Source: Sphingomonas koreensis (lineage in GTDB: Bacteria > Pseudomonadota > Alphaproteobacteria > Sphingomonadales > Sphingomonadaceae). From it: DNA of 64,000 bases. The notes under the pieces are model-generated. The model was not told the origin of the DNA, did no database searches, and saw nothing but the letters and a program-made list of their open reading frames with translations. Where the stretch lies: positions 4,276,501-4,340,500 of the forward strand of contig NZ_PGEN01000001.1 in NCBI RefSeq assembly GCF_002797435.1, given 5' to 3'. A program made the position numbers and the translations under genes. This document shows, piece by piece, positions 1 to 64,000 of this stretch (the stretch's first letter is position 1; each line of letters starts with the position of its first letter).

Positions 1-257
1 AGCTTCCCGCCGGGGTGTGCCGGGGCAACCAGCCTGCCGAGAAATCATGGGCCTGAAGATCGGCGAAGCTGCTCGTCGAGATCAGGGCGGTGGAGCCGGG
101 AACGTGATCGTCGTCCGCCGGCACCAGCACGCCGTCGGCGGTCTGTTTCACGCCGATCAACAGCGCATCGGCGCCGCCCGTATAGGCGCTGGTCAGCGCG
201 GCGAGACTGTTGGCGGGAGCATGGAGGCGGTTTCCGCCCAGAGCGATGATCCTCATC
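1..257 (-). CDS. Degenerate glycerophosphodiester phosphodiesterase-like protein, 3' end beyond window
   Basis: The 85 codons visible here start at ATG 257 and run off the left edge, so this is the N-terminal third of a protein. The pattern follows the start of the GDPD TIM barrel: IIALGGNRLHAPANSLAAL, then GADALLIGVKQTADGVLV. The residues that normally make GDPD active are changed. The His-Arg of HRG reads Leu-Gly, the Glu of PEN reads Ala, the I-E-x-D metal ligands read L-I-G-V, and the HD pair after GVLV is missing. It looks like a non-catalytic or re-purposed GDPD homologue. It lies 12 bases behind the glycosylase gene and is probably the last visible gene of the minus-strand operon that begins near 5522. 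Confidence 0.6.
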
Positions 258-269
258 GTGTCGCCTCCT

Positions 270-1130
270 TCACCACGCCACCGCCGGCGCGCCGAGCCTG
301 GCGAGCGCCACGTTCACGCGTTCGAGCGGATTGCCCTTGGCCAGATATCCGTTCGGGCCGACGGTATTGGGGTGGGGGTGGACGACGGATGCGATGCGAT
401 CGGCGTAGCCGCCAGCTTCGGCACGGGCCTGGACGCCGCTTTCCGCGAACAGCTTCTTCGCAAACCCGCCGAGCAGCAGGAACACCGTCGGACGCCCCGG
501 CCGCTCGGCGAGCTCCTGGAGCAGGCGGCGCATCAGCGGCCGCCACATCGCGATATGCGCCTTCTGCTCTTCGCCCCCGCCGGGGACGAAACGCGTCAGC
601 GTCCAGCCGGCGTTGACGAACAGCACGCCGCCAGCCTGAAGCCGGTCGAAATAGGCGCCGAGCGGCTCGAGGGAGATGTCGCCCGCCGCAGCGGCCGCGC
701 GGACCCGCTGCCAGTCGCCCGGCGTTCGCGCGAAATCGGGCTCGCCGTAGCGCAGTGCCGTTGCCGATTGCATCAGCCGTTGCAGGCTGATCGCGACCGA
801 CGCTTGCCAGCCGGCCAGCGCCCCGTCCTCGAACGCGCGGCCAGTGGCCCGCGACGCGCGAGGGTAGGGATCCTGCCCGATCAGCACCACGCGAACCGCA
901 TCGGGAACGACGCCATCGAACGCGCGGAAGATATGCGCGCCGGCAGGGGCGCCCGGGAGGGGGCGGGAGCGAAGCGGCGGGATCACCGGATGCTCCGCGT
1001 CATAGGTCAGCTCCAGCGGGACCGCGCCGAAATCGGGTTCGACCTCACCGAACAGGCTCCGCCAGGCAGGGTTGAGATCGTCTCGCCACCCGGCGAGATA
1101 AGTCTCCAGATGGGTGCGGAGCGTGACCAT
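270..1130 (-). CDS. Uracil-DNA glycosylase family protein (divergent)
   Basis: The 286-residue product resembles uracil-DNA glycosylase, which removes uracil from DNA in base-excision repair. The water-activating loop reads GQDPYP, which carries the catalytic Asp of family 1 enzymes. A FVNAGWTLT segment sits where the uracil-binding strand is expected, and HPHPN stands for the usual HPSPLS loop. The last two differ from classical Ung, so substrate range may differ. The ATG at 1130 overlaps the upstream stop by one base (TGATG); a GTG at 1133 is an alternative. Its place in an operon with an oxidoreductase is unusual for a repair gene. A housekeeping ung may exist elsewhere. Confidence 0.8.
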   Translation of the reverse strand: MVTLRTHLETYLAGWRDDLNPAWRSLFGEVEPDFGAVPLELTYDAEHPVIPPLRSRPLPGAPAGAHIFRAFDGVVPDAVRVVLIGQDPYPRASRATGRAFEDGALAGWQASVAISLQRLMQSATALRYGEPDFARTPGDWQRVRAAAAAGDISLEPLGAYFDRLQAGGVLFVNAGWTLTRFVPGGGEEQKAHIAMWRPLMRRLLQELAERPGRPTVFLLLGGFAKKLFAESGVQARAEAGGYADRIASVVHPHPNTVGPNGYLAKGNPLERVNVALARLGAPAVAW

Positions 1131-1465
1131 CACCTCATCCCCGAAAGCACGGTGCTGCCGATCGGCAGGTCGAACACCATCGCCTCGCGGAAGAAGCCGT
1201 TGGCGGTCGCTTCGGTCAGCCGGTCATGCGCCGGATGGCTGAGGAAGCGGTCGCGCTCCGCTGCTCCGGTAAAGGTCATGACGGCGCCGAAATCCCAACC
1301 GCGCGCCAGCCGCGACGGGCTGACATTGCGACCTGCCTCGATGCCGAGGACTTCTGGAATTTCGCCGGGCAGCGCTTCGAACTGGGCTTCGACCTGCGTC
1401 AGCCGATCCGGATCGAGGTTTTCGACAAGCCGGTAGACGACGACATGGCAGAGTCGGGCGGTCAT
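1130..1465 (-). CDS. Dabb family (stress-responsive alpha/beta barrel) protein
   Basis: This is a 111-residue protein with the features of a single Dabb domain: an opening strand LCHVVVYRLV, a central VSPSRLARGWDFGAVMTF strand pair and the typical helix FLSHPAHDRLTE. Dabb proteins form small ferredoxin-like dimeric barrels, and most have no assigned reaction. Its start overlaps the stop of the GMC oxidoreductase by four bases (ATGA), so it is translationally coupled to it. The context suggests an accessory role to the oxidation system, which is inference only. Confidence 0.85.
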   Translation of the reverse strand: MTARLCHVVVYRLVENLDPDRLTQVEAQFEALPGEIPEVLGIEAGRNVSPSRLARGWDFGAVMTFTGAAERDRFLSHPAHDRLTEATANGFFREAMVFDLPIGSTVLSGMR

Positions 1466-3207
1466 GCCGCACCGCCTTCCGCGCCGACGCGGGTCCGCTG
1501 CGCGGGCTCGGGGATGTTGTCGCAGACGCGATAGGCGTTGGCGATCATCGTCAGCGACGGGTTGCTGGCCCCCGCCGTTGGCATGAAGGCGGCGTCGATG
1601 ACGTAGAGCCCCTCGACCTCGTGGGCCTGGCAGTTGGCGTCGAGCACAGATGCGCCCCGATCGGTTCCGGCGCGCAGCGATCCGTGGTTGTGGCCATAGC
1701 CGGGGTTGGCGAGCGTCTGGGGCCGGTTGACGCGCAGCTCACCGCCGGCATTGCCGACGATATTGGCGACGCGATCCAGCGCATAGGCGCTGAGCGCAAG
1801 GTCATAGGGGTGGTGCTGGTAGTAGGTCAGCGCGACCGGCTGCCCATAGGGATCGGTCTTGAGCGGGCGCCCGCCCAGGCCGTCGGCCAGCTCGACGCGA
1901 TTGTCGTATTTGGACATCGTCTCGCCGGTGAACGAGAAGGAGACGCCGCCATTCTCGCGCAGCTCGATCAGCCGTTCTTGCAGATGCCGCCCCCAAAGGC
2001 GCGATCCCTTTTCGGGCATACCGGTCCGGTACAGCGCCTTCAGCGGCGGATTGATCGTGATCGGATCGTAGATGGAGAATTTACCGCCTTTGCTCAGCGG
2101 CGAATTGCTGTCGTTGATGACGTACAGGTCGCGGAGCTGAAGGCTGCCGAGCGAAGTGCTCGGCTGATAGGGATAGGTCGGGTCCATCGATCCCCAGACC
2201 GGCTGGTTGGGGAAGGTGAATTCGAGGTCGCCCTTGGTGTGATAGGTGAGATAGCGTCCGGCCAGCCCGTTGGGATTGGGCAGGCCTGACAGCAGATAGA
2301 GCCGCGCGGATTCGATCGCCTGGATCGAGACGATGACGATCGGCGCCGTGAGCGTGGTCGGCGCGCCGCCCGGTTCGGTCACATATTCCACCCCCGTCAC
2401 GCGATGGCCGCGCTCGCTGCCCGGCGCCGGCTCGTGAAGCAGGCGCAGGACATTGTGCCCGGTGCGGAGCTCGCACAGGCCCGAAGCCAGCGCCTTGCGC
2501 AGGACGGTGTCGGCGGCGCCCGACCGGCAGTTGGATGCGCAGCCGAAGCCCTGGCAGAAGCCGCAGAAGGGACAGCCGGGGCGGCTGTCGTTGGTCCGCG
2601 AGTTGATCCCGCGCGGACTGCGATAGGGAAACATCCCCGCCTTGTTGAAGATGAAGCGGAGGAAGGAGGACGAGCCATGCTCGCGGATCGGCGGCATCGG
2701 ATAGTCATACCCCGCGCGCATCGGCTCCTGCGCGGGCGATTGCCGCGCCTGGCCGGACACGCCCCAGTCCCATTCGGCCCGTTCGAAATAGGGCTGGAAC
2801 TGCTGGTAGGTCCACGGCCAGTCGATCATGCTGACATCGCCGGGGATGTCGCGCAGATACTGGGTGACCGAGAAGTCCTCCTGCGTGTAGCGCGGAAGAT
2901 TGGCTTCCCACTGGTTGGTCGATCCGCCGACCATGTTGGTGATCCACCAGCGCTCGCTGGATACCGGCGTCGCATCCGGCTTTGACGTATCGATGTAGAG
3001 CATCGGATCGTCGCGGCGCGACGGGACCATGGCCTTGTGATCGAGGAAGTGGAGCTCGTCGAGCGGGATGAAATCCTCTGCATTGCTCGGCCCGCCGCGC
3101 TCAAGGACAAGGACACTGAACCCGCGCTGGGTCAGCGCGCGCGCGGCCGTCGATCCGCCGGCGCCGCTGCCGACGATGATGACATCGGGCTTGTCGATGG
3201 TCGGCAT
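1462..3207 (-). CDS. GMC family FAD-dependent oxidoreductase with cysteine cluster
   Basis: This 581-residue flavoprotein oxidises an alcohol or sugar of unknown identity. The N-terminus has the FAD-binding GSGAGGSTAARAL loop near residues 13-25 and an ERGG strand end. The C-terminus has the GMC signature around YVIDAAFMPTAGASNPSLT, preceded by HNHGSLRAG. A cysteine-rich stretch (C212, C215, C218, C223, C227) matches the position of the cluster in gluconate and FAD-glucose dehydrogenase-type GMC enzymes, where it passes electrons on. No signal peptide is visible. The gene immediately behind the start encodes a subunit-3-like partner, which supports a two-subunit dehydrogenase. No cytochrome subunit is seen in the operon. 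Confidence 0.9.
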   Translation of the reverse strand: MPTIDKPDVIIVGSGAGGSTAARALTQRGFSVLVLERGGPSNAEDFIPLDELHFLDHKAMVPSRRDDPMLYIDTSKPDATPVSSERWWITNMVGGSTNQWEANLPRYTQEDFSVTQYLRDIPGDVSMIDWPWTYQQFQPYFERAEWDWGVSGQARQSPAQEPMRAGYDYPMPPIREHGSSSFLRFIFNKAGMFPYRSPRGINSRTNDSRPGCPFCGFCQGFGCASNCRSGAADTVLRKALASGLCELRTGHNVLRLLHEPAPGSERGHRVTGVEYVTEPGGAPTTLTAPIVIVSIQAIESARLYLLSGLPNPNGLAGRYLTYHTKGDLEFTFPNQPVWGSMDPTYPYQPSTSLGSLQLRDLYVINDSNSPLSKGGKFSIYDPITINPPLKALYRTGMPEKGSRLWGRHLQERLIELRENGGVSFSFTGETMSKYDNRVELADGLGGRPLKTDPYGQPVALTYYQHHPYDLALSAYALDRVANIVGNAGGELRVNRPQTLANPGYGHNHGSLRAGTDRGASVLDANCQAHEVEGLYVIDAAFMPTAGASNPSLTMIANAYRVCDNIPEPAQRTRVGAEGGAA

Positions 3208-3222
3208 GATTCGCTTCCCCCT

Positions 3223-3732
3223 TCAGACCAGCTCGAGCTTCTCGGCGTCGCCGAGATAGCCGAGCCAGCGCCACATGATCCGGTTGCGGTTCCCGCCCCA
3301 TCGCGGGTCGGCCCAGCAGCCCTGGAGGCAGTGGCGCCAGAGCGTGTCGAACAGCCGTCTCTGATCCGCGGCGCTGCCCATTCGCGCGAGTTCCCCGCGC
3401 TCGAGCAGGTCGATCAGCGCGGTGGCGTCGTCCGCGCCGAGTTGCGCGAGCGGCGTTCCGAACCGCGCGGTCGCCGCGGCATCAAGCGCGGCGAGCCAGT
3501 CGTGATAACCAGCCTGCCAGCTTGCCAGGTCCTCGTGCAGCTTGACCGGACCGGCTGGGTCCATCTCCAGCAGCCGGTCGAGGTAATCGACCGCGCCGCA
3601 GTCGCCCGCCCCGGGGATTCCGCGTGCCGCGTCGCGCGGCTGGATCGCGCTGAACAGCACCGCCAGTTGCGCCCGCTCCGCATCGGTGAAGTAGCGCGTC
3701 TCGGGCAGGCGGAATTCGATGTCCCAGGCCAT
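3223..3732 (-). CDS. Gluconate 2-dehydrogenase subunit 3-like protein
   Basis: The 169-residue product is mostly helical. It resembles the small subunit 3 of gluconate 2-dehydrogenase-type complexes, with an opening RYFTDAERAQLAVLFSAIQP and later WADPRWGGNRNRIMWRWLGY. In known complexes this subunit accompanies the GMC flavoprotein and is often exported by the Tat route with it. No twin-arginine leader is visible here, so this pair may stay in the cytoplasm. ATG 3732 lies five bases after the stop of the upstream fusion gene, and the stop is 15 bases before the GMC gene, so all three are co-transcribed. Confidence 0.75.
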   Translation of the reverse strand: MAWDIEFRLPETRYFTDAERAQLAVLFSAIQPRDAARGIPGAGDCGAVDYLDRLLEMDPAGPVKLHEDLASWQAGYHDWLAALDAAATARFGTPLAQLGADDATALIDLLERGELARMGSAADQRRLFDTLWRHCLQGCWADPRWGGNRNRIMWRWLGYLGDAEKLELV

Positions 3733-3737
3733 GACGG

Positions 3738-5522
3738 TCAGCCCGCCACGGCCGGCGCGCGGCGCGGCAGCAATATGTCCTCGAGCGCGTCCTGGATTCC
3801 GGCCTCGAGTGCCGGGAAGCTCAGATATTGCGGGCCGCGCTCCTCGAAGATCTGCTCGCCGAGCGCCGGGTAGGTATCCCAGCCCATGCCGAGATACTGG
3901 CCGACGTCGCGGCCGAAATAGTTGGCGATCATCGCTATGGTGCTGCCATGCACGCCGCTTCCCCCGGCGGAGGTCCAGATCTTTCCGTCGACCTGGCCCG
4001 CCCACATGGTGCGTGGCTGGAGGACGTTCGCGCCTTCCTCCTTGAGCCGGCGTGAGACCGTTGCGGCGCAGGTGACCGGTGTGTCGCCGATGATCCCGGC
4101 ACGATGCAGGATGGAGATGCCCGAGCAGTTGGTGCCGACGACCTTGCCGGCGGCATGATGCTTGCGGACGATGTCGAGCAGCCGCTCGTCCTTGCTCGCC
4201 TCGCCGCTGCCCAGCCCGCCGGGGACGAACAGCAGGTCGAACAGGTCTTCAGGCTCGACCGCGCCGTCGGTGAAGACGCGCGTCCCCATCTGCATCTCGA
4301 CGACCTCGGGATCGGGCTCGGCGACCCGCAGCAGCCGGACGCGAAGCTGCTTGCCCTGTTCGGCGAGCACCATCGTGGCGTGCTTCAGGATCTCATAGGG
4401 GACGAGCGTGTCCTGCTCGCCGCAGCGATGATAGGCCATGACGGCCACGGTCTTGATGTCGGGCATCCCGTTTCCTCCGCTTTGCGGTTGCAGTTCCTGT
4501 TCGAGGTCGGCGATCAGCATCAGCCAGGGGCCAAGGTCGCCCGGGCCGAACCGCTCCATCAGTTCGACGATCACTGCGTCCGAATGGCCGTTCAGGTGCT
4601 TGCCGATCCCCGGCAGCGTCTCGTCATTCTCGCGGCGCGCATGCTCGCGGTAGAGCGCGACGAAATCGTCCAGCGCCTCGCGGAACAGGGCGGTCGCGGC
4701 GATATCGCCTGCACGGATCCGCGCGAGCGTGTCGCGCATCGTGGCGAACAACTTCCGCCCGGCATCGTGGTCGGCATAAACATAGGCGGCGTCCGCTTCG
4801 GGAAAGCCGTTGGCGAAGGCGAGCGGCAGCAGCACCCGCTCCTCGACACTGTGGTGATAGCGGTCGATGAATTCGTGGAGCAGGAAGACGAGCAGCCCCA
4901 TCGCGCGCAGCGGCGGTGCCTCGCCCGCGCCGATCTTCTTGGAGATCGCGGCGGAGGCCATGACCAGCCGCCGACCGATCAGGTGATCCTCCTCCATGAT
5001 CTGTTCGGCCAGCCGCCCGCTGTCCGTTTCGGTTGAGGGGCGTGCGGCAATGTCCTTGGTCAGGAATTCGCGGCCGGGCGGGCAGGGCTTGAGCTCGGCC
5101 TGCATCCCCGCCGCGCGTGCGCCGAGCACCTCAAGGAAGTTTTCGCCGACGAACAGGCATTCCTCGGGCACGAGCCCAAGCTTCGCCGCCGCATAGCGGT
5201 AGATCTCGGCGCTCGGCTTGTCCGCCCCGGCATCATGGTTGGTGATGAAGCCGGCCGGGTCGAGGAACCCGGCGATCCCGGCATCGGTGATCATCTTCAG
5301 CCCCGCGGCGCTGTCGACGTTCTTCGGCAGGTTGGTGATGATGCCGATCCGGCAGCCGAGCGTGCCGCCCACGGTTTCCAGCAGCGTCTGGGTCGACGGC
5401 TTGTAGGTCACCAGATGACCCGGTCGGTCGACATAACCCAGCGTGTCTTTCGCATCGAAGAAGATGGCTTTGATCACGGCAATCGGCCCCCGCTTGCGTT
5501 CTTCAAACGGGATAGCGGCCAT
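3738..5522 (-). CDS. HAD-like / hemerythrin HHE / DJ-1-PfpI three-domain protein
   Basis: One uninterrupted frame of 594 residues joins three families. Residues 1-165 are HAD-like; motif I reads DAKDTL, so the second Asp of DxD is Lys, as in dehalogenase-type rather than phosphatase HADs. Residues about 185-320 form an HHE hemerythrin helix bundle (HEFIDRYHHSVEE, then YREHARRENDETLP). Residues 353-594 are DJ-1/PfpI-like with a TNCSGISILHRAG nucleophile elbow. A strong ribosome site (GGAGG) precedes an in-frame ATG at 4466, exactly at the DJ-1 start, so a separate 242-residue DJ-1 protein may also be made. GTG 5477 behind a GGGGG stretch is an alternative main start. It is the first gene of the operon. 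Confidence 0.75.
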   Translation of the reverse strand: MAAIPFEERKRGPIAVIKAIFFDAKDTLGYVDRPGHLVTYKPSTQTLLETVGGTLGCRIGIITNLPKNVDSAAGLKMITDAGIAGFLDPAGFITNHDAGADKPSAEIYRYAAAKLGLVPEECLFVGENFLEVLGARAAGMQAELKPCPPGREFLTKDIAARPSTETDSGRLAEQIMEEDHLIGRRLVMASAAISKKIGAGEAPPLRAMGLLVFLLHEFIDRYHHSVEERVLLPLAFANGFPEADAAYVYADHDAGRKLFATMRDTLARIRAGDIAATALFREALDDFVALYREHARRENDETLPGIGKHLNGHSDAVIVELMERFGPGDLGPWLMLIADLEQELQPQSGGNGMPDIKTVAVMAYHRCGEQDTLVPYEILKHATMVLAEQGKQLRVRLLRVAEPDPEVVEMQMGTRVFTDGAVEPEDLFDLLFVPGGLGSGEASKDERLLDIVRKHHAAGKVVGTNCSGISILHRAGIIGDTPVTCAATVSRRLKEEGANVLQPRTMWAGQVDGKIWTSAGGSGVHGSTIAMIANYFGRDVGQYLGMGWDTYPALGEQIFEERGPQYLSFPALEAGIQDALEDILLPRRAPAVAG

Positions 5523-5663
5523 CGTTGCGGCGCGCGGTGAGCCTGCACACACAGCTTCTGTGATTTTTCGCACGTTCGGGATCCGGGGAAGGGTGCTTCG
5601 GCGTCCGATCGCCATTGCCTTGCCCGGACCACTGCTGTTTATTCGTGTCCGGCGGGGGCTGCG

Positions 5664-6356
5664 ATGCAACAGGGCGAACGGCGCGGATTGCTCGGAATCT
5701 TGAGCGCGGAGGCGCGCCGCGACCTGCTTGCCCGTTCCGGCACGATACGGGTGCGCAAGGGGCAGGCGGTGGTCGCGCGCAACGAACCCTCGGGCGACGT
5801 GTTCGTCGTTCAGGAGGGACGCTTCAACGTCGTACGCTATTCGGTCGACGGGCGCGAAGTCTCGATGCGCGAACTGACCGAAGGACAGCTGTTCGGTGAA
5901 CTTTCGGCGATCGACGGCGCCGCGCGATCGGTCGGCATCGTCGCGGTGACCGACGGCCGCCTGCTCGCCATCCCGCCAGAGGCCTTTCGCGCGATGATCC
6001 GAAGCCATCCCGATGCTGCGGACTGGCTCATCCGCCGGCTGACCGAGCAGGTCCGCAGCCTCACCGATCGTGTGTTCGAGCTGAGCGCGCTCAACGTCCG
6101 CACCCGTCTCCATTGCGAACTGCTTCGGCTCGCCAGATCGCGTGACGGCGACAGCGCGAGCGCCCCGACCCATGCGGAGCTGGCGAACCGGATCGGCTCC
6201 CACCGCGAAGCGGTAACGCGCGAACTTGCCATTCTAGCGGAACGGAAGATCATCCGCGCAGGCCGCAGGCGCCTCGAATTTCTCGATCTCGCCGGATTGG
6301 AGGAAGTCGTCTCGGCCGCTCTGCACGATCCCGCGGGTGATTCAGGGTGGTGGTGA
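5664..6356 (+). CDS. Crp/Fnr family transcriptional regulator
   Basis: This is a 230-residue regulator. The N-terminal half is a cyclic-nucleotide-binding fold, with IRVRKGQAVVARNEPSGDVF, then GQLFGELSAIDGAARSV in place of the classical phosphate-binding cassette. The C-terminal half is a winged helix, with HAELANRIGSHREAVTRELAIL as the recognition region. No N-terminal cysteine cluster is present, so it is not an oxygen-sensing FNR. It is divergent from the oxidoreductase operon with about 140 bases between the starts, which makes it the likely local regulator. The signal is unknown. Confidence 0.88.
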   Translation: MQQGERRGLLGILSAEARRDLLARSGTIRVRKGQAVVARNEPSGDVFVVQEGRFNVVRYSVDGREVSMRELTEGQLFGELSAIDGAARSVGIVAVTDGRLLAIPPEAFRAMIRSHPDAADWLIRRLTEQVRSLTDRVFELSALNVRTRLHCELLRLARSRDGDSASAPTHAELANRIGSHREAVTRELAILAERKIIRAGRRRLEFLDLAGLEEVVSAALHDPAGDSGWW

Positions 6357-6786
6357 CCGACGCCTCATGAGTCTTGCAAGGGCTTGTCTTGAGCTGTTCT
6401 TTGAAGGTCCGGTCTGTTTTGTTTCCTGAATGGGTCTGCTGCCTGTTGTGATTCCACCCTCATCGTGCAAGTCTGATCCACGGCGACCGGGGGGTGGTAC
6501 AGCATGCCGGATTCACAGGCGGAAGTTCCTGCGACGAACGATCTTGCCCGGGGCCCCATCCAATGGGCGGCGTCCAGGCGGACGGGCAATGTATCGGAAA
6601 TCGCGGTCCTCGCGCCGATCCGCAAGGGCTGCGTGCCCGGCGAGACCGCCACCTTCGAAGAAGCGCTGCGCGCAACGATCGCGAACATCACCCAGCGCCT
6701 TCAGCAGGGGCTGCCCTCGGAACTCGACAAGGTTCCGACGATCCATTTCGGACGGATGATCATCCTGCGCCCCGAACAGTATCTAG

Positions 6787-8434
6787 CCTCTCCTATTCAC
6801 GAGGCCGGGATTTTGGGCTGTTCTGATTGTGTTCAGCCGATAGCGGTTTGACCTGGGCGAGCGCCATCGGCGGTGTTTTTCACCGTGTCAGGAGCGATGG
6901 GCTTTTCAGGGTTGAAGGACGAGGGCTCGGGGTCTGGGCGGCGCTGCCGCGCTGGCTATGTAGGAGTTGGCCGGAAGCTGGTGGCGATGTCTTTGAACAC
7001 GCTGGCATCCGGGCAGGCTGAAGCGAAGGCAATGCGGATACGCGAGGCGCTTTCGATGACGCGGGCAGCGACCTTGAGCAGCCGCAGGCGCAGGGTCGCG
7101 AACTCGGCAGCGGCCAGCGCGGTGGCCTTGGGAATGGCCTGCTGGATGCGCCACATCAGCCAGTAGGCGGCGGTGTGCAGAATGAGGCGCATCTGGTTGG
7201 CATTGGCTGAGCGGCACGAAGTGCGATCGCTGGCGAGCTGCGACTTGTGGCGCTTGATCAGGTTCTCGGCCTGGCCGCGCGCGCAGTAGAGCGTGTCGTA
7301 GATATGCTCGGCCGATCCGTCCTGAAGCGAGGTAACGACATAGCGGATGTCCATACCCAGCGTGCTGGCCTCGATCCGGGCGACGACGCGGCGCCGACAC
7401 TTCCAGCTTTTGGCGCCGTAGCGGGTCTCGGCATAGTTGCGCAGGACGGGGTATTGGCGCTGAGCGCGCTTGACCGCGCAGGCATCGGCGGCCGCGACGA
7501 TGACCGGATCGGCACGCAGCGCGGCGTTGGTTGGCAAGCCGAACACGTAATCGACGCGGTGCGCCTCGCAGAACGCCATGACCTCGGGCCGCCCATAGTG
7601 CCCGTCACCACGGATGGTGATGTGGGTATCGGGCCAGTGCCGGCGGATATGGCGCACCAGGCGCCGGATGTGGCCGGCAGCTTCGGCGCCCGACGGCGTC
7701 TTGCCGGTCCGCAGCAGCATCGCCACCGGGCGGCCGGTCGCAGTGTCGTAGACGTGGATCGGCAGGAAGCAGCGCTCACCGTGATGACCATTCCAGAACG
7801 ACAACTGCTGGTAGCCGTGGACGACATCGCAGGTATCATCGATGTCCAGCGTCACCGCCGCCGGCGGGGCGGGATAGCTGGCGCAGTAGATGTCGATCAT
7901 CGCACCCATCATCCTGGCCAACTCACGCGTGGTCGGTGCATTCTCCCACCTGCTCATCGTCGGTTGGCTCGCAAGCCCGGCACCTGATCCCGGCAACTTG
8001 CCCAGCGCCAGGCGGAAGCCTGGATCGTCGCGCAGGGCATCGAGATCATCGGCATCCTCATAGCCGCAGGCGATCGCGAACGTGCGGGCACGCAGGATGT
8101 CATCGAGGCGATGGATCACCCGCGCAGGATCGCGCGGGTCGGCAATGCAAGCCGCAAGCCGACGGCAGATCCCCATCGCGCGCTCGGCCTGCGCCAGCAG
8201 CAGCACACCGCCATCCGAGGTCAGCCGGCCACCGTCGAACGCGGCTGTGAGCTTTTTGCCGCCAATGGCTGGAAACGAAAATCCAAGCGCGTTATCCTCG
8301 CTCTCGGCGGGTGTGGCCTGTGGCATTTTTTGCCTCGCTGCAGGACTGGTCTAGACACCCATTTTCCTACTGCAAAGCAAACGCTTACGCCACTCCCGCC
8401 AACCCTTCACCCCCACCGCGGTGAATAATTCAGG
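6787..8434 (-). mobile_element. IS1380-family insertion sequence, 1648 bp
   Basis: The ends are imperfect inverted repeats: the left end reads CCTCTCCTATTCACG, and the right end read inward is CCTGAATTATTCACC. Both flanks carry the same 4-bp sequence CTAG (6783-6786 and 8435-8438), the target duplication size known for IS1380 elements. The length fits that family (about 1.65 kb), and one full-length transposase fills it. Both ends and the transposase are intact, so the copy could be active. Confidence 0.93.
6956..8326 (-). CDS. IS1380-family DDE transposase
   Basis: This is the 456-residue transposase of the element above, apparently complete. The candidate catalytic triad is visible: Asp in TLDIDDTCD, Asp in IRGDGHYG, and Glu in CARGQAENLIKRHKS, the Y/R-rich helix typical of IS4/IS1380 relatives. 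The N-terminal region GGRLTSDGGVLLLAQAER is also typical. It is transcribed against the interrupted gene. Start ATG 8326 lies about 108 bases inside the right end, which leaves room for a promoter. Confidence 0.95.
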   Translation of the reverse strand: MPQATPAESEDNALGFSFPAIGGKKLTAAFDGGRLTSDGGVLLLAQAERAMGICRRLAACIADPRDPARVIHRLDDILRARTFAIACGYEDADDLDALRDDPGFRLALGKLPGSGAGLASQPTMSRWENAPTTRELARMMGAMIDIYCASYPAPPAAVTLDIDDTCDVVHGYQQLSFWNGHHGERCFLPIHVYDTATGRPVAMLLRTGKTPSGAEAAGHIRRLVRHIRRHWPDTHITIRGDGHYGRPEVMAFCEAHRVDYVFGLPTNAALRADPVIVAAADACAVKRAQRQYPVLRNYAETRYGAKSWKCRRRVVARIEASTLGMDIRYVVTSLQDGSAEHIYDTLYCARGQAENLIKRHKSQLASDRTSCRSANANQMRLILHTAAYWLMWRIQQAIPKATALAAAEFATLRLRLLKVAARVIESASRIRIAFASACPDASVFKDIATSFRPTPT

Positions 8435-8994
8435 CTAGTCTATTCCGAGAGTGTCGCCGGATTGTCTTACGAGGAGGATGGCGCCGGGCTTGCCGATGCG
8501 GCCGGCCGGCGGATTCCGCGGCCGATCGACGATTTCCGTGAAGTCGCCACCACCAGCGCGCCGGTCCCTGTGCCTGAGTTCCGGTCCTGGATACTGACCC
8601 TCGTCGAGTTCGACGGCGACCTCAAGGTCTATATGCGCGACATCGCGCGCATCCTGAATTCGGATTTCGACAAGGTCTTCCGCAATTGCGAAGACTATCC
8701 CGGCACAAGGCGGTTCGAGCAGTTCTGGCAATGGATCCGGCGCTATCAGATCAACACCGATCTGTTCTACGCGCCCTACGCGGACCTGTCCGTCGCGAGG
8801 CTCAAGCAGCTCGAGGCATTCAAGCGCCGCTTCGACCAGTTCGTCGCTCGCGTGCGTTCTCCGCATGGCCCGACCGTGCGGTCGATGGACGAACTGTTCG
8901 ACGAGTTTCTGCGCGAGAATCAGCAATATGCCCGCGACTTCCCGTCGCCAGGCGGGGTCTATCGTCCTCGCAGCACTTCGGATGGGAGCTAGAT

Positions 8995-11900
8995 TTGGAC
9001 AGGACTGATCCAGTACCGGATTCCGTCGCGGCAACGCGCGCGAATGTCCAGGCGAGCTTGCTTCGCGCGCCAAAGACCGGCGGCGACCACCAGCGGACAC
9101 GGAGCTGGGCGCTGTTCGTCTTTTTCCGGATCATGAGCGAGAACGAGCTCGCGGCCACTCGTGAGCGTATTCTTGCGCTTCATGATAGCGCGGAGGGCGT
9201 CGCTGGTGAGATGGGGCCGCAGGAGAAGCTCCGGATCGACCTCGCGCATCCGGGCGTGCTGAACGCCGCACTTGCCGATCCCGAAGCAGAGGCTGCGCCG
9301 GCGGAGGCATTCCGCAATTGGCTCAAGGCACTGGTGTCGAAGGACGCGGAACCGATGCGGGCGACCCTCGCCGGCTTCGGCGAAGCGATCCAGGCCGGGA
9401 TGGCGGTCGCCGCGATGGCTGATGGCGAGGCGGAAATGCCACTGCCAGCTGGCCTCGATGCCTCGCCCGGCGCGGTGCATGCCAGCGCCGCAATGCTTCT
9501 CGACCTATTGCGCGGCTTCATGACCGAAGCGGGCTATGCCCACCTCGTCGAACGCGCGGAGGAGCAGTTCAAGGCGGTCGCCGCGGACGACGCGGACGAC
9601 GCGGCCGGTCCGGTCCTGCCGCCGCTGCTTTTCTACGAGTTCCTTCGCGCGGGCGCTCCGGCGTTCGAGCCGGGCAGGGGCCTGCCGCCGGCGATCCGTA
9701 GCGAGGCCGATCAGAAGGCGCTGGCTGGCGATGCCGACAATGCCGATCGGATGCCGATCAGCTTCGCCTTCACTCATTCCGGGCTTCAGGCGCTCCGGTT
9801 CGATGCGAACACGCTCGCCTCCTTTCCGGACGCCTTCAAGGAAGGAATGGCCGCGCGCGCCCGGCGGCTGAGGGATACCGGCCCGAGCGCGCCGGAATAT
9901 TGGGAAGGCGAGCTCGGCCTGAAGAGCGTGCACGGCTATTTTACCGGAGGCTTTGGTACCCATGCCTATCCCACGTCAGAGGCATTCTGGAAGAAGCTGC
10001 GCGCCGAAGCCCGCGCCTTCAATGACGCCACGGACGACGCGAAGGAGCAACTGCGCGAGTTGATCGGCGTCCTGTTCCGGTCGGTCGGGCTGGAAATCGT
10101 CCATATCGAGCTGGGGCAGGATCCGCATCAGCATGCTGACGATCAGGCCGCGCTGCTGGATTCGTCGGCGCGCCAGACGCCGCGAACGGAGCATTTCGGC
10201 TATCGCGACAATCTCAGCCAGCCCTTCGTCGATCTCGGCCTTGGCGATACGCTGCCAGGCGGCGGGACGGCGTCGCGGCTGCCGAGCTGGACGCCCGTCG
10301 CGCCTGGCGAGATCTTCCTCGATCAGCGCGACGAGGATGGCGAAGAGCATGCGTTGCCCGTCCACCCGGTGCTCCGCCGTGGATCGACCTTCCTCGTGTT
10401 CCGGAAGCTTGAACAGGATGTCCCGGGCTTCCGATCGTATCTCGGCCGTCAGCGGCCCGGCGATCCACAGGCGCAGGACGCGCTCGGTGCCCAGATGGTC
10501 GGCCGGTGGAAGAATGGCGCATCGCTCGTCGCTGCCCCTTGGCACCAGCCGCATGTCGATGCCGATGCGGAGGGTACGCTCAATGATTTCCGCTATGCGG
10601 CCGATGATCCGGACGGCAGACGCTGTCCGCTGGGCGCGCATGTTCGCCGCTCCAATCCGCGCGACATCGGGGGGCGCAACGATGTGCGGCGGCATCGTAT
10701 CCTTCGGCGCGGCATCAGCTATGGCGGTCCTCTGCTGCCCGAGAATTCCGCGGGGGATGGCGAGAAGCGCGGGATGCTGTTTGTCGCCGCCAATGCGCGG
10801 ATCGACCTGCAGTTCGAGGTGATCCAGGCGGACTGGATCAATAGCGGCGAATTCCTGGGCCAGGCGGGGCTCGACCGCTGCCCGCTGACCGGCGCGAATG
10901 GCGGCACGAGGGCCGACCGTTTCTTCGAAGCGAGTGCAACAGCGCCTGTCACGGACATTCCGCGCTTCGTCTACACGAAGGGGGGCGACTATTTCTTTCT
11001 GCCGGGGATCGAGGCGCTGAAGGGGATCGCCGAAGGCGAGACCTTCGCGGTTCCGTCCAGCCAGCTTCCCTATGGCGGCTACAGCATGGGCGATGCAGTC
11101 ACGCCCTCTCTGTACAGCGAGAGCCGTATCAAGACCTATGCACGGACCGTGCTCGCCACGCCAAAGCGCGCGGTGCGCGTCGCGACGCCTGGAAACGGCA
11201 GGGTCGTCAGCTTCGTCGGCCGTCATGACGACGTCACCCGAATCCTGAGCAACCGGGTCGCCGGTGACACGGTCGAGTTTTCCGTCCGCGCCTATCACGA
11301 GGCGAGCCAGCGGATCACCCGCGGCAGCGACATGCTGATCGGCACCGATGAGACTGGTCCGACCTGTCCGGCGCGGCATCGGCTGAAGCCGATCCTCGAC
11401 CACGCCTGGAACACGCTCGCGCAGCACTACGGCCAGACCGGTGGGATCGATGCCGCGTTGCGCGACATCGCGCGGGTCAGGCTCGACGCGGCGCTGCGGC
11501 GGACGGCGCATGCTCGCCGGATCGATCTGGTCGCCGACATCGCGACTCAGGCGGCCTATGGCGTCGTCACCGATCTGTTCGGCATGCCTGGCCCGTCATG
11601 GGTGACCGAGCTCGGTCTCGCACTGCCGTTCGCTCGCCAGCATGTGGGCGACCTGCCTGCCGACTGGCTCGCCGCGTTCAAGGGCGAGCGGACGGCCGAT
11701 CCGGGACTTACCACCATGCAGGTCTGGACCGCGGTGATGGTGGTCGATCTCATCGGTAACCTCCAGAATCAGGCTACCCTGCACGCGCTGTCACGACAGG
11801 CCGGGTCTGAGATGCTGATCCATATCGATGCCCGGCTTGCCGAGGTGCGCAGTCGCCCTGCCGCGGCTGCCGGAACGCTGGTGGGTGCCTTTGTCGCGAA

Positions 11901-12543
11901 CGAAGCGCTCCACGAGGTTCAGGACCTCTACAAGCATGTGCCGGCGGGAGAGGATTGGCGGAAGCTATACTATCAGGACGTCTCGATGATCCTGATCGAG
12001 ATCCTCGGCTCGACGCTGGCGGTGATTCCGCTGACCTTCGCGTCGGTGATGACCAGCCTGCTCAACTTGCGGATCGCACTCCCGGCACTGCCCCGCCTGG
12101 ACAATGCCGCGATCGAGGCGTTGATCTACGAGGCTGAGCGGCTCAACCCCAATCTTCCGGTGCGGATGCGCCATTGCGAAGCGGATACCGATTGGTCGCG
12201 AGAGCTCGGGATCGCCGCGGGGGACTCGGTCGCCGCGCTGATCGCGGCGGCGAACATGGATCCGAGAAAATTCCCCGATCCGACGCGCTTCTCGCTCAAG
12301 GGGGCGGGGGTCGGCGACGCGCCTGCCCGCAAAATCGGGGATTACCTGCTGTTCGGCATTCCCGGCAGCCACAAGGATTGCTGGGGCCGCAATCGGGTCG
12401 CGATGCCGGTCCTTCAGGAATGCATTCGTGCATGCAGCCGACTGACCGGTCTTCGCCGCGTCGCCGGGCGGGCGGGGGAGCCCCAGAAGCTTGCCGGGGT
12501 CACCATCGGGTTGCTCGCGCGCTTCACGCGGCTGACGTCGTAG
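8995..12543 (+). CDS. DyP-type heme peroxidase fused to a cytochrome P450
   Basis: This is a 1182-residue two-heme-domain protein. The first ~690 residues are a DyP-type peroxidase. They contain the SFAFTHSGLQAL strand, FGYRDNLSQPF with catalytic Asp405 (the usual GxxDG ends in Asn), GAHVRRSNPRD with proximal His549, and RILRRGISYGG with Arg571/572. From about 720 on it reads as a P450: MLIGTDETG, DLVADIATQAAYG, ExxR (E1046-R1049), FPDPTRFSL, and a heme loop FGIPGSHKDCWGR with Cys1129. That loop has one extra residue between His and Cys, and the I-helix GSTLAVIP (about 1005) lacks the acid-threonine pair for O2 activation. TTG 8995 is chosen for its GGGAG site and the DyP-like N-terminus it includes. 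No redox partner is near. The substrate is unknown. Confidence 0.85.
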   Translation: MDRTDPVPDSVAATRANVQASLLRAPKTGGDHQRTRSWALFVFFRIMSENELAATRERILALHDSAEGVAGEMGPQEKLRIDLAHPGVLNAALADPEAEAAPAEAFRNWLKALVSKDAEPMRATLAGFGEAIQAGMAVAAMADGEAEMPLPAGLDASPGAVHASAAMLLDLLRGFMTEAGYAHLVERAEEQFKAVAADDADDAAGPVLPPLLFYEFLRAGAPAFEPGRGLPPAIRSEADQKALAGDADNADRMPISFAFTHSGLQALRFDANTLASFPDAFKEGMAARARRLRDTGPSAPEYWEGELGLKSVHGYFTGGFGTHAYPTSEAFWKKLRAEARAFNDATDDAKEQLRELIGVLFRSVGLEIVHIELGQDPHQHADDQAALLDSSARQTPRTEHFGYRDNLSQPFVDLGLGDTLPGGGTASRLPSWTPVAPGEIFLDQRDEDGEEHALPVHPVLRRGSTFLVFRKLEQDVPGFRSYLGRQRPGDPQAQDALGAQMVGRWKNGASLVAAPWHQPHVDADAEGTLNDFRYAADDPDGRRCPLGAHVRRSNPRDIGGRNDVRRHRILRRGISYGGPLLPENSAGDGEKRGMLFVAANARIDLQFEVIQADWINSGEFLGQAGLDRCPLTGANGGTRADRFFEASATAPVTDIPRFVYTKGGDYFFLPGIEALKGIAEGETFAVPSSQLPYGGYSMGDAVTPSLYSESRIKTYARTVLATPKRAVRVATPGNGRVVSFVGRHDDVTRILSNRVAGDTVEFSVRAYHEASQRITRGSDMLIGTDETGPTCPARHRLKPILDHAWNTLAQHYGQTGGIDAALRDIARVRLDAALRRTAHARRIDLVADIATQAAYGVVTDLFGMPGPSWVTELGLALPFARQHVGDLPADWLAAFKGERTADPGLTTMQVWTAVMVVDLIGNLQNQATLHALSRQAGSEMLIHIDARLAEVRSRPAAAAGTLVGAFVANEALHEVQDLYKHVPAGEDWRKLYYQDVSMILIEILGSTLAVIPLTFASVMTSLLNLRIALPALPRLDNAAIEALIYEAERLNPNLPVRMRHCEADTDWSRELGIAAGDSVAALIAAANMDPRKFPDPTRFSLKGAGVGDAPARKIGDYLLFGIPGSHKDCWGRNRVAMPVLQECIRACSRLTGLRRVAGRAGEPQKLAGVTIGLLARFTRLTS

Positions 12544-15463
12544 CATCGCCGTTGGGCAGGAAAGCCGGGACGGCGACCAGGCCATGGCGGGCGCAGATCG
12601 CATCGCGCTCAGCCAGATCCGCCGCGATACGCGGATCGCCGGGAACGCTTTCCTCGAGCAACCGGGCACGAAGGCCGAGTCCGTCAACGATCAGGCATGG
12701 GCTGTTTGTGCGGCGCGCGACGTCCAGCGCCTCGGCAAGTTTCTCCAGCCCTTCATCGGTCCTGCCGCTCCGATAGAGCGCCTCCGCATGGCCGATATGG
12801 AGATTATACACCTCAAGCTGCCCGGTCCGCTCGTGCAGCCCCAGACGCAGGCACTCCTCGACGATCTCGATCGCTTCCCGCGTCCGGCCGATCCGCGATA
12901 GCGCCGCCGCCGAGCGGCCCGCCAGATTGGGCCGGATCGCGTCATAGCCGTTGCGCTCGCTGATCGCGCGCGCAACGGCCAGGCACGCCGCTGATTCCGC
13001 GTTACGCCCGAGAAGAAGCAGGTTCCGGCCGAGTGCATTACGTGCGAGTGCTTCCGAATAGGCATCCCGCTCGCGCATCGCGATGGCAAGGGCGCGTTCG
13101 GCGAAACCCAGCCCCTCATCCAGCTGTCCGACATCGACCAGGAACCAGCTCATGAATGCCAGTGCCGTGGCGCTCGGGATACCCGCGGCACCGAGGCGCG
13201 CGGTTTCCAGCTCGCCGGTCAGCATGTCGCACAGCGCACGCTCCTCGGCGATCGCGCGGTGCACTTCGCCCATGCCGTGCAGGATGTTCGACTGCATGAT
13301 CTGATTGGAGAAGATCAGCGCCGGCGATTCCAGAATGCGCGCGATGGCGATCCCTTCTTCGGTCGCCCGCAGTCCTTCTTCGTAGCGTCCCTCGAACCAG
13401 CAGATCATGCCGAGCTGGGAGAGCGTACTGGAGATCAGCGCCGGGCGGTCGAACCGTCGCACCAGATCCATCACCCGCGGTAGATGCAGATTGACCTTGT
13501 CGAACTCGCCGAGCTGCACCATCGAGGCGAAGGCCATCAGGACGAAGTCGGCATATTTCTCCTCGGCGGCGTCGCCGATGCGGCCGATGACCTCCAGTGC
13601 GCGATCGAAGATCAGATCGAGCGACGCTGCCGCCGAACTGCGCCGCGCCTCGAGACCGGCCCTCCAGAGATAGTCGAGCGCAGCGATATCGTCGCCCGCA
13701 CCCTCGGCATGAATGGCGAGTTGTTCGTATCGCCCCGCCAGATCGGAATGGCGGGATAGAAGCGCGCTGACGGCGGCGGCATGAAGCCGTCTGCGCCGAT
13801 GGCGTCCGATAGTGTTCGCGCATGCTTCGGCAATGATATGGTGGCGCAAATGGGTCGACCGTTGTGACGGCGGGTGGATGAACGCGAAGCGTTCGAGGGC
13901 GTCGAGATCGCCTTGCAGCGCTTCCTCCTCGACCCCCATCACTGCGGCGACGAACCCGATATCCACATTCTCGCCAAGCAGGCTCAGCGCCTGTGCAAGC
14001 GCCTTGCCGCCGGGTGGAAGCCGCTCCAGCCGGGCATGTATGACGGATTCGACGCTGGGCGGCAGCGCCAGCGGTGGCGTGGCCGGCCGGTTCTCGACCG
14101 ATCGAACCAGTTCCTCGAGGACGAAGGGTATGCCTTCCGCGCGCGCGACGAAATGTTCGAGCATCGTTTCGGTATCGCGACGCCCCGCCCATAGCCGCCG
14201 CCCCAGGCTCGCCATGTCGGCCGCCGGCATCGGTTCGACGACGATGATACTGTCCGCTATCTTGTCGGCATCCGCGCGCGCCTCGGGCCTGCCGGTCATG
14301 AGCAGAAACAGCGGCTGTCCGGTCCGCTCGCAGGCGAGGAGCCTTAGGAACAGCCTGCTTTCCGGATCGACATATTGCAGATCCTCGACCAGCAGGATCG
14401 CTGGCCGGTCGAGCGCCAGCGCGCAGAAGGCGTTGACGAAGGCTCGCGCGAGCTGGTTCTGGTTCAGCGCCGCGGACTGCTTGCCAAGCTCCGATGAATG
14501 AGAGGCAAGGGCGGCTTCAAGCGCCGCGATATCGTCTGTGTCGAGTGAAAGCGCGGCGAGCGTATCGCGCAGATTGCGGCTGGAAGGTTGAAGCGCAGCA
14601 TCGAGCAGGCTTTCGACAAGGTGACGGGCTGCGGCAAAGGGCGTGGTTCGCCGCTGCGCATCGCCGAAGAAGATCATGTGCCGGATGCCGAGCGCGATTG
14701 CGTCCGCGACGGCAGCGAACGCCAGGCGGCTCTTGCCGATGCCCGGTTCGCCCACCAGCGCGATCGAGCGGCTCGGCTGCCCGTTTCGCGGCAGCGCAGC
14801 CGCGAGAAGCGCGACTTCGGCGTGGCGGCCGACGATGGGCAGCCGGTAGCGCTGGGCGATGTCGGTTGTCCGCCTGTTCTCCGGCCGCGCTTCGAGCTTG
14901 TAGGGAAGCGAACCGATCGTCCGCAGTGCCTCCGTCGCCTCCTCGGGGGCCAGGGCAAGCCGCATGCGGCAAAGCTTCGCCGTCTGCGCGCTCACCAGGA
15001 TATTGCCGCCTTGCGCGGCCTGTTGCAGCTTGGCGGCAATATTCACCGTCGCGCCGACGGTGTTCAGATGCAAATTGCCGTCGCGATCGACGCGGCGCAC
15101 GGCGGCGAGGCCTGAATGCACGCCGACGCGAAAGCGGATCGGCTGGCCGCCGGGGCCTAGCCGGCGCTCGGGAACGATCTGGAGATCCCATGCCGCCGCG
15201 CAGGCACGATCGGCGTGGTCCTCGAGCGGGGTCGGCCATCCGAAGACCGCGATGCCGCCATCGCCTTCGTAACTCACCAGCTTGCCGCCGCTCCGTTCGA
15301 CGGTTTCGCGGAAATGCTCGAACCAATGGTCGAAGAGCAGCAGGGCGTCCTCGGGGTCGCAGTCCACGATATGCTGCGTCGAGTTGGCAATATCCGCTGC
15401 CAGGATCGTGACTATTCGACGCTCGGGAGCGAGTATTTCCGACGAAGATGGCTCCGGCTGCAT
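12524..15463 (-). CDS. Class III cyclase-like / AAA ATPase / TPR regulator
   Basis: This is a 979-residue signalling protein. Residues 15-165 are a class III nucleotide cyclase fold with both metal Asp residues (LAADIANST, D24; YEGDGG, D68). The catalytic segment reads VGATVNIAAKLQ: the transition-state Arg is Lys145 and the base-contacting Asp is Ala138, so activity is doubtful. Residues 205-480 form a STAND-type ATPase with Walker A GEPGIGKS (238-245) and Walker B ILLVEDLQ. The remaining half is TPR-like helical repeats such as ERALAIAMRERDAYSEALAR. It has no DNA-binding domain. It converges on the DyP-P450 gene, and the two 3' ends overlap by 20 bases. A role in sensing the same stress is only inferred. 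Confidence 0.85.
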   Translation of the reverse strand: MQPEPSSSEILAPERRIVTILAADIANSTQHIVDCDPEDALLLFDHWFEHFRETVERSGGKLVSYEGDGGIAVFGWPTPLEDHADRACAAAWDLQIVPERRLGPGGQPIRFRVGVHSGLAAVRRVDRDGNLHLNTVGATVNIAAKLQQAAQGGNILVSAQTAKLCRMRLALAPEEATEALRTIGSLPYKLEARPENRRTTDIAQRYRLPIVGRHAEVALLAAALPRNGQPSRSIALVGEPGIGKSRLAFAAVADAIALGIRHMIFFGDAQRRTTPFAAARHLVESLLDAALQPSSRNLRDTLAALSLDTDDIAALEAALASHSSELGKQSAALNQNQLARAFVNAFCALALDRPAILLVEDLQYVDPESRLFLRLLACERTGQPLFLLMTGRPEARADADKIADSIIVVEPMPAADMASLGRRLWAGRRDTETMLEHFVARAEGIPFVLEELVRSVENRPATPPLALPPSVESVIHARLERLPPGGKALAQALSLLGENVDIGFVAAVMGVEEEALQGDLDALERFAFIHPPSQRSTHLRHHIIAEACANTIGRHRRRRLHAAAVSALLSRHSDLAGRYEQLAIHAEGAGDDIAALDYLWRAGLEARRSSAAASLDLIFDRALEVIGRIGDAAEEKYADFVLMAFASMVQLGEFDKVNLHLPRVMDLVRRFDRPALISSTLSQLGMICWFEGRYEEGLRATEEGIAIARILESPALIFSNQIMQSNILHGMGEVHRAIAEERALCDMLTGELETARLGAAGIPSATALAFMSWFLVDVGQLDEGLGFAERALAIAMRERDAYSEALARNALGRNLLLLGRNAESAACLAVARAISERNGYDAIRPNLAGRSAAALSRIGRTREAIEIVEECLRLGLHERTGQLEVYNLHIGHAEALYRSGRTDEGLEKLAEALDVARRTNSPCLIVDGLGLRARLLEESVPGDPRIAADLAERDAICARHGLVAVPAFLPNGDATTSAA

Positions 15464-15597
15464 GGCATGGACAGCTTACAGGAAAAGCGAGGGATGGCTA
15501 AGGGCTGCCGGGGTGCGATGCGGATGGCCGAGCTCGCCAGCGGTCCAGGCTTCGAACTTCGCGCTGGCAGCTGGAACTGCGTACTAGCCGCACCCTT

Positions 15598-16500
15598 TCA
15601 GCGCTGCGCAGTGGCCTCCGCAAGGATCCAGGCACGCAGGCGTTCGAACTGCGGGCGCTCGCGCTGGCCGGCGGGATGGACGAGGTAATAGGCATTCTCG
15701 CCGACCACCGCTTCGTCGAAGGGGCACACCAGCGTCCCGGCCTCCAGCTCGGGTTCGACCATGAAGCTTGGCAGCAGCGCCGCGCCAGTGCCTGCGACTG
15801 CGGCCTGGGCAAGCATCAGGAAATGCTCGACCACCGGGCCGGGGATCATCTGACCGGCGGGCACGTCCATATGGCGGAACCATTGGCGCCACGCATCGCG
15901 CCGAGCGGCTTGAGCGAGCAACGGGAAATGCAGGAGATCGGCTGGGGTGCGCACCGGGTGTTCGCGCAGCAGCGCCGGCGCGATCACCGGGATGGCGCGC
16001 TCGCGGAACAGCAGGTCGTGCTGCGCGCCTGGCCAGCTTGGCAGGCCATAATGGATCGCGGCATCAAAGCCCTCATCGGCGAAATCGAATTCATGGCTGC
16101 GCGCGGCGAACTCGATCACCAGATCGGGCAGGTCGCGTGTGAGGCGGCCGAGCCTCGGTCCCAGCCAGCGCATGCCGAAGGTAGGCAAGGTCGCGATGCG
16201 CAACGTGGTTTCGGCAGGCTCCGCCAGCGCGCGCGCGGTGGCGAGGCGGATCGCCGCGAGCGCCGGCCCGATCGCATCGGCATAGGCGCGGCCTGCTTCG
16301 CTGAGTTGCACCCGGCGGCCGTTGCGTTGGAACAGCTGCGTCTGCAGCCAGTCCTCCAGGGTCGCGATCTGACGGCTGACCGCGCCTTGTGTCAGGCCGA
16401 TCTCGGACGCGGCCCGGGAGAAGCTGCCGTGGCGCGCGGCCGCCATGAAGCTGTGGAGCGCGGCCATTGGCGGCAGCAGGCGGCGGGCATGCTCGTTCAT
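15598..16500 (-). CDS. LysR family transcriptional regulator (GcvA-like)
   Basis: The 300-residue product has the family's usual length. The N-terminal winged helix spans LHSFMAAARHGSFSRAASE and the helix-turn-helix LTQGAVSRQIATLEDWL. The rest is a substrate-binding-like effector domain with TLRIATLPTFGMRWLGPRL, the strand typical of GcvA-type members. ATG 16500 is chosen because it gives the normal family N-terminus; the frame stays open upstream but lacks homology. The gene is divergent from astC-astD with a 457-base gap that holds a palindrome near 16901, so it probably controls that pair. Confidence 0.88.
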   Translation of the reverse strand: MNEHARRLLPPMAALHSFMAAARHGSFSRAASEIGLTQGAVSRQIATLEDWLQTQLFQRNGRRVQLSEAGRAYADAIGPALAAIRLATARALAEPAETTLRIATLPTFGMRWLGPRLGRLTRDLPDLVIEFAARSHEFDFADEGFDAAIHYGLPSWPGAQHDLLFRERAIPVIAPALLREHPVRTPADLLHFPLLAQAARRDAWRQWFRHMDVPAGQMIPGPVVEHFLMLAQAAVAGTGAALLPSFMVEPELEAGTLVCPFDEAVVGENAYYLVHPAGQRERPQFERLRAWILAEATAQR

Positions 16501-16900
16501 GAGCAATGTGAATATTGGATTGCAAAGGAACCGCAAGACGCGAAGCGCCATTCGCGCAAGCAAGCAAGGTTTTTGGTGGTGGGGATCGGGCAATGGCCTG
16601 CTTATTGGAAAAGCAAGGGTCGGAACATGGGAGGCCGTTGACATGACTAGCACGCATAAGCCGCCGCTCCTTGGCGGTGCTGCGCTGCGCGCGGTACCGG
16701 CCGGCGCGTTCAGATCAAGCCGATTGACAATCTCACCATCCGGATCGACGCCGAGCGCCTGTATTAAGGTCGAAGGGGCGTCCTTGATCGGGACAAGGCT
16801 CTTCTGAGCCTTGGAGTGGGGTAGGGGCGTCGTTCGTCCCATCTATTACCATTTCGAATATAGGTCCGACAAAAACTCCTCAGGACTGCTCGACTATCCC

Positions 16901-16923
16901 ATTCCCTATTGATCAATCGGAAT
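16901..16923. promoter_or_regulatory. Imperfect palindrome, candidate LysR-type operator
   Basis: ATTCC and GGAAT arms flank a perfect ATTGATCAAT core, about 35 bases before the astC start. It is the only clear dyad I see in the 457-base gap (16501-16957) between the divergent lysR and astC genes. The rest of that gap holds no gene I can support. Assignment to the neighbouring LysR protein is inference. Confidence 0.4.
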
Positions 16924-16957
16924 TAGATTGGGCAGATCGCAGCCATCCGAGGATCCC

Positions 16958-18154
16958 ATGACCAGCTCGCTCATGAACGTCTACGCCCGCGCCCCGATCG
17001 CGTTCGATCGCGGGGAGGGGGCTTGGCTCTACCCCGTGGACGGCGGCGAGCCCTATCTCGACTGTGTCGCGGGGGTCGCCACCAATGCCCTCGGTCATTG
17101 CCATCCGGTGCTGGTTGCCGCGCTGGAGGCTCAGGCGGCGAAGCTGTGGCACATCTCGAACATGTTCGAAATGCCGGGGCAGAACGCGCTGGCCGAACGG
17201 CTGACCACGGCCTCCTTTGCTGACACCGTCTTCTTCACCAACTCCGGGACCGAGGCGGTCGAATGCGCGATCAAGGTGGCACGCCGCTACCATGCTGCGC
17301 GCGGCGAGCCGCAGCGCCAGACCGTGATCGGGTTCAGCGGTGCGTTTCATGGCCGCACCTATGGCGCGATGAATGCCGCGGGAAATCCGGCGCATCTCGA
17401 CGGCTTTGGTGATCGTCTTCCCGGCTTCGTGCACTTCGCGGTCGATAACTGGCCGGCGCTGGCATTGGCGATCGCCGATTCGGCGACGGCTGCAGTGGTG
17501 GTGGAGCCGGTGCAGGGCGAGGGCGGCGCCCGCGCGATGACCGAACCGTTCCTCGACAAGCTGCGCGCGGCCTGCACTGCGCATGGCGTGCTGCTGATTT
17601 ATGACGAGGTGCAGACGGGGATGGGTCGGACAGGCAAGCTGTTTGCGCATCAATGGTATCCCGATGCCACGCCCGACATCATGGCGCTCGCCAAGGCGCT
17701 GGGATCGGGCTTCCCGGTCGGCGCGTGCCTTGCGACCGCCGAGGCGGCGAGCGGGATGGTGCCGGGCGTGCACGGCACTACCGCGGGCGGAAACCCGCTG
17801 GCGATGGCGGTGGCGATCGCGGCGTTCGACGAGATCGCCAAGCCCGAGACGCTGACGCATGCCCGTGAGGTCGCGCAGCATCTGCGCGCCGGTCTCGACC
17901 GGTTGGCAGCGACGCACCCCGGGGTGATTTCCGAAATCCGCGGCAAGGGTCTGCTGGTCGGGGTGCGGCTGGTACCCAATAACCGGGCATTCATGGCAGC
18001 GGCGCGCGAGCAGCGTTTGCTGGTTGCGGGCGGCGGCGACAATTGCGTCCGGCTGCTGCCGCCGCTGACGCTGACGGTCGCCGAAGCCGATCAGATACTC
18101 GATCGGCTTGATACCGCATGCCACGCGATGGCCAATGTGCAGGTGGCGGCATGA
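16958..18154 (+). CDS. astC: Acetylornithine/succinylornithine aminotransferase (AstC/ArgD family)
   Basis: This 398-residue class III PLP aminotransferase transfers the delta-amino group of acetyl- or succinyl-ornithine to 2-oxoglutarate. Visible motifs are TNSGTEAVECAIKVARRY (phosphate-binding loop), FHGRTYGAM, LIYDEVQTGMGRTG with the PLP-binding Asp, and ALAKALGSGFP with the Schiff-base Lys. ATG 16958 has GAGG seven bases upstream. It overlaps the next gene, an AstD-type dehydrogenase, by four bases, which favours a role in arginine succinyltransferase catabolism over arginine synthesis. No astA, astB or astE is in the window, so ArgD remains possible. Confidence 0.8.
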   Translation: MTSSLMNVYARAPIAFDRGEGAWLYPVDGGEPYLDCVAGVATNALGHCHPVLVAALEAQAAKLWHISNMFEMPGQNALAERLTTASFADTVFFTNSGTEAVECAIKVARRYHAARGEPQRQTVIGFSGAFHGRTYGAMNAAGNPAHLDGFGDRLPGFVHFAVDNWPALALAIADSATAAVVVEPVQGEGGARAMTEPFLDKLRAACTAHGVLLIYDEVQTGMGRTGKLFAHQWYPDATPDIMALAKALGSGFPVGACLATAEAASGMVPGVHGTTAGGNPLAMAVAIAAFDEIAKPETLTHAREVAQHLRAGLDRLAATHPGVISEIRGKGLLVGVRLVPNNRAFMAAAREQRLLVAGGGDNCVRLLPPLTLTVAEADQILDRLDTACHAMANVQVAA

Positions 18155-19566
18155 GCGCGCTGTTCGCTTCGACCAATCCCGCCACCGGCGAGACGCTGTG
18201 GGAAGGACCTGTCGCGAGCGCTGAGGATTGCGCGCGCGCTGTGGAGCGGGCCCGGACAGCCTTCCCTGCTTGGGCTGCGCAATCGCCAGATGCGCGCGCG
18301 GCGATCCTGACGCGGTACGCGGCAGTACTCGGAGAGCGCAAAGACGCTCTGGCGGAGGCAATCGCGCGCGAGACGGGCAAGCCGCTGTGGGAAACGGCGA
18401 CCGAGGTCGCATCGATGATCGGCAAGGTTGCGATCTCGATCGAGGCGATGGCGGCGCGCGCCGGCACGCGCGAGAGCGCAATGCCGTTCGGACGCGCGGT
18501 GCTGGCGCATCGCCCGCACGGCGTGATGGCGGTGCTCGGGCCGTATAACTTCCCGGGGCATCTGCCCAACGGCCATATCGTGCCGGCCTTGCTCGCCGGA
18601 AATACGCTTGTGTTCAAGCCGTCCGAGGAAACGCCGCTCGTCGGCCAGTTGATGGTCGAGGCGCTGCATGCCGCAGGGATTCCGGAGGACGTCGCGATCC
18701 TGCTCCAGGGCGGACGTGAGACCGGCGCTGCGCTGGTCTCACAGGATATCGACGGGCTGCTGTTCACCGGATCGGCGGGAGCGGGAATGCATTTCCGCCG
18801 CAGCTTCGCGGAGCGGCCCGCCGTGATCCTCGCGCTCGAGCTGGGTGGCAACAACCCTCTGGTGGCGTGGGACGGCGAGCCGGAAGCGGTCGCCTCGATC
18901 GTCGTGGCATCCACCTTCATCACGACGGGACAGCGCTGTTCGTGCGCGCGGCGCCTGATCGTGCCCGAGGGGGCGGCGGGCGACGCGATCGTCGATGCCG
19001 TCGCGGCGCTGTCCGATCGGCTGCGCATCGGACGATGGGACGAGACCCCCGAGCCGTTCATGGGGCCGCTCGTTTCGACGGGCGCCGCGGAGCGCGCTGC
19101 GGCGCAGGTCGCGGCACTGGTCGGGCTCGGCGCGCGGGAAATTCGCCCGTTCGGCGGCGTCGAGGGGCGCTCGGGTGCGTTCGTGCGGCCGGCGATCCTC
19201 GACGTGACCGGGCTGGAAGTTCCGGACGAGGAGATTTTCGCGCCGGTGCTTCAGGTCCGCCGCGTTGCGGATTTCGATGCAGCGCTTGCCGCTGCGAACC
19301 AAACCCGTTTCGGGCTCGCGGCGGGTCTGATCAGCGACGATGATGCCCTATGGGCGCGTTTCCAGGCACAGGCGCGCGCGGGCGTGGTCAATCGCAACCG
19401 GCCCACCACGGGTGCGGCTTCGTCGATGCCGTTTGGCGGTCTGGGCGACTCCGGCAACCACCGGCCGAGCGCCTATTATGCTGCGGATTACTGCGCCTAT
19501 CCGGTCGCCAGCCTTGAGGCGGAGCGGATCGCCGATCAACTCGGCGGGTTGCGCGGAATCGGCTGA
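18151..19566 (+). CDS. astD: Succinylglutamate-semialdehyde dehydrogenase
   Basis: This 471-residue aldehyde dehydrogenase oxidises succinylglutamate semialdehyde with NAD+, the fourth AST-pathway step. The AstD-specific block GPYNFPGHLPNGHIVPALLA and LELGGNNPLV (general base Glu) are present, and the catalytic Cys is in TTGQRCSCARRLIV. ATG 18151 overlaps the astC stop as ATGA, so the two are translationally coupled. After its stop, 19567-19843 holds no gene I can support. Confidence 0.88.
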   Translation: MSALFASTNPATGETLWEGPVASAEDCARAVERARTAFPAWAAQSPDARAAILTRYAAVLGERKDALAEAIARETGKPLWETATEVASMIGKVAISIEAMAARAGTRESAMPFGRAVLAHRPHGVMAVLGPYNFPGHLPNGHIVPALLAGNTLVFKPSEETPLVGQLMVEALHAAGIPEDVAILLQGGRETGAALVSQDIDGLLFTGSAGAGMHFRRSFAERPAVILALELGGNNPLVAWDGEPEAVASIVVASTFITTGQRCSCARRLIVPEGAAGDAIVDAVAALSDRLRIGRWDETPEPFMGPLVSTGAAERAAAQVAALVGLGAREIRPFGGVEGRSGAFVRPAILDVTGLEVPDEEIFAPVLQVRRVADFDAALAAANQTRFGLAAGLISDDDALWARFQAQARAGVVNRNRPTTGAASSMPFGGLGDSGNHRPSAYYAADYCAYPVASLEAERIADQLGGLRGIG

Positions 19567-19843
19567 ATCCGATGCCGGCGGCGAGCCTGCGCTCGACCGC
19601 CGGCGGGCTGGTGCGCCCGCGACTGGCGATGTTCGTCCGCCGCTACAGCGACGGCAAGGAGCAGCTCGACTCTGCGACGAACGCGGTTTGGACGCCGCCC
19701 GAATTGACGGCTGGCCAAGGACCGGTGCGGCGAAGGCCGATTCAGGTCGCGCGATATGATCCAGACCCAGCAGCGATTATAGCGTCCAGCCTCATGACGC
19801 TCGGAACGATTCCGAAATAAATCAACGGGATAAAGCGCGTCGC

Positions 19844-19919
19844 TGGTGACCCCTACGGGACTCGAACCCGTGTTTTCGCCGTGAGAGGGCGACGTCCTAG
19901 ACCGCTAGACGAAGGGGCC
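19844..19919 (-). tRNA. tRNA-Glu (anticodon CTC)
   Basis: The 76-base gene on the minus strand folds as a cloverleaf. The acceptor stem is GGCCCCT with AGGGGTC, the discriminator is A, and CCA is encoded at 19844-19846. The anticodon loop carries CTC within CCCTCTCACGG, closely matching bacterial tRNA-Glu. The T loop is GGTTCGAATCC. The flanks (19567-19843 and 19920-20040) contain no coding signal I trust. Confidence 0.95.
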
Positions 19920-20040
19920 GTGCGAGCGGAAGCGGGGCCTCTACAGGGGGCGGGCGGGGGCGTCAAGCATCTCCGCGCGGCTTTTCGAAACCCGCCGCGG
20001 GCGCTGGCAATCCGTGCCGTCTGCGCCTATCTGGCGGGCG

Positions 20041-20577
20041 ATGGCGCGTTCGACCCGTTCGATGGACTGGGGCTTCCCCCGCTGGCGGCCCTACGGGTCC
20101 GAGCGTGAGGCCGTGCGCGTGCGCCTGTGCGATCGCGAGGGATGCGAGGAGCCGGGTGACCGCCCCGCGCCCAAATCGCCCAACAGCCCCGAACGCTGGT
20201 ATTTCTGCGAAGCGCATGCTGCCGAATACAACCGCAACTGGAATTACTTCGAAGGCCTGACCGCCGAGGAGGCGGCCAAGCGCGAAGCGGACGAACGGCG
20301 CACCGCCGACGGCTTCACCTCTAGCCGTCATAACGCCTGGGCCGGCCCCGGCGACGGCAGTCGTTCGCGCGACGAGATGCGTGCGCTCGACGTGCTCGAG
20401 CTCGATCCCGATGCGGATTTCGAGGGAATTCGCGCGGCATGGCGGCGGCTCGCCAAGGAAAACCACCCGGATATCCGCCCCGGCGATACCGAGGCAGCGA
20501 AGCGCTTTCAGGCGATCCAGGCGGCGTATGAAGTGCTCCGCGCCGCCGAGGAGCGCCGCCAGTGGCGGCCCGAGTGA
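20041..20577 (+). CDS. J-domain (DnaJ-like) protein
   Basis: The 178-residue protein has a C-terminal J domain. It runs from about residue 120 (RALDVLELDPDADFEGIRAA) through the HPD tripeptide in KENHPDIRPGDTEAAKRF to QAAYEVLRAAEER. J domains stimulate the ATPase of DnaK-type chaperones. The N-terminal ~110 residues are not a classical DnaJ region; they hold a short Cys pair (LCDREGCEEPGD) and a conserved-looking ERWYFCEAHAAEYNRNWNYF block. ATG 20041 gives the start I recall for sphingomonad homologues (MARSTRSxDWGFPRW). It is followed within eight bases by a ferredoxin-like gene. Confidence 0.8.
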   Translation: MARSTRSMDWGFPRWRPYGSEREAVRVRLCDREGCEEPGDRPAPKSPNSPERWYFCEAHAAEYNRNWNYFEGLTAEEAAKREADERRTADGFTSSRHNAWAGPGDGSRSRDEMRALDVLELDPDADFEGIRAAWRRLAKENHPDIRPGDTEAAKRFQAIQAAYEVLRAAEERRQWRPE

Positions 20578-20584
20578 TCGCCGG

Positions 20585-20887
20585 TTGAAGCCGCGCATAC
20601 GCTCCAACTGGACCAGCGCCGTTCTGGTCTGTGCCAAATGCTCGAAGAAGCTGGGCGGCGGGTTCGGGCCGAAGCGCAAACAGTCGCTGGGCAAGGCGCT
20701 GCGCAAGCATCTGGGTCTAAAGAAGGGCCGCAAGGCGGAGGCCGGCGTCGTCGATGTAAAATGTCTGGGCGTGTGTCCGCGCGGCGCGGTGACGATGGTC
20801 AATGCGTCCGCCAGCCGCGAGTGGCTGATCGTCCCGGAGGGCGCCGATCTGGACGAAGTCGCGCGCGCAGCGGGGCTTGAGCCCTAG
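20585..20887 (+). CDS. Thin (2Fe-2S) ferredoxin-like domain protein
   Basis: This is a 100-residue protein with a thioredoxin-like [2Fe-2S] ferredoxin pattern: LVCAKCSKKLGGGFG near the start and VKCLGVCPRGAV later supply the four Cys ligands (C-x2-C and C-x3-C). Such domains carry electrons or act as metal/sulfur proteins. The likely start is TTG 20585, since no ATG gives the full domain. It lies eight bases after the J-domain gene. It faces sufE, with four bases shared at the 3' ends; that Fe-S neighbourhood suits its family. Confidence 0.75.
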   Translation: MKPRIRSNWTSAVLVCAKCSKKLGGGFGPKRKQSLGKALRKHLGLKKGRKAEAGVVDVKCLGVCPRGAVTMVNASASREWLIVPEGADLDEVARAAGLEP

Positions 20888-21300
20888 GCGTAACGCTCCG
20901 CGGTCGCGCGGATCAGCGCGATCATGTTGGGAATGCCCTGGGTCCGGTTCGAGCTGAGCTGGTTGCGCAAGTCGAACGGCGCCAGCGCGTCCTCGATGCT
21001 GGTCGCCAGAATATCCGCGGGGCTGCGATCCTGAACGGTCAGCAGCACCAGCGCGATGATCCCTTTGGTGATCGCGGCATTGCTGTCGGCGAGGAAGTGG
21101 AGCGTGCCTCCATCACCGCCGGCATCGCGCACCATCGGATAGACCCACACCGCCGCCGAGCAGCCGCGCACCAGCGTCGCGTCGGTCTTGAGCGCATCGG
21201 GCATCGGTTCGAGCGCGCGGCCAAGATCGATCAGCAGACGATAGCGATCGTCGGCGTCGAGGAACTCATAGTCGTCGCGGATATCGGACAGGCTCGGCAT
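20884..21300 (-). CDS. sufE: Cysteine desulfuration protein SufE
   Basis: The 138-residue product matches SufE, which takes persulfide sulfur from the SufS cysteine desulfurase and passes it to the scaffold for Fe-S assembly. The acceptor Cys is C47 in LVRGCSAAVWV. The family's C-terminal block NQLSSNRTQGIPNMIALIR is intact. ATG 21300 gives the usual length. No other suf gene lies in the window, so this sufE is detached from the main suf operon. Confidence 0.92.
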   Translation of the reverse strand: MPSLSDIRDDYEFLDADDRYRLLIDLGRALEPMPDALKTDATLVRGCSAAVWVYPMVRDAGGDGGTLHFLADSNAAITKGIIALVLLTVQDRSPADILATSIEDALAPFDLRNQLSSNRTQGIPNMIALIRATAERYA

Positions 21301-21375
21301 GGCCGCGGCTATAGCGGGGTTGCGCCGCCGTGCCAGCCCGGCATTGTATGCCGCTGTACGGCAAAGGGGGTAGGG

Positions 21376-22254
21376 ATGCGGCATATGGCGAAGCGATCGG
21401 GACTGGCGGCTCTGGCGTTGATGCTCGCGATGCCGGCGACAAGTCCTGCGCAAACCCCGGCGCCGGCGCAAGTCACGAGCAGCACGGACGTCATCTACGC
21501 CACCCATCCGACCGGTCCGCTGCACCTCGACCTGCACCGCCCTGCGGGGAAGGGGCGGGCTCCGGTGCTGGTCGTCCTGCACGGGGGCGGCTGGGCACGG
21601 GGGGAGCGGCCGAAGAGCTGGGCCGGGCTTCGTCCCTTTGTCGAGGCCGGCTATGCGATCGTCAGCGTGCAATATCGTCTGTCAGGTACGGCACAGGCCC
21701 CGGCGGCGGTGCAGGACGCGCGCTGCGCGATGGCCTGGGTGGCGCGGAATGCCGATCGCCACCAGCTCGATCCGCGCCGCCTCGTCGTGCTGGGCACCAG
21801 CGCGGGCGGCCACCTGGCGCTGATGGCGGGGATGCTGGGCGGCAGGGCGGACATCGATCTGCCCGCCTGCGGCCCGGTGCCGCGCGCGGCGGCGATCATC
21901 GATTTTTACGGGCCGACCGACCTTCGTCCCGAATCGCTCGGGAAATGGCGCAGTCCATCGGTGACAAAATGGATCGGGGAGGGGCCTGATGCACCAGCGC
22001 TGGCAGAGCGGATGTCACCGCTCACGCTGGTCCGCAAGGGGCAGGTGCCGGTGTTCATCGTGCATGGCGATGCGGACAATGTCGTGCCGATCCAGTCGTC
22101 ACGGCAGTTGAAGGCGGCGCTCGATCGGGCCGGCGTCCCATCCGAACTTCACATCGTGCCCGGTGGCGGTCACGGCAAGTTAGGGGAGGAGGCGCAGGCC
22201 CGGCTCTATGCCGATGCGCTGCGGTTCCTTGAACGTCACCGGATCACACGCTGA
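21376..22254 (+). CDS. Secreted alpha/beta hydrolase (BD-FAE/esterase type)
   Basis: This is a 292-residue exported hydrolase. A signal peptide ending in AMPATSPAQ (cleavage near residue 25) precedes an alpha/beta fold. The oxyanion motif HGGGWARGE, the nucleophile elbow LGTSAGGHLA, a likely acid Asp in FIVHGDADNVVP and the His in GGGHGKLGEE are all visible. This pattern fits the BD-FAE/carboxylesterase group that removes esters from small carbohydrate or drug-like substrates. ATG 21376 follows AAAGGGGG. It ends in a bidirectional terminator shared with the psp operon. Confidence 0.85.
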   Translation: MRHMAKRSGLAALALMLAMPATSPAQTPAPAQVTSSTDVIYATHPTGPLHLDLHRPAGKGRAPVLVVLHGGGWARGERPKSWAGLRPFVEAGYAIVSVQYRLSGTAQAPAAVQDARCAMAWVARNADRHQLDPRRLVVLGTSAGGHLALMAGMLGGRADIDLPACGPVPRAAAIIDFYGPTDLRPESLGKWRSPSVTKWIGEGPDAPALAERMSPLTLVRKGQVPVFIVHGDADNVVPIQSSRQLKAALDRAGVPSELHIVPGGGHGKLGEEAQARLYADALRFLERHRITR

Positions 22255-22266
22255 TTCGGTGCGGGG

Positions 22267-22301
22267 CCGGGGGCGGCTGCAAGGGATGCCGCCCCCGGTT
22301 T
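22267..22301. terminator. Hairpin between convergent esterase and psp operon
   Basis: An 11-bp GC-only stem (CCGGGGGCGGC with GCCGCCCCCGG) encloses a 10-base loop, followed by only three T. It lies in the 51-base gap between two converging transcripts, so it probably ends both. The weak T run lowers certainty. Confidence 0.6.
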
Positions 22302-22305
22302 CGGG

Positions 22306-22551
22306 TCAGAGGTCGACGCCGGCGGCGATCGCCTCGAGCTTGCGGATGCGTTCCTTGAGATCGGCGATCTCGATCCGCGCACCGGCATTGCTCGGCATCG
22401 GCTGGTGGCTGTCGCCTGCATGCGCCAGGCTCAACTCCTGCCGCTTGAGCGCCAGCCAGCCGCGCCAGCCGGCGAGGCCCGCCGCTGTGACCATGCCCAG
22501 GCCGGCAAGGGCCGCGGACGCTATGACAAGGTAGAAATTCGGGTCACTCAT
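22306..22551 (-). CDS. Small PspB-like membrane protein (psp operon, last gene)
   Basis: This 81-residue protein has one N-terminal membrane helix (YLVIASAALAGLGMVTAAGL) followed by a basic stretch and a short coiled coil (RIEIADLKERIRKLEAIAA). The tail matches the start of the R-x-x-LERI motif of its neighbours but stops short of the EIExLR end. ATG 22551 is chosen because GGAGGG lies just upstream; an ATG at 22563 is possible. It is the distal member of the psp run. Its function is unknown; a role as an envelope-stress partner is inferred from position and shape. Confidence 0.75.
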   Translation of the reverse strand: MSDPNFYLVIASAALAGLGMVTAAGLAGWRGWLALKRQELSLAHAGDSHQPMPSNAGARIEIADLKERIRKLEAIAAGVDL

Positions 22552-22589
22552 CACGCCCTCCATCAGACGCGTTGGTTCGGTGGAGCCGG

Positions 22590-22856
22590 TCAGTTCCGGC
22601 CGTCGCGTAGCTTCTCGATCTCGCGGTCGAGATCAGTCGCGCTGTGATTGTCGGTGATCACTCGCTCTAGGACGGCGATGCGGTCCTTGAGCGTGCGCAC
22701 CTCTTCCTGCAGGCGGCGGGCTTCGGCGGTGTCGGCGCCGTCTCTGACGTGGTGCTCATTGCCCCACTTGTCCTTCCGTACACCCAGCTTCGCCCGGATG
22801 ATGCTGCCGATGGTCACGATCAGCACGATCCCGATCACCATCTCAAACGGATTCAT
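22590..22856 (-). CDS. Small PspB-like membrane protein
   Basis: The 88-residue protein carries a membrane helix (MVIGIVLIVTIGSII), then RAKLGVRKDKWGNEH, then a coiled coil ending LKDRIAVLERVITD ... LDREIEKLRDG. The last block is shared with three other members of this run. AAGGAGG eight bases before ATG 22856 is a good ribosome site. Single-TM plus coiled coil is the architecture of PspB, but the sequence is divergent, so it is called PspB-like rather than PspB. Confidence 0.8.
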   Translation of the reverse strand: MNPFEMVIGIVLIVTIGSIIRAKLGVRKDKWGNEHHVRDGADTAEARRLQEEVRTLKDRIAVLERVITDNHSATDLDREIEKLRDGRN

Positions 22857-22898
22857 TCAAAGCCTCCTTGGCCTTTGCGCCGTTGGTCCGGCGTCGTT

Positions 22899-23027
22899 TC
22901 AGTTCGTTGCGTTCGCCTGTTCGCGTGCCAGTTTCTCGGCACGGCGGACGGGCCGGTCGCGCATCTCGGAGAGCGTGACGCCGATTGCGCCGATCACACC
23001 CAGTACCGCGAAGAACCCGATCAACAT
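22899..23027 (-). CDS. 42-residue single-TM protein in psp operon
   Basis: This is a very short gene of 43 codons. ATG 23027 follows GGGAG nine bases upstream. The product is one hydrophobic helix (MLIGFFAVLGVIGAIGVTL) and a charged tail (SEMRDRPVRRAEKLAREQ). It lacks the LERI/EIExLR coiled coil of its neighbours. It lies 31 bases after one PspB-like gene and 42 bases before the next, all in the same direction, which argues that it is real. Function unknown. Confidence 0.65.
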   Translation of the reverse strand: MLIGFFAVLGVIGAIGVTLSEMRDRPVRRAEKLAREQANATN

Positions 23028-23058
23028 TGTTGCTACTCCCTAATACTCGGGGGTTGGT

Positions 23059-23337
23059 TCAGTTTACCGGCCGCTCGTCGCGCAGCCGCTCGATCTCGTC
23101 GGAGAGATCGAGACCCTTGTCGGTCGCGATCCGCTCCAGCACCCGCACCCGCTGCTCCAGCCGCTCGGTATGCGCCGCATATTGCGCGGCCTTCTCGGCG
23201 GTCTGGGCATTGAGCGCCTCGGCCATTTTCTCCTTATGCTTCAGCCAGCGGCGGAACATGTCCGCGCCGATCCCCAGGATCACTGGCAGCCCCACCACGA
23301 TGAAGAAGAAGCCAAGTACGAAAGGGGCCTTTTCCAT
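23059..23337 (-). CDS. Small PspB-like membrane protein
   Basis: This 92-residue protein has an N-terminal membrane helix (FVLGFFFIVVGLPVILGIGA), a basic linker (RRWLKHKEKM) and a long coiled coil ending RLEQRVRVLERIATD ... LSDEIERLRDE. Its C-terminal block is nearly identical in pattern to the 23692-23982 product. GAGGAA before ATG 23337 is the ribosome site. It belongs to the run of six small genes behind pspC. Confidence 0.8.
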   Translation of the reverse strand: MEKAPFVLGFFFIVVGLPVILGIGADMFRRWLKHKEKMAEALNAQTAEKAAQYAAHTERLEQRVRVLERIATDKGLDLSDEIERLRDERPVN

Positions 23338-23349
23338 TGTGGTCGTTCC

Positions 23350-23670
23350 TCAGTTCTTGGTAATCCGCAGCGCTTCGATCTCGCGATCCAAGGCTACACT
23401 GCCGTCGGTGACGATGCGCTCGACATTCGCCAGACGGTCCTTCATCGAACCGATCTCGGCGCGAAGCTGGGCGTTCTCCTGGCTGATGAGCTTAATGCGC
23501 TCGACCAGCTCCTCATTCTTCTTGGGATACACTGCCTGACCCCAGGCACCGTCGAGTGGGTACCCATTCTTGATGCGCAGCCAGGTGGTGAACATCCACG
23601 CGACCATTCCGGCCACGCCGACGATCGCGATCGTGGGGGCCAGGACACCGATCATCTGCACCTTTTCCAT
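23350..23670 (-). CDS. Small PspB-like membrane protein
   Basis: This 106-residue protein has a membrane helix (IGVLAPTIAIVGVAGMVAWM), then TTWLRIKNGYPLDGAWG, which pairs with STWIRAKHGYPIENEW in the next upstream gene. A coiled coil with MKDRLANVERIVTD ... LDREIEALR follows. The two genes are therefore paralogues over their whole length. The start ATG 23670 follows AGGGAAG. Twelve bases separate its stop from the following gene. Confidence 0.8.
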   Translation of the reverse strand: MEKVQMIGVLAPTIAIVGVAGMVAWMFTTWLRIKNGYPLDGAWGQAVYPKKNEELVERIKLISQENAQLRAEIGSMKDRLANVERIVTDGSVALDREIEALRITKN

Positions 23671-23691
23671 CTTCCCTGTTTCCTCTTGTCT

Positions 23692-23982
23692 TCAGCGCAG
23701 CGAGTCGATCTCGCGGGCGGTGCGTTCGGCGGGGTCGGTGGCGATGCGCTCGAGCACCGCGATCCGCTCCTCCAGCCGGCCGATCTGTCCCGTCAGCCGC
23801 TCATTCTCGCTGGTCAGCAGCTCGATCTTGCGATCCGCGGCTGGGTCCGCCTTGGTGGTCATCCCGGTCCACTCATTCTCGATCGGATAGCCGTGCTTCG
23901 CGCGGATCCAGGTCGATACGAGCCAGCCCAAGGTCGAGATCGCGATGATGGCGATGACGAAGCCCGGTCCACTCCAGCTCAT
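23692..23982 (-). CDS. Small PspB-like membrane protein
   Basis: The 96-residue protein directly follows pspC (29-base gap). It has a membrane helix (FVIAIIAISTLGWLV), the STWIRAKHGYPIENEW juxtamembrane block and a coiled coil with RLEERIAVLERIATD ... EIDSLR. True PspB has RLEDRLMTIERI in the same place, so these coiled coils look homologous to PspB's. GGGAGGG before ATG 23982 is a strong ribosome site. Confidence 0.82.
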   Translation of the reverse strand: MSWSGPGFVIAIIAISTLGWLVSTWIRAKHGYPIENEWTGMTTKADPAADRKIELLTSENERLTGQIGRLEERIAVLERIATDPAERTAREIDSLR

Positions 23983-24011
23983 GGTTCATTCCCTCCCGTT
24001 AACGCCGCGGT

Positions 24012-24389
24012 TCAGCGCAGGCGCTCGATCTCGTCGGCGAGCTGCGTGTTGCGGCTCGTGTAGAACATTTCGATGTCGGCCATGCGGCGGTCGATATCGC
24101 GCAGCTTCGAGCGGACCTCCTGGGTCGAGCGGCGCGGATTGGCCCGCACGCCCTGCCAGAATTTCGCGTCCTCATTGTTCTGATAGAGGCCGATCGGCTT
24201 CTGCGAGGTGACCATCGCCAGGCCGATATAAACGAAGAACATCAGCGGGAAGGTGGCGACCAGCAGGGCCAGGAAACCCAGGCGGATCCACAGCGGGTCG
24301 ACGCCGGTATACTCACCGAGACCCTCGCAAACGCCGAGCCATTTGCCGTTGACCTTGTCGCGATAGAGTTGCGTGCGGCTTGCAGACAT
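24012..24389 (-). CDS. pspC: Phage shock protein C
   Basis: This 125-residue inner-membrane protein has the PspC domain (YRDKVNGKWLGVCEGLGEYTG, then DPLWIRLGFLALLVATFPLMFFVYIGLAM). A C-terminal cytoplasmic helix ends ADIEMFYTSRNTQLADEIERLR, and this end resembles the tails of the small proteins encoded just downstream. PspC senses envelope stress with PspB and relieves PspA inhibition of PspF. It is three bases after pspB. Confidence 0.93.
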   Translation of the reverse strand: MSASRTQLYRDKVNGKWLGVCEGLGEYTGVDPLWIRLGFLALLVATFPLMFFVYIGLAMVTSQKPIGLYQNNEDAKFWQGVRANPRRSTQEVRSKLRDIDRRMADIEMFYTSRNTQLADEIERLR

Positions 24390-24392
24390 CTC

Positions 24393-24674
24393 TCAGTTCC
24401 TCCGTGCGCGTTCATAGTCGGGGAGTTCGCGGAGCGGCAGCTCGTCATTGCCGCGCAGGCGGAACTCGGGGTTGTCGGCTGCGATGATCCGTTCGATCGT
24501 CATGAGACGATCCTCGAGCCGGCGCGCCGTATAGTGCAGCTCGTCGAGCAGGTTCTCGTCCTCGCCGGTCAGCGTCTTCGCCTGCTTCCACTTGGTCACA
24601 TAGTGAAGGATGACCCAGGGCATGCCGATGAACAGCATGCCGACGATGATGATCGGCAGGAAAACATCTTCCAT
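24393..24674 (-). CDS. pspB: Phage shock protein B
   Basis: This 93-residue protein has the PspB layout: an N-terminal membrane helix (FLPIIIVGMLFIGMPWVILHYV), the TKWKQAK juxtamembrane basic stretch and the coiled coil LHYTARRLEDRLMTIERII. It is a little longer than the enterobacterial protein (about 75 residues) because of a C-terminal extension. It works with PspC to recruit PspA to stressed membrane. Only four bases separate it from pspA. Confidence 0.93.
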   Translation of the reverse strand: MEDVFLPIIIVGMLFIGMPWVILHYVTKWKQAKTLTGEDENLLDELHYTARRLEDRLMTIERIIAADNPEFRLRGNDELPLRELPDYERARRN

Positions 24675-24678
24675 CGGA

Positions 24679-25347
24679 TCAGCCCTCCTTGTTCAGGCGC
24701 GCTTTGAGCGCGGCCAGCTCGGCATCGACCTTCTCGGCCGACTGGAGTTCGGCGATTTCCTCCTCCAGCGTCTTCTTGGGCGCGCCCAGTGCCAGCGCAT
24801 CGGCGCGGCCCTCGGCAAAGTCGACCCGGCGTTCGAGCAGGTCGAAGCGGCTGAATGCCTCGCTCACCTTCGAACCGTGCGTCATCTCGCGCAGCTTGAC
24901 GCGATTGTTGGCGCTTTCCAGGCGAGTGGTGATCGCGTTCTGGCGGGCACGGGCGTCGCGCAGCTTGGTCTGCAGCTTGGCGATATCCTCTTCAGAGGCG
25001 CGCAGCGCATCGTCCAGCACCGCAATCTCGGCCTGAAGCTGATCGCACATGTCGAACGCCTTCTGGCGCTCCACCAGCGCGGCCTTGGCCAGGTCCTCGC
25101 GATCCTTGCTCAGCGCCAGCTCGGCCTTCTCGGTCCAGCTCAGCTGCAGGTTCTCCAGCTTCGCGATATGGCGCCGCATTTCCTTCTGGTCGGCGATGGT
25201 GCGCGCCGCGCTGGCGCGAACCTCGACCAGAGTCTCCTCCATCTCGAGGATGATCATGCGGATCATCTTCGCCGGATCTTCCGCCTTGTCGAGAAGGTCG
25301 GTCATGTTGGCTGCGATGATGTCGCGGGTGCGAGAGAAAATGCCCAT
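24679..25347 (-). CDS. pspA: Phage shock protein A
   Basis: This is a 222-residue PspA/Vipp1 (bacterial ESCRT-III) protein, all helical. The opening MGIFSRTRDIIAANMTDLLD and EDPAKMIRMIILEMEETL are characteristic, and the remainder is long coiled coil. PspA binds and stabilises damaged inner membrane and, when free, inhibits PspF. ATG 25347 is the family start. A small leader-peptide gene and a putative sigma-54 promoter lie upstream. Confidence 0.96.
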   Translation of the reverse strand: MGIFSRTRDIIAANMTDLLDKAEDPAKMIRMIILEMEETLVEVRASAARTIADQKEMRRHIAKLENLQLSWTEKAELALSKDREDLAKAALVERQKAFDMCDQLQAEIAVLDDALRASEEDIAKLQTKLRDARARQNAITTRLESANNRVKLREMTHGSKVSEAFSRFDLLERRVDFAEGRADALALGAPKKTLEEEIAELQSAEKVDAELAALKARLNKEG

Positions 25348-25415
25348 CTTCAACTTGCTCCTTGGAAACTTCGTGCCGCCGGACGGGCTAGGGGATACCC
25401 GCCCGGCGGGACCGC

Positions 25416-25556
25416 TCAGGCCGTGGCCTGAGTGGAAACGTCTGCCGTCGCGGTGGCGGCGGGGCCGACGACGCTGGCCAGGCAGGTGGTGCTCACGACC
25501 AGGGTGCAGATCAGCGCCGCCATCGTGCTGCGAAAGCTGTTGTTGCCCTTGTACAT
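25416..25556 (-). CDS. Small exported/membrane peptide upstream of pspA
   Basis: A 46-residue product with a basic start (MYKGNNSFRSTM), a hydrophobic segment (AALICTLVVSTTCLASVVG) and a polar Ala/Thr tail. It looks like a signal peptide with a very short mature part, or a small membrane peptide. ATG 25556 has GGGACGG upstream. It lies between the putative sigma-54 promoter and pspA, so it should be the first gene of the psp transcript. I recall similar small genes before pspA in sphingomonads, but function is unknown. Confidence 0.65.
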   Translation of the reverse strand: MYKGNNSFRSTMAALICTLVVSTTCLASVVGPAATATADVSTQATA

Positions 25557-25611
25557 TGTCGTTCCGTCCCTTGGTATCTCGTTCGCCGCCCGATGCGGCA
25601 TGACTGGAATA

Positions 25612-25629
25612 TTGCAGGGGGCGTGCCAA
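25612..25629 (-). promoter_or_regulatory. Putative sigma-54 promoter of the psp operon
   Basis: Read on the minus strand, TGGCACG-CCCC-CTGCA matches the sigma-54 consensus (TGGCACG, four bases, TTGCA) at all but one position. The GG and GC dinucleotides are correctly spaced. It lies 56 bases before the small leader gene and faces away from pspF, whose product is a sigma-54 activator. Confidence 0.8.
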
Positions 25630-25730
25630 GTTTGAAAACTGGCTGAAATCCGCCATTCTCAACCGGTTCTGGCCTGTCGCTGCAATTGTCCTATTGCCAA
25701 GTGTTGGGAAAATACCCCAAAGGTTCGGAT

Positions 25731-26765
<1,035 letters not shown>

Positions 26766-26803
26766 GTTGCCATCCGGGGCCGCGTAGGCCTATCGCGCCC
26801 GGC

Positions 26804-27583
26804 ATGGAATTCAGCACCGAGATCATCGCCTTCCTCCTCGCCATCGCCTTCGTCGCAGGCACGATCGACGCGATGGCGGGGGGAGGCGGGCTGCTGACCA
26901 TTCCCGCGCTGATGGCGGCAGGCGTGCCCCCCGTCGCGGCGATCGCCACCAACAAGCTGCAGAGCGCATTCGGAACTGCCTCGGCCTGCATCGCCTATTG
27001 GCGCGGCGGGCATCTCGACTTGCGGCGCTTCGCGATGCCGGCGGCGGGCGCATTCCTGGGGTCTGCGGCGGGTGCCTTCACCGTCCAGCATATCGATCCG
27101 GGCTTCCTCACCGCCTTCGTGCCGATCCTGCTCATCCTGATGGCGATGTATTTCCTGCTCGCCCCGCCGATGGGGGAGGCGGATCGCCACGCCCGCCTCG
27201 GCACTGCGGGGATCACCGCGGTGTCGGTGGTGCTCGGCTTCTATGACGGGTTCTTCGGGCCCGGCGCCGGATCGTTCCTGACGACCATGCTGGTGGCGCT
27301 TGCCGGGCTTGGCCTCGTCCGGGCCATCGCCAATGCGAAGTTCCTGAATTTCGCCACCAATGTCGCCGGGCTGCTGGCAATGATCGCGGGCGGGAAGGTC
27401 TTGTGGATGCTCGGCCTCGGCATGGCTGCCGCCAACATCGCCGGCAACCAGATCGGCGCGCGGCTGGCAATGCGCTACGGGGGCAAGGGGGTGCGCCCGC
27501 TGCTGGTCCTCATGTCGGTCGCGCTCACCGTGAAGCTGTTGTCGGATCCGGCCAACCCGATTTGGAACTGGCTGCCGCACTGA
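26804..27583 (+). CDS. TSUP family (TauE/SafE) permease
   Basis: This 259-residue membrane protein has about eight helices in two TSUP halves: FVAGTIDAMAGGGGLLTIPA, and a second copy VVLGFYDGFFGPGAGSFLTT. The family moves sulfite, sulfonates or other organic anions; the substrate here cannot be told. The gene begins 38 bases after pspF on the same strand but has its own probable start region. No sulfur-assimilation gene is adjacent. Confidence 0.88.
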   Translation: MEFSTEIIAFLLAIAFVAGTIDAMAGGGGLLTIPALMAAGVPPVAAIATNKLQSAFGTASACIAYWRGGHLDLRRFAMPAAGAFLGSAAGAFTVQHIDPGFLTAFVPILLILMAMYFLLAPPMGEADRHARLGTAGITAVSVVLGFYDGFFGPGAGSFLTTMLVALAGLGLVRAIANAKFLNFATNVAGLLAMIAGGKVLWMLGLGMAAANIAGNQIGARLAMRYGGKGVRPLLVLMSVALTVKLLSDPANPIWNWLPH

Positions 27584-27678
27584 TCGCTCATTTCGATTGC
27601 GCTACGAGAAAAATTTGTGCGGCGAAGCCCGGGCTGATGCGTTAGGCGGGCGCGACACCAGAACAAGGAGGGTCTCCC

Positions 27679-28296
27679 ATGGCTTTTGAACTTCCCACGC
27701 TGCCTTATGCCAAGGACGCGCTCGCCCCGACCATCTCGGCCGAGACGCTCGATTTCCACTATGGCAAGCACCACAAGGCCTATGTCGACAAGACCAACGG
27801 CTTCGTCGCGGACAAGGGGCTGGAGGGGAAGAAGCTCTCCGAGGTGATCAAGCACGCCAAGGAAACCGGCGACAAGGCGCTGTTCAACAACGCGGCGCAG
27901 ATCTGGAACCACAGCTTCTACTGGTTCGGCCTGACGCCTGAGCCCAAGGAGCCGACCGACAAGCTCGCCGAGCTGATCGAGAAGACCTTCGGGTCGAAGG
28001 AAGAGCTGGTGAAGAAGCTGATCGCCGAGGCGACCAACCACTTCTCCAACGGCTGGGGCTGGCTGGTGCTCGACGGCGACGAGATCAAGGTGACCTCGCT
28101 CCACGACGCCGACACGCCCGTCGTCTATGATTACAAGCCGCTGCTGACGATCGACGTGTGGGAGCACGCCTATTACATCGACTACCGCAACGCGCGCCCG
28201 GGCTATCTGGAAGCGATCACCAAGATCATCGACTGGGATTTCGTCGCGGCGAACCTCGACGGTGAGGGCGTGAGCCGGGCCGACCAGAACGGCTGA
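27679..28296 (+). CDS. sodB: Superoxide dismutase [Fe/Mn]
   Basis: The 205-residue cytosolic enzyme has all four metal ligands, His27, His78, Asp159 and His163, in the blocks FHYGKHHKAYV, WNHSFYW and DVWEHAYYIDYRN. The overall pattern is closer to the iron type, but metal choice cannot be fixed by eye. AAGGAGGG before ATG 27679 is a strong ribosome site. A strong terminator follows the stop, so it is a single-gene unit. Confidence 0.95.
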   Translation: MAFELPTLPYAKDALAPTISAETLDFHYGKHHKAYVDKTNGFVADKGLEGKKLSEVIKHAKETGDKALFNNAAQIWNHSFYWFGLTPEPKEPTDKLAELIEKTFGSKEELVKKLIAEATNHFSNGWGWLVLDGDEIKVTSLHDADTPVVYDYKPLLTIDVWEHAYYIDYRNARPGYLEAITKIIDWDFVAANLDGEGVSRADQNG

Positions 28297-28319
28297 TTGC
28301 CGGACGGTGTAAATGAAAA

Positions 28320-28351
28320 GGGCCGCGGTTCACCGAACCGCGGCCCTTTTT
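28320..28351. terminator. Strong rho-independent terminator after sodB
   Basis: A perfect 12-bp stem (GGGCCGCGGTTC with its complement) around a three-base loop is followed by five T and preceded by AAAA. It therefore works in both orientations, between sodB and the converging yciB gene. Confidence 0.95.
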
Positions 28352-28369
28352 CTTGCCTAGGGAGGAGGA

Positions 28370-29011
28370 TCACTGCTCCGGCGGCAGCGCCTTGTCGACG
28401 ATCTCGCGATCCGTCGTCAGACCGTGGCGCAGCAACATCGGGATATTGCCCATCGCGAAGATCAGCGTCAGCGGCACCACGCCCCACAGCTTGAAGCCGA
28501 CCCAGAAGTCCCAGCTCTGCGTGCGCCATACGACCTCGTTCAGCACTGCCATCGCAACGAAGAACACGGTCCAGTTGATCGTCAGCAGGCGCCAGCCCTT
28601 GGCGGTCAGCCCGGGATAGGCGCTTTCGAGCAGCATCTGAAGCAGCGGCTTCCTGGTAATCAGGCCATAGGCCAGCACCGCGGCGAACATCGAATAGACG
28701 ATGGTCGGCTTCACCTTGATGAAGGTCTCGTCATGGAACCACAGGGTCAGTCCGCCGAACACCAGCACCAGCGCGCCGGAGATCCACAGCATCGGTGAGA
28801 CGTGCTTAGTCTTCCACAACGAGATGCCGATGGCGATGAAGATCGCGACCATGAAGGCCGCGGTCGCCGCCATCATCCGCGCGAGCTGCGGCCCGCCCAT
28901 CAGGCTGTTGACGGCAAAGAACACCGCGAGCGGACCGAAATCGATCAGCATGCGAAGGCCGGGGGTGGGGGCGGGCTTGCCCGCAGCGGATTGAGGCGTG
29001 GATTCGGTCAT
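28370..29011 (-). CDS. yciB: Inner-membrane septation/YciB family protein
   Basis: The 213-residue polytopic protein matches YciB (formerly IspZ). A short polar N-terminus precedes MLIDFGPLAVFFAVNSLMG, and the conserved LLTINWTVFFVAMAVLNEVVWR lies in the second half. It has about six membrane segments. YciB proteins influence cell envelope and division, but their biochemical role is unsettled. It lies upstream of no clear partner; ftsY and mtaB follow the same direction across a 94-base gap that contains a repeat. Confidence 0.92.
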   Translation of the reverse strand: MTESTPQSAAGKPAPTPGLRMLIDFGPLAVFFAVNSLMGGPQLARMMAATAAFMVAIFIAIGISLWKTKHVSPMLWISGALVLVFGGLTLWFHDETFIKVKPTIVYSMFAAVLAYGLITRKPLLQMLLESAYPGLTAKGWRLLTINWTVFFVAMAVLNEVVWRTQSWDFWVGFKLWGVVPLTLIFAMGNIPMLLRHGLTTDREIVDKALPPEQ

Positions 29012-29025
29012 CGGTTCCTAGAATT

Positions 29026-29053
29026 CCGTTCGTGTCGAGCGAAGTCGAGACAC
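29026..29053. repeat. Short intergenic repeat with partial dyad
   Basis: TTCGTGTCGAGCGAAGTCGA continuing to GACAC at 29053 matches a short element I recall being dispersed widely between genes in sphingomonad genomes. A related half (CTCGACCGTGCGAGGCGAAGG) lies about 50 bases further on, so the pair could form a hairpin between yciB and ftsY. Only one copy is in this window; the dispersed nature is from memory. Confidence 0.5.
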
Positions 29054-29105
29054 ATTTTGAAGGATTGCATCCGCCTCGGCCTCTCGACCGTGCGAGGCGA
29101 AGGGT

Positions 29106-30038
29106 TCACCCCCTGTTGAACGCCTCGACCCCGGCGATGATCCGGGCGACCTCGTTGGGATCGAACCCGCGCAGGTCGTCGACCTTCTCGCCGACGCCGA
29201 TCGCATGGATGGGCAGGCCGTATTTCTCCGCCGCCGCGACCAGCACGCCGCCGCGCGCGGTGCCGTCGAGCTTGGTCATGACGATGCCGGTGACGCCGGC
29301 GACTTCCTTGAACACCTCGATCTGGCTCAGCGCGTTCTGGCCGGTGGTCGCATCGAGCACCAGCACCACGTCGTGCGGCGCCCCCGGATCGATCCGGCCG
29401 AGCACGCGGCGGATCTTGGCCAGCTCGTCCATCAGCTCGCGCTTGTTCTGAAGCCGCCCGGCGGTGTCGACGATCAGCACGTCGGCGCGCTGGTCGGTCG
29501 CCTGCTTCAGCGCCTCGAAAGCGATGCCCGCCGCGTCGCCGCCCTCGGCGCCCGCGATGATCGGTACGCCCACCCGCTCGGCCCAGGTCTTGAGCTGGCC
29601 GATCGCCGCCGCGCGGAACGTGTCGCCGGCCGCCAGCATCACCTTCAGCCCCTGATCCTTGAGGATCGCGGCGAGCTTGGCGATCGTCGTGGTCTTGCCC
29701 GATCCGTTGACGCCGATCACCAGGATCACCTGCGGCCGGGCCTTGTCGGTGGTCAGCGGCTGGGCGACCGGCACCAGTGCCTTCTCGATCTCCTCGGCGA
29801 CGACCAGGCGGATGCCCAGATCCTCCATGCCGCGCTCGAACTGCCCGTCGGCCAGCCGGTTGCGGATGCGCGCCGCGGTGCCGGGGCCAAGGTCGCTGGC
29901 GATCAGCGCTTCCTCGATCTCATCCAGCGTCGCGTCGTCCAGCCGCGCCGCGCCAAGGCCGGCAAGATTGCCGACCAGCTTGTCCGACGTCTTCTTGAAC
30001 CCGCCGAGCAGCCGCTCGCGCCACGAAGGCCCGCTCAT
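29106..30038 (-). CDS. ftsY: Signal recognition particle receptor FtsY
   Basis: This 310-residue SRP GTPase docks ribosome-SRP complexes at the membrane. The NG domain is complete: G1 [31 protein letters not shown] (G3) and [10 protein letters not shown] (G4). The acidic A domain of E. coli FtsY is almost absent, as in many alphaproteobacteria. ATG 30038 overlaps the mtaB stop by four bases, so the two are coupled. Its partner ffh is 4.4 kb away. Confidence 0.96.
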
Positions 30039-31285
30039 GCCATCGCCCCGATCAGCTTGCCGTTCCGTACCGTCTCGATCTTCACGTTCGCGATTGCCCC
30101 GATTTCCTGTGGCGGAAGCAGCACTTCCGCGAAATTGCCCGCATGGCCGCGATCGCCCGGCCGTTCCACCAGAATCGACTGCCGCGTGCCGATCAATGTG
30201 TCCAGCCACACCGCCCGCCGCGCCGCTGCCCGCTCGCGCAACGCCGCCGCCCGCGCTTTGGCGACACCCGGGGCGATCTGCGGCATCCGCGCCGCCGGCG
30301 TGCCGTCGCGCGGGCTATAGGGAAAGATATGCGGATGGACGATGTCGCAATCGTCGATCAGCGCCAGCGTATTGGCGAACATCGCCTCGTCCTCGGTCGG
30401 GAAGCCCGCGATCAGATCCGCGCCGATCGCGATCTCCGGCCGTGCGGCTTTCAACCGCATCACCAGATCCACCGATTGCGCCCGCGAATGCCGGCGCTTC
30501 ATCCGTTTGAGCACCATGTCGTCGCCCGCCTGAAGCGACAGATGGACATGCGGCATCACCCGCTTTTCCTGCGTCAGCAGCGCGAACAGCCGCGCGTCGA
30601 TCTCGACCCCGTCGAGCGATGAGAGGCGCAGCCGTGCGACACCGGTGTGCGCCAATATCCGCTCGACCAGCATCCCCAGCGTCGGTGCGCCGGGCAGGTC
30701 GGGACCGTAGCTGGTCAGGTCCACCCCGGTCAGCACGATCTCGCGATGCCCCGCCGCAACCAGCGCCTGAACCCGTTCGACCACCGCGCCCGCCGGCACC
30801 GACCGGCTGTTTCCGCGGCTAAAGGGGATGGCGCAGAAGGTGCAACGGTGATCGCACCCGTTCTGCACCTCGACAAAGGCGCGGGCATGCGCGGAAAAGC
30901 TCGCCGCAAGGTGCGGCGAAGTCTGGCGCACCGCCATGATGTCCTGCACCAGCGCCACCTCGCCCGATGCCCATGACGCGGGGATCAGCTTCTCGGCATT
31001 GCCGATCACCCGGTCCACCTCCGGCATGTCGCCAAAGCTGTTGGGATCGATCTGCGCGGCGCAGCCGGTCACCACCAGTTGGGCGTCCGGCCGTGCACGC
31101 CGTGCCTGGCGGATCGCCTTGCGGGTCTGGCGCACCGCCTCGTTGGTCACGGCGCAGCTATTGACCACGACGACGTCCCCGGACCCAGGCCCAGAACTTA
31201 TCAGGGCCCGGATCGTTTCGCTTTCAGCGAGGTTGAGCCTGCAACCCAGGCTGATTACCTCTGGTCCGGAACAGGAGGACGACAT
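30035..31285 (-). CDS. mtaB: tRNA t6A37 methylthiotransferase MtaB
   Basis: This 416-residue radical-SAM enzyme adds methylthio to t6A at position 37 of tRNAs. The N-terminal cluster Cys are in LGCRLN, VNSCAVT and VTGCAAQ, and the radical SAM motif is CDHRCTFCAIP. Start ATG 31285 is the only one that reaches the conserved start, and its ribosome site is weak. It overlaps base for base with the start of the divergent gene at 31284, since the sequence CATG serves both strands. Confidence 0.93.
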   Translation of the reverse strand: MSSSCSGPEVISLGCRLNLAESETIRALISSGPGSGDVVVVNSCAVTNEAVRQTRKAIRQARRARPDAQLVVTGCAAQIDPNSFGDMPEVDRVIGNAEKLIPASWASGEVALVQDIMAVRQTSPHLAASFSAHARAFVEVQNGCDHRCTFCAIPFSRGNSRSVPAGAVVERVQALVAAGHREIVLTGVDLTSYGPDLPGAPTLGMLVERILAHTGVARLRLSSLDGVEIDARLFALLTQEKRVMPHVHLSLQAGDDMVLKRMKRRHSRAQSVDLVMRLKAARPEIAIGADLIAGFPTEDEAMFANTLALIDDCDIVHPHIFPYSPRDGTPAARMPQIAPGVAKARAAALRERAAARRAVWLDTLIGTRQSILVERPGDRGHAGNFAEVLLPPQEIGAIANVKIETVRNGKLIGAMA

Positions 31286-31862
31286 GAGCGGCGATCTAGG
31301 GCTGGCGGACGGCGAAGTCCATGACGAGGTCGGGGAGGTGCTCGACTTCTGGTTCGGCGACCTCACGCCCGAACAGCATTTCACCAAGGACGATGCGGTC
31401 GACGAAACCATTCGCACCCGCTTCTCGCGGCTGCATGATTTCCTGATGGCCAGTGGCGCGGCGGGCTGGCGCGATCAGCCCGACAATCTCGTTGCGGCAG
31501 TGATCGTGCTCGATCAGTTCAGTCGCAACATGCATCGCGGCACGGCACAGGCCTATGCCGCCGACAAGCTCGCCCTGTCGCTGACGCTCGAGGCGATCGG
31601 CAAGGGCTGGGACACGCGGTTGCCGGCCGATCGTGCCGTCTTTCTCTACATGCCGCTGATGCATGCCGAGAGTCCCGAGGCGCAGAAGCTGTGCATCGCG
31701 AAGATGGCGGCGCTCGGCAAGGACGAGCAGGTGAAGTACGCGATCGATCATGCGGTGGTGATCGAGCAGTTCGGCCGCTTCCCCAGCCGTAACGCCGCGC
31801 TCGGCCGCGAGTCCACGGCTGCCGAGCGCGAGTATCTCGAACGGCCGGATGCCGGATGGTGA
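31284..31862 (+). CDS. DUF924 family protein
   Basis: The 192-residue protein matches the DUF924 pattern: VLDFWFGDLTPEQHF near the start, VIVLDQFSRNMHRGTAQAYA, then VFLYMPLMHAESPEAQKL. The helical repeat-like fold has no assigned reaction. ATG 31284 has AGGAGG upstream, a far better ribosome site than the divergent mtaB start it overlaps. The stop abuts the stop of the dioxygenase-like gene with no spacing. Confidence 0.88.
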   Translation: MSGDLGLADGEVHDEVGEVLDFWFGDLTPEQHFTKDDAVDETIRTRFSRLHDFLMASGAAGWRDQPDNLVAAVIVLDQFSRNMHRGTAQAYAADKLALSLTLEAIGKGWDTRLPADRAVFLYMPLMHAESPEAQKLCIAKMAALGKDEQVKYAIDHAVVIEQFGRFPSRNAALGRESTAAEREYLERPDAGW

Positions 31863-32537
31863 TCAGGCCGGGTGCGTTTCCAGCCTGATATCGCGTTGCG
31901 CCAGCAGGATGCCGTCCGGGGTCCTGCCTAGCCGGACGACTCCGTCGCCGCCGCGCAGTTCGCATGCCTTGCGATAGGCCGCCGTCACCCCGAACTCACC
32001 CTCGAAGACGACGTCGTCGATATAATAGGGCCGCCGCCCCGGTTCGCCGACGAACAGGTGGACATGTGCCGGCATCGTCCGGTCGGGGTAGGGGGCGGGT
32101 TTGATCGTGTTGAAGGTATATCGCCCGTCCGCGCCGGTGCGCGCCCAGCCGCGCAACCGGCCGTGGCGGCGGCTCCACATGCTCTCGTTCGATCCGTTCG
32201 CGTACAGGCCGTCATGGTTGGTGTGATGCGCGTAGATGACGACGCCGGCCGCGGGTGCGCTTCCGTCCGCGGTCAGCACCCGCCCGGTCAGGATCATCCG
32301 CTCGCCCGGCTCGTCGGGGCCGGCCAGGTCGACCGTTGCGGCAAGCGTCGTGGCGCGGCGTTCGCCTACCGCTTCGCAACCTTCGCAATTGTAGAGGTTG
32401 GGCCGTGCCGCCGGTAAAGCGGGCGAGACCGATGGGCCGGGCGCGGATGGCTGCGCCATCAGGTTGCGGATGGCAAGCGTGCCCCCCGCGCCGGCCGCCA
32501 GAGCCGCCAGTATGATGCGTCGATCGAATGCCATCAT
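31863..32537 (-). CDS. Intradiol ring-cleavage dioxygenase-like protein, exported
   Basis: This 224-residue protein has a Tat-like leader (DRRIILAALAAGAGGTLA) followed by an intradiol dioxygenase beta-sandwich. The GRVLTADGSAPAAGVVI strand, YANG, RGWARTGADGRYTFNTIKPA and PYPDRTMPAHVHLFV are visible and hold the likely Tyr and His iron ligands. Secreted members of this fold are common and mostly uncharacterised, so aromatic cleavage is not assured. No aromatic catabolic genes are adjacent. Confidence 0.8.
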   Translation of the reverse strand: MMAFDRRIILAALAAGAGGTLAIRNLMAQPSAPGPSVSPALPAARPNLYNCEGCEAVGERRATTLAATVDLAGPDEPGERMILTGRVLTADGSAPAAGVVIYAHHTNHDGLYANGSNESMWSRRHGRLRGWARTGADGRYTFNTIKPAPYPDRTMPAHVHLFVGEPGRRPYYIDDVVFEGEFGVTAAYRKACELRGGDGVVRLGRTPDGILLAQRDIRLETHPA

Positions 32538-32597
32538 CGTCGCCCCTTCTGCGTCGACCTGAAGTCTAGATCAGGCGGGGCGCCGGGAGAAGGGGGA

Positions 32598-34241
32598 TCA
32601 GATTGCGCGCCGTTCGCTATCGGTGACCTGGTTCGCGGAGGCCGCGGGCTGGGGCGTTCCCGGAGGCTGGACCAGCAGCCTTTTCTCCGCGAGCATCCGC
32701 CGCGCACCCGCGATCGACAGCGGCTTGCCGTAATGCCAGCCTTGCGCCTTGGCGCAGCCGAGTGCCTTCAGCCGGGCCTCGATCGCGGCGTCCTCGACGC
32801 CTTCGGCGGTGATCGGCAGGTTGAGGCTCTCGCCCAGGCTGACGATCGCGTTGACGATGGCCGCGGAGTCGGCGCTTTCGTTCAGGGAGATGACGAAGCT
32901 CTTGTCGATCTTGATCCGGTCGAAAGGCAGCGCGCGCAGGTGCGCGAGCGAGGAATAGCCTGTCCCGAAATCGTCGAGCGCAAGGCTTGCGCCCTGGTTC
33001 TTGAGGCTGCCGACGATCGACTGGGCGAGCGCCAGATTCTCGAACAGCGCGCTTTCGGTGATCTCCAGCTCCAGCCGATGGGCTGGGAAGCCGGTCTCGG
33101 TCAGCACCTTGATGATCTTCTGCGAAAGCCACGCGTCGCGCAGCTGCCAGGGCGAGATGTTGACCGAAAGGTTGAGTGCCGGGTCCCAGTCGCGCGCGGC
33201 GGTGAAGGCCTGGTGCATGATCGACAGTGACATCTCCGCGATCATTCCGGTTTCCTCGGCGATCGGGATGAACAGTTCGGGGCTGATCAGCCCGCGGGTC
33301 GGATGCTCCCAGCGCGCAAGGACTTCGAAGCCGTGGAGCTTGCCGGTGGCGAGGTCGATCTGCTGCTCGAAATAGGGGACGATCTCGCCGCGCGGGATCG
33401 CCGCGCGCAGCCCGGATTCGAGCTCGTTGCGCGTCTGCAGCTCGCGTTCCATCGACTGGTCGAACCAGGCATAGCGGTTCCGCCCCGACTTCTTCGCGAC
33501 ATACATCGCAATATCCGCCGACCGCAAAAGCGCGTCGATGCTCTGGCAGTCGAAGTCGGATCGCGCGACGCCGACCGAGCAGCTGATGTGGAGCCGGAAC
33601 CCGTCCGCCTCGATCGGTTGGGAAAGGCGCGCGACCAGCTTTTCAGCGATCCGCTCGACCGTGTCGGGGTGCGTCGGATCGAACAGGAAGCCGCACGCGA
33701 ACTCGTCGCCACCCAGCCGCGCGGTGAGCGCTACCGGGGGCATGGCGTTGGCGATTTCGCCCGCGACGGCGCGCAAAAGGGCGTCGCCGACGGCGTGGCC
33801 GTGCATGTCGTTGATCGTCTTGAAGTGATCGAGATCGACGATCATCAGCGCCATCGCCTTGCGGCGGTTGTGCGCGCGCATGAACATCGCCGCGCCTTCC
33901 TCGTTCAGGCTGCGGCGGTTGAGGAAGCCGGTCAGGGGATCGCGGCTCGCCAGCATATGCGCCCGCTCTTCCGCGGCGGCACGGATGCGTACCTCGTGGC
34001 GCAGCGCCGTGTGGCGCCGCCAGCCGAACAGGATCAGCGCGACGTTGAGCAGCAGCGCGATCACCAGCGTGCGATCCGCAGGCGCCCCGCCCTCGAAATA
34101 ATGTTTGAGCGTCTTCGACAGCACCGAGCTGCCGGTCCCGACGAACATCAGGATCGCGGCAACGCTGATCGCTCCCGTGATCAGGTCCGTTCCCGGCGCT
34201 GCGTCCCTGTTTTCGTCTTGCTTGTCGAGATCCAGCGCCAT
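32598..34241 (-). CDS. Membrane GGDEF/EAL cyclic-di-GMP protein
   Basis: The 547-residue product has two membrane helices (ITGAISVAAILMFVGTGSSV and LVIALLLNVALILFGW), then a GGDEF domain with intact RLGGDEFA and an EAL domain. The EAL motif reads EVL, but DDFGTGYSS, ITES and AEGVED are intact. It may both make and break c-di-GMP. No separate sensor domain is present beyond the short periplasmic loop. ATG 34241 with GGGAG upstream is preferred over ATG 34283. Confidence 0.9.
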   Translation of the reverse strand: MALDLDKQDENRDAAPGTDLITGAISVAAILMFVGTGSSVLSKTLKHYFEGGAPADRTLVIALLLNVALILFGWRRHTALRHEVRIRAAAEERAHMLASRDPLTGFLNRRSLNEEGAAMFMRAHNRRKAMALMIVDLDHFKTINDMHGHAVGDALLRAVAGEIANAMPPVALTARLGGDEFACGFLFDPTHPDTVERIAEKLVARLSQPIEADGFRLHISCSVGVARSDFDCQSIDALLRSADIAMYVAKKSGRNRYAWFDQSMERELQTRNELESGLRAAIPRGEIVPYFEQQIDLATGKLHGFEVLARWEHPTRGLISPELFIPIAEETGMIAEMSLSIMHQAFTAARDWDPALNLSVNISPWQLRDAWLSQKIIKVLTETGFPAHRLELEITESALFENLALAQSIVGSLKNQGASLALDDFGTGYSSLAHLRALPFDRIKIDKSFVISLNESADSAAIVNAIVSLGESLNLPITAEGVEDAAIEARLKALGCAKAQGWHYGKPLSIAGARRMLAEKRLLVQPPGTPQPAASANQVTDSERRAI

Positions 34242-34461
34242 GCCGGCAAATCTCCCACCCCTGTCAATCGCGGGATTTTCCACGTCGAGGGTGTAGATGG
34301 AGTTAAAGTGGGTAGAGGTTGCACCTATCTTCGTTTCCGGCTAAGCGCGCCAACGACCGTTCCCAGGAACGCGACGCATGTTGCCCAAGGGCACGCTGGC
34401 CGACGAGGTTTCGTCCGCCGGCGTTTTATGCGTTTCGGCCCCGGGATATTAGGAGAAGCGA

Positions 34462-35943
34462 GTGTTCGATAGTCTGAGCGAGCGGCTTGGCGGCGTATTC
34501 GACCGTCTCAAGGGCCGTGGCGCACTGACCGAAGCCGATGTGCGGACCGCGATGCGCGAAGTGCGCATCGCGCTGCTCGAGGCCGACGTCGCACTCCCCG
34601 TCGCGCGCCAGTTCGTCGAGACGGTCACCGAGCAGGCGGTCGGCGAGAAGGTGCTGCGCTCGGTCACGCCGGGCCAGCAGGTCGTCAAGATCGTCAACGA
34701 CGCGCTGATCGAGATGCTCGGGCCGGACACGGCCGAACTCGCGCTCGACGTCACCCCGCCCGCCGTCGTGATGATGGTCGGCCTGCAGGGCTCGGGCAAG
34801 ACCACCACCACCGCCAAGATCGCCAGGCTGCTGAAGAAGCAGGGCAAGAAGGTGATGATGGCGTCGCTCGACGTCAATCGCCCGGCCGCGCAGGAACAGC
34901 TTGCGGTCCTCGGCACGCAGATCGAGGGTGCGACGCTGCCGATCGTCGCTGGCCAGCAGCCGGTCGATATCGCCCGCCGCGCGCTCCAGGCGGCGAAGCT
35001 CCAGGGCTTCGACGTGCTGATGCTCGATACCGCGGGCCGCCTGCACGTCGACCAGCAGCTGATGGACGAGATGAAGGCGGTCGCCGACATCTCGAAGCCG
35101 CAGGAAATCCTGCTCGTCGTCGACAGCCTGACCGGCCAGGACGCGGTCAACGTCGCGCAGAGCTTCTCCGATCAGGTCCCGCTCACCGGCGTCGTGCTCA
35201 CCCGTATGGACGGCGATGCCCGTGGCGGTGCTGCCCTCTCGATGCGCGCCGTCACCGGCAAGCCGATCAAGTTCGCCGGCGTCGGCGAAAAGCTCGACGC
35301 GATCGAGCCTTTCCACCCGCAGCGCGTTGCCGGCCGCATCCTCGGCATGGGCGACGTGGTCTCCTTGGTCGAGAAGGCCGCTCAGGCGATCGAGCAGGAA
35401 GACGCCGAGAAGATGGCGGCGCGGCTGGCCAAGGGCCAGTTCGACATGAACGACCTGCGCAATCAGCTTGCGCAGATGCGCCGCATGGGCGGCCTCGGGG
35501 CGCTTGCAGGCATGATCCCGGGCATGAAGAAGGCGCAGGCGGCGATGGCCGCGGGCAATGTCGACGAGCGCATCCTGCTCCGCATGGACGCGATGATCAC
35601 TTCGATGACGCCCAAGGAGCGCAGCAAGCCCGAGTTGATCAACGCCAAGCGCAAGATCCGCATCGCCAAGGGTTCGGGCACGACCGTTCAGGACGTGAAC
35701 AAGCTGCTCAAGATGCACCAGGAAATGTCCACCGCGATGAAGCGCATCAAGAAGATGGGCGGCCTCAAGGGCATGCTCGGGATGCTCGGCAAGGGTGGCA
35801 TGGGCGGCCTCGGCAATGCGCTGGGCGGTCCGCAGATGGGCGAGATGATGGGCAAGCTCGGCGGTCCGGGCGGCGGCATCCCCGGCCTGCCCGGCGGCGA
35901 GATTCCGCCGGACCTGGCAAAGCTTTTGAATAACAAGAAGTAA
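34462..35943 (+). CDS. ffh: Signal recognition particle protein Ffh
   Basis: The 493-residue SRP54 homologue binds signal sequences and 4.5S RNA. The NG domain has GLQGSGKTTT, DTAGRLHVDQQ and TRMDGDARGG, and the Met-rich M domain spans about residues 300-440. It starts at GTG 34462 behind TTAGGAGAAG. The C-terminal 60 residues are a Gly/Met-rich tail (GMLGMLGKGGMGGLGNALGG). It opens the ffh-rpsP-rimM-trmD-rplS cluster. The SRP RNA itself was not found in this window. Confidence 0.97.
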   Translation: MFDSLSERLGGVFDRLKGRGALTEADVRTAMREVRIALLEADVALPVARQFVETVTEQAVGEKVLRSVTPGQQVVKIVNDALIEMLGPDTAELALDVTPPAVVMMVGLQGSGKTTTTAKIARLLKKQGKKVMMASLDVNRPAAQEQLAVLGTQIEGATLPIVAGQQPVDIARRALQAAKLQGFDVLMLDTAGRLHVDQQLMDEMKAVADISKPQEILLVVDSLTGQDAVNVAQSFSDQVPLTGVVLTRMDGDARGGAALSMRAVTGKPIKFAGVGEKLDAIEPFHPQRVAGRILGMGDVVSLVEKAAQAIEQEDAEKMAARLAKGQFDMNDLRNQLAQMRRMGGLGALAGMIPGMKKAQAAMAAGNVDERILLRMDAMITSMTPKERSKPELINAKRKIRIAKGSGTTVQDVNKLLKMHQEMSTAMKRIKKMGGLKGMLGMLGKGGMGGLGNALGGPQMGEMMGKLGGPGGGIPGLPGGEIPPDLAKLLNNKK

Positions 35944-35959
35944 CCCACCCGCCTCGACC

Positions 35960-36039
35960 GTCACCCCAGCGGAAGCTGGGGTCTCAAGCGGGAAGGGCAC
36001 GATATCCACCAAAATACCCCGGCTTTCGCTGGGGTGACG
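35960..36039. repeat. Paired intergenic palindromes (REP-like) between ffh and rpsP
   Basis: Two hairpins (35960-35985, GTCACCCCAGCGGAAGCTGG...; 36015-36039, its inverted counterpart ending CTGGGGTGACG) lie in opposite orientation 29 bases apart, so the pair could form one larger cruciform. The same family occurs at 51451-51527. They sit inside a ribosomal-protein operon without an obvious terminator T run. Confidence 0.8.
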
Positions 36040-36063
36040 AGTTAGAAAGCAAGGAAGTACATC

Positions 36064-36582
36064 ATGGCACTCAGCATGCGTCTGTCGCGTGGCGGTTCGA
36101 AGAAGCGCCCTTATTACCGCATCGTCGTGGCGGACGCGCGTTCGCCGCGTGACGGCAAGTTCATCGAGAAGATCGGCACCTACAACCCGCTTCTCGCCAA
36201 GGACAATGCGGACCGCATCAAGCTCGACACCGACCGCGCCAAGCATTGGCTGAGCGTCGGCGCGCAGCCGACCGACCGCGTCGCCCGTTTCCTCGACGTA
36301 ACCGGCGTCAAGGAGCGTGCAGCCAAGAACAACCCGAACAAGGGCAAGCCGGGCGAGAAGGCCGTCGAGCGCGCTGAAGAGCGTGCCGAGAAGCTGAAGG
36401 CCGCCGAGGAAGCCGCCGCCGAGGCGAAGGCCGCTGCCGAAGCCGCTGCCGCGGCCCCGGTTGAAGAGCCCGCCGCCGAAGCTCCGGCTGAAGACGTCGC
36501 GGCCGAAGAGGCCCCCGCCGCGGAAGCAACCGCCGAGGAAGCTCCGGCTGCCGAAGCCGGCGAAGAAAAGGCCGAGGGCTGA
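36064..36582 (+). CDS. rpsP: 30S ribosomal protein S16 with acidic Ala-rich extension
   Basis: Residues 1-80 are a normal S16 ([35 protein letters not shown]). The protein then continues to residue 172 with an Ala/Glu/Pro/Lys-rich low-complexity tail (repeats like [16 protein letters not shown]), doubling the usual length of about 80-90. Such tails are known in alphaproteobacterial S16, though this is long. It is followed by rimM three bases later. Confidence 0.97.
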
Positions 36583-36585
36583 TCC

Positions 36586-37077
36586 TTGGCTAAAGACTCC
36601 CCTGTCACGCTTGCCGTCATCATCGGCGCGCACGGTGTGACGGGGGAAGTCCGCCTCAAGGTCTTTGCGCAAGACCTGTCGGTGCACCGCAGCTTCAATG
36701 GCGGTGCGCTGACGCTCAAGTCGGTGCGCCACGGCAATAACGGCGCCATCGCGCGCTTTGCCGAGATCGCCGACCGGACCGCTGCGGAGAAGATGCGCGG
36801 CACCGAGCTCGTCGTGCCGCGCAGCGCGCTTCCGCCGCTCGAAGACGGCGAATATTATCATGCCGACCTGCTCGGCCTCGCCGCGGTCTCCGAGAGCGGG
36901 GAAGCGATCGGTACCGTCGTTTCGGTCGAGAATTTCGGTGCGGGCGATGTGATCGAGATCGAACGGACCCCGGTGGAAGGGCAGGGCGCCAGGCGCTTCA
37001 TGGTCCCGATGCGGCCCGTCGCGGTGCCGCGCTGGGACGAGTCCACGCTGACCGTCGCCGACGGCTGGGCGGAATAG
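36586..37077 (+). CDS. rimM: Ribosome maturation factor RimM
   Basis: The 163-residue protein assists 30S maturation by binding S19. It begins TTG 36586 with the family start VTLAVIIGAHGVTGEVRLK. The PRC-barrel half includes EYYHADLLGLAAVSESGE and FMVPMRPVAVP. It is coupled to rpsP by a three-base gap and leads into a phosphoesterase instead of the usual trmD. Confidence 0.95.
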   Translation: MAKDSPVTLAVIIGAHGVTGEVRLKVFAQDLSVHRSFNGGALTLKSVRHGNNGAIARFAEIADRTAAEKMRGTELVVPRSALPPLEDGEYYHADLLGLAAVSESGEAIGTVVSVENFGAGDVIEIERTPVEGQGARRFMVPMRPVAVPRWDESTLTVADGWAE

Positions 37078-37085
37078 CCGGCGCG

Positions 37086-37808
37086 ATGCTGGCGATCCTC
37101 TCCGATATCCACGGAAACCTCCCCGCGCTCGAAGCGGTCATCGCCGATGCCCGCGCCGCCGGCGCGACCGGTTTCGTCAATCTCGGTGACAGCCTGTCCG
37201 GCCCGCTCTGGCCGGCCGAGACTGCCGATCTGCTGATGCGCGAAGGCTGGCCGACGATCGCGGGCAATCACGAGCGGCAATTGCTGACGCATCCGCTCGA
37301 GCGGATGAACGCTTCCGATCGGTTCGCGCGGGGATGCCTCAGCGACGCGCATCTCGCCTGGCTGGCGGCCCAGCCCAAAAGCATCACCGTCATCCCGGCG
37401 ATCCTCTGCGTCCACGGTTCCCCACGCAGCGATGTCGAGCATCTGATCCACAGCGTCGAGGGCATCGGCCTCCGGGACGCATCCGACGCCGAGATCGTCG
37501 AGCGGCTCGACGATGCCGCGGCGCCACTCATCCTCTGCGGTCATACCCATGTCCCGCGCGTCGTCACGCTTGCCGATGGCCGGGTCATCGCAAACCCCGG
37601 CAGCGTCGGGCTCCAGGCCTATACCGACGACCATCCCGCCTTCTATTCGGTCGAGAATGGCGACCCGCTCGCCCGCTACGCCTTGGTCAGCGGTACCACG
37701 GTCGATCTGTGTGCTATCCCCTATGATCACCTTGCCGCTGCCGCGAAGGCGGCGCGCGAGGGGCGGGAGGATTGGGCGGAAGCCCTGCGCAGCGGCCGCA
37801 ACGGCTGA
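37086..37808 (+). CDS. Metallophosphoesterase (YfcE/MJ0936-type)
   Basis: This 240-residue calcineurin-like phosphoesterase has the metal sites in the expected order: LSDIHGNLPALE, GDSLSG, AGNHE, CVHGSP and CGHTHVP. These sequences fit the small bacterial phosphodiesterase group, with unknown natural substrate. It starts nine bases after rimM and is co-transcribed with it. It is one of three genes breaking the rimM-trmD order. Confidence 0.9.
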   Translation: MLAILSDIHGNLPALEAVIADARAAGATGFVNLGDSLSGPLWPAETADLLMREGWPTIAGNHERQLLTHPLERMNASDRFARGCLSDAHLAWLAAQPKSITVIPAILCVHGSPRSDVEHLIHSVEGIGLRDASDAEIVERLDDAAAPLILCGHTHVPRVVTLADGRVIANPGSVGLQAYTDDHPAFYSVENGDPLARYALVSGTTVDLCAIPYDHLAAAAKAAREGREDWAEALRSGRNG

Positions 37809-37850
37809 TTTTCGCTTTCAGAATCGGAATTTCTCTGGTTGCGTCGGCGG

Positions 37851-39359
37851 ATGATGAATCGCCTGATCCGCCCGCTCGCCATCCTCGCCGCATCGGTCGC
37901 GCTGCCCGCCGCCGCGCAGACCGCCCCGCAGCTTCCGCCCGCGGCGGTCGTCGAGGTCGGCGACGCCTTCGCGAAGTTCCAGCAGCGCACGCCCGTACCC
38001 GGCCTGGTCTATGCCGTGGTCAAGGACGGCAAGATCGCGCTTTCATCGACGCAGGGCGTGCAGACGATCGGCGGCGCGCCGGTGACGATGGACACGCGGT
38101 TCCGCATCGCATCGATGAGCAAGGCGTTTACCGCGCTCGCCATCCTCAAGCTGCGCGACGACGGCAAGCTGTCGCTCGATGACCTGGCCGAGAAACACGT
38201 TCCGGAGATGCGCGGCTGGACATATCCGACCAGCGATGCCCCGCGCATCCGTATCCGAGACCTGCTCCAGCATGTCGGCGGCATGGTCACCGACGATCCC
38301 TGGGGCGATCGCCAGCAGGTGCTGAGCGAAGCCGAGTTCAGCGCGATGATCGCCGCGGGCGTGCCGTGGAGCCGCGTCGGGCAGAGCCAGCACGAATATT
38401 CCAACTATGGCTATGCGCTGCTCGGCCGCATCGTCACCAACGTCTCGGGCAAGCCCTATCAGGCCTATATCCGCGACACGATCCTGCGCCCGCTGGGCAT
38501 GACCGCCTCGACCTATGAGGTGGGTGAGGTGCCCAGGGGCAAGCTCGCGGTCGGCTATCGCTGGGAGAATGAGCGCTGGGTCGAGGAGCCGCAGATGCGC
38601 GACGGCGCCTTCGGGGCGATGGGTGGGCTCGTCACCACGGCCAATGATTATGCGAAATGGGTCGCTTTCCTGCTTTCGGCCTGGCCCGCGCGCGACGGGG
38701 CCGAGACCGGCCCGGTCAAGCGCGCCACGGTGCGCGAGATGGCGCAGGGCCTCAATTTCGTGCGGATCACGCCGCGCCCCGGCGGGGCGGATGACGATCA
38801 CTGCGTCCATGCCACCGCCTATGGCATGGGATTCCGCGTCACGCCCGACTGCAATCTGGGCCTGACGCTGGCGCATGGCGGTGGTTATCCCGGTTACGGC
38901 AGCTTCGTCGTGCTCGCGCCCGAGACGGGCACGGCGGCGTTCGGCTTTGCCAACCGCACCTATCAGGGACCGTCGGTTCCGGTCTGGCAGTCGCTCTGGG
39001 CGCTCGCCCGCACCAATGCGATTGCCCCGCGCGAAACGCCGCTCAACCCGCTGCTCGGCCAGATGCAGGATGCGGCGCGCGCCGCCTATCAGGCCGGCAA
39101 TCTCAAGCCGCTCGATGGAAAGCTGGCGATGAACTTCCTCATGGATCGCTCGGCGGAGAATTGGGCGAAGGAATTCGCGCGGATCAAGGGGCTGGTCGGC
39201 GCGTGCGCGACCGCCGAGCCGCTGGCGCCGACCGGGAACCTCTCGACCGGCTTCCGCTGGAACTGCGAGAAGGGCAAGCTCGATGGTCAGATCCTGATGG
39301 CGCCGACCAACCCGCCGACGATCCAGGCGCTGCGCTTCGCGCCGCGGCCTGGGAACTGA
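37851..39359 (+). CDS. Exported class C beta-lactamase-like serine hydrolase
   Basis: This 502-residue protein has a signal peptide (LIRPLAILAASVALPAAAQ). The beta-lactamase/D-Ala-D-Ala peptidase motifs are present: S88-x-x-K91 (SMSK), YSN in EYSNYGYALLGR, and HGGGYPGYG in place of KTG. A C-terminal ~120-residue extension follows the catalytic domain. Members are esterases or peptidases far more often than true beta-lactamases. ATG 37851 is chosen because it starts just before the signal peptide; TTG 37839 is alternative. Confidence 0.9.
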   Translation: MMNRLIRPLAILAASVALPAAAQTAPQLPPAAVVEVGDAFAKFQQRTPVPGLVYAVVKDGKIALSSTQGVQTIGGAPVTMDTRFRIASMSKAFTALAILKLRDDGKLSLDDLAEKHVPEMRGWTYPTSDAPRIRIRDLLQHVGGMVTDDPWGDRQQVLSEAEFSAMIAAGVPWSRVGQSQHEYSNYGYALLGRIVTNVSGKPYQAYIRDTILRPLGMTASTYEVGEVPRGKLAVGYRWENERWVEEPQMRDGAFGAMGGLVTTANDYAKWVAFLLSAWPARDGAETGPVKRATVREMAQGLNFVRITPRPGGADDDHCVHATAYGMGFRVTPDCNLGLTLAHGGGYPGYGSFVVLAPETGTAAFGFANRTYQGPSVPVWQSLWALARTNAIAPRETPLNPLLGQMQDAARAAYQAGNLKPLDGKLAMNFLMDRSAENWAKEFARIKGLVGACATAEPLAPTGNLSTGFRWNCEKGKLDGQILMAPTNPPTIQALRFAPRPGN

Positions 39360-39368
39360 CGCGGAGGA

Positions 39369-39719
39369 ATGACGCGGTACCTGCTGGATACGAATATCTG
39401 CATCCGCATCCTGCGTGACCCGAAATGCCGTGTCGCGCTGCGGGCGGCGCGGGAGGAGGGGGTGGCGATCTCCGCCGTCTCCCTCGCCGAACTGGCGCAG
39501 GGCGCGCTTGCGTCGGCGGACGCTTTTGCCGAAAGCGTCGCGGTCTTGCCGTTCGACGCGGATGCGGCGCGGCGCTTTCCGGCCGCGCGGAAAGCGCGGG
39601 GCAAGTTCGATCGGCTGATCGCCGCGCACGCGCTGGCGCTGGGCGCGACGCTGGTGACGCACAATGTTCGCGACTTCCGGGACGTGCCCGGGCTTCGCAT
39701 CGAAGACTGGACTCTCTGA
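39369..39719 (+). CDS. PIN-domain (VapC-like) ribonuclease, no antitoxin adjacent
   Basis: The 116-residue PIN protein has the four acidic residues that bind the metal: D7 in LLDTN, E41 in SLAEL, D81 in FDRLIAAHA and D102 in HNVRDF. VapC toxins cut tRNA or rRNA, and are usually encoded behind a VapB antitoxin. Here only nine bases separate it from the serine hydrolase stop, and no antitoxin gene lies on either side. It may be an orphan, or its antitoxin may be elsewhere. It lies four bases before trmD, so it is read through with essential genes. Confidence 0.88.
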
Positions 39720-39723
39720 CACC

Positions 39724-40452
39724 ATGAGTTTCGCCGCAACCGTCCTGACCCTCTATCCGGAGATGTTCCCGGGGCCGCTCGGCACGTCGATCGCCGGGCG
39801 CGCGCTGGCGGACGGGAAGTGGTCGCTCGACACTGTCCAGATCCGTGACTTCGCCACCGACAAGCATCGCACGGTCGACGATACGCCGGCCGGCGGCGGG
39901 GCGGGGATGGTGCTCAAGGCGGATATCCTCGCCGCGGCGTGCGATCATGTCGGCTATGACCGCCCGATGCTGGCGATGACCCCGCGCGGCGCGCCGCTGA
40001 CGCAGGAGCGCGTGCGCGCGCTGGCGGCGGGTCCCGGCGTGTCGATCCTCTGCGGCCGGTTCGAGGGGTTCGACGAGCGGTTGTTCGAGGCGTGCGCCAT
40101 CGAACCCGTTTCGATCGGCGACTATATCCTCTCGGGCGGGGAGATGGGCGCGCTGGTGCTGCTTGACGCTTGCATTCGGCTGCTTCCCGGCGTAATGGGC
40201 GCGCCTTCCAGCGGGGTCGAGGAAAGCTTCGAAAGCGGCTTGCTCGAATATCCGCAGTACACCCGGCCCGTCGAATGGGAAGGGCGCACGATCCCGCAAG
40301 TGCTGCGATCGGGGGATCATGCGAAGATCGCGGCCTGGCGAAAGCAACAGGCGGAGATCGATACACGGCTAAGGAGGCCGGATCTTTGGGAGCGCCATGA
40401 GGGCGCTCGGGTCCAGTCTCCCTCTGGCGCGCGGCAGAAGAAGGACGAATGA
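39724..40452 (+). CDS. trmD: tRNA (guanine-N1)-methyltransferase TrmD
   Basis: The 242-residue SPOUT methyltransferase makes m1G37, needed to prevent frameshifting. Conserved motifs include [30 protein letters not shown] and the knot region [23 protein letters not shown] 39724 follows the PIN gene stop by four bases. The C-terminal tail is slightly longer than usual. It is followed directly by rplS. Confidence 0.96.
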
Positions 40453-40453
40453 G

Positions 40454-40846
40454 ATGAACCTCATCCAGCAGATCGAGGCCGAGAACGTCGCGAAGTTCCT
40501 GGCCGACAAGAAGATCCCCGATTTCCGCCCCGGCGACACGCTGAAGGTCGGCGTGAAGGTCGTCGAAGGCGAGCGCACCCGCGTTCAGAACTATGAAGGC
40601 GTCTGCATCGCCCGCGCCAACAAGGGCATGGGCAGCAACTTCACCGTTCGCAAGATTTCGTTCGGCGAGGGCGTCGAGCGCGTCTTCCCGCTCTATTCGC
40701 CGAACATCGACAGCATCGAAGTCGTCCGTCGCGGCGTCGTGCGTCGTGCGAAGCTCTATTATCTGCGTGGCCGTACCGGCAAGTCGGCGCGCATCGCCGA
40801 GCGCCGCGATCCGCGCCCGTCGAAGGACGTCGCCGCGGCCGAATAA
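40454..40846 (+). CDS. rplS: 50S ribosomal protein L19
   Basis: This 130-residue L19 lies at the 30S-50S interface. Its sequence contains [20 protein letters not shown] and [22 protein letters not shown] 40454 lies one base beyond the trmD stop. It is the last gene of the ffh-to-rplS run and is followed by a strong hairpin terminator. Confidence 0.97.
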
Positions 40847-40870
40847 GCCGCGTCGCCAGACGAACAGCGC

Positions 40871-40904
40871 GGGGCGCGGAAGTCATCACTTCCGCGCCCC
40901 GTTT
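40871..40904 (+). terminator. Terminator after rplS
   Basis: A perfect 13-bp stem (GGGGCGCGGAAGT with its complement) has a CATC loop and is followed by GTTTCGTTTC. It closes the ribosomal/SRP operon. The T tract is interrupted, but the stem is very strong. Confidence 0.9.
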
Positions 40905-40963
40905 CGTTTCGGAACCCGCGCAGCGCCCGAACGTAGTTGCCCGGCACAGCCGGGAGATGACGA

Positions 40964-41509
40964 TTGAGGACGTTCCGCAACCACTTGCCGTTGATCGTTC
41001 TTGGGATGCTCGCTGCTTGCAAGGCAGCACCGGAGGCCAATCAGGCAACACCTGCCGCATCCGCTCCGGTCGAGGCTGAGGTCTCAGGCGTGATGCGGAC
41101 GGATGTTGTCGCCTCGCCGACTCCGGTGCCGGCACCCCAGGCGGCGATCAGAACCGAGCCTGGGCCCCAGGGATCGCAGGTGGCCCTCAACAAGGTCGCG
41201 GTCACGGGCGACGTGATGACCGTCCAGCTCAGCTATACGGGCGGCACGGGATCGCAATATCTCAAGGTCGACGACATCAGCGTGATCGACGACGCAAGCG
41301 CTCGTCAGCTCGGGGTCCTCAAGGACGCTTCGGGCAAGCCGCTCGCCGCGCCGCTCTCCTCCGGTAGCAAGGACAATCTGTCGTTCGCACTGGGGCGTTC
41401 GCCGCAGATCGTCTGGCTCAAATTCCCGGCGCCGCCCGCCACGAGCAAGACCGTATCGATCAATCTCCCCGGCGTGGTGCCGTTCGACGGCGTACCGGTG
41501 ACGCGGTGA
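40964..41509 (+). CDS. Putative lipoprotein of unknown function
   Basis: The 181-residue product has a lipoprotein leader (LIVLGMLAACKAAP, lipid Cys at about residue 19), a low-complexity Ala/Pro linker and a C-terminal beta-rich region (VAVTGDVMTVQLSYTGGTGSQYLKVDDISVIDD). The start is TTG 40964. No family is recognised. It overlaps the OmpA-like lipoprotein gene by four bases, so the two envelope proteins are translated together. Confidence 0.75.
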   Translation: MRTFRNHLPLIVLGMLAACKAAPEANQATPAASAPVEAEVSGVMRTDVVASPTPVPAPQAAIRTEPGPQGSQVALNKVAVTGDVMTVQLSYTGGTGSQYLKVDDISVIDDASARQLGVLKDASGKPLAAPLSSGSKDNLSFALGRSPQIVWLKFPAPPATSKTVSINLPGVVPFDGVPVTR

Positions 41510-42072
41510 GGCAGGTGCTGGTCGCGGCGTTGGTCCTGGCCGGGTGTTCCGACAACGGCGCGGCTCCCGCCAACGGCGTCGAGCCGGCGGCAACGCCGGT
41601 CACTCCACAAGCTAGCCGGTCAGCCGGGACCGGCGGCGCCCTTGCCGGATCGGTCAGCGCGCTGAAAGCCGACATCAGCGGTCTCAACGTGCGGACGACG
41701 GAGACACAGACGATCGTCGATCTGCCCGCTGACACCTTGTTCGAGTTCGACCGGGCGGATCTGACGCCAGCGGCGGCCACCAATCTGGCAAAGGTCGCCG
41801 AGCTTGTACGTCAGGCTCCGGCCGGCCCGGTCGAGATGGTCGGCCATACCGACGCCAAGGGCGACGACGCCTATAATCTCGAGCTTTCCAAGCGGCGTGC
41901 GCAAGCCGTGGCTGACTGGATGGGCGAGCAGGTGGGCATTCGCCAGCGCCGGTATCTCGTGGCCGGAAAGGGTGAGACCGAACCGGTTGCGGCCAACCAG
42001 GCGTCTGACGGCAAGGACGATCCGGCCGGTCGCGCGAAGAATCGTCGCGTCACGGTGTCGATTCCACGCTGA
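41506..42072 (+). CDS. OmpA-family C-terminal domain lipoprotein
   Basis: The 188-residue product starts at GTG 41506, overlapping the upstream stop. A lipobox (LVAALVLAGCS) and Pro/Ala linker lead to an OmpA-C peptidoglycan-binding domain: DTLFEFDRADLTPAA, EMVGHTDAKGDDAYNLELSKRRAQAV and DPAGRAKNRRVTVSI. It probably anchors the outer membrane to the wall. Its coupled partner lipoprotein may act with it. Confidence 0.88.
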   Translation: MRQVLVAALVLAGCSDNGAAPANGVEPAATPVTPQASRSAGTGGALAGSVSALKADISGLNVRTTETQTIVDLPADTLFEFDRADLTPAAATNLAKVAELVRQAPAGPVEMVGHTDAKGDDAYNLELSKRRAQAVADWMGEQVGIRQRRYLVAGKGETEPVAANQASDGKDDPAGRAKNRRVTVSIPR

Positions 42073-42120
42073 GCCGTTCGGCGCGATTGCATCTCGGCCG
42101 GTCGACACTAGGTTGGGAAG

Positions 42121-42519
42121 ATGGCGACACGGGCGATCCGAACGATGACGATGACCCGGCGGCGCTTGCCGCTCCACGTCGCGTCGCTCTGGCTTGCGCT
42201 CGCCACCGCCCTGCTTTCCTCGTTGATGCCGGTCGGAATGCCGCGCACCACGACGCTCGGTTCGGCCTTCAACCCGGCGACCACCGCGGTCGCGCTCCAG
42301 CCGAGCCGTGCCCAGCCGCGCATCGTGGCGGAGGCCGTTCGTTCCGACGATGAGCCGGCAAGCGGGCAGGGCGATGCGCTCGCTCTCGCGCCGCTGCCCA
42401 TCGTCCCGGCGGCGCTCGACTACGGCCTCCCTGACCCTCCCAATCCACTGACGGCGGCACCTGCGCTGCCGTCATCCCCTGCTCTGGACGGCAGTCCGCG
42501 TGGTCCGCCGCTTTCCTGA
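42121..42519 (+). CDS. Hypothetical protein with N-terminal membrane segment
   Basis: This 132-residue frame has a basic N-terminus and one hydrophobic segment (VASLWLALATALLSSLMPVG), then a Pro/Ala-rich disordered tail. No family is recognised. It lies in order between the lipoprotein pair and the antiporter on the same strand, with no strong ribosome site. It may be a real small exported protein or a chance frame in GC-rich DNA. Confidence 0.45.
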   Translation: MATRAIRTMTMTRRRLPLHVASLWLALATALLSSLMPVGMPRTTTLGSAFNPATTAVALQPSRAQPRIVAEAVRSDDEPASGQGDALALAPLPIVPAALDYGLPDPPNPLTAAPALPSSPALDGSPRGPPLS

Positions 42520-42570
42520 CCTTCCCTCAGCCAACCGCCGTCCGCGGGCGGCGACATTGGGAGATACGTC

Positions 42571-42684
42571 ATGGAAACGCCACGCAACAAACGGCCGCCC
42601 TGGTGGTTTGCACCCGCGATCTGGAGCGGGATTGCCGGCAGCGCCGCGATCGCCGCGGCACTGGTCGGCGCGACGACCGAGTGA
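42571..42684 (+). CDS. 37-residue single-TM protein
   Basis: This is a short gene with a polar start (METPRNKRPPWWFAPAIW) and one hydrophobic helix (SGIAGSAAIAAALVGATT). GGGAG lies upstream of ATG 42571. It precedes the antiporter by 55 bases. No homologue is known to me; support comes from ribosome site, helix and position only. Confidence 0.5.
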   Translation: METPRNKRPPWWFAPAIWSGIAGSAAIAAALVGATTE

Positions 42685-42739
42685 GCCGTTGACCGGGCCG
42701 CATTGACGGCCCGGCCACCAAACAGGGACTTCATTGCCT

Positions 42740-44380
42740 ATGCATCACACGCCGCTCATCGCCACGATCGTCGCCGGCCTCGTCATCGCCTTCATCATGG
42801 GCTCGATCGCCCATAAGCTCAAAGTATCGCCGATCGCGGGCTATCTGCTCGCCGGCATCCTTGTCGGCCCGCACACGCCCGGCTTCGTCGGCGACGGCGA
42901 CCTCGCCGCGGAACTCGCCGAGATCGGCGTGATCCTGCTGATGTTCGGCGTCGGCCTGCATTTCTCGCTGCGCGACCTCTTGTCGGTGAAGAATGTCGCG
43001 GTGCCCGGCGCGATCGGCCAGATCGCGGTCGCGACCTTGATGGGCATGGGCCTGTCCTGGACGATGGGCTGGGACCCGCTCGCCGGCTTCGTCTTCGGCC
43101 TCGCGCTGTCGGTCGCCAGCACCGTGGTGCTGCTGCGCGCGCTGCAAGGGTTCGGCATCGTCGATACCGAACGCGGGCGGATCGCAGTCGGCTGGCTGAT
43201 CGTCGAGGATCTGGTGATGGTCCTCGCGCTGGTGCTGCTGCCCGCGCTCGCCGAGGTGATGAAGGGCGATGCGCCCGCGAGCTGGTCGGCGCTGCTGGTG
43301 CCGTTGGCCCAGACCGGGTTCAAGATCACCGGTTTCCTCTTCGTCATGCTGGTGGTCGGCCGCCGCGTCATCCCATGGGCGCTGCACTGGGTCGTCAACA
43401 CCGGTTCGCGCGAGCTGTTCCGCCTCGCGGTGCTCGCCATCGCGCTGGGTGTCGCGTTCGGTGCGGCGGTGGTGTTCGACGTGTCGTTCGCGCTCGGCGC
43501 CTTTTTCGCGGGCATGATCCTGGGCGAAACCCCGCTCAGCCGTCAGGCGACCGAAGAGACGTTGCCGCTGCGCGACGCGTTCGCGGTGCTGTTCTTCGTG
43601 TCGGTCGGCATGTTGTTCAATCCGCAGATCGTCGTCGATCAGCCGCTGGCGCTGGTCGCGACGGTGCTGATCATCGTCTTCGGCAAGTCGGTCGCGGCGT
43701 ATTTCATCGTTCGCGCGCTCAAGCACAGCCACCGCACTGCGATCACCGCGGCGGCCAGCCTCGCGCAGATCGGCGAGTTCTCGTTCATCCTCGCCACGCT
43801 CGGCACCAGCCTCGCCATCCTGCCTCCGGCGGGCCGTGACCTGATCCTCGCGGGTGCGCTGCTGTCGATCTTCGTCAACCCGTTCATCTTCAACTGGTTC
43901 GTGCCCAAGCGGCAGGAGAAGACCGATCCGGTCGAGATGCCCGCCGATACCGCGGATCTGCGCGACCATGTCGTGCTGATCGGCTATGGCCGCGTGGGCA
44001 AGCTGATCGCGCGCGACCTGAAGGCGCGCGACCGGGCCTTCATCCTGATCGAGGATCAGGCCGATACCGCCAGGGAGGCGAAGGAATCGGGGCTCAACGT
44101 CGTGCGCGGCAACGCGCTCGATCCCGCCGCGCTGGAAGCGGCGGGGATCGAACGCGCGAGCAAGCTGCTCATCGCCATCCCCGAAGGGTTCGAAGGCGGC
44201 GCGGTGGTCGAGGCCGTGCGCAAGCTCAACCCCGGCATCGCGATCGTCGCGCGCGCCCATTCGGAGGCCGAGGTCGCCCATCTCGAGGGCGCCGGCGCCG
44301 GCGAAGTGGTGATGGGCGAACGCGAGATCGCGAACCGGATGCTCAGCATCTGCGCGGTTCCGCTGGCACGTCAGCCATAG
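42740..44380 (+). CDS. CPA2 cation/proton antiporter with TrkA-N domain (YbaL/KefB type)
   Basis: The 546-residue protein has about 12 membrane helices of the KefB/YbaL family (SPIAGYLLAGILVGPHTPGF, AEIGVILLMFGVGLHFS, LSVASTVVLLRALQ). A cytoplasmic Rossmann RCK/TrkA-N domain follows (VVLIGYGRVGKLIARDL). It exchanges K+ or other cations for H+, probably under nucleotide or thiol control. ATG 42740 is preferred to TTG 42734. Its end overlaps the converging VOC gene by ten bases. Confidence 0.93.
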   Translation: MHHTPLIATIVAGLVIAFIMGSIAHKLKVSPIAGYLLAGILVGPHTPGFVGDGDLAAELAEIGVILLMFGVGLHFSLRDLLSVKNVAVPGAIGQIAVATLMGMGLSWTMGWDPLAGFVFGLALSVASTVVLLRALQGFGIVDTERGRIAVGWLIVEDLVMVLALVLLPALAEVMKGDAPASWSALLVPLAQTGFKITGFLFVMLVVGRRVIPWALHWVVNTGSRELFRLAVLAIALGVAFGAAVVFDVSFALGAFFAGMILGETPLSRQATEETLPLRDAFAVLFFVSVGMLFNPQIVVDQPLALVATVLIIVFGKSVAAYFIVRALKHSHRTAITAAASLAQIGEFSFILATLGTSLAILPPAGRDLILAGALLSIFVNPFIFNWFVPKRQEKTDPVEMPADTADLRDHVVLIGYGRVGKLIARDLKARDRAFILIEDQADTAREAKESGLNVVRGNALDPAALEAAGIERASKLLIAIPEGFEGGAVVEAVRKLNPGIAIVARAHSEAEVAHLEGAGAGEVVMGEREIANRMLSICAVPLARQP

Positions 44381-44745
44381 GAGACGATCTCGAACTCGAT
44401 CCCGTCATAGTCGAGGAAGTAGAAGCGGCGGCCGGGCGAATAGTCGCCATGCGCGAACGGTTTCAGCCCGGCCTGCGTGACCTTGTCCTCGATCGCATCG
44501 AGGTCGCGGACAAGGATGCCGACATGGTTGAGCGGCGCGCCCTTGGGAAAGCGCGCCTCCGGTTCGCCCGGGGGCGCGTAGAGCGCGATGTAGAAACGCT
44601 CGTCCCCGACATGGATCGATGTGCCGCCGTCGCGCGCCGGCCCCTCCCAGCGAATGTGCCAGCCGAACAGCCGCTCCATCAGTTCTGCTGTACGCGCGGG
44701 GTTGGTGACGGTGAGATTGACGTGTTCGATGATCGGGCCGGACAT
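44371..44745 (-). CDS. VOC (glyoxalase/bleomycin-resistance) family protein
   Basis: This 124-residue protein has the paired beta-alpha-beta-beta-beta modules of the VOC superfamily: IIEHVNLTVTNPARTAELME, then PLNHVGILVRDLDAIEDKV and the closing YFLDYDGIEFEIVSY with the Glu ligand. The reaction is unknown. ATG 44745 has AAAGGA eight bases upstream. It is divergent from soxR across a perfect palindrome, which makes it a probable SoxR target. Confidence 0.88.
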   Translation of the reverse strand: MSGPIIEHVNLTVTNPARTAELMERLFGWHIRWEGPARDGGTSIHVGDERFYIALYAPPGEPEARFPKGAPLNHVGILVRDLDAIEDKVTQAGLKPFAHGDYSPGRRFYFLDYDGIEFEIVSYG

Positions 44746-44790
44746 CCACATATCCTTTGCGGTTGCGTGATTGCCCGCCCCCGGTACAAC

Positions 44791-44806
44791 CTCAACTTAA
44801 GTTGAG
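44791..44806. promoter_or_regulatory. Perfect 16-bp palindrome, candidate SoxR operator
   Basis: CTCAACTTAAGTTGAG closely resembles the soxS SoxR site core (CCTCAAGTTAACTTGAGG). It lies between soxR and the VOC gene. On the minus strand TTGATC flanks it as a possible -35 element, with the palindrome filling the spacer as in MerR-family promoters. Operator status is inferred. Confidence 0.75.
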
Positions 44807-44835
44807 ATCAAGCCCAAAATTTCGAAAGGCCCGGA

Positions 44836-45300
44836 ATGCGCGGATGCGACCTGCTGACGATCGGCGAGCTTGCGGCGCGGACCGGCCTGTCGGTCTCCGC
44901 GATCCGTTTCTACGAGGGGCGGGGGCTGGTTTCGTCGATACGAACCAGCGGCAACCAGCGCCGTTTCCTGCGATCGGACATCAGGCGTCTGTCCTTCACG
45001 CTGATCGCGCAGAAGCTGGGGCTGACGATCGAGGAGATCTGCGCCGAGCTGGCGCAGCTGCCGCAGGGGCGCACCCCCACCCAGGCGGACTGGGAGCGGA
45101 TCAGCCGGCATTTCCGCAAGGAGATCGACCGGCGCATCGCGCTGCTGGAGCGGACCCGGGATACGCTGGACAGCTGCATCGGCTGCGGCTGCCTGTCGCT
45201 CAGGACGTGCGGGCTCTACAATCCGGGCGATCGGATGGCCGCCGACGGTCCCGGGCCGCGCTTCGTCCTGTCGGAAGCGCGGCCCGGCCCGGATCAATAG
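44836..45300 (+). CDS. soxR: Redox-sensitive regulator SoxR
   Basis: This 154-residue MerR-family activator has the family helix-turn-helix (LTIGELAARTGLSVSAIRFYE) and the SoxR-specific [2Fe-2S] ligands C114, C117, C119 and C125 in CIGCGCLSLRTC. It responds to redox-active compounds by oxidation of the cluster. No soxS is nearby, as is normal outside enterics; the likely target is the divergent VOC gene. Its stop overlaps the converging gene's end by seven bases. Confidence 0.93.
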   Translation: MRGCDLLTIGELAARTGLSVSAIRFYEGRGLVSSIRTSGNQRRFLRSDIRRLSFTLIAQKLGLTIEEICAELAQLPQGRTPTQADWERISRHFRKEIDRRIALLERTRDTLDSCIGCGCLSLRTCGLYNPGDRMAADGPGPRFVLSEARPGPDQ

Positions 45301-46244
45301 GCGGTCAGGCTGCGCACATAGCCGCGCGAATCGACCGTGCAGCGCGAACGTTCGCGCCCGGTCTCGACCACGATCTCCCACTCGCTGCGGTTCAGCTCGC
45401 GGGCGCTGACCGGAACGCTCGTCCCGCGACGCGCATTCAGGTCCTCGTCGGCGCGGCGGGCGCAGGCGTCGCGCGCGGCCTGCGGCACGTTGCGGAGCGA
45501 GCCGCGGTCGTCGGGGCGACGCGCTTCGTCCTGGCCGGCCCGATAGCCCTCGCGATAGCGGTCGTTGCCGCGGCGGTCATAGGCCCTGCCGTAGAGGCCG
45601 TCGTCATAGCCCCGCTTGTACTCCGGGTCGCGCTGCGGATCGGGGCGCCGCGCTTCGTCTTGGCCGACCCGATAGCCCTCGCGATAGCGGTCGTTGCCGC
45701 GACGGTCATAGGCCCTGCCGTAGAGGCCGTCGTCATAGCCACGCTTGAACTCCGGGTCGCGCTGCGGATCGGGGCGCTTCTGCGCCTCGGTCTCGCCCGC
45801 CTGATAGCCTTCGCGATAGCGGTCGTTGCCGCGACGATCATAGGGGTTGCCGTTCAGACCGTCGTCGTAGCCGCGCTTGTAGTCGGGGCCCTTGTCCTTC
45901 TTGCTCGCGAGCGCAGCGATCAGGCCGATCGCGACAGCGGCGCCGACCACGACTCCGGCCGAGGGGCCGCCCTTGCCGCAGTCCGACTTGGATGCGCTCG
46001 AAATGCTCTCGTACCGGCCCCGCCACACATTCACGCGGATGCAGGTATCGGTGCGCGAGTTCCACCAGAATTGCGAATCGCCCGAGCGCTTCTCGAGCTT
46101 GTAGCCGCGCCGCTGCAGTTCGGAGTCGCCCCGGCTCGAGCGGATGCCCTGCAGGTCGTTCTCCTGCGCGGCGACGGCGATCGGCGTCAGCACCGTCGCC
46201 ATCAGGGCGAGGGTAGCGATGCCCTTGGTCATTCGCTTGGTCAT
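45294..46244 (-). CDS. Exported repeat protein with three GYDDG/DRYREGY units
   Basis: This 316-residue protein has a signal peptide (IATLALMATVLTPIAVAAQ). A beta-rich domain with a Cys pair (TDTCIRVNVWRGRYE, SKSDCGKGG) and one membrane-like helix (AGVVVGAAVAIGLIAALA, 96-113) follow. Three tandem repeats start at residues 123, 167 and 210 (KRGYDDGLxGxxYDRRGNDRYREGY). A conserved C-terminal domain (SEWEIVVETGRERSRC) ends it. GAGGA precedes ATG 46244. Part of it resembles small exported 'YMGG'-like proteins, but I cannot name a family. Confidence 0.8.
   Translation of the reverse strand: MTKRMTKGIATLALMATVLTPIAVAAQENDLQGIRSSRGDSELQRRGYKLEKRSGDSQFWWNSRTDTCIRVNVWRGRYESISSASKSDCGKGGPSAGVVVGAAVAIGLIAALASKKDKGPDYKRGYDDGLNGNPYDRRGNDRYREGYQAGETEAQKRPDPQRDPEFKRGYDDGLYGRAYDRRGNDRYREGYRVGQDEARRPDPQRDPEYKRGYDDGLYGRAYDRRGNDRYREGYRAGQDEARRPDDRGSLRNVPQAARDACARRADEDLNARRGTSVPVSARELNRSEWEIVVETGRERSRCTVDSRGYVRSLTAY
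45507..45878 (-). repeat. Three tandem ~130-bp repeats inside the exported protein gene
   Basis: The copies begin at 45878, 45746 and 45617 (minus strand); periods are 132 and 129 bases, and the third copy is shortened at its end. Both DNA and protein are highly alike between copies two and three, so the expansion appears recent. Confidence 0.85.
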
Positions 46245-46402
46245 GATCGTTCCTCTGTTACTGGACTGTGCGACAACTCGCACCGTTACGCGTCCGTTCC
46301 GTGAATGGATATTCCCCCCATCCATTTGCCCTTCAACCGCCATCGCGCTTTACCGGTCGTGAACGCTCCGCAATAAGCGGCACCTTGTTCCGGAGAGGTT
46401 TG

Positions 46403-48640
46403 ATGAAGCGATGGTTGGCGGGCGTGATGATGGCGGGCGTTTGCGGGCTGACGATGCCGGTTGAAGCGCAACAGGCGGTGCCGCAACGGCTGACGCTGGA
46501 GCGGGTTTTCGCCAGCCCCGATCTGGCGGGCAGCAATCCGCGTGCGCTCAAGCTCTCGCCCGACGGCAAATATGTGACGGTACTGCGCAACCGCGCCGAC
46601 GATCGCGACCGCTACGATCTGTGGGCGATGGATACCGCGACGGGCGAATGGCGGATGCTCGTCGATAGCAAGAAGATCGGCACCGGTGCTGAATTGTCCG
46701 AGGCGGAGAAGATGCAGCGTGAGCGTGCGCGCATCGGCGGGACGCGCGGCATCGTCGCCTATGACTGGGCACCCGACGGCAAGGCGATCCTCGTGCCGCT
46801 CGATGGCGACCTCTACCTCGCGACCCTGGCCGGCGACGTGCGTCGGCTGACCGCCAGCGAGGCCGGGGAACTGAACCCGGAAATCAGCCCCGGCGGTCAT
46901 TTCGCGTCCTATGTGCGCGACCAGAATCTGGTGGTGCTCAACCTCGCCACCGGCGCCGAGAGCAAGGCGACCTCCGAAGGCAAGGGCAATGTCTATTTCG
47001 GTGAGGCGGAATTCGTCGCGCAGGAAGAGATGGGACGCCGCACCGGCTATTGGTGGTCGCCCGACGACAAGCGCATCGCCGTCCAGCGCTTCGACGAATC
47101 GCCGGTCGGCATCGTCAGCCGCGCCGCGATCGGTGCGGAGGGGACGAAGGTCTATGACCAACGCTATCCCAAGGCGGGTACCGCAAACGTGCTGGTCGAC
47201 CTCTACGTCATCAACCCCGATGGCAGCGGCAAGGTGAAGGTCGATCTCGGCGCCGAGACCGACATCTACCTCGCCCGCGTCGACTGGACGCCCGACGGCA
47301 AGACCCTGCTCGTCCAGCGCCAGAACCGCGCGCAGACCGTGCTCGATATGCTCGCGGTCGATCCCGCCACCGGCAAATCGCGCATCCTGTTCAGCGAGAA
47401 GTCGGGCGAGCGCAGCTGGGTCAATCTTTCGGACGCCTACCGGCCGCTCAAGGACGGCAGCCTGATCTGGTGGTCCGAGCGCGACGGCCATGGCCATCTT
47501 TATCGCTTCAAGGACGGCAACTGGACCCAGCTGACCAGGGGCGACTGGGAAGTCGCCGAGCTGGTCGGTGTCGATGAAGTCAACGGGCGGGTCACCTTCC
47601 TCGGTAACAAGGACGGGGTGCTCGAACGGCACCTCTACACCGTCGATCTGGCCAGGCCCGGCGTGGTCACGCGGATCAGCGAGCCTGGCTTCTGGCATGC
47701 GGCCAAGGGGAATGAGAGTGCCAGCCGGATCATCGTCACCCGCTCCAAGGGCGATCAGCCGGCCCAGGTGATGCTGACCGACGCGGCGGGCAAGCGCCTC
47801 GCCTGGGTCAATGAGAACAAGGTCGCGGGCGACCATCCCTATGCGCTCTATCTCGCCGCGCATCGCGCCAAACAGTTCGGCACGATCAAGGCTGCCGACG
47901 GCACGGACCTTCACTGGGAGATGATCACGCCGAAGCTCGAACCGGGCAGGAAATACCCGGTGTTCTTCCAGCACTATGGCGGCCCGCACTCGCAACAGGT
48001 CAGCCGCCAGTGGGGCGGCGCGCTCCAGCAATATATCGTCGATCGCGGCTATATCTGGTTCGTGCTCGACAATCGCGGCGCGGCCAATCGCGGGAAGGCG
48101 TTCGAGGATCACCTGTTCCAGGCGATGGGCGGGGTCGAGGTCCAGGACCAGCTTGCCGGCGCCGCGTATCTGAAGACGCTCGACTTCGTCGATCCGGCCA
48201 GGATCACCACCTATGGCTGGTCGTACGGCGGCTATATGACGCTCAAGATGCTCCAGGCCGCGCCCGGCACCTTCGCGGCGGGTGTCTCGGGCGCGCCGGT
48301 GAGCAAGTGGGAGCTGTACGACACCCATTATACCGAGCGATATATGGGCGATCCGCGCAAGGTTCAGGGCGCCTATGACAAGGCCAACACCGTCGCCGAC
48401 GCCACGAAGATCAGCGATCCGCTGCTGCTGATCCACGGCATGGCCGACGACAATGTCGTGCTCGAGCATTCGACGGTGATGATGTCGAAGCTTCAGGGCG
48501 CGTCCGTGCCGTTCGAGGTGATGCTCTACCCCGGCCAGACCCATAAGGTCGGCGGCCCGGGCGTCAGCGTCCATCTGTGGAAGACGATCCTCGACTTCCT
48601 CGACCGCAGCACCGCCAAGACGGAGGCGCCCGCAAAATGA
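46403..48640 (+). CDS. Secreted S9 peptidase of DPP-IV type
   Basis: The 745-residue peptidase has a signal peptide (WLAGVMMAGVCGLTMPVEAQ). A beta-propeller N-domain (LKLSPDGKYVTVLRNRADD; YYWSPDDKR-like GYWWSPDDKRIAVQRFDES) is followed by the alpha/beta hydrolase. The nucleophile is S607 in GWSYGGYM, the Asp is in HGMADDNV, and the His in GQTHKV. Such enzymes remove N-terminal dipeptides, often Xaa-Pro, from peptides in the periplasm. ATG 46403 follows GGAGAGG. Confidence 0.93.
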   Translation: MKRWLAGVMMAGVCGLTMPVEAQQAVPQRLTLERVFASPDLAGSNPRALKLSPDGKYVTVLRNRADDRDRYDLWAMDTATGEWRMLVDSKKIGTGAELSEAEKMQRERARIGGTRGIVAYDWAPDGKAILVPLDGDLYLATLAGDVRRLTASEAGELNPEISPGGHFASYVRDQNLVVLNLATGAESKATSEGKGNVYFGEAEFVAQEEMGRRTGYWWSPDDKRIAVQRFDESPVGIVSRAAIGAEGTKVYDQRYPKAGTANVLVDLYVINPDGSGKVKVDLGAETDIYLARVDWTPDGKTLLVQRQNRAQTVLDMLAVDPATGKSRILFSEKSGERSWVNLSDAYRPLKDGSLIWWSERDGHGHLYRFKDGNWTQLTRGDWEVAELVGVDEVNGRVTFLGNKDGVLERHLYTVDLARPGVVTRISEPGFWHAAKGNESASRIIVTRSKGDQPAQVMLTDAAGKRLAWVNENKVAGDHPYALYLAAHRAKQFGTIKAADGTDLHWEMITPKLEPGRKYPVFFQHYGGPHSQQVSRQWGGALQQYIVDRGYIWFVLDNRGAANRGKAFEDHLFQAMGGVEVQDQLAGAAYLKTLDFVDPARITTYGWSYGGYMTLKMLQAAPGTFAAGVSGAPVSKWELYDTHYTERYMGDPRKVQGAYDKANTVADATKISDPLLLIHGMADDNVVLEHSTVMMSKLQGASVPFEVMLYPGQTHKVGGPGVSVHLWKTILDFLDRSTAKTEAPAK

Positions 48641-48693
48641 TTTGACGGGGCGCCGCCGCAGGATCAGCCTTTTTCGGGCAGGAGGGCGGAACG

Positions 48694-49209
48694 ATGCGCA
48701 AGATGATCATGGCGGTGGCGTTGGTGGCGGGCTGGCCCGCGGCGGGCGAAGTGACCAAGTCGGAGCCGGGCGGCTTTGTGTCGAGCCACAAGCTGGTCGT
48801 CGCCGCCCCGCCCGAGAAGGTGTGGGACACGATCGTCCGGCCGTCGGTCTGGTGGAGCAAGGATCACAGCTATTCCGGCATCGCCGCCAACCTGTCGATC
48901 GACCCGCGGCCCGGCGGCTGCTGGTGCGAGAAGCTGGCGGGCGGCGCGATCGAACATGCGCGGGTGATCTATGCCGATCGCGGCAAGGTCCTGCGCGTCG
49001 ACGGCGCCTTCGGCCCGCTCCAGAGCGGCGCGGTCACCGGCACGATGACCTTCGCGCTCAAGCCGGAGGGGCAGGGGACGGTAGTGACCGTCACCTATGT
49101 CGTCGGCGGCTATCACCCCGCCGGCCTCACCGGGTTTGCGCAGGCGGTGGACGGCGTGCTTGCCGCGCAATGGCCCGCACTCAAGAAGGCGGCCGAGCAG
49201 GGCGGCTGA
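48694..49209 (+). CDS. SRPBCC-fold protein with signal peptide
   Basis: The 171-residue protein starts with a short export-like leader (MIMAVALVAGWPAAGE). A START/SRPBCC-like pattern follows: VSSHKLVVAAPPEKVWDTIV, the WWSKDHSYSG loop, a Trp/Cys patch GGCWCEKL, and a C-terminal helix AQAVDGVLAAQWPALKKA. Members bind hydrophobic ligands, but no ligand is suggested here. It lies 53 bases after the peptidase gene and may be co-transcribed. The next gene is rpsM with its own promoter. Confidence 0.75.
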   Translation: MRKMIMAVALVAGWPAAGEVTKSEPGGFVSSHKLVVAAPPEKVWDTIVRPSVWWSKDHSYSGIAANLSIDPRPGGCWCEKLAGGAIEHARVIYADRGKVLRVDGAFGPLQSGAVTGTMTFALKPEGQGTVVTVTYVVGGYHPAGLTGFAQAVDGVLAAQWPALKKAAEQGG

Positions 49210-49281
49210 GCGTCATTCGCTTGGCCGGGCCGCCCGAATGGTGTATGTCCGCCTAACGCGAAACGCATTCGGCACCGGCGC

Positions 49282-49310
49282 TTGACAGCGCGGGTCCGAC
49301 TCCATATGTC
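49282..49310 (+). promoter_or_regulatory. Candidate sigma-70-type promoter for rpsM operon
   Basis: TTGACA, 17 bases, then TATGTC. The -35 box is perfect, the -10 is weak. It lies about 130 bases before rpsM in the 230-base gap that follows the SRPBCC gene, where nothing else is evident. A long untranslated leader would result. Confidence 0.55.
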
Positions 49311-49439
49311 GCGCATCTTCCGAAACCTGTTCGACCGGCAGCGCTTGTGGGCGTGTGCCGCGCGACTGCGTTTCGGGTCAACGCTACGAGATGGGGCTTG
49401 CTGCCATGCACGCCCCGTGGAGCTGGGAGAACAAGATTC

Positions 49440-49808
49440 ATGGCACGTATTGCGGGTGTTAACCTCCCGACCAACAAGCGCGTACTGATCGCGCTTCAGT
49501 ATATCCACGGCATCGGCCCCGCGAAGGCCAAGGAAATCACCGACAAGCTGGGCATCACCGCCGAGCGTCGCGTGCAGGACCTGACCGACCAGGAAGTGCT
49601 TCAGATCCGCGAAACCATCGACGGCGCCTACACCGTCGAGGGTGATCTTCGCCGCGAAACCGCGATGAACATCAAGCGCCTGATGGACCTGGCCTGCTAT
49701 CGCGGCCTGCGTCATCGCAAGGGTCTGCCCGTTCGCGGCCAGCGCACGCACACCAATGCGCGCACCCGCAAGGGCAAGGCGAAGCCGATCGCTGGCAAGA
49801 AGAAGTAA
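49440..49808 (+). CDS. rpsM: 30S ribosomal protein S13
   Basis: This 122-residue S13 of the 30S head contains [20 protein letters not shown] and the C-terminal [23 protein letters not shown] 49440 gives the family start. In many genomes secY, adk and rpmJ precede rpsM; here an unrelated gene does, so the spc operon is cut upstream of this point. Confidence 0.97.
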
Positions 49809-49869
49809 GCCGCTGGGCCGCCTGACCGGTGGCCCGCCTTTCTTCGCAGATTCGAAGGATTACTGAATA

Positions 49870-50259
49870 ATGGCACAAGCACCGCAGCGTCTTCGCCGTC
49901 GCGAACGCAAGAACATCACCGCCGGCGTCGCCCATGTGAACGCCAGCTTCAACAACACCATGATCACGATCACGGACGCCCAGGGCAACGCGATCAGCTG
50001 GTCGTCGGCCGGCATGATGGGCTTCAAGGGCTCGCGCAAGTCGACCCCGTATGCGGCTCAGGTCGCTGCCGAGGATGCGGGCCGCAAGGCTGCCGAGCAC
50101 GGCGTCCGCACGCTCGAGGTCGAGGTCAAGGGCCCGGGTTCGGGCCGTGAGTCGGCACTGCGCGCGCTGCAGGCGGTTGGGTTCCAGATCACGTCGATCC
50201 GCGACGTGACCTCGATCCCGCACAACGGCGTTCGCCCCAGCAAGCGTCGTCGCGTCTGA
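49870..50259 (+). CDS. rpsK: 30S ribosomal protein S11
   Basis: The 129-residue S11 of the 30S platform contains [20 protein letters not shown] and [21 protein letters not shown]. The order rpsM-rpsK-rpoA-rplQ without rpsD between rpsK and rpoA is the usual alphaproteobacterial arrangement. A 105-base gap follows before rpoA. Confidence 0.98.
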
Positions 50260-50364
50260 TTTGACTTTCCGCCTGCCATCGCGGTCCGGGATGCCGGATC
50301 GGGTGGCAGGCGGCTCCAATCCTGGCAGGACTGCCCCCCGTCCTGCCCAACCCAGGGGAAGCCT

Positions 50365-51426
50365 GTGTCTGTCAACGCAAAGAACTGGCAGGAACTGAAG
50401 AAGCCGAACGGCCTTGAGAAAAAGGGCGGTGACGGCAAGCGGAAGGCGACCTTCGTCGCTGAACCGCTGGAGCGTGGCTTCGGCCTGACGCTCGGCAACG
50501 CGCTGCGCCGCGTGCTGCTCTCGTCGCTCCAGGGTGCGGCGGTGACCTCGATCAAGATCGAGAACGTGCTCCACGAATTCTCGTCGCTCGCCGGCGTGCG
50601 TGAGGACGTGACCGATCTCGTGCTCAACGTGAAGCAGATCGCGCTCAAGATGCAGGGCGAAGGCGCCAAGCGTCTCCAGCTCAGCGCGACCGGCCCGGCC
50701 GAGGTCAAGGCCGGCGACATCGCGGTTTCGGGCGACATCGAAGTGATGAACCCCGATCTGGTGCTGTGCCACCTCGACGATGGCGCAACGCTGAACATGG
50801 AACTCGTCGCCGACACCGGCAAGGGCTATGTCCCGGCCGCGTCGAACCGTCCGGCCGACGCGCCGATCGGTCTGATCCCGGTCGACGCGCTCTACTCGCC
50901 GGTCCGTCAGGTCAGCTACAAGGTCGAGAACACCCGCGTCGGGCAGGAACTCGATTACGACAAGCTCAGCCTCTCGGTCGAGACCGACGGCACCGTGACC
51001 CCTGAAGACGCCGTGGCCTATGCCGCGCGCATTCTTCAGGACCAGCTCGCGCTGTTCGTCCACTTCGACGATTCGGCGATCACCCGTTCGGCACCGATCG
51101 GCGTGGCCGCTCCGGCCGCGGCGGAAGGCGGCGCGGGCGACACCGCGACGATCAACCGCTACCTGCTCAAGAAGGTGGACGAGCTCGAGCTGTCGGTCCG
51201 TTCGGCCAACTGCCTCAAGAACGACAACATCATCTATATCGGCGATCTGGTCCAGAAGACCGAAGCCGAGATGCTGCGCACCCCGAACTTTGGCCGCAAG
51301 TCCTTGAACGAGATCAAGGAAGTGCTGTCGTCGATGGGGCTGCGCCTCGGCATGGAAATCCCGGGCTGGCCGCCTGAGAATATCGAAGAGATGGCCAAGA
51401 AGCTCGAACAAGAAATCATGGGGTAA
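50365..51426 (+). CDS. rpoA: RNA polymerase alpha subunit
   Basis: The 353-residue alpha subunit has the dimerising N-domain ([22 protein letters not shown]) and the C-domain that contacts UP elements and activators ([40 protein letters not shown]). GTG 50365 is the start. A UUCG-tetraloop hairpin (51427-51440) begins directly behind the stop, and a paired palindromic repeat follows. Confidence 0.98.
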
Positions 51427-51527
51427 GGAGCTTCGGCTCCTCCCTTGGCCGTCACCCCGGCGAAAGCCGGGGTCTCGTGCGGCGGGGGGCAACCTTATGG
51501 AGATCCCGGCTTTCGCCGGGATGACGG
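51427..51527. repeat. UUCG hairpin and paired REP-like palindromes between rpoA and rplQ
   Basis: First a small hairpin, GGAGC-TTCG-GCTCC, with no T run. Then two palindromes in opposite orientation: 51451-51476 (GTCACCCCGGCGAAAGCCGG...) and 51500-51527 (ATCCCGGCTTTCGCCGGGAT...). The second family is shared with 35960-36039. It fits the abundant sphingomonad intergenic repeat that reads VIPAKAGI in one frame. Confidence 0.85.
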
Positions 51528-51602
51528 CTTGATGGGTGGCTCTCCGTCCCACCTGGTCTGGGGTTCCGTAAGACGGCCCCTTAACGAACGAAGGAAGATA
51601 TC

Positions 51603-52025
51603 ATGCGCCATAAGTACGGCGGTCGTAAGCTTCAGCGCACCTCGGCACACCGCATTGCGCTGTTCCGCAACATGTCGGCCGCGCTGATCAAGCACGAGCA
51701 GATCACCACCACCGTCGCCAAGGCGAAGGAACTGCGTCCTTACGTCGAGAAGCTGGTGACGCTGGCGAAGAAGGGCGGCCTTTCGAACCGCCGTCTCGCG
51801 CATGCCCGTCTGCTCGACGATGCTCAGCTGGTGAAGCTGTTCGACGTTCTGGCCGCGCGCTATGCCGACCGCAACGGTGGCTACACCCGGATCATCAAGA
51901 CCGGCCCGCGCGCTTCGGACGCGGCGCAGATGGCGATCATCGAGTTCGTCGATCGCGACGTCTCGGCCAAGGGCCAGGATTCGGGCCCGGTGATGAACGA
52001 CGAGGATTTCGACGAAGCGGCCTGA
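51603..52025 (+). CDS. rplQ: 50S ribosomal protein L17
   Basis: This 140-residue L17 starts [20 protein letters not shown], followed by [26 protein letters not shown] and an acidic C-terminal tail (NDEDFDEAA). It is the last gene of the rpsM operon; the repeat upstream probably does not stop transcription. A clear terminator follows. Confidence 0.97.
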
Positions 52026-52052
52026 TCCGCGGACTCGCAAGCCGATCGAAAG

Positions 52053-52083
52053 GGCGGTCGCACTCCGGTGCGGCCGCCTTTTT
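52053..52083 (+). terminator. Rho-independent terminator after rplQ
   Basis: An 11-bp stem (GGCGGTCGCAC with GTGCGGCCGCC, one G-U pair) has a four-base loop and is followed by five T. It closes the rpsM-rplQ operon. Confidence 0.95.
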
Positions 52084-52199
52084 GCCATGTGCAAAGCGGG
52101 TATTTTCGCCTCGAAAGAATCGCTGCTCTTTCGAAACCGAAATGACTTCCCATTTGAGCGTCGACAGATCGTGAGGATGTCCTCGCGTCGGAGGTTCGG

Positions 52200-52316
52200 A
52201 TGCGTTCGAATACGCGAAATGGTGCAGGCAATGCGGTGGCGATCGGTTTCGCGACTGTGCCGCTGCTGGTGATGGGCTGGGTCAGCTACTCGACGGGCCT
52301 CAGCGCGTTTTCCTGA
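52200..52316 (+). CDS. 38-residue single-TM protein
   Basis: This short gene has GGAGG five bases before ATG 52200. The product has a polar start (MRSNTRNGAGN) and a membrane helix (AVAIGFATVPLLVMGWV) then YSTGLSAFS. No homologue is known to me. It stands alone between the rplQ terminator and the iterated repeat array. Ribosome site and helix favour a real gene. Confidence 0.5.
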   Translation: MRSNTRNGAGNAVAIGFATVPLLVMGWVSYSTGLSAFS

Positions 52317-52405
52317 GCGATCTTCCAAAGTTGGACTTCATCTGGTTTACCCTTGGCGATGAAGCGGCAACCGGCAGTGTCTTCACCCGTCCTCGGCTTG
52401 ACGTC

Positions 52406-52493
52406 GTCGCGTACCCGTCGCGCAGGTGTCGCGTCGATGTTCCGTCATGGTCGCGAACCTGTCGCGTCATGGGCGCGTCGCTGGCGCGTTCGC
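52406..52493. repeat. Eight tandem 11-bp repeats (consensus GTCGCGTnnnn)
   Basis: Units start at 52406, 52417, 52428, 52439, 52450, 52461, 52472 and 52483 without gaps. Five begin GTCGCG; the others read GTTCCG, GGCGCG and GGCGCG. An 11-bp spacing puts every unit on about the same face of the helix. The array lies 99 bases before the prolyl oligopeptidase start. No frame across it looks like a real gene. Confidence 0.8.
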
Positions 52494-52591
52494 CGGAAAT
52501 CCCCGCTTTTATGCGAACTTCATGAAGCGGTCCGCTTGACCGCCAGCGCTGCCGCAATAGGGTGCCGCGGTTCCCGTTTCAGGAGATACCA

Positions 52592-54742
52592 ATGCGCCGT
52601 GCGTCGCTGATCGCCCTTCCGCTGCTGTTCGCAGCCCCCATCGTTCACGCCAGCCCGGAGTCGCCCAGCACGATGCCTGCCCCGATCGCCTATCCTGAGA
52701 CCAAACGTGTCGACGTGACCGACGAAAGCTTCGGACAGAAAGTCGCCGATCCCTATCGCTGGCTCGAGAATGACGTGCGCAACGACAAGGAGGTCGCTGC
52801 CTGGGTCGAGGCGCAGAATAAGGTCACCAATGCCTATCTGGCGACGCTGCCCGGCCGCGATATCTTCAAGGCGCGGATCAAGCAGCTGTTCGATTACGAG
52901 CGGTTCGGCGTGCCCACGCGCAAGGGAGGCCGACTTTTCTACAGCCACAATACCGGATTGCAGAACCAGGCGGTGCTTTGGGTGCGCGACGGGGTCGATG
53001 CGCCCGGCCGTGTCCTGATCGATCCCAATGGCTGGGCCAAGGACGGCGCGACCGCGCTGTCCGAATGGGTGCCGTCGCAGGATGGCAAGCTGCTGGTCTA
53101 CGGCATCCAGGACGGCGGCAGCGACTGGCGCACGGTCAAGGTGCTCGACGTCGCCACCGGCAAGACGCTGGACGACGAGGTCAAGTGGATCAAGTTCAGC
53201 AACCTCGCCTGGGCGAAGGACGGATCCGGTTTCTATTACAGCCGCTTCCCGGCCCCGGCCGAGGGGCAGGCGTTCCAGCAGCTCAACGAGAATCAGTCGG
53301 TCTATTTCCACAGGATCGGCACGCCGCAGAGCGCCGACACGCTGGTCTATGCGACGCCTGAAACGCCCAGGCGCGGGCATTTCGCGCAGGTGACGGACGA
53401 CGGCAACTGGCTGGTCATCACCACGACCGAGGGCACCGACGACCGCTATGAGATCACGCTGCTCGATATCAAGACGCCTGGCGCCAAGCCGCGCAAGCTG
53501 ATCGCGGGTCTGGAGAACCGTTGGAGCCTCGTCGGCAATGTCGGCACGCGCTTCTACTGGACGACCAACAAGGGCGCGCCGAAGCTCAAGGTGGTGACGA
53601 TGGATGTCGCGCAGGCGAACCCTGTCGCGACCGATCTGATCCCCGAGGAAAAGGCGACGCTTGAAGGCGCGGGCATCGTCGGCGGGCAGCTGCTCGTCAG
53701 CTACATGGTCGATGCAAAGGACGAGATGCGGCGCTACTCGCTCGACGGCAAGCTGTTGGGCAAGGTCGCCACGCCGGGCATCGGCAGCATCGCGGGATCG
53801 AGTGGCGATCCCGACGACAGCGAGCTGTTCTACGCCTTTACCAGCTTCAACATGCCGACCACTGTCTACCGCTTCGACGTGAAGACCGGCGAGACGAAGG
53901 TCTGGGCACAGCCCAAGGTGGCGTTCGATCCGGCGAAGTACGGCGTCGAGCAGCGCTTCTTCACCTCGAAGGACGGCACCAGGGTGCCGATGTTCATCGT
54001 CAAGCGGAAGGATGTGACCGGTCCGGCACCGACGTTGCTCTGGGGCTATGGCGGGTTCAACGTCAGCTACGGCCCGGCCTTCTCGGCCTCGCGGATCGCG
54101 TGGATGGAGCAGGGCGGGGTATTCGTCCTCGCCAACATTCGTGGCGGTGGCGAATATGGCAAGGCATGGCACGATGGCGGCCGCCTCGCCAACAAGCAGA
54201 ACACCTTCGACGATTTCATCGGCGCGAGCGAGTATCTGATCGCGCAGGGCATCGCGAAGAAGGACGGTCTCGCCATTCAGGGCGGGTCGAATGGCGGTCT
54301 GCTCGTCGGCGCGGTGGTCAACCAGCGGCCCGATCTTTTCGCTGCGGCGCTGCCGGCGGTGGGCGTGATGGACATGCTGCGCTTCGATCGCTGGACCGCC
54401 GGCCGCTACTGGGTGGACGATTACGGTCACCCCTCGAAGGAGGCGGACTGGAAGACGCTGCGTGGCTATTCGCCCTATCACAATATCGGTGCGGGCAAGG
54501 CGTACCCGGCGATCCTCGCCACGACTGCGGACACGGACGATCGCGTCGTCCCCGGCCATACCTTCAAATATACGGCGGCGCTGCAGGCGGCGGATATCGG
54601 CCCCAAGCCGCATCTGGTCCGCATCGAAACCCGTGCCGGCCATGGCACTGGCAAGCCGACCGACAAGGTCATCGAGGAAACCTCGGACCTGTGGGCCTTT
54701 GCGGCGAAATGGACCGGACTCGACGTCAAGCCGGTGAAATGA
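52592..54742 (+). CDS. Exported prolyl oligopeptidase (S9A)
   Basis: This 716-residue enzyme cleaves short peptides after proline. It has a signal peptide (ASLIALPLLFAAPIVHA), the family N-terminus DPYRWLEND, a propeller domain and the catalytic region. The nucleophile is S566 in QGGSNGGLLVGA, the Asp is in ADTDDRVVPGHTFK and the His in AGHGTGKPT. ATG 52592 follows CAGGAGAT. A dipeptidase gene follows 32 bases later, forming a periplasmic peptide-degrading pair. Confidence 0.95.
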   Translation: MRRASLIALPLLFAAPIVHASPESPSTMPAPIAYPETKRVDVTDESFGQKVADPYRWLENDVRNDKEVAAWVEAQNKVTNAYLATLPGRDIFKARIKQLFDYERFGVPTRKGGRLFYSHNTGLQNQAVLWVRDGVDAPGRVLIDPNGWAKDGATALSEWVPSQDGKLLVYGIQDGGSDWRTVKVLDVATGKTLDDEVKWIKFSNLAWAKDGSGFYYSRFPAPAEGQAFQQLNENQSVYFHRIGTPQSADTLVYATPETPRRGHFAQVTDDGNWLVITTTEGTDDRYEITLLDIKTPGAKPRKLIAGLENRWSLVGNVGTRFYWTTNKGAPKLKVVTMDVAQANPVATDLIPEEKATLEGAGIVGGQLLVSYMVDAKDEMRRYSLDGKLLGKVATPGIGSIAGSSGDPDDSELFYAFTSFNMPTTVYRFDVKTGETKVWAQPKVAFDPAKYGVEQRFFTSKDGTRVPMFIVKRKDVTGPAPTLLWGYGGFNVSYGPAFSASRIAWMEQGGVFVLANIRGGGEYGKAWHDGGRLANKQNTFDDFIGASEYLIAQGIAKKDGLAIQGGSNGGLLVGAVVNQRPDLFAAALPAVGVMDMLRFDRWTAGRYWVDDYGHPSKEADWKTLRGYSPYHNIGAGKAYPAILATTADTDDRVVPGHTFKYTAALQAADIGPKPHLVRIETRAGHGTGKPTDKVIEETSDLWAFAAKWTGLDVKPVK

Positions 54743-54774
54743 GAGGAGCTGTCGTTGTGCGTGAAGGAGCCGCT

Positions 54775-55968
54775 ATGCGTTTGATCTGCCTGCCGTTGCT
54801 TGCGCTTGCCGCGGCCAGCTGCTCCTCCACGATCGCGCAGGAGGCGGCAGCGCCGCCGCAGTCGCTGCACCAGCGGCTGATGACGCTCGACACGCATCTG
54901 GACACGCCAGTCTGGTTCTCCAACCCCAATTGGAAGTTCGGCGACCGGCATGACTGGGAGACGGATCTTGCCCAGGTCGATCTGGGCCGGATGGATACAG
55001 GCGCGCTCGATGGCGGGATGTTCGTCATCTATACTGCGCAGAAGGAAGTGACGCCGCAGGGCTTTGCCGACGCCAAGGCGTTCGCGCTCAAGCGGCTGGA
55101 TGAGATCCGGAAGACGCTCGGCGCCTATCCGAACCGGATCGAGCTGGTGACGACTGCAGACCAGGCGATCCGCGCCGACAAGGCGGGGCTGCGCTTCGGA
55201 TTCATCAGCATCGAAAACAGCTATCCGCTGGGCGAGGACCTGTCGCTGCTCAAGACCTTCTACGACGGCGGCGTGCGCATGGCTGGGCCTGTCCATTCCA
55301 AGGACAACCAGTTCGCCGACAGCGCGACGGGGCAGGCGACGTGGAAGGGTTTGTCGCCGCTCGGAAAGCAGTGGGTGGCCGAGATGAACCGCCTTGGCAT
55401 GGTCATCGACGGCAGCCATTCGTCCGATGCGACGTTCGATCAGCTGCTCGAGCTTAGCAAGACGCCGATCATTCTCTCGCACTCCGGTCCCAAGGCGCTG
55501 TGGGGACACAACCGCAATATCGACGACGATCGCATCCGCAAGCTTGCGGCGAAGGGCGGGGCGGTGTGCATGAACAGCGTCTTTCTGACCAAGATGAACT
55601 ATACCGATGAGCGCAATCGCCTGTCGGCGCTGGTCGACAAGATCGGCACGCTTTCGCCCGGGGAGCAGGCGAAGCTGACCGCACAGGTGCGCGCGCTCGA
55701 CAAGGTGGCACCGGTTCAGGACACCGACTTCGAGAACTTCATGACCAATCTGCTCTATCTGCTGAAGGTCGCGGGGCCGGATCATGTCTGCATGGGGGCC
55801 GACTGGGACGGCGGGGGCGGCGTGCGCGGGTTCGAGGACATCACCGCATTGCCCAAGGTCACCGAACGGCTGATCGCAGCTGGCTATTCCGAAGCGGACA
55901 TCGCCAAGATCTGGTCAGGCAATGTGTTGCGGATCATGCGCGCAGCGGACGCCGCCAAGGGGAAGTGA
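54775..55968 (+). CDS. Membrane dipeptidase (M19), lipoprotein
   Basis: The 397-residue zinc dipeptidase has a lipobox (LPLLALAAASCSS, lipid Cys at about residue 16). The metal site LDTHLDTPVWF, the SIENSYPLGEDLS region, DGSHSSDATFDQ and LSHSGPKALWGHNRNIDDD are visible. M19 enzymes split dipeptides, including some with a D-residue. ATG 54775 follows GAAGGAG. It probably shares a transcript with the prolyl oligopeptidase. It converges on the cyclophilin gene with a four-base gap. Confidence 0.93.
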   Translation: MRLICLPLLALAAASCSSTIAQEAAAPPQSLHQRLMTLDTHLDTPVWFSNPNWKFGDRHDWETDLAQVDLGRMDTGALDGGMFVIYTAQKEVTPQGFADAKAFALKRLDEIRKTLGAYPNRIELVTTADQAIRADKAGLRFGFISIENSYPLGEDLSLLKTFYDGGVRMAGPVHSKDNQFADSATGQATWKGLSPLGKQWVAEMNRLGMVIDGSHSSDATFDQLLELSKTPIILSHSGPKALWGHNRNIDDDRIRKLAAKGGAVCMNSVFLTKMNYTDERNRLSALVDKIGTLSPGEQAKLTAQVRALDKVAPVQDTDFENFMTNLLYLLKVAGPDHVCMGADWDGGGGVRGFEDITALPKVTERLIAAGYSEADIAKIWSGNVLRIMRAADAAKGK

Positions 55969-55972
55969 TCCG

Positions 55973-56617
55973 CTAAGGCACGCGGCGCACGCTCAGCACC
56001 TTGATCCGGGGTTCGAGCATCTGGCCCTTCATCACGCCTTCGCCGCGGGTCGGCGAGGTGGGGGCGTCGAGGATCTTCCAGATCACGTCCATCCCCTCGA
56101 TCACCTTGCCGAACGCGGCATAGCCGAGATTGTCGCCCGGCGCCGACGGATTGGCGTCGAGCGAGGTCTGATCGCCGACGCTGATCGTGAATTCGCCGCG
56201 CGCGGTGCCCGGGGCGAGGCGTGCGGTAGAGATCGCGCCGTCGACGTGCTTCACGCCGGTCTTGGTGGTGGGTTCATGCGCGATCGGGGGAAGAATGCGC
56301 TTGGGGTTTCCCTCCACGCCGAACTGGACGAAGCCGAACTTGTCCGCAACTTTCACCGAACGATAGAAGCCGACACCGTCGAGCCGCTTCTGGTCGACAT
56401 AGCGCAGGAAATTGCGTGCCGTGATCGGGGCGCGCGCGGTCTCCAGCTCGAGCACGATCCGGCCGAGGCTGGTCTCGATCGCGACCTTCTGAGTCGCAGG
56501 CTTGGGTGTCGATTCTTGGATCGTCGGCGTGACAGGCGGGGCCGGCAGCACGGTCTGCGCAAGGGCGGTGAGAGGGGCCAGCAGGGCGGCGGTGAGCAGG
56601 GTGCGGCGGATCATCAT
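55973..56617 (-). CDS. Periplasmic cyclophilin-type peptidyl-prolyl isomerase
   Basis: The 214-residue product has a signal peptide (RRTLLTAALLAPLTALAQ) and a cyclophilin domain: IETSLGRIVLELETARAPITARNFLRYVD, GFYRSV and the C-terminal GYAAFGKVIEGMDVIWKI. The bacterial cyclophilin active-site region is altered (VQFGVEGNPKR for the usual IQGGD), so catalysis may be weak. It speeds prolyl turns in exported proteins. Start ATG 56617, with an adjoining ATG 56614. Confidence 0.87.
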   Translation of the reverse strand: MMIRRTLLTAALLAPLTALAQTVLPAPPVTPTIQESTPKPATQKVAIETSLGRIVLELETARAPITARNFLRYVDQKRLDGVGFYRSVKVADKFGFVQFGVEGNPKRILPPIAHEPTTKTGVKHVDGAISTARLAPGTARGEFTISVGDQTSLDANPSAPGDNLGYAAFGKVIEGMDVIWKILDAPTSPTRGEGVMKGQMLEPRIKVLSVRRVP

Positions 56618-56779
56618 TCAGCCAGCTTCGCCCAGGCGGCGGACCGCTTCAACCGGCTTTCGTCCACAACAGAATCGCTTTGCTGGTACGTGGCGTGACG
56701 TCACCCATGTTGCGAAAAGCGATGCCGTTCCCCTAGATGCAGTATCGCTACCGCCATTTCGCGGCCTACAGGACACAAG

Positions 56780-57751
56780 ATGACCGCCACTCACTCGACC
56801 CGCATGCTGATCCTCGGTTCCGGCCCTGCCGGGCTTTCCGCCGCCATCTATGGCGCGCGCGCCGGCCTGGCGCCGATCGTGGTGCAGGGCATCCAGCCGG
56901 GCGGCCAGCTGATGACCACCACCGATGTCGAGAATTATCCCGGCTTCCGCGAGGTTATCCAGGGGCCCTGGCTGATGGGCGAGATGCAGGCGCAGGCCGA
57001 GCATGTCGGCGCGCAGATGCTGTACGACACGATCGTCGAGGTCGACCTGACCCGTCGCCCGTTCCGCATGGTCGGCGACAGCGGCACCGTCTATCTCGGC
57101 GACACGCTGGTGATCGCGACGGGCGCGCAGGCCAAGTGGCTGGGGCTGGACAGCGAGGAGGCGATGAAGGGCAAGGGCGCGAGCGCGTGCGCGACCTGCG
57201 ACGGCTTCTTCTATCGCGGCAAGAAGGTCGCGGTGATCGGCGGCGGCAACACCGCGGTCGAGGAGGCGCTGTACCTGACCAACCACAGCCATGACGTGAC
57301 GCTGATCCACCGCCGCGACAGCCTGCGCGCCGAGAAGATCCTGCAGCAGCGGCTGTTCGCCAATCCCAAGATCAAGACGCTGTGGAACAAGGAAGTCGTC
57401 GAGTTCGTCGGCGGCGGCGATCCCGAAGGACTGGTCGGTCTCAAGCTCAGGGACACGGTGACCGGCGAACTGTCCGACATCGATGTCGAAGGCGGCTTCG
57501 TCGCAATCGGCCATCACCCGGCGACCGAGTTGTTCCGCGGCCACCTGAAGCTCGACAGCGACAGCTATATCGAGGTCGAGACTGGCACCACCCGCACCAG
57601 CGTGCCCGGCGTGTTCGCGTGCGGCGACGTGATGGACAAGGTCTATCGCCAGGCGATCACCGCGGCGGGCACCGGCTGCATGGCGGCACTGGATGCCGAG
57701 CGCTTCCTGGCCGAGGCCGATTTCGAAGCGGTCGCCGAAGCGGCGGAGTAA
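56780..57751 (+). CDS. trxB: Thioredoxin reductase
   Basis: The 323-residue flavoenzyme passes electrons from NADPH to thioredoxin. The FAD site is ILGSGPAGLSAAIYGARAG, the redox pair is C137/C140 in ACATCDGFFYRG, and the NADPH site is VIGGGNTAVEEALYL. The end ACGDVMDKVYRQAITAAGTG is typical. ATG 56780 lies eight codons before the FAD strand. It is followed by a structured intergenic region. Confidence 0.97.
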   Translation: MTATHSTRMLILGSGPAGLSAAIYGARAGLAPIVVQGIQPGGQLMTTTDVENYPGFREVIQGPWLMGEMQAQAEHVGAQMLYDTIVEVDLTRRPFRMVGDSGTVYLGDTLVIATGAQAKWLGLDSEEAMKGKGASACATCDGFFYRGKKVAVIGGGNTAVEEALYLTNHSHDVTLIHRRDSLRAEKILQQRLFANPKIKTLWNKEVVEFVGGGDPEGLVGLKLRDTVTGELSDIDVEGGFVAIGHHPATELFRGHLKLDSDSYIEVETGTTRTSVPGVFACGDVMDKVYRQAITAAGTGCMAALDAERFLAEADFEAVAEAAE

Positions 57752-57799
57752 TCGTCCCAAGTTGACGGTTCTAGCGCGTTCTTTCGGGCGCGGTTGATA

Positions 57800-57901
57800 C
57801 GGGCTAGGGCCCCTGGGCCGCCGAAGTTAACGCGCTGACCCGATTTCCTCTGCAGACGGCGCAGAGCGCTGCATACAGCGGCACCAGGGGTGACTGTTTT
57901 T
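57800..57901 (+). ncRNA. Candidate structured RNA with terminal T run
   Basis: A long closing stem (CCCCTGGGCCGC 57810-57821 with GCGGC-A-CCAGGGG 57878-57890, 12 pairs and one bulge) encloses an open region and an inner hairpin (CTCTGC 57848-57853 with GCAGAG 57861-57866). Five T follow at 57897. This closing stem, bubble and apical hairpin recalls 6S-type RNA, but it is shorter and no consensus was checked. It could instead be an unusual terminator after trxB. The gap has no coding signal. Confidence 0.35.
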
Positions 57902-57911
57902 GCCGGGATGA

Positions 57912-58673
57912 TCAGTCGATCATCGCCTCCACCGTTTCGTGGGGGTAGAGCGCGAACTCGCGGTAGAGGCGGTAGTGCGCGGTTTCCTCGAGCCTGGTCG
58001 GCTGCACGCCGAATTCGTCAATCTGCCAGAGGTCTGCATCGGGCAGTGCCATCAGGATCGGCGAATGCGTTGCAATGATGACCTGACTGCGATTGGCGCG
58101 CTGGAGCTGGCGTAGCAGCTTCAGGAAGTCGAACTGGCGTTGCGGGGAGAGAGCGGATTCGGGTTCGTCAAGGATATAGAGACCCTGTCGGCTCAATCGC
58201 TCCTCGAAAAAGGCCATGAACCCTTCTCCATGCGACGCCGACAGATAGTTGGCGAAGGGCGAACCCGAATCGTCGAGGTAGCGGGCGACGGTGAAGAAGG
58301 TGTCGGCGCGGAAGAACCAGCCCTGCTTGACCTGGGGAAGCCAGGACGACCGAAGCTGCAGGCCGAGGGATCCGGCATCTGCCCCTGAATGGGGAGCAGC
58401 ATCGACTGCCCGCATGCCCTGAGCACCGCCGGCGTCGCTGAAGCCCGCGTTCTTCGCAATGGCTTCGAGTATGGTGGATTTGCCCGTTCCGTTCTCTCCG
58501 ATGAGGATCGTCACCGACTTCTCGAAACGGAAATCGAAGCCGTCGTTCCGGATCAATGGAAGGGTGAATGGATAGTGCATGCGCGCCTCCCCGGCCTCGC
58601 CTTCCGCAAGGGGCAACCAGATGCGGCGAAGGAACGGGGGTGGCAGAGCGGTGTCGCGTCGTTTTGAGACCAT
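57912..58673 (-). CDS. AAA-type ATPase (ABC-like, COG3910 type)
   Basis: The 253-residue protein has Walker A GENGTGKST, the signature-like DEPESALSPQRQ after the Walker B strand LYILDEPE, and an H-loop IIATHSPILMALP. Stand-alone soluble ATPases of this kind are common and lack a known substrate; some belong to defence or repair systems. No partner gene is next to it. GTG/ATG 58673 includes the expected LPPPFLRRIWLPL start. Confidence 0.85.
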   Translation of the reverse strand: MVSKRRDTALPPPFLRRIWLPLAEGEAGEARMHYPFTLPLIRNDGFDFRFEKSVTILIGENGTGKSTILEAIAKNAGFSDAGGAQGMRAVDAAPHSGADAGSLGLQLRSSWLPQVKQGWFFRADTFFTVARYLDDSGSPFANYLSASHGEGFMAFFEERLSRQGLYILDEPESALSPQRQFDFLKLLRQLQRANRSQVIIATHSPILMALPDADLWQIDEFGVQPTRLEETAHYRLYREFALYPHETVEAMID

Positions 58674-58711
58674 CGCTTCAGCTTATCGTAGAAGCGATAT
58701 CCGGCAATGGG

Positions 58712-59524
58712 TCAGGTCCTCGCGAGCGCTGAGAGGACGCGTTCAGTCAGCCATGCCTTGTCCCCCGGCCGCGCGAAGCTGTGGCTGTCGGTGTCGCAGA
58801 TCTGGAGGTCGCAATGGGCGTGGGCCCGGGCGAAGGCCTCGCCCTTCCATTGATCGGCAAAGGCGAGGGCGGTGTTGTCAGCTCTGGCCAGCAGGATGGT
58901 GACGGGGATTCCGGTGGTGTTCAGCGCAGCCGCAAGGCGGGCTGGAAACCCTTGCGGAGCTTGCGACAGCTTGGAAGATGCCTTTAGCAACCCACTGGCA
59001 AGTTTGCGGATATTGACGCCGCCTGTGAACAGGCGGAGCAACTCGCGGGGGTTTTTGAGCTTCTCGATATAGCGCGAGCGGATGGCGGCGGCGGGAGGGA
59101 GATCGTCGCCCCCGTCTTCATCCGTCTCGATCGTCCAGGGATTCGTGAGGATAAGGGCGTCGATGCCAGTGCCCGCATGGAACAGGATGAGCGCGCTGGC
59201 GGCGTCGCAATTGCCGAAGGCGACGATGCGGGTGAGATGCGGCGCTGCCTGGCGGAAGGCGGCAGCGGCTTCGCGAATATCCTCAGCTGTGGATTCGAAG
59301 CCGTTGTTTTCACCGGTTGAATCGCCAATCCCGCGCCGGTCGTAGCGGAACACGGGGTGACCCGCCGCTGCGACGGTTGCGGCGAGCTCGGCCATGCCGC
59401 GATGCGCGCCGATGCGGATCTCGTTTCCGCCCGAGACGATCAACAGACCGGTGGTGCCCGATGCCTCGTCAAGCGTGGCGGCAAGGGTCTCTCCGGCGCA
59501 GGGGAAGTGGGTCAGGCAACGCAT
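58712..59524 (-). CDS. Exosortase-A-associated hydrolase 1
   Basis: This 270-residue alpha/beta hydrolase opens with MRCLTHFPCAGETLAATLDE, and has the region HPVFRYDRRGIGDSTGEN. The classical nucleophile elbow is changed to GNCDAAS, with Cys in place of Ser. Members of this family travel with exosortase A loci; their exact role is not settled. ATG 59524 is preferred to ATG 59536. It overlaps the second hydrolase by 13 bases. Confidence 0.83.
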   Translation of the reverse strand: MRCLTHFPCAGETLAATLDEASGTTGLLIVSGGNEIRIGAHRGMAELAATVAAAGHPVFRYDRRGIGDSTGENNGFESTAEDIREAAAAFRQAAPHLTRIVAFGNCDAASALILFHAGTGIDALILTNPWTIETDEDGGDDLPPAAAIRSRYIEKLKNPRELLRLFTGGVNIRKLASGLLKASSKLSQAPQGFPARLAAALNTTGIPVTILLARADNTALAFADQWKGEAFARAHAHCDLQICDTDSHSFARPGDKAWLTERVLSALART

Positions 59525-60168
59525 GTCGCGACCCATAGTGCCACATCGTCGGCGACGGTGTTGGCGAAGGCGATGTCGTTGTCCGGCTCGGCCCGGCGCC
59601 AGAGCGGGCTGCCTGGCAGCTTGGCATCGGCGGGCTTGGCTTCGGTTTCGAGGCGGACGGTGCGGGCAATCCCCGTTAACGGCGTCGCGTCGGTGAGTTC
59701 GGCGAGCAGGGCCGGGGCGACGAGATTGCCCGCAAGTTCCACCGGGTCGGCCGCGGTGTCGAGTGATGCCGGGTCGAATGCCTCGCCCGATTCACGCGAC
59801 GAAGCCTGGCGCGCGCGCACCAGCTCGCGGCGCAGATCGGCGCCGTTCATGGGGGAGAGATGGTAGCGGCCCGCAAGCGTCGCCTCACCGTCGAGCAGCG
59901 CGCCGCTACGGATGCCCAGCGAGATGGCAGGGGTTCCAAGGCCTGCCGCTGCGGCGGCGAATGCGCTTCGCAACTTCCCAAGATCGGTTTCGTGCGTCGG
60001 GATCAGGCTCTCACCCTGGCCTGGCAGGTCGGGCAACGCGCCCGCAACACCCCGCTCGGCCAGCGCGCGCAAGATCGCCACCGCGAAGGCGCGGGTGCGA
60101 TTGGCTTCCTCGAACAGCGGCAATGCAACGACGACGACGGGGCCGGCCGCAGGGCCGAAGCGGAGCAT
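59512..60168 (-). CDS. Exosortase-A-associated hydrolase 2
   Basis: The 218 residues from ATG 60168 (MLRFGPAAGPVVVVALPLFE) continue a homology-like stretch upstream (LIAFDAYDWPGGREA) to about 60213, but no standard start codon is there. The true start may lie at CTG 60213, directly overlapping the acyl carrier protein stop. The region PDLPGQGESL is conserved; the elbow SLGIRSGALL shows Gly-Ile-Arg in place of the GxSxG, so catalysis is uncertain. It lies with hydrolase 1 and the acyl carrier gene. Confidence 0.78.
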   Translation of the reverse strand: MLRFGPAAGPVVVVALPLFEEANRTRAFAVAILRALAERGVAGALPDLPGQGESLIPTHETDLGKLRSAFAAAAAGLGTPAISLGIRSGALLDGEATLAGRYHLSPMNGADLRRELVRARQASSRESGEAFDPASLDTAADPVELAGNLVAPALLAELTDATPLTGIARTVRLETEAKPADAKLPGSPLWRRAEPDNDIAFANTVADDVALWVATCVA

Positions 60169-60209
60169 CGCTTCGCGCCCGCCGGGCCAGTCATAGGCGT
60201 CGAACGCGA

Positions 60210-60482
60210 TCAGGTGAGCGCCTTGGAGGCGGCGAAGCGTACCAGCGCACCGAAGGTTTCGAGCATGTCGCCGTCAACCTCGTCATCCTCGATGATGATG
60301 CCGAGGCGATCCTCGATCTCGGTCAGCACGCCGGCGACCGCCATCGAATCGAGCTCGGGCAGCGCGCCGAACAGCGGGGTCGCCTCGTCGAAGGCGGCAG
60401 CGCGATCGGCGCTGATCCCCAGCACATCGCGCAATACGCCGCGCACCGTCTCCTCGACCTCGTGAAATCCGTCCGGTTGCAA
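60210..60482 (-). CDS. Acyl carrier protein (exosortase-A locus)
   Basis: A 90-residue acyl carrier protein carries its substrate on a phosphopantetheine. The modified Ser lies in LPELDSMAVAGVL. The other helices (EETVRGVLRDVLGI, DRLGIIIEDDEVD) are typical. TTG 60482 is preferred for its AGGGGG site; the frame extends upstream to 60548. It shares its promoter region with the divergent ligase gene, its likely charging enzyme partner. Confidence 0.85.
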   Translation of the reverse strand: MQPDGFHEVEETVRGVLRDVLGISADRAAAFDEATPLFGALPELDSMAVAGVLTEIEDRLGIIIEDDEVDGDMLETFGALVRFAASKALT

Positions 60483-60603
60483 CGTGCGTCCCCCTGCTAT
60501 TTTTGCGCTTCCGTTACCGGTTGCGCGCGGCGCTGCCAAGTGCTGCACCTGCTAACAGCAAACACGCACTGTATCGTTAACCGATGCAGGGTAAGGAGGC
60601 GCG

Positions 60604-62115
60604 ATGGTTGAACTGGACCCGACACCCCGGCCGATCGATGCGCTGCCCGGCATGGGGGCGCCCGAAGACGTCGCGCTGGAAGATCGCAACGGCACCTTGA
60701 CCTACGCCGAGCTCGAAGCTGCTGTTGCCGCAATGGCGGGCTGGCTCCAGGCCCAAGGCCTCTCACCCGGCGCGCGCGTGGCGACCTGGCTGCCCAAGAC
60801 GCGGGTCGCCTGCCTGATGCCGCTGGCCGTGCCGCGCGCCGGGCTGGTCCATGTTCCGGTCAACCCCGTGCTCAAGCGCGCTCAGGTCGCGCATATCCTG
60901 GCGGATAGCGGCGCATCGCTGCTGATCACGCAACCTTCGCGGTCGATGACGCTGGAGAGCGGCGACCTGCCCGATCATTGCCGGGTTGCCGGGGACGACG
61001 AGGTGGCATTCGAAGGAGCGGGGCTGCCGGCGTCCGGCGCCGACCCGCAGGCACTGGCGGCGATCCTCTACACCTCCGGATCGACCGGGAGGCCCAAGGG
61101 GGTGATGCTGAGCCACGCCAATATGTGGCTGGGGGCGATCTCGGTCGCTCACTATCTGAAGATCACGCCGGACGACCGCGTGCTGGGCGTACTGCCGCTG
61201 AGCTTCGATTATGGGCAGAACCAGCTCTTCTCGACCTGGGCGGGCGGCGGGCGGGTGATCCCGCTCGACTATCTGACCGCGAAGGACGTGATCAAGGCGG
61301 TGGACCGGCATGGCGTTACGACGATCGCCGGGGTGCCTCCGCTATGGGTGCAGCTGCTTGACGCCGAGTGGCCGGAGACGACGGCCTGGCGGCTTAGGCG
61401 GCTGACCAATTCGGGCGGCGCGCTTACCATAGGCATGGTGCGTGGGTTGCGGGCGATGTTTCCGAGCGCGGACCTCTATCCGATGTACGGGCTGACCGAG
61501 GCGTTCCGCTCGACCTATCTCGATCCGGCACTGGTCGACGCCAATCCGGAGTCGATGGGGCGGGCGATCCCCTTTGCCGAGATCATGGTGGTGCGTGCCG
61601 ACGGGACCGGCGCCGAACCGGGCGAGCCGGGCGAACTGGTGCATGCCGGGCCGCTGGTCGCGCAGGGCTATTGGCAGGACGAGGAGCGCACGATGCAACG
61701 CTTCAAGCCCGCGCCGGCATTCTCCCGCTATGGCGGGATGGCGGTGTTCTCGGGCGACACGGTGATCGAGGGGCCGGATGGGCTGCTTCGTTTCGTCGGG
61801 CGTGATGACGAGATGATCAAGTCGCAGGGCAACCGGATCAGCCCGACCGAGGTGGAGGAAGCGGTGCTGGCCGGCGGTGAGGTGCGCGAGGCGGCGGCAT
61901 TTGGGATCAAGGACGAGCGATTGGGGCAGGCGATCGTGGTGGTCGCAGCGGCGCGGGGCGATGCGGCGATGGCCGAGGCAGCGCTGCGCGAGCGACTGAG
62001 GCGGGAACTGCCGAGCTTCATGCAGCCGACACGCTACGAGTGGCGCGAGGCGTTGCCGCGCAATGCGAACGGCAAGTTCGACCGGTCGGGCCTGAAGGCG
62101 GAGTTGACGTCATGA
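60604..62115 (+). CDS. Acyl-CoA ligase (AMP-forming), exosortase-A associated
   Basis: This 503-residue adenylating enzyme has the AMP-binding P-loop YTSGSTGRPKGVMLSHANMW. YGLTEAFRSTY, FVGRDDEMIKSQGNRISPTE and the catalytic C-terminal Lys in RNANGKFDRSGL are also present. It activates a carboxylic acid, probably for transfer to the adjacent acyl carrier protein. It is coupled to the next gene by an ATGA overlap. Confidence 0.9.
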   Translation: MVELDPTPRPIDALPGMGAPEDVALEDRNGTLTYAELEAAVAAMAGWLQAQGLSPGARVATWLPKTRVACLMPLAVPRAGLVHVPVNPVLKRAQVAHILADSGASLLITQPSRSMTLESGDLPDHCRVAGDDEVAFEGAGLPASGADPQALAAILYTSGSTGRPKGVMLSHANMWLGAISVAHYLKITPDDRVLGVLPLSFDYGQNQLFSTWAGGGRVIPLDYLTAKDVIKAVDRHGVTTIAGVPPLWVQLLDAEWPETTAWRLRRLTNSGGALTIGMVRGLRAMFPSADLYPMYGLTEAFRSTYLDPALVDANPESMGRAIPFAEIMVVRADGTGAEPGEPGELVHAGPLVAQGYWQDEERTMQRFKPAPAFSRYGGMAVFSGDTVIEGPDGLLRFVGRDDEMIKSQGNRISPTEVEEAVLAGGEVREAAAFGIKDERLGQAIVVVAAARGDAAMAEAALRERLRRELPSFMQPTRYEWREALPRNANGKFDRSGLKAELTS

Positions 62116-63335
62116 AGCCGATCGGGCCGATTCCTCCCTATTTCATGAGGCAGGGCGAATTGACGATCGCGGGGAGAGCCGCGGCGGACTGGGTGGCGGA
62201 GGCAGGGTCGCCGCTGTTCGTCTACGACATGGGGATCGTGCATGAACGACTGAGGGGGCTACGTGCGGCGCTTCCCGATGCATGCGAGATCCACTTCGCG
62301 ATCAAGGCCAACCCCTTGCCCGAATTCATAGCGGCAGTGGCGCCGCTCGTTGGTGGGCTGGATGTCGCGTCGGGCGGGGAACTGGCCAAGGCGCTCAAGG
62401 TCAAAGACGCGGCGCACATCAGCTTTGCGGGACCGGGCAAACGCGATGCCGAACTGGAAGCGGCGATCGTGGCGGGCGCGACGCTCAACCTCGAATCCGA
62501 AGGGGAGGCGGAGCGGGCACTGACGATCGGGCGAGTGCTGGGTACGACGCCAAGGCTGGCGGTGCGGGTAAATCCGGATTTCGAGCTGCGCGGATCGGGC
62601 ATGAAGATGGGCGGGCGCGCCTCGCCATTTGGGGTCGATGCCGCACGCGTGCCGGCGTTGGTGAACCGGCTGATCGCGGCGGGCGCAGACTGGCGAGGGT
62701 TCCATATCTTCGCCGGGTCGCAGTCGCTCGATACCGCGGCGATCATCGAGACGCAGGCGGCGACGGTAGCGCTGGCCGCGCGGCTGGCACAGGAAGCCGG
62801 CGTGTCGCCGCCGCTGGTGAACCTGGGCGGCGGGTTCGGAATCCCCTATTTTTCAGGCGATATGCCAATCGATATCGATGCGGTGGGAGCCGCGTTGGGC
62901 AAGACATTGGAGTCTCGGCAGGAAATCCTCGCGCAATCGGGTTTCGCGATCGAGCTTGGGCGCTGGATAGCAGGCGAGTGCGGCGTCTATCTGATGCGCG
63001 TGATCGACCGGAAGATCAGCGGGGACGAGACCTTCCTGATCTGTGACGGCGGGCTGCATCACCAACTCGCCGCATCGGGTAATTTCGGCACGGTGGTACG
63101 ACGCAACTATCCGGTCGCCGTGGCGGAAAAGATGGATGCTGAGCCGGTCGAGACCGTCTCCGTCGTAGGGCCGCTGTGCACGCCCCTGGACCGGCTCGCC
63201 GACCGGGTGGCGCTGCCGCGCACGGAGCCAGGCGACGTCATCGCAGTATTCCTGGCCGGCGCCTATGGCGCGAGCGCGAGCCCGGCTGCCTTTCTGGGCC
63301 ATGGCCCGGCGACAGAGATCGTCGCAGGCTGTTGA
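62112..63335 (+). CDS. PLP-dependent decarboxylase, exosortase-A associated
   Basis: The 407-residue fold-type III decarboxylase belongs to the ornithine/diaminopimelate decarboxylase fold. The PLP Lys is in FAIKANPLPEFIAAVA, and the phosphate-binding GGGFGIPYF and Cys/Asp C-terminal VGPLCTPLDRLADRV are present. ATG 62112 overlaps the ligase stop. With ligase, carrier and hydrolases it forms the accessory set of exosortase-A loci, thought to act in exopolysaccharide and envelope sorting. The sortase itself lies outside the window. Confidence 0.9.
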   Translation: MKPIGPIPPYFMRQGELTIAGRAAADWVAEAGSPLFVYDMGIVHERLRGLRAALPDACEIHFAIKANPLPEFIAAVAPLVGGLDVASGGELAKALKVKDAAHISFAGPGKRDAELEAAIVAGATLNLESEGEAERALTIGRVLGTTPRLAVRVNPDFELRGSGMKMGGRASPFGVDAARVPALVNRLIAAGADWRGFHIFAGSQSLDTAAIIETQAATVALAARLAQEAGVSPPLVNLGGGFGIPYFSGDMPIDIDAVGAALGKTLESRQEILAQSGFAIELGRWIAGECGVYLMRVIDRKISGDETFLICDGGLHHQLAASGNFGTVVRRNYPVAVAEKMDAEPVETVSVVGPLCTPLDRLADRVALPRTEPGDVIAVFLAGAYGASASPAAFLGHGPATEIVAGC

Positions 63336-63770
63336 TCAGCCGGAAAAGAGACGAAAACGGAGATAGTTTGAGGCATGCGTCTCACCCGTCGTCTTCCCCG
63401 GAAAGCCGGAGCGTGCCTCGCTGAAATCCATGCCGAGCGGCAGGAAGACAAGCTGAGCCAGCGCGGTACAGAGCAGGCCCCACCAGGCAAGCACCTCTTG
63501 CTCCCGGATCAGCGCCAGCGCGTCGCAGGCCAGCATCGGCATGAACATCACCCAGGCGGCCATGCACCATTCGTTGCGCAGATAGCGGCTGCCGATGATA
63601 AAGGCGGCGAGGTGCTGGAGCAGGTTCACCCAATGGAATGGGGCGCCGAGCCAGAAGACGAACTCTCCCGCCAGCCAGCTAAGCACGATGACGCGCGCAA
63701 GCGGGCTGAACGGCGCAACGAACAGCCCCGTCAGGATGATGCCGAGATAGTAGAGGTGCCCCGGCCCCAT
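63336..63770 (-). CDS. Small polytopic membrane protein of unknown function
   Basis: The 144-residue product has about four to five membrane helices (YYLGIILTGLFVAPFSPLAR, VIVLSWLAGEFVFWLGA, MAAWVMFMPMLACDALAL, WWGLLCTALAQLVFLPLG) and a short polar tail. ATG 63770 is chosen because the frame upstream reads as an Arg/Pro-rich shadow of the next small gene. I do not recognise the family. It abuts the decarboxylase stop and lies ten bases after a proline-rich small protein gene, its probable operon partner. Confidence 0.65.
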   Translation of the reverse strand: MGPGHLYYLGIILTGLFVAPFSPLARVIVLSWLAGEFVFWLGAPFHWVNLLQHLAAFIIGSRYLRNEWCMAAWVMFMPMLACDALALIREQEVLAWWGLLCTALAQLVFLPLGMDFSEARSGFPGKTTGETHASNYLRFRLFSG

Positions 63771-63780
63771 GGGCACTCGG

Positions 63781-63903
63781 TCAGACGGGCTTGGAAGGCT
63801 TGGGCGGCGCGGGCGGGGTCGGGGCCGGTGCAGGCGGCGGCGGGGGCGCAGGCGGCCAACCACCGTGCTGGCCGCTCATCGACAGTTCATGATCCCCGCT
63901 CAT
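63781..63903 (-). CDS. Proline-rich 40-residue protein
   Basis: A small gene from ATG 63903 encodes a short polar head (MSGDHELSMSGQHGGW) and a Pro/Ala-only tail (PPAPPPPPAPAPTPPAPPKP). An inner ATG at 63879 would give a 32-residue form. Such tails often sit in the periplasm or bind partners. The gap to the next gene is ten bases. Beyond it, to the window end, I see no further gene. Confidence 0.5.
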   Translation of the reverse strand: MSGDHELSMSGQHGGWPPAPPPPPAPAPTPPAPPKPSKPV

Positions 63904-64000
63904 ATAAGTCTCCCACAGCAACACTCGCCCGAAATCGAATCGGGATCGCTTCTTTTCTCAAGCATAGCGTGCGTCACGCGCAAGTCGCGCGCTGTTCTTT

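Follow-up and report, generated by a model that had tools for sequence, protein, structure and literature searches.

A bacterial protein joining a DyP-type peroxidase to an unusual cytochrome P450

A single polypeptide chain encoded in Sphingomonas koreensis joins two unrelated heme enzymes, a DyP-type peroxidase and an unusual cytochrome P450. Its gene occupies positions 8995–12543 on the plus strand of the 64,000-nt stretch of DNA analysed here (the window) and forms a frame that is open throughout. The TTG start lies 2 nt behind the stop codon of a small partner gene, X (ending at 8992), and is homologous to the start of database protein P0002, which is 97% identical. The 1182-residue product comprises a DyP half (residues 7–682; 9013–11040, plus strand) and a P450 half (residues 703–1178; 11101–12528, plus strand). 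A preliminary description of the locus had read one frame as DyP followed by P450, while raising the concern that a frameshift might have joined two genes. As the same order recurs in 120 listed homologues, in other genomes and in divergent lineages, a frameshift or misassembly is ruled out and the original reading stands. Whole-chain pTM of the structural model is high, suggesting a fixed arrangement of the two halves. Together with X and a convergently transcribed cyclase-like/AAA/TPR regulator, the fusion forms a recurring cassette.

The N-terminal half adopts a DyP fold by prediction and retains the catalytic Asp (D405, 10207–10209, within the motif GYRDN), the proximal heme ligand (H549, 10639–10641) and the distal Arg (R571, 10705–10707; all plus strand) in 121 of 121 aligned sequences. 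The nearest solved structure is Deinococcus radiodurans DyP (8re2/8re3), followed by an ancestral D-type DyP and fungal DyPs. While fold and catalytic residues are common to all of these, the fusion differs from solved DyPs in a long, mostly helical insertion in its N half (predicted at residues ~65–250), in carrying GxxDN instead of GxxDG (the last Gly is Asn in six of the 121 sequences) and in the P450 fused behind it. Curated models scored the fusion below their cut-offs (Pfam DyP_N, 23.8 versus 27.5 bits; TIGR01413, 82.5 versus 100.5), and PF21105 is carried by most of the 120 listed homologues. A peroxide-using, His-ligated heme peroxidase is the best explanation for the DyP half.

Within the C-terminal half, the K-helix ExxR (E1046–R1049, 12130–12141, plus strand), a further arginine (R1059), the proximal Cys ligand (C1129) and the Gly of its CxG motif (G1131) are likewise invariant among the 121 sequences. 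Both Pfam and a six-frame P450 search of the strain's own genome missed this half, with PF00067 (p450) reaching 15.4 bits against a cut-off of 22.8 for the window protein alone. Despite these misses, absence of the P450 fold is ruled out: a 17-sequence profile matched P450s in the PDB at 1.3e-25, in agreement with Foldseek and VIA. The residues named in the preliminary description (D405, H549, R571, E1046, R1049 and C1129), and with them both sets of heme ligands, are therefore present as proposed and are conserved, and both halves would be expected to bind heme. The HMM check it recommended came out divided: Pfam p450 and DyP_N stayed below threshold, but both folds are strongly backed by profiles and structure comparison; its structural check returned a P450 rather than another fold.

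The best P450-type match in NCBIfam, TIGR04515 (7.6e-10; 38.7 bits versus a cut-off of 343), is a family of P450-derived glycosyltransferase activators, and this weak profile similarity raises the idea that the P450 half is a non-catalytic binding or activator domain. Four gammaproteobacterial fusions, which lack the Glu of ExxR, point the same way. Such activators, however, lack the heme Cys, whereas Cys1129, along with ExxR and R1059, is kept in all 121 aligned sequences, and no glycosyltransferase gene was recognised among the recurring neighbour clusters. We regard an activator role as improbable. By fold and ligand residues, the half is a variant P450.

What sets this half apart is its heme loop and I helix. 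The loop (F1120 to G1131; 12352–12387, plus strand) is two residues longer than usual: eight residues separate Phe1120 from Cys1129 in 100 of the 121 sequences and 9–18 in the other 21, compared with six in the ordinary P450s of our comparison set (such as the unfused neighbour at locus L090). The F-x6-C spacing, a common though not strictly required signature, is hence absent. The single extra residue previously noted between the loop's His and Cys is literally there in the window protein, yet His1126 occurs in only 10 of 121 sequences. Conserved instead is a basic residue at 1127 (Arg in 74, Lys in 43, His in four), which gives a normal [H/R]-x-C spacing and so places the two extra residues between Phe and 1127. 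Profile alignments to solved P450s, which set the register, put the columns of the usual acid-Thr pair at A1009–V1010 (12019–12024, plus strand). The pair is missing, as had been proposed, and none of the 121 sequences has an acid there. Seven residues before the usual acid position, E1002 (11998–12000, plus strand) is invariant in all 121.

Ordinary bacterial P450s (P450BioI, CYP134A1/CYPX, CalO2, CYP125) share the fold, ExxR and Cys ligand with the fusion but differ from it in the acid-Thr pair, the invariant E1002, a heme loop that is longer by at least two residues, and the attached DyP. Being the closest in fold, they suggest an O2-dependent monooxygenase that draws on a ferredoxin encoded at another place in the genome, with the DyP clearing stray H2O2 or oxidising the product further. 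Some ordinary P450s function without the complete acid-Thr pair, and of the 28 alpha/gamma fused loci five still have it, namely L040 and the four from gammaproteobacteria. Nevertheless, the acid is missing from every aligned relative and no gene for a redox partner was recognised in the recurring neighbour clusters, which makes this account unlikely.

Across loci, P450s from at least two clades have become fused to DyP, and X adjoins the DyP or is fused to it at 81 of 88 loci. Position 1002 is Glu or Asp in all 28 alpha/gamma fused loci and in none of nine comparators; clade-b P450s carry Gly there (8/8). Among P450s that are fused to DyP or belong to a clade with fused ones, the acid is missing at 31 of 36 loci. 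Unfused P450s lie within 5 kb of a DyP at 14 loci, six of them being clade-b P450s without the acid. Mere nearness to a DyP is ruled out as the cause of acid loss by the seven checked of the eight nearby P450s outside clade b, all of which have an acid at that column (L048, L055, L059, L060, L062, L068 and L089, the L062 alignment being doubtful); the eighth, L057, is near-identical to L055. DyP and P450 also occur as separate neighbouring genes (for instance at L090, L103 and L109), as would be expected if two independent enzymes were tethered for co-expression only, their chemistry uncoupled. The repeated origin of the fusion and the fixed arrangement suggested by pTM argue against such tethering, which we consider very improbable.

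The best reading, in which we place about even confidence, is that the P450 half uses peroxide rather than O2 and a reductase. It would then be a thiolate heme enzyme, most likely without reductase-driven O2 activation, whose oxidant enters as H2O2 or an organic hydroperoxide. In place of the lost pair, E1002 might act near the pocket as an acid-base or substrate-positioning residue. Being linked, the halves could oxidise one substrate in two coupled steps or draw on a single, shared peroxide supply. Several findings count against peroxide use: E1002 sits seven residues before the acid, farther along the helix than in Thr-to-Glu precedents; five of 28 loci keep the pair, and the four gammaproteobacterial ones among them also lack the Glu of ExxR; clade b has Gly at 1002; and nearby P450s keep the acid. 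Peroxide-driven chemistry is established for CYP152 fatty-acid peroxygenases (P450BSbeta, P450SPalpha), in which, according to excerpts of PMC9820634, an Arg near the heme works with the substrate carboxylate. Residues 990–1014 of the window protein contain neither this I-helix Arg nor the distal Asn of CYP74 hydroperoxide lyases and allene oxide synthases.

A rival reading, raised in the preliminary description, is that the DyP makes an organic hydroperoxide which the P450 rearranges without external oxidant, as in fungal dioxygenase–P450 enzymes. The fungal and oomycete fusions (PpoA, LDS, AOS; CYP6001–6005, CYP5619) also combine a heme peroxidase and a P450 in one chain. Peroxidase-first order, described for CYP6001–6005 in excerpts of PMC5919972, and loss of the acid-Thr pair fit this proposal, as do the few relatives whose Thr column holds Asn (4/121; also L036, L038, L039 and L042); the fungal fusions are, as far as known, self-sufficient (excerpts of PMC13049297). 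Those enzymes are eukaryotic, however, and their peroxidase belongs to the peroxidase-cyclooxygenase superfamily (excerpts of PMC4420034 and PMC13049297), whereas the bacterial N half is a DyP by residues and fold, outside that superfamily. The window protein itself lacks the distal Asn, no lipid gene was recognised among recurring neighbour clusters, and the heme-loop argument depends on a non-conserved His; nor do we know of DyPs acting as fatty-acid dioxygenases. An isomerase is distinctly unlikely, and a general user of peroxide, a peroxygenase, would explain the invariant Glu of the I helix at least as well.

Extending peroxide use to the whole cassette, we tentatively suggest a two-heme peroxide relay, which is possible if doubtful: P450s would have joined the same DyP and X on two or more occasions, giving up O2 activation for peroxide, with the invariant I-helix Glu of the alpha/gamma clade as catalytic or positioning acid and a tail-to-tail cyclase-like/AAA sensor in control. 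To our knowledge, heme peroxidase–P450 fusions are known only with a eukaryotic cyclooxygenase-type peroxidase. A bacterial DyP–P450 chain made more than once would mean that another kind of peroxidase had been put to convergent use. Among the papers listed by PMC searches on DyP–P450 or peroxidase–P450 fusions and DyP/P450 operons, no title or abstract opening mentioned a bacterial DyP–P450 fusion. The natural roles of DyPs are mostly unclear, and the fusion would give them a physiological context; it may also be a source of P450s that by nature need no reductase, a property sought in biocatalysts.

The convergent regulator (979 residues; 12524–15463, minus strand) combines a class III cyclase-like domain, an AAA_16 ATPase and TPRs (Pfam), and its 3' end overlaps that of the fusion gene by 20 bp. 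It lies directly downstream, tail-to-tail, in 26 of 31 fused loci and within 6 kb in 28, and would probably sense and control the cassette. The two metal Asps are kept in 19 aligned relatives, none of which has the purine-specifying Lys or a complete Asn-Arg pair. Upstream, a CRP-type regulator (5664–6356, plus strand; Pfam cNMP_binding, 5.8e-21; HTH_Crp_2, 1.9e-11) is a recurrent but optional neighbour, with relatives near seven of 31 fused loci including this one; five of the seven went into the profile used for this count. A role in anti-phage defence was considered: of four proteins searched with PADLOC, only the two regulators in the set gave matches, to Pycsar cyclases across their cyclase domain (best, 1.9e-12) plus a single weak one to PDC-S27, and nothing was returned for the fusion or X at E ≤ 0.01. 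The upstream GMC oxidoreductase gene (1462–3207), considered as a further member, was not seen among the cassette's recurring neighbours.

X would work with the DyP step and is a putative member of the dimeric alpha/beta-barrel proteins, whose core is ferredoxin-like (beta-alpha-beta-beta-alpha). It has no Pfam or NCBIfam match above chance, and all named homologues among the 120 listed are hypothetical proteins. In the window, an IS element (6787–8434; TIR/TSD scan) splits X into a 5' part (6504–6786, plus strand; X profile, 119.5 bits at 6549–6791) and a 3' part (8435–8992, plus strand; 257.9 bits at 8435–8974), the only X profile matches in the genome; with X broken and no other copy found, the strain offers a natural X-less background. 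The element encodes a DDE_Tnp_1_4 transposase (6956–8326, minus strand; Pfam, 4.2e-168), is bounded by imperfect terminal inverted repeats (11/20 positions) and flanked by CTAG direct repeats (6783–6786 and 8435–8438). A promoter scan of 6350–9050 returned no promoter-like site. The genome holds six full-length IS copies at 100% identity, the one in X included, and the mechanically called reading frame of the 5' part of X runs on to 6851, within the element.

The fusion gene is a single open frame at 8995-12543 on the plus strand, which runs without interruption for 1182 codons from a TTG start, two bases beyond the stop of the upstream gene for the small partner protein X; a 97%-identical database protein has its start codon at the homologous position. 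Pfam profiles for both the N-terminal DyP half and the C-terminal P450 half matched, yet each stayed below its cut-off (DyP_N, 23.8 vs 27.5 bits; Dyp_perox_C, 14.5 vs 20 bits; p450, 15.4 vs 22.8 bits). The NCBIfam match to Dyp (3.4e-23) was likewise under cut-off, the top P450-type match was to a P450-derived glycosyltransferase activator (7.6e-10), and a six-frame PF00067 search of the organism’s own genome detected two ordinary P450s and missed the P450 half of the fusion.

With E ≤ 0.001 as the limit, a search among 5.8 billion proteins returned 266 homologues; the best 120 are 45-97% identical to the fusion and cover 77-100% of the query. Names among them such as ‘deferrochelatase/peroxidase EfeB/cytochrome P450’ indicate that annotation had noticed both halves. 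We compared 88 loci (the best 80 of 169 stretches encoding a relative in a genome collection, seven further relatives’ stretches and the window): DyP and P450 share one frame in 31, one of them (L085) counted on a weak 22.6-bit match at a contig end, and an unfused P450 gene lies within 5 kb of DyP in 14. Open frame, homologue coverage and one-frame loci together support the earlier claim of a single-frame fusion. Among the matches listed from 385 genomes of the class, both halves fell in one frame in four (G000, G067, G150 and G245); in two (G245 and G067) a stop lies within the match, and in another (G000) the stop is that of X, upstream of the fusion start. A full-length match occurred only in the window’s own genome among 37 of the genus (the window’s included), and the spread of the fusion is therefore patchy. 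In Reyranella soli NBRC 108950 the DyP-P450 cassette occurs twice, as copies that differ from each other (L027 and L036).

Literature searches for a peroxidase/DyP-P450 fusion or a DyP/P450 operon found no bacterial case, nor did the literature searched yield a description of the cassette. Since the known peroxidase-P450 fusions use a peroxidase of another superfamily, we rate the DyP-P450 protein as a new version of a fusion already known as a kind.

A quick DyP tree with long branches (86 of the 88 rows; near-duplicates L039 and L051 dropped) united alpha- and gammaproteobacterial fusions (support 85), set L045, L082 and L085 apart, and required the fused state to have changed three times or more. 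The P450 tree, also long-branched (44 rows; near-duplicates and L085 omitted), placed all alpha/gamma fused P450s in one clade (97) and those of L045 and L082 in another, here clade b (97), with six unfused DyP neighbours (L080, L083, L090, L093, L103 and L109), so that the same partners joined at least twice. This recurrent joining is the best evidence that P450, X and DyP act together; in Ktedonobacter (L090) they are three adjoining genes. X also adjoins DyP where no P450 was found, in many of L046-L102 and L105-L107 from several phyla, an apparently uncharacterised pair; in L100 and L104 the two share a single frame. A class III cyclase-like/AAA_16/TPR regulator gene (window 12524-15463) is convergent to the fusion in 26 of the 28 fused loci having it. 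Its cyclase domain keeps the metal Asps and has not kept the usual substrate and transition-state residues, making a pseudo-cyclase in a STAND-like protein possible.

The I-helix acid-Thr pair was indeed missing: in four printed alignments to solved P450s of three kinds, A1009 stands where the acid usually is and V1010 where Thr is expected, and none of the 121 aligned sequences (the best 120 of the 266 homologues plus the window’s) has an acid at these columns. In a 51-row P450 alignment, grouped by tree clade rather than distance to DyP, the acid was absent from 23 of 28 alpha/gamma fused loci, both other fused loci (L085, with its P450 part cut short, is not among the rows) and all six unfused neighbours in clade b; it was found in all nine comparators, four of which (L026, L027, L029 and L033) are close kin and three (L059, L060 and L068) themselves no more than 5 kb from a DyP. 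These sums exclude another six rows from the database, none of which has the acid. Four more DyP-near P450s outside clade b have the acid too (L048, L055, L089 and, by a doubtful alignment, L062). The pair is retained in L040 and four gammaproteobacterial fusions (L052, L054, L056 and L064); these four gammas keep Cys and Asp-Thr, lack the K-helix ExxR Glu by alignment and, in three of four, keep its Arg. Position 1002, seven residues before the usual acid, is Glu or Asp in 28/28 alpha/gamma fused loci and Gly in all eight clade b P450s; because many rows are close kin, neither acid nor 1002 counts are independent. E1002 aligns with L244 of P450cam, a pocket residue.

Kept in 121/121 are D405, H549, R571, E1002, E1046, R1049, R1059, F1120 and C1129-W1130-G1131. 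The heme loop is longer than usual, with eight residues between F1120 and C1129 in 100 sequences, while the remaining 21 have 9 to 18, against six in ordinary P450s of the same alignment. The lengthening had been placed between His and Cys, but that His occurs in 10/121. Residue 1127 is basic throughout (R 74, K 43, H 4), so the insertion precedes it and the [R/K]-x-C spacing is normal. L038, L039 and L042 have more than 25 residues between Phe and Cys, Asp in place of E1002 and Asn at the Thr column.

DyP enzymes form compound I with peroxide, and the DyP half would be expected to do the same. The P450 half, by its residues a candidate thiolate heme binder, would work without the pair used in O2 activation; we infer that it draws on peroxide, with E1002 as candidate acid. 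Glu in place of the conserved Thr lets P450s use H2O2 (PMC9820634), and distal acid-base residues are present in natural peroxide-using P450s (PMC8944620). E1002 might alternatively hold substrate. If the P450 half does use peroxide, the oxidant could be an organic hydroperoxide handed over by DyP, or else H2O2 that both halves use. The earlier suggestion that one chain forms and then isomerises a peroxide is a special case of peroxide use and an unlikely one. The idea survives the absence of a distal Asn from the window’s protein because this Asn can be dispensable in fungal fusions (PMC13049297), and a few relatives do have Asn at the Thr column.

In the window, an insertion sequence with a DDE_Tnp_1_4 transposase (6783-8438), present in six full-length, 100% identical genome copies, interrupts X at CTAG; no second X was found in this genome, and the fusion frame downstream is intact. 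Further upstream, on the minus strand, a GMC oxidoreductase gene adjoins a gluconate 2-dehydrogenase subunit 3-like gene (1462-4005 for the pair), and one mechanical 821-aa frame (3738-6203) holds consecutive HAD, hemerythrin and DJ-1/PfpI matches, a putative fusion or a readthrough of separate genes.
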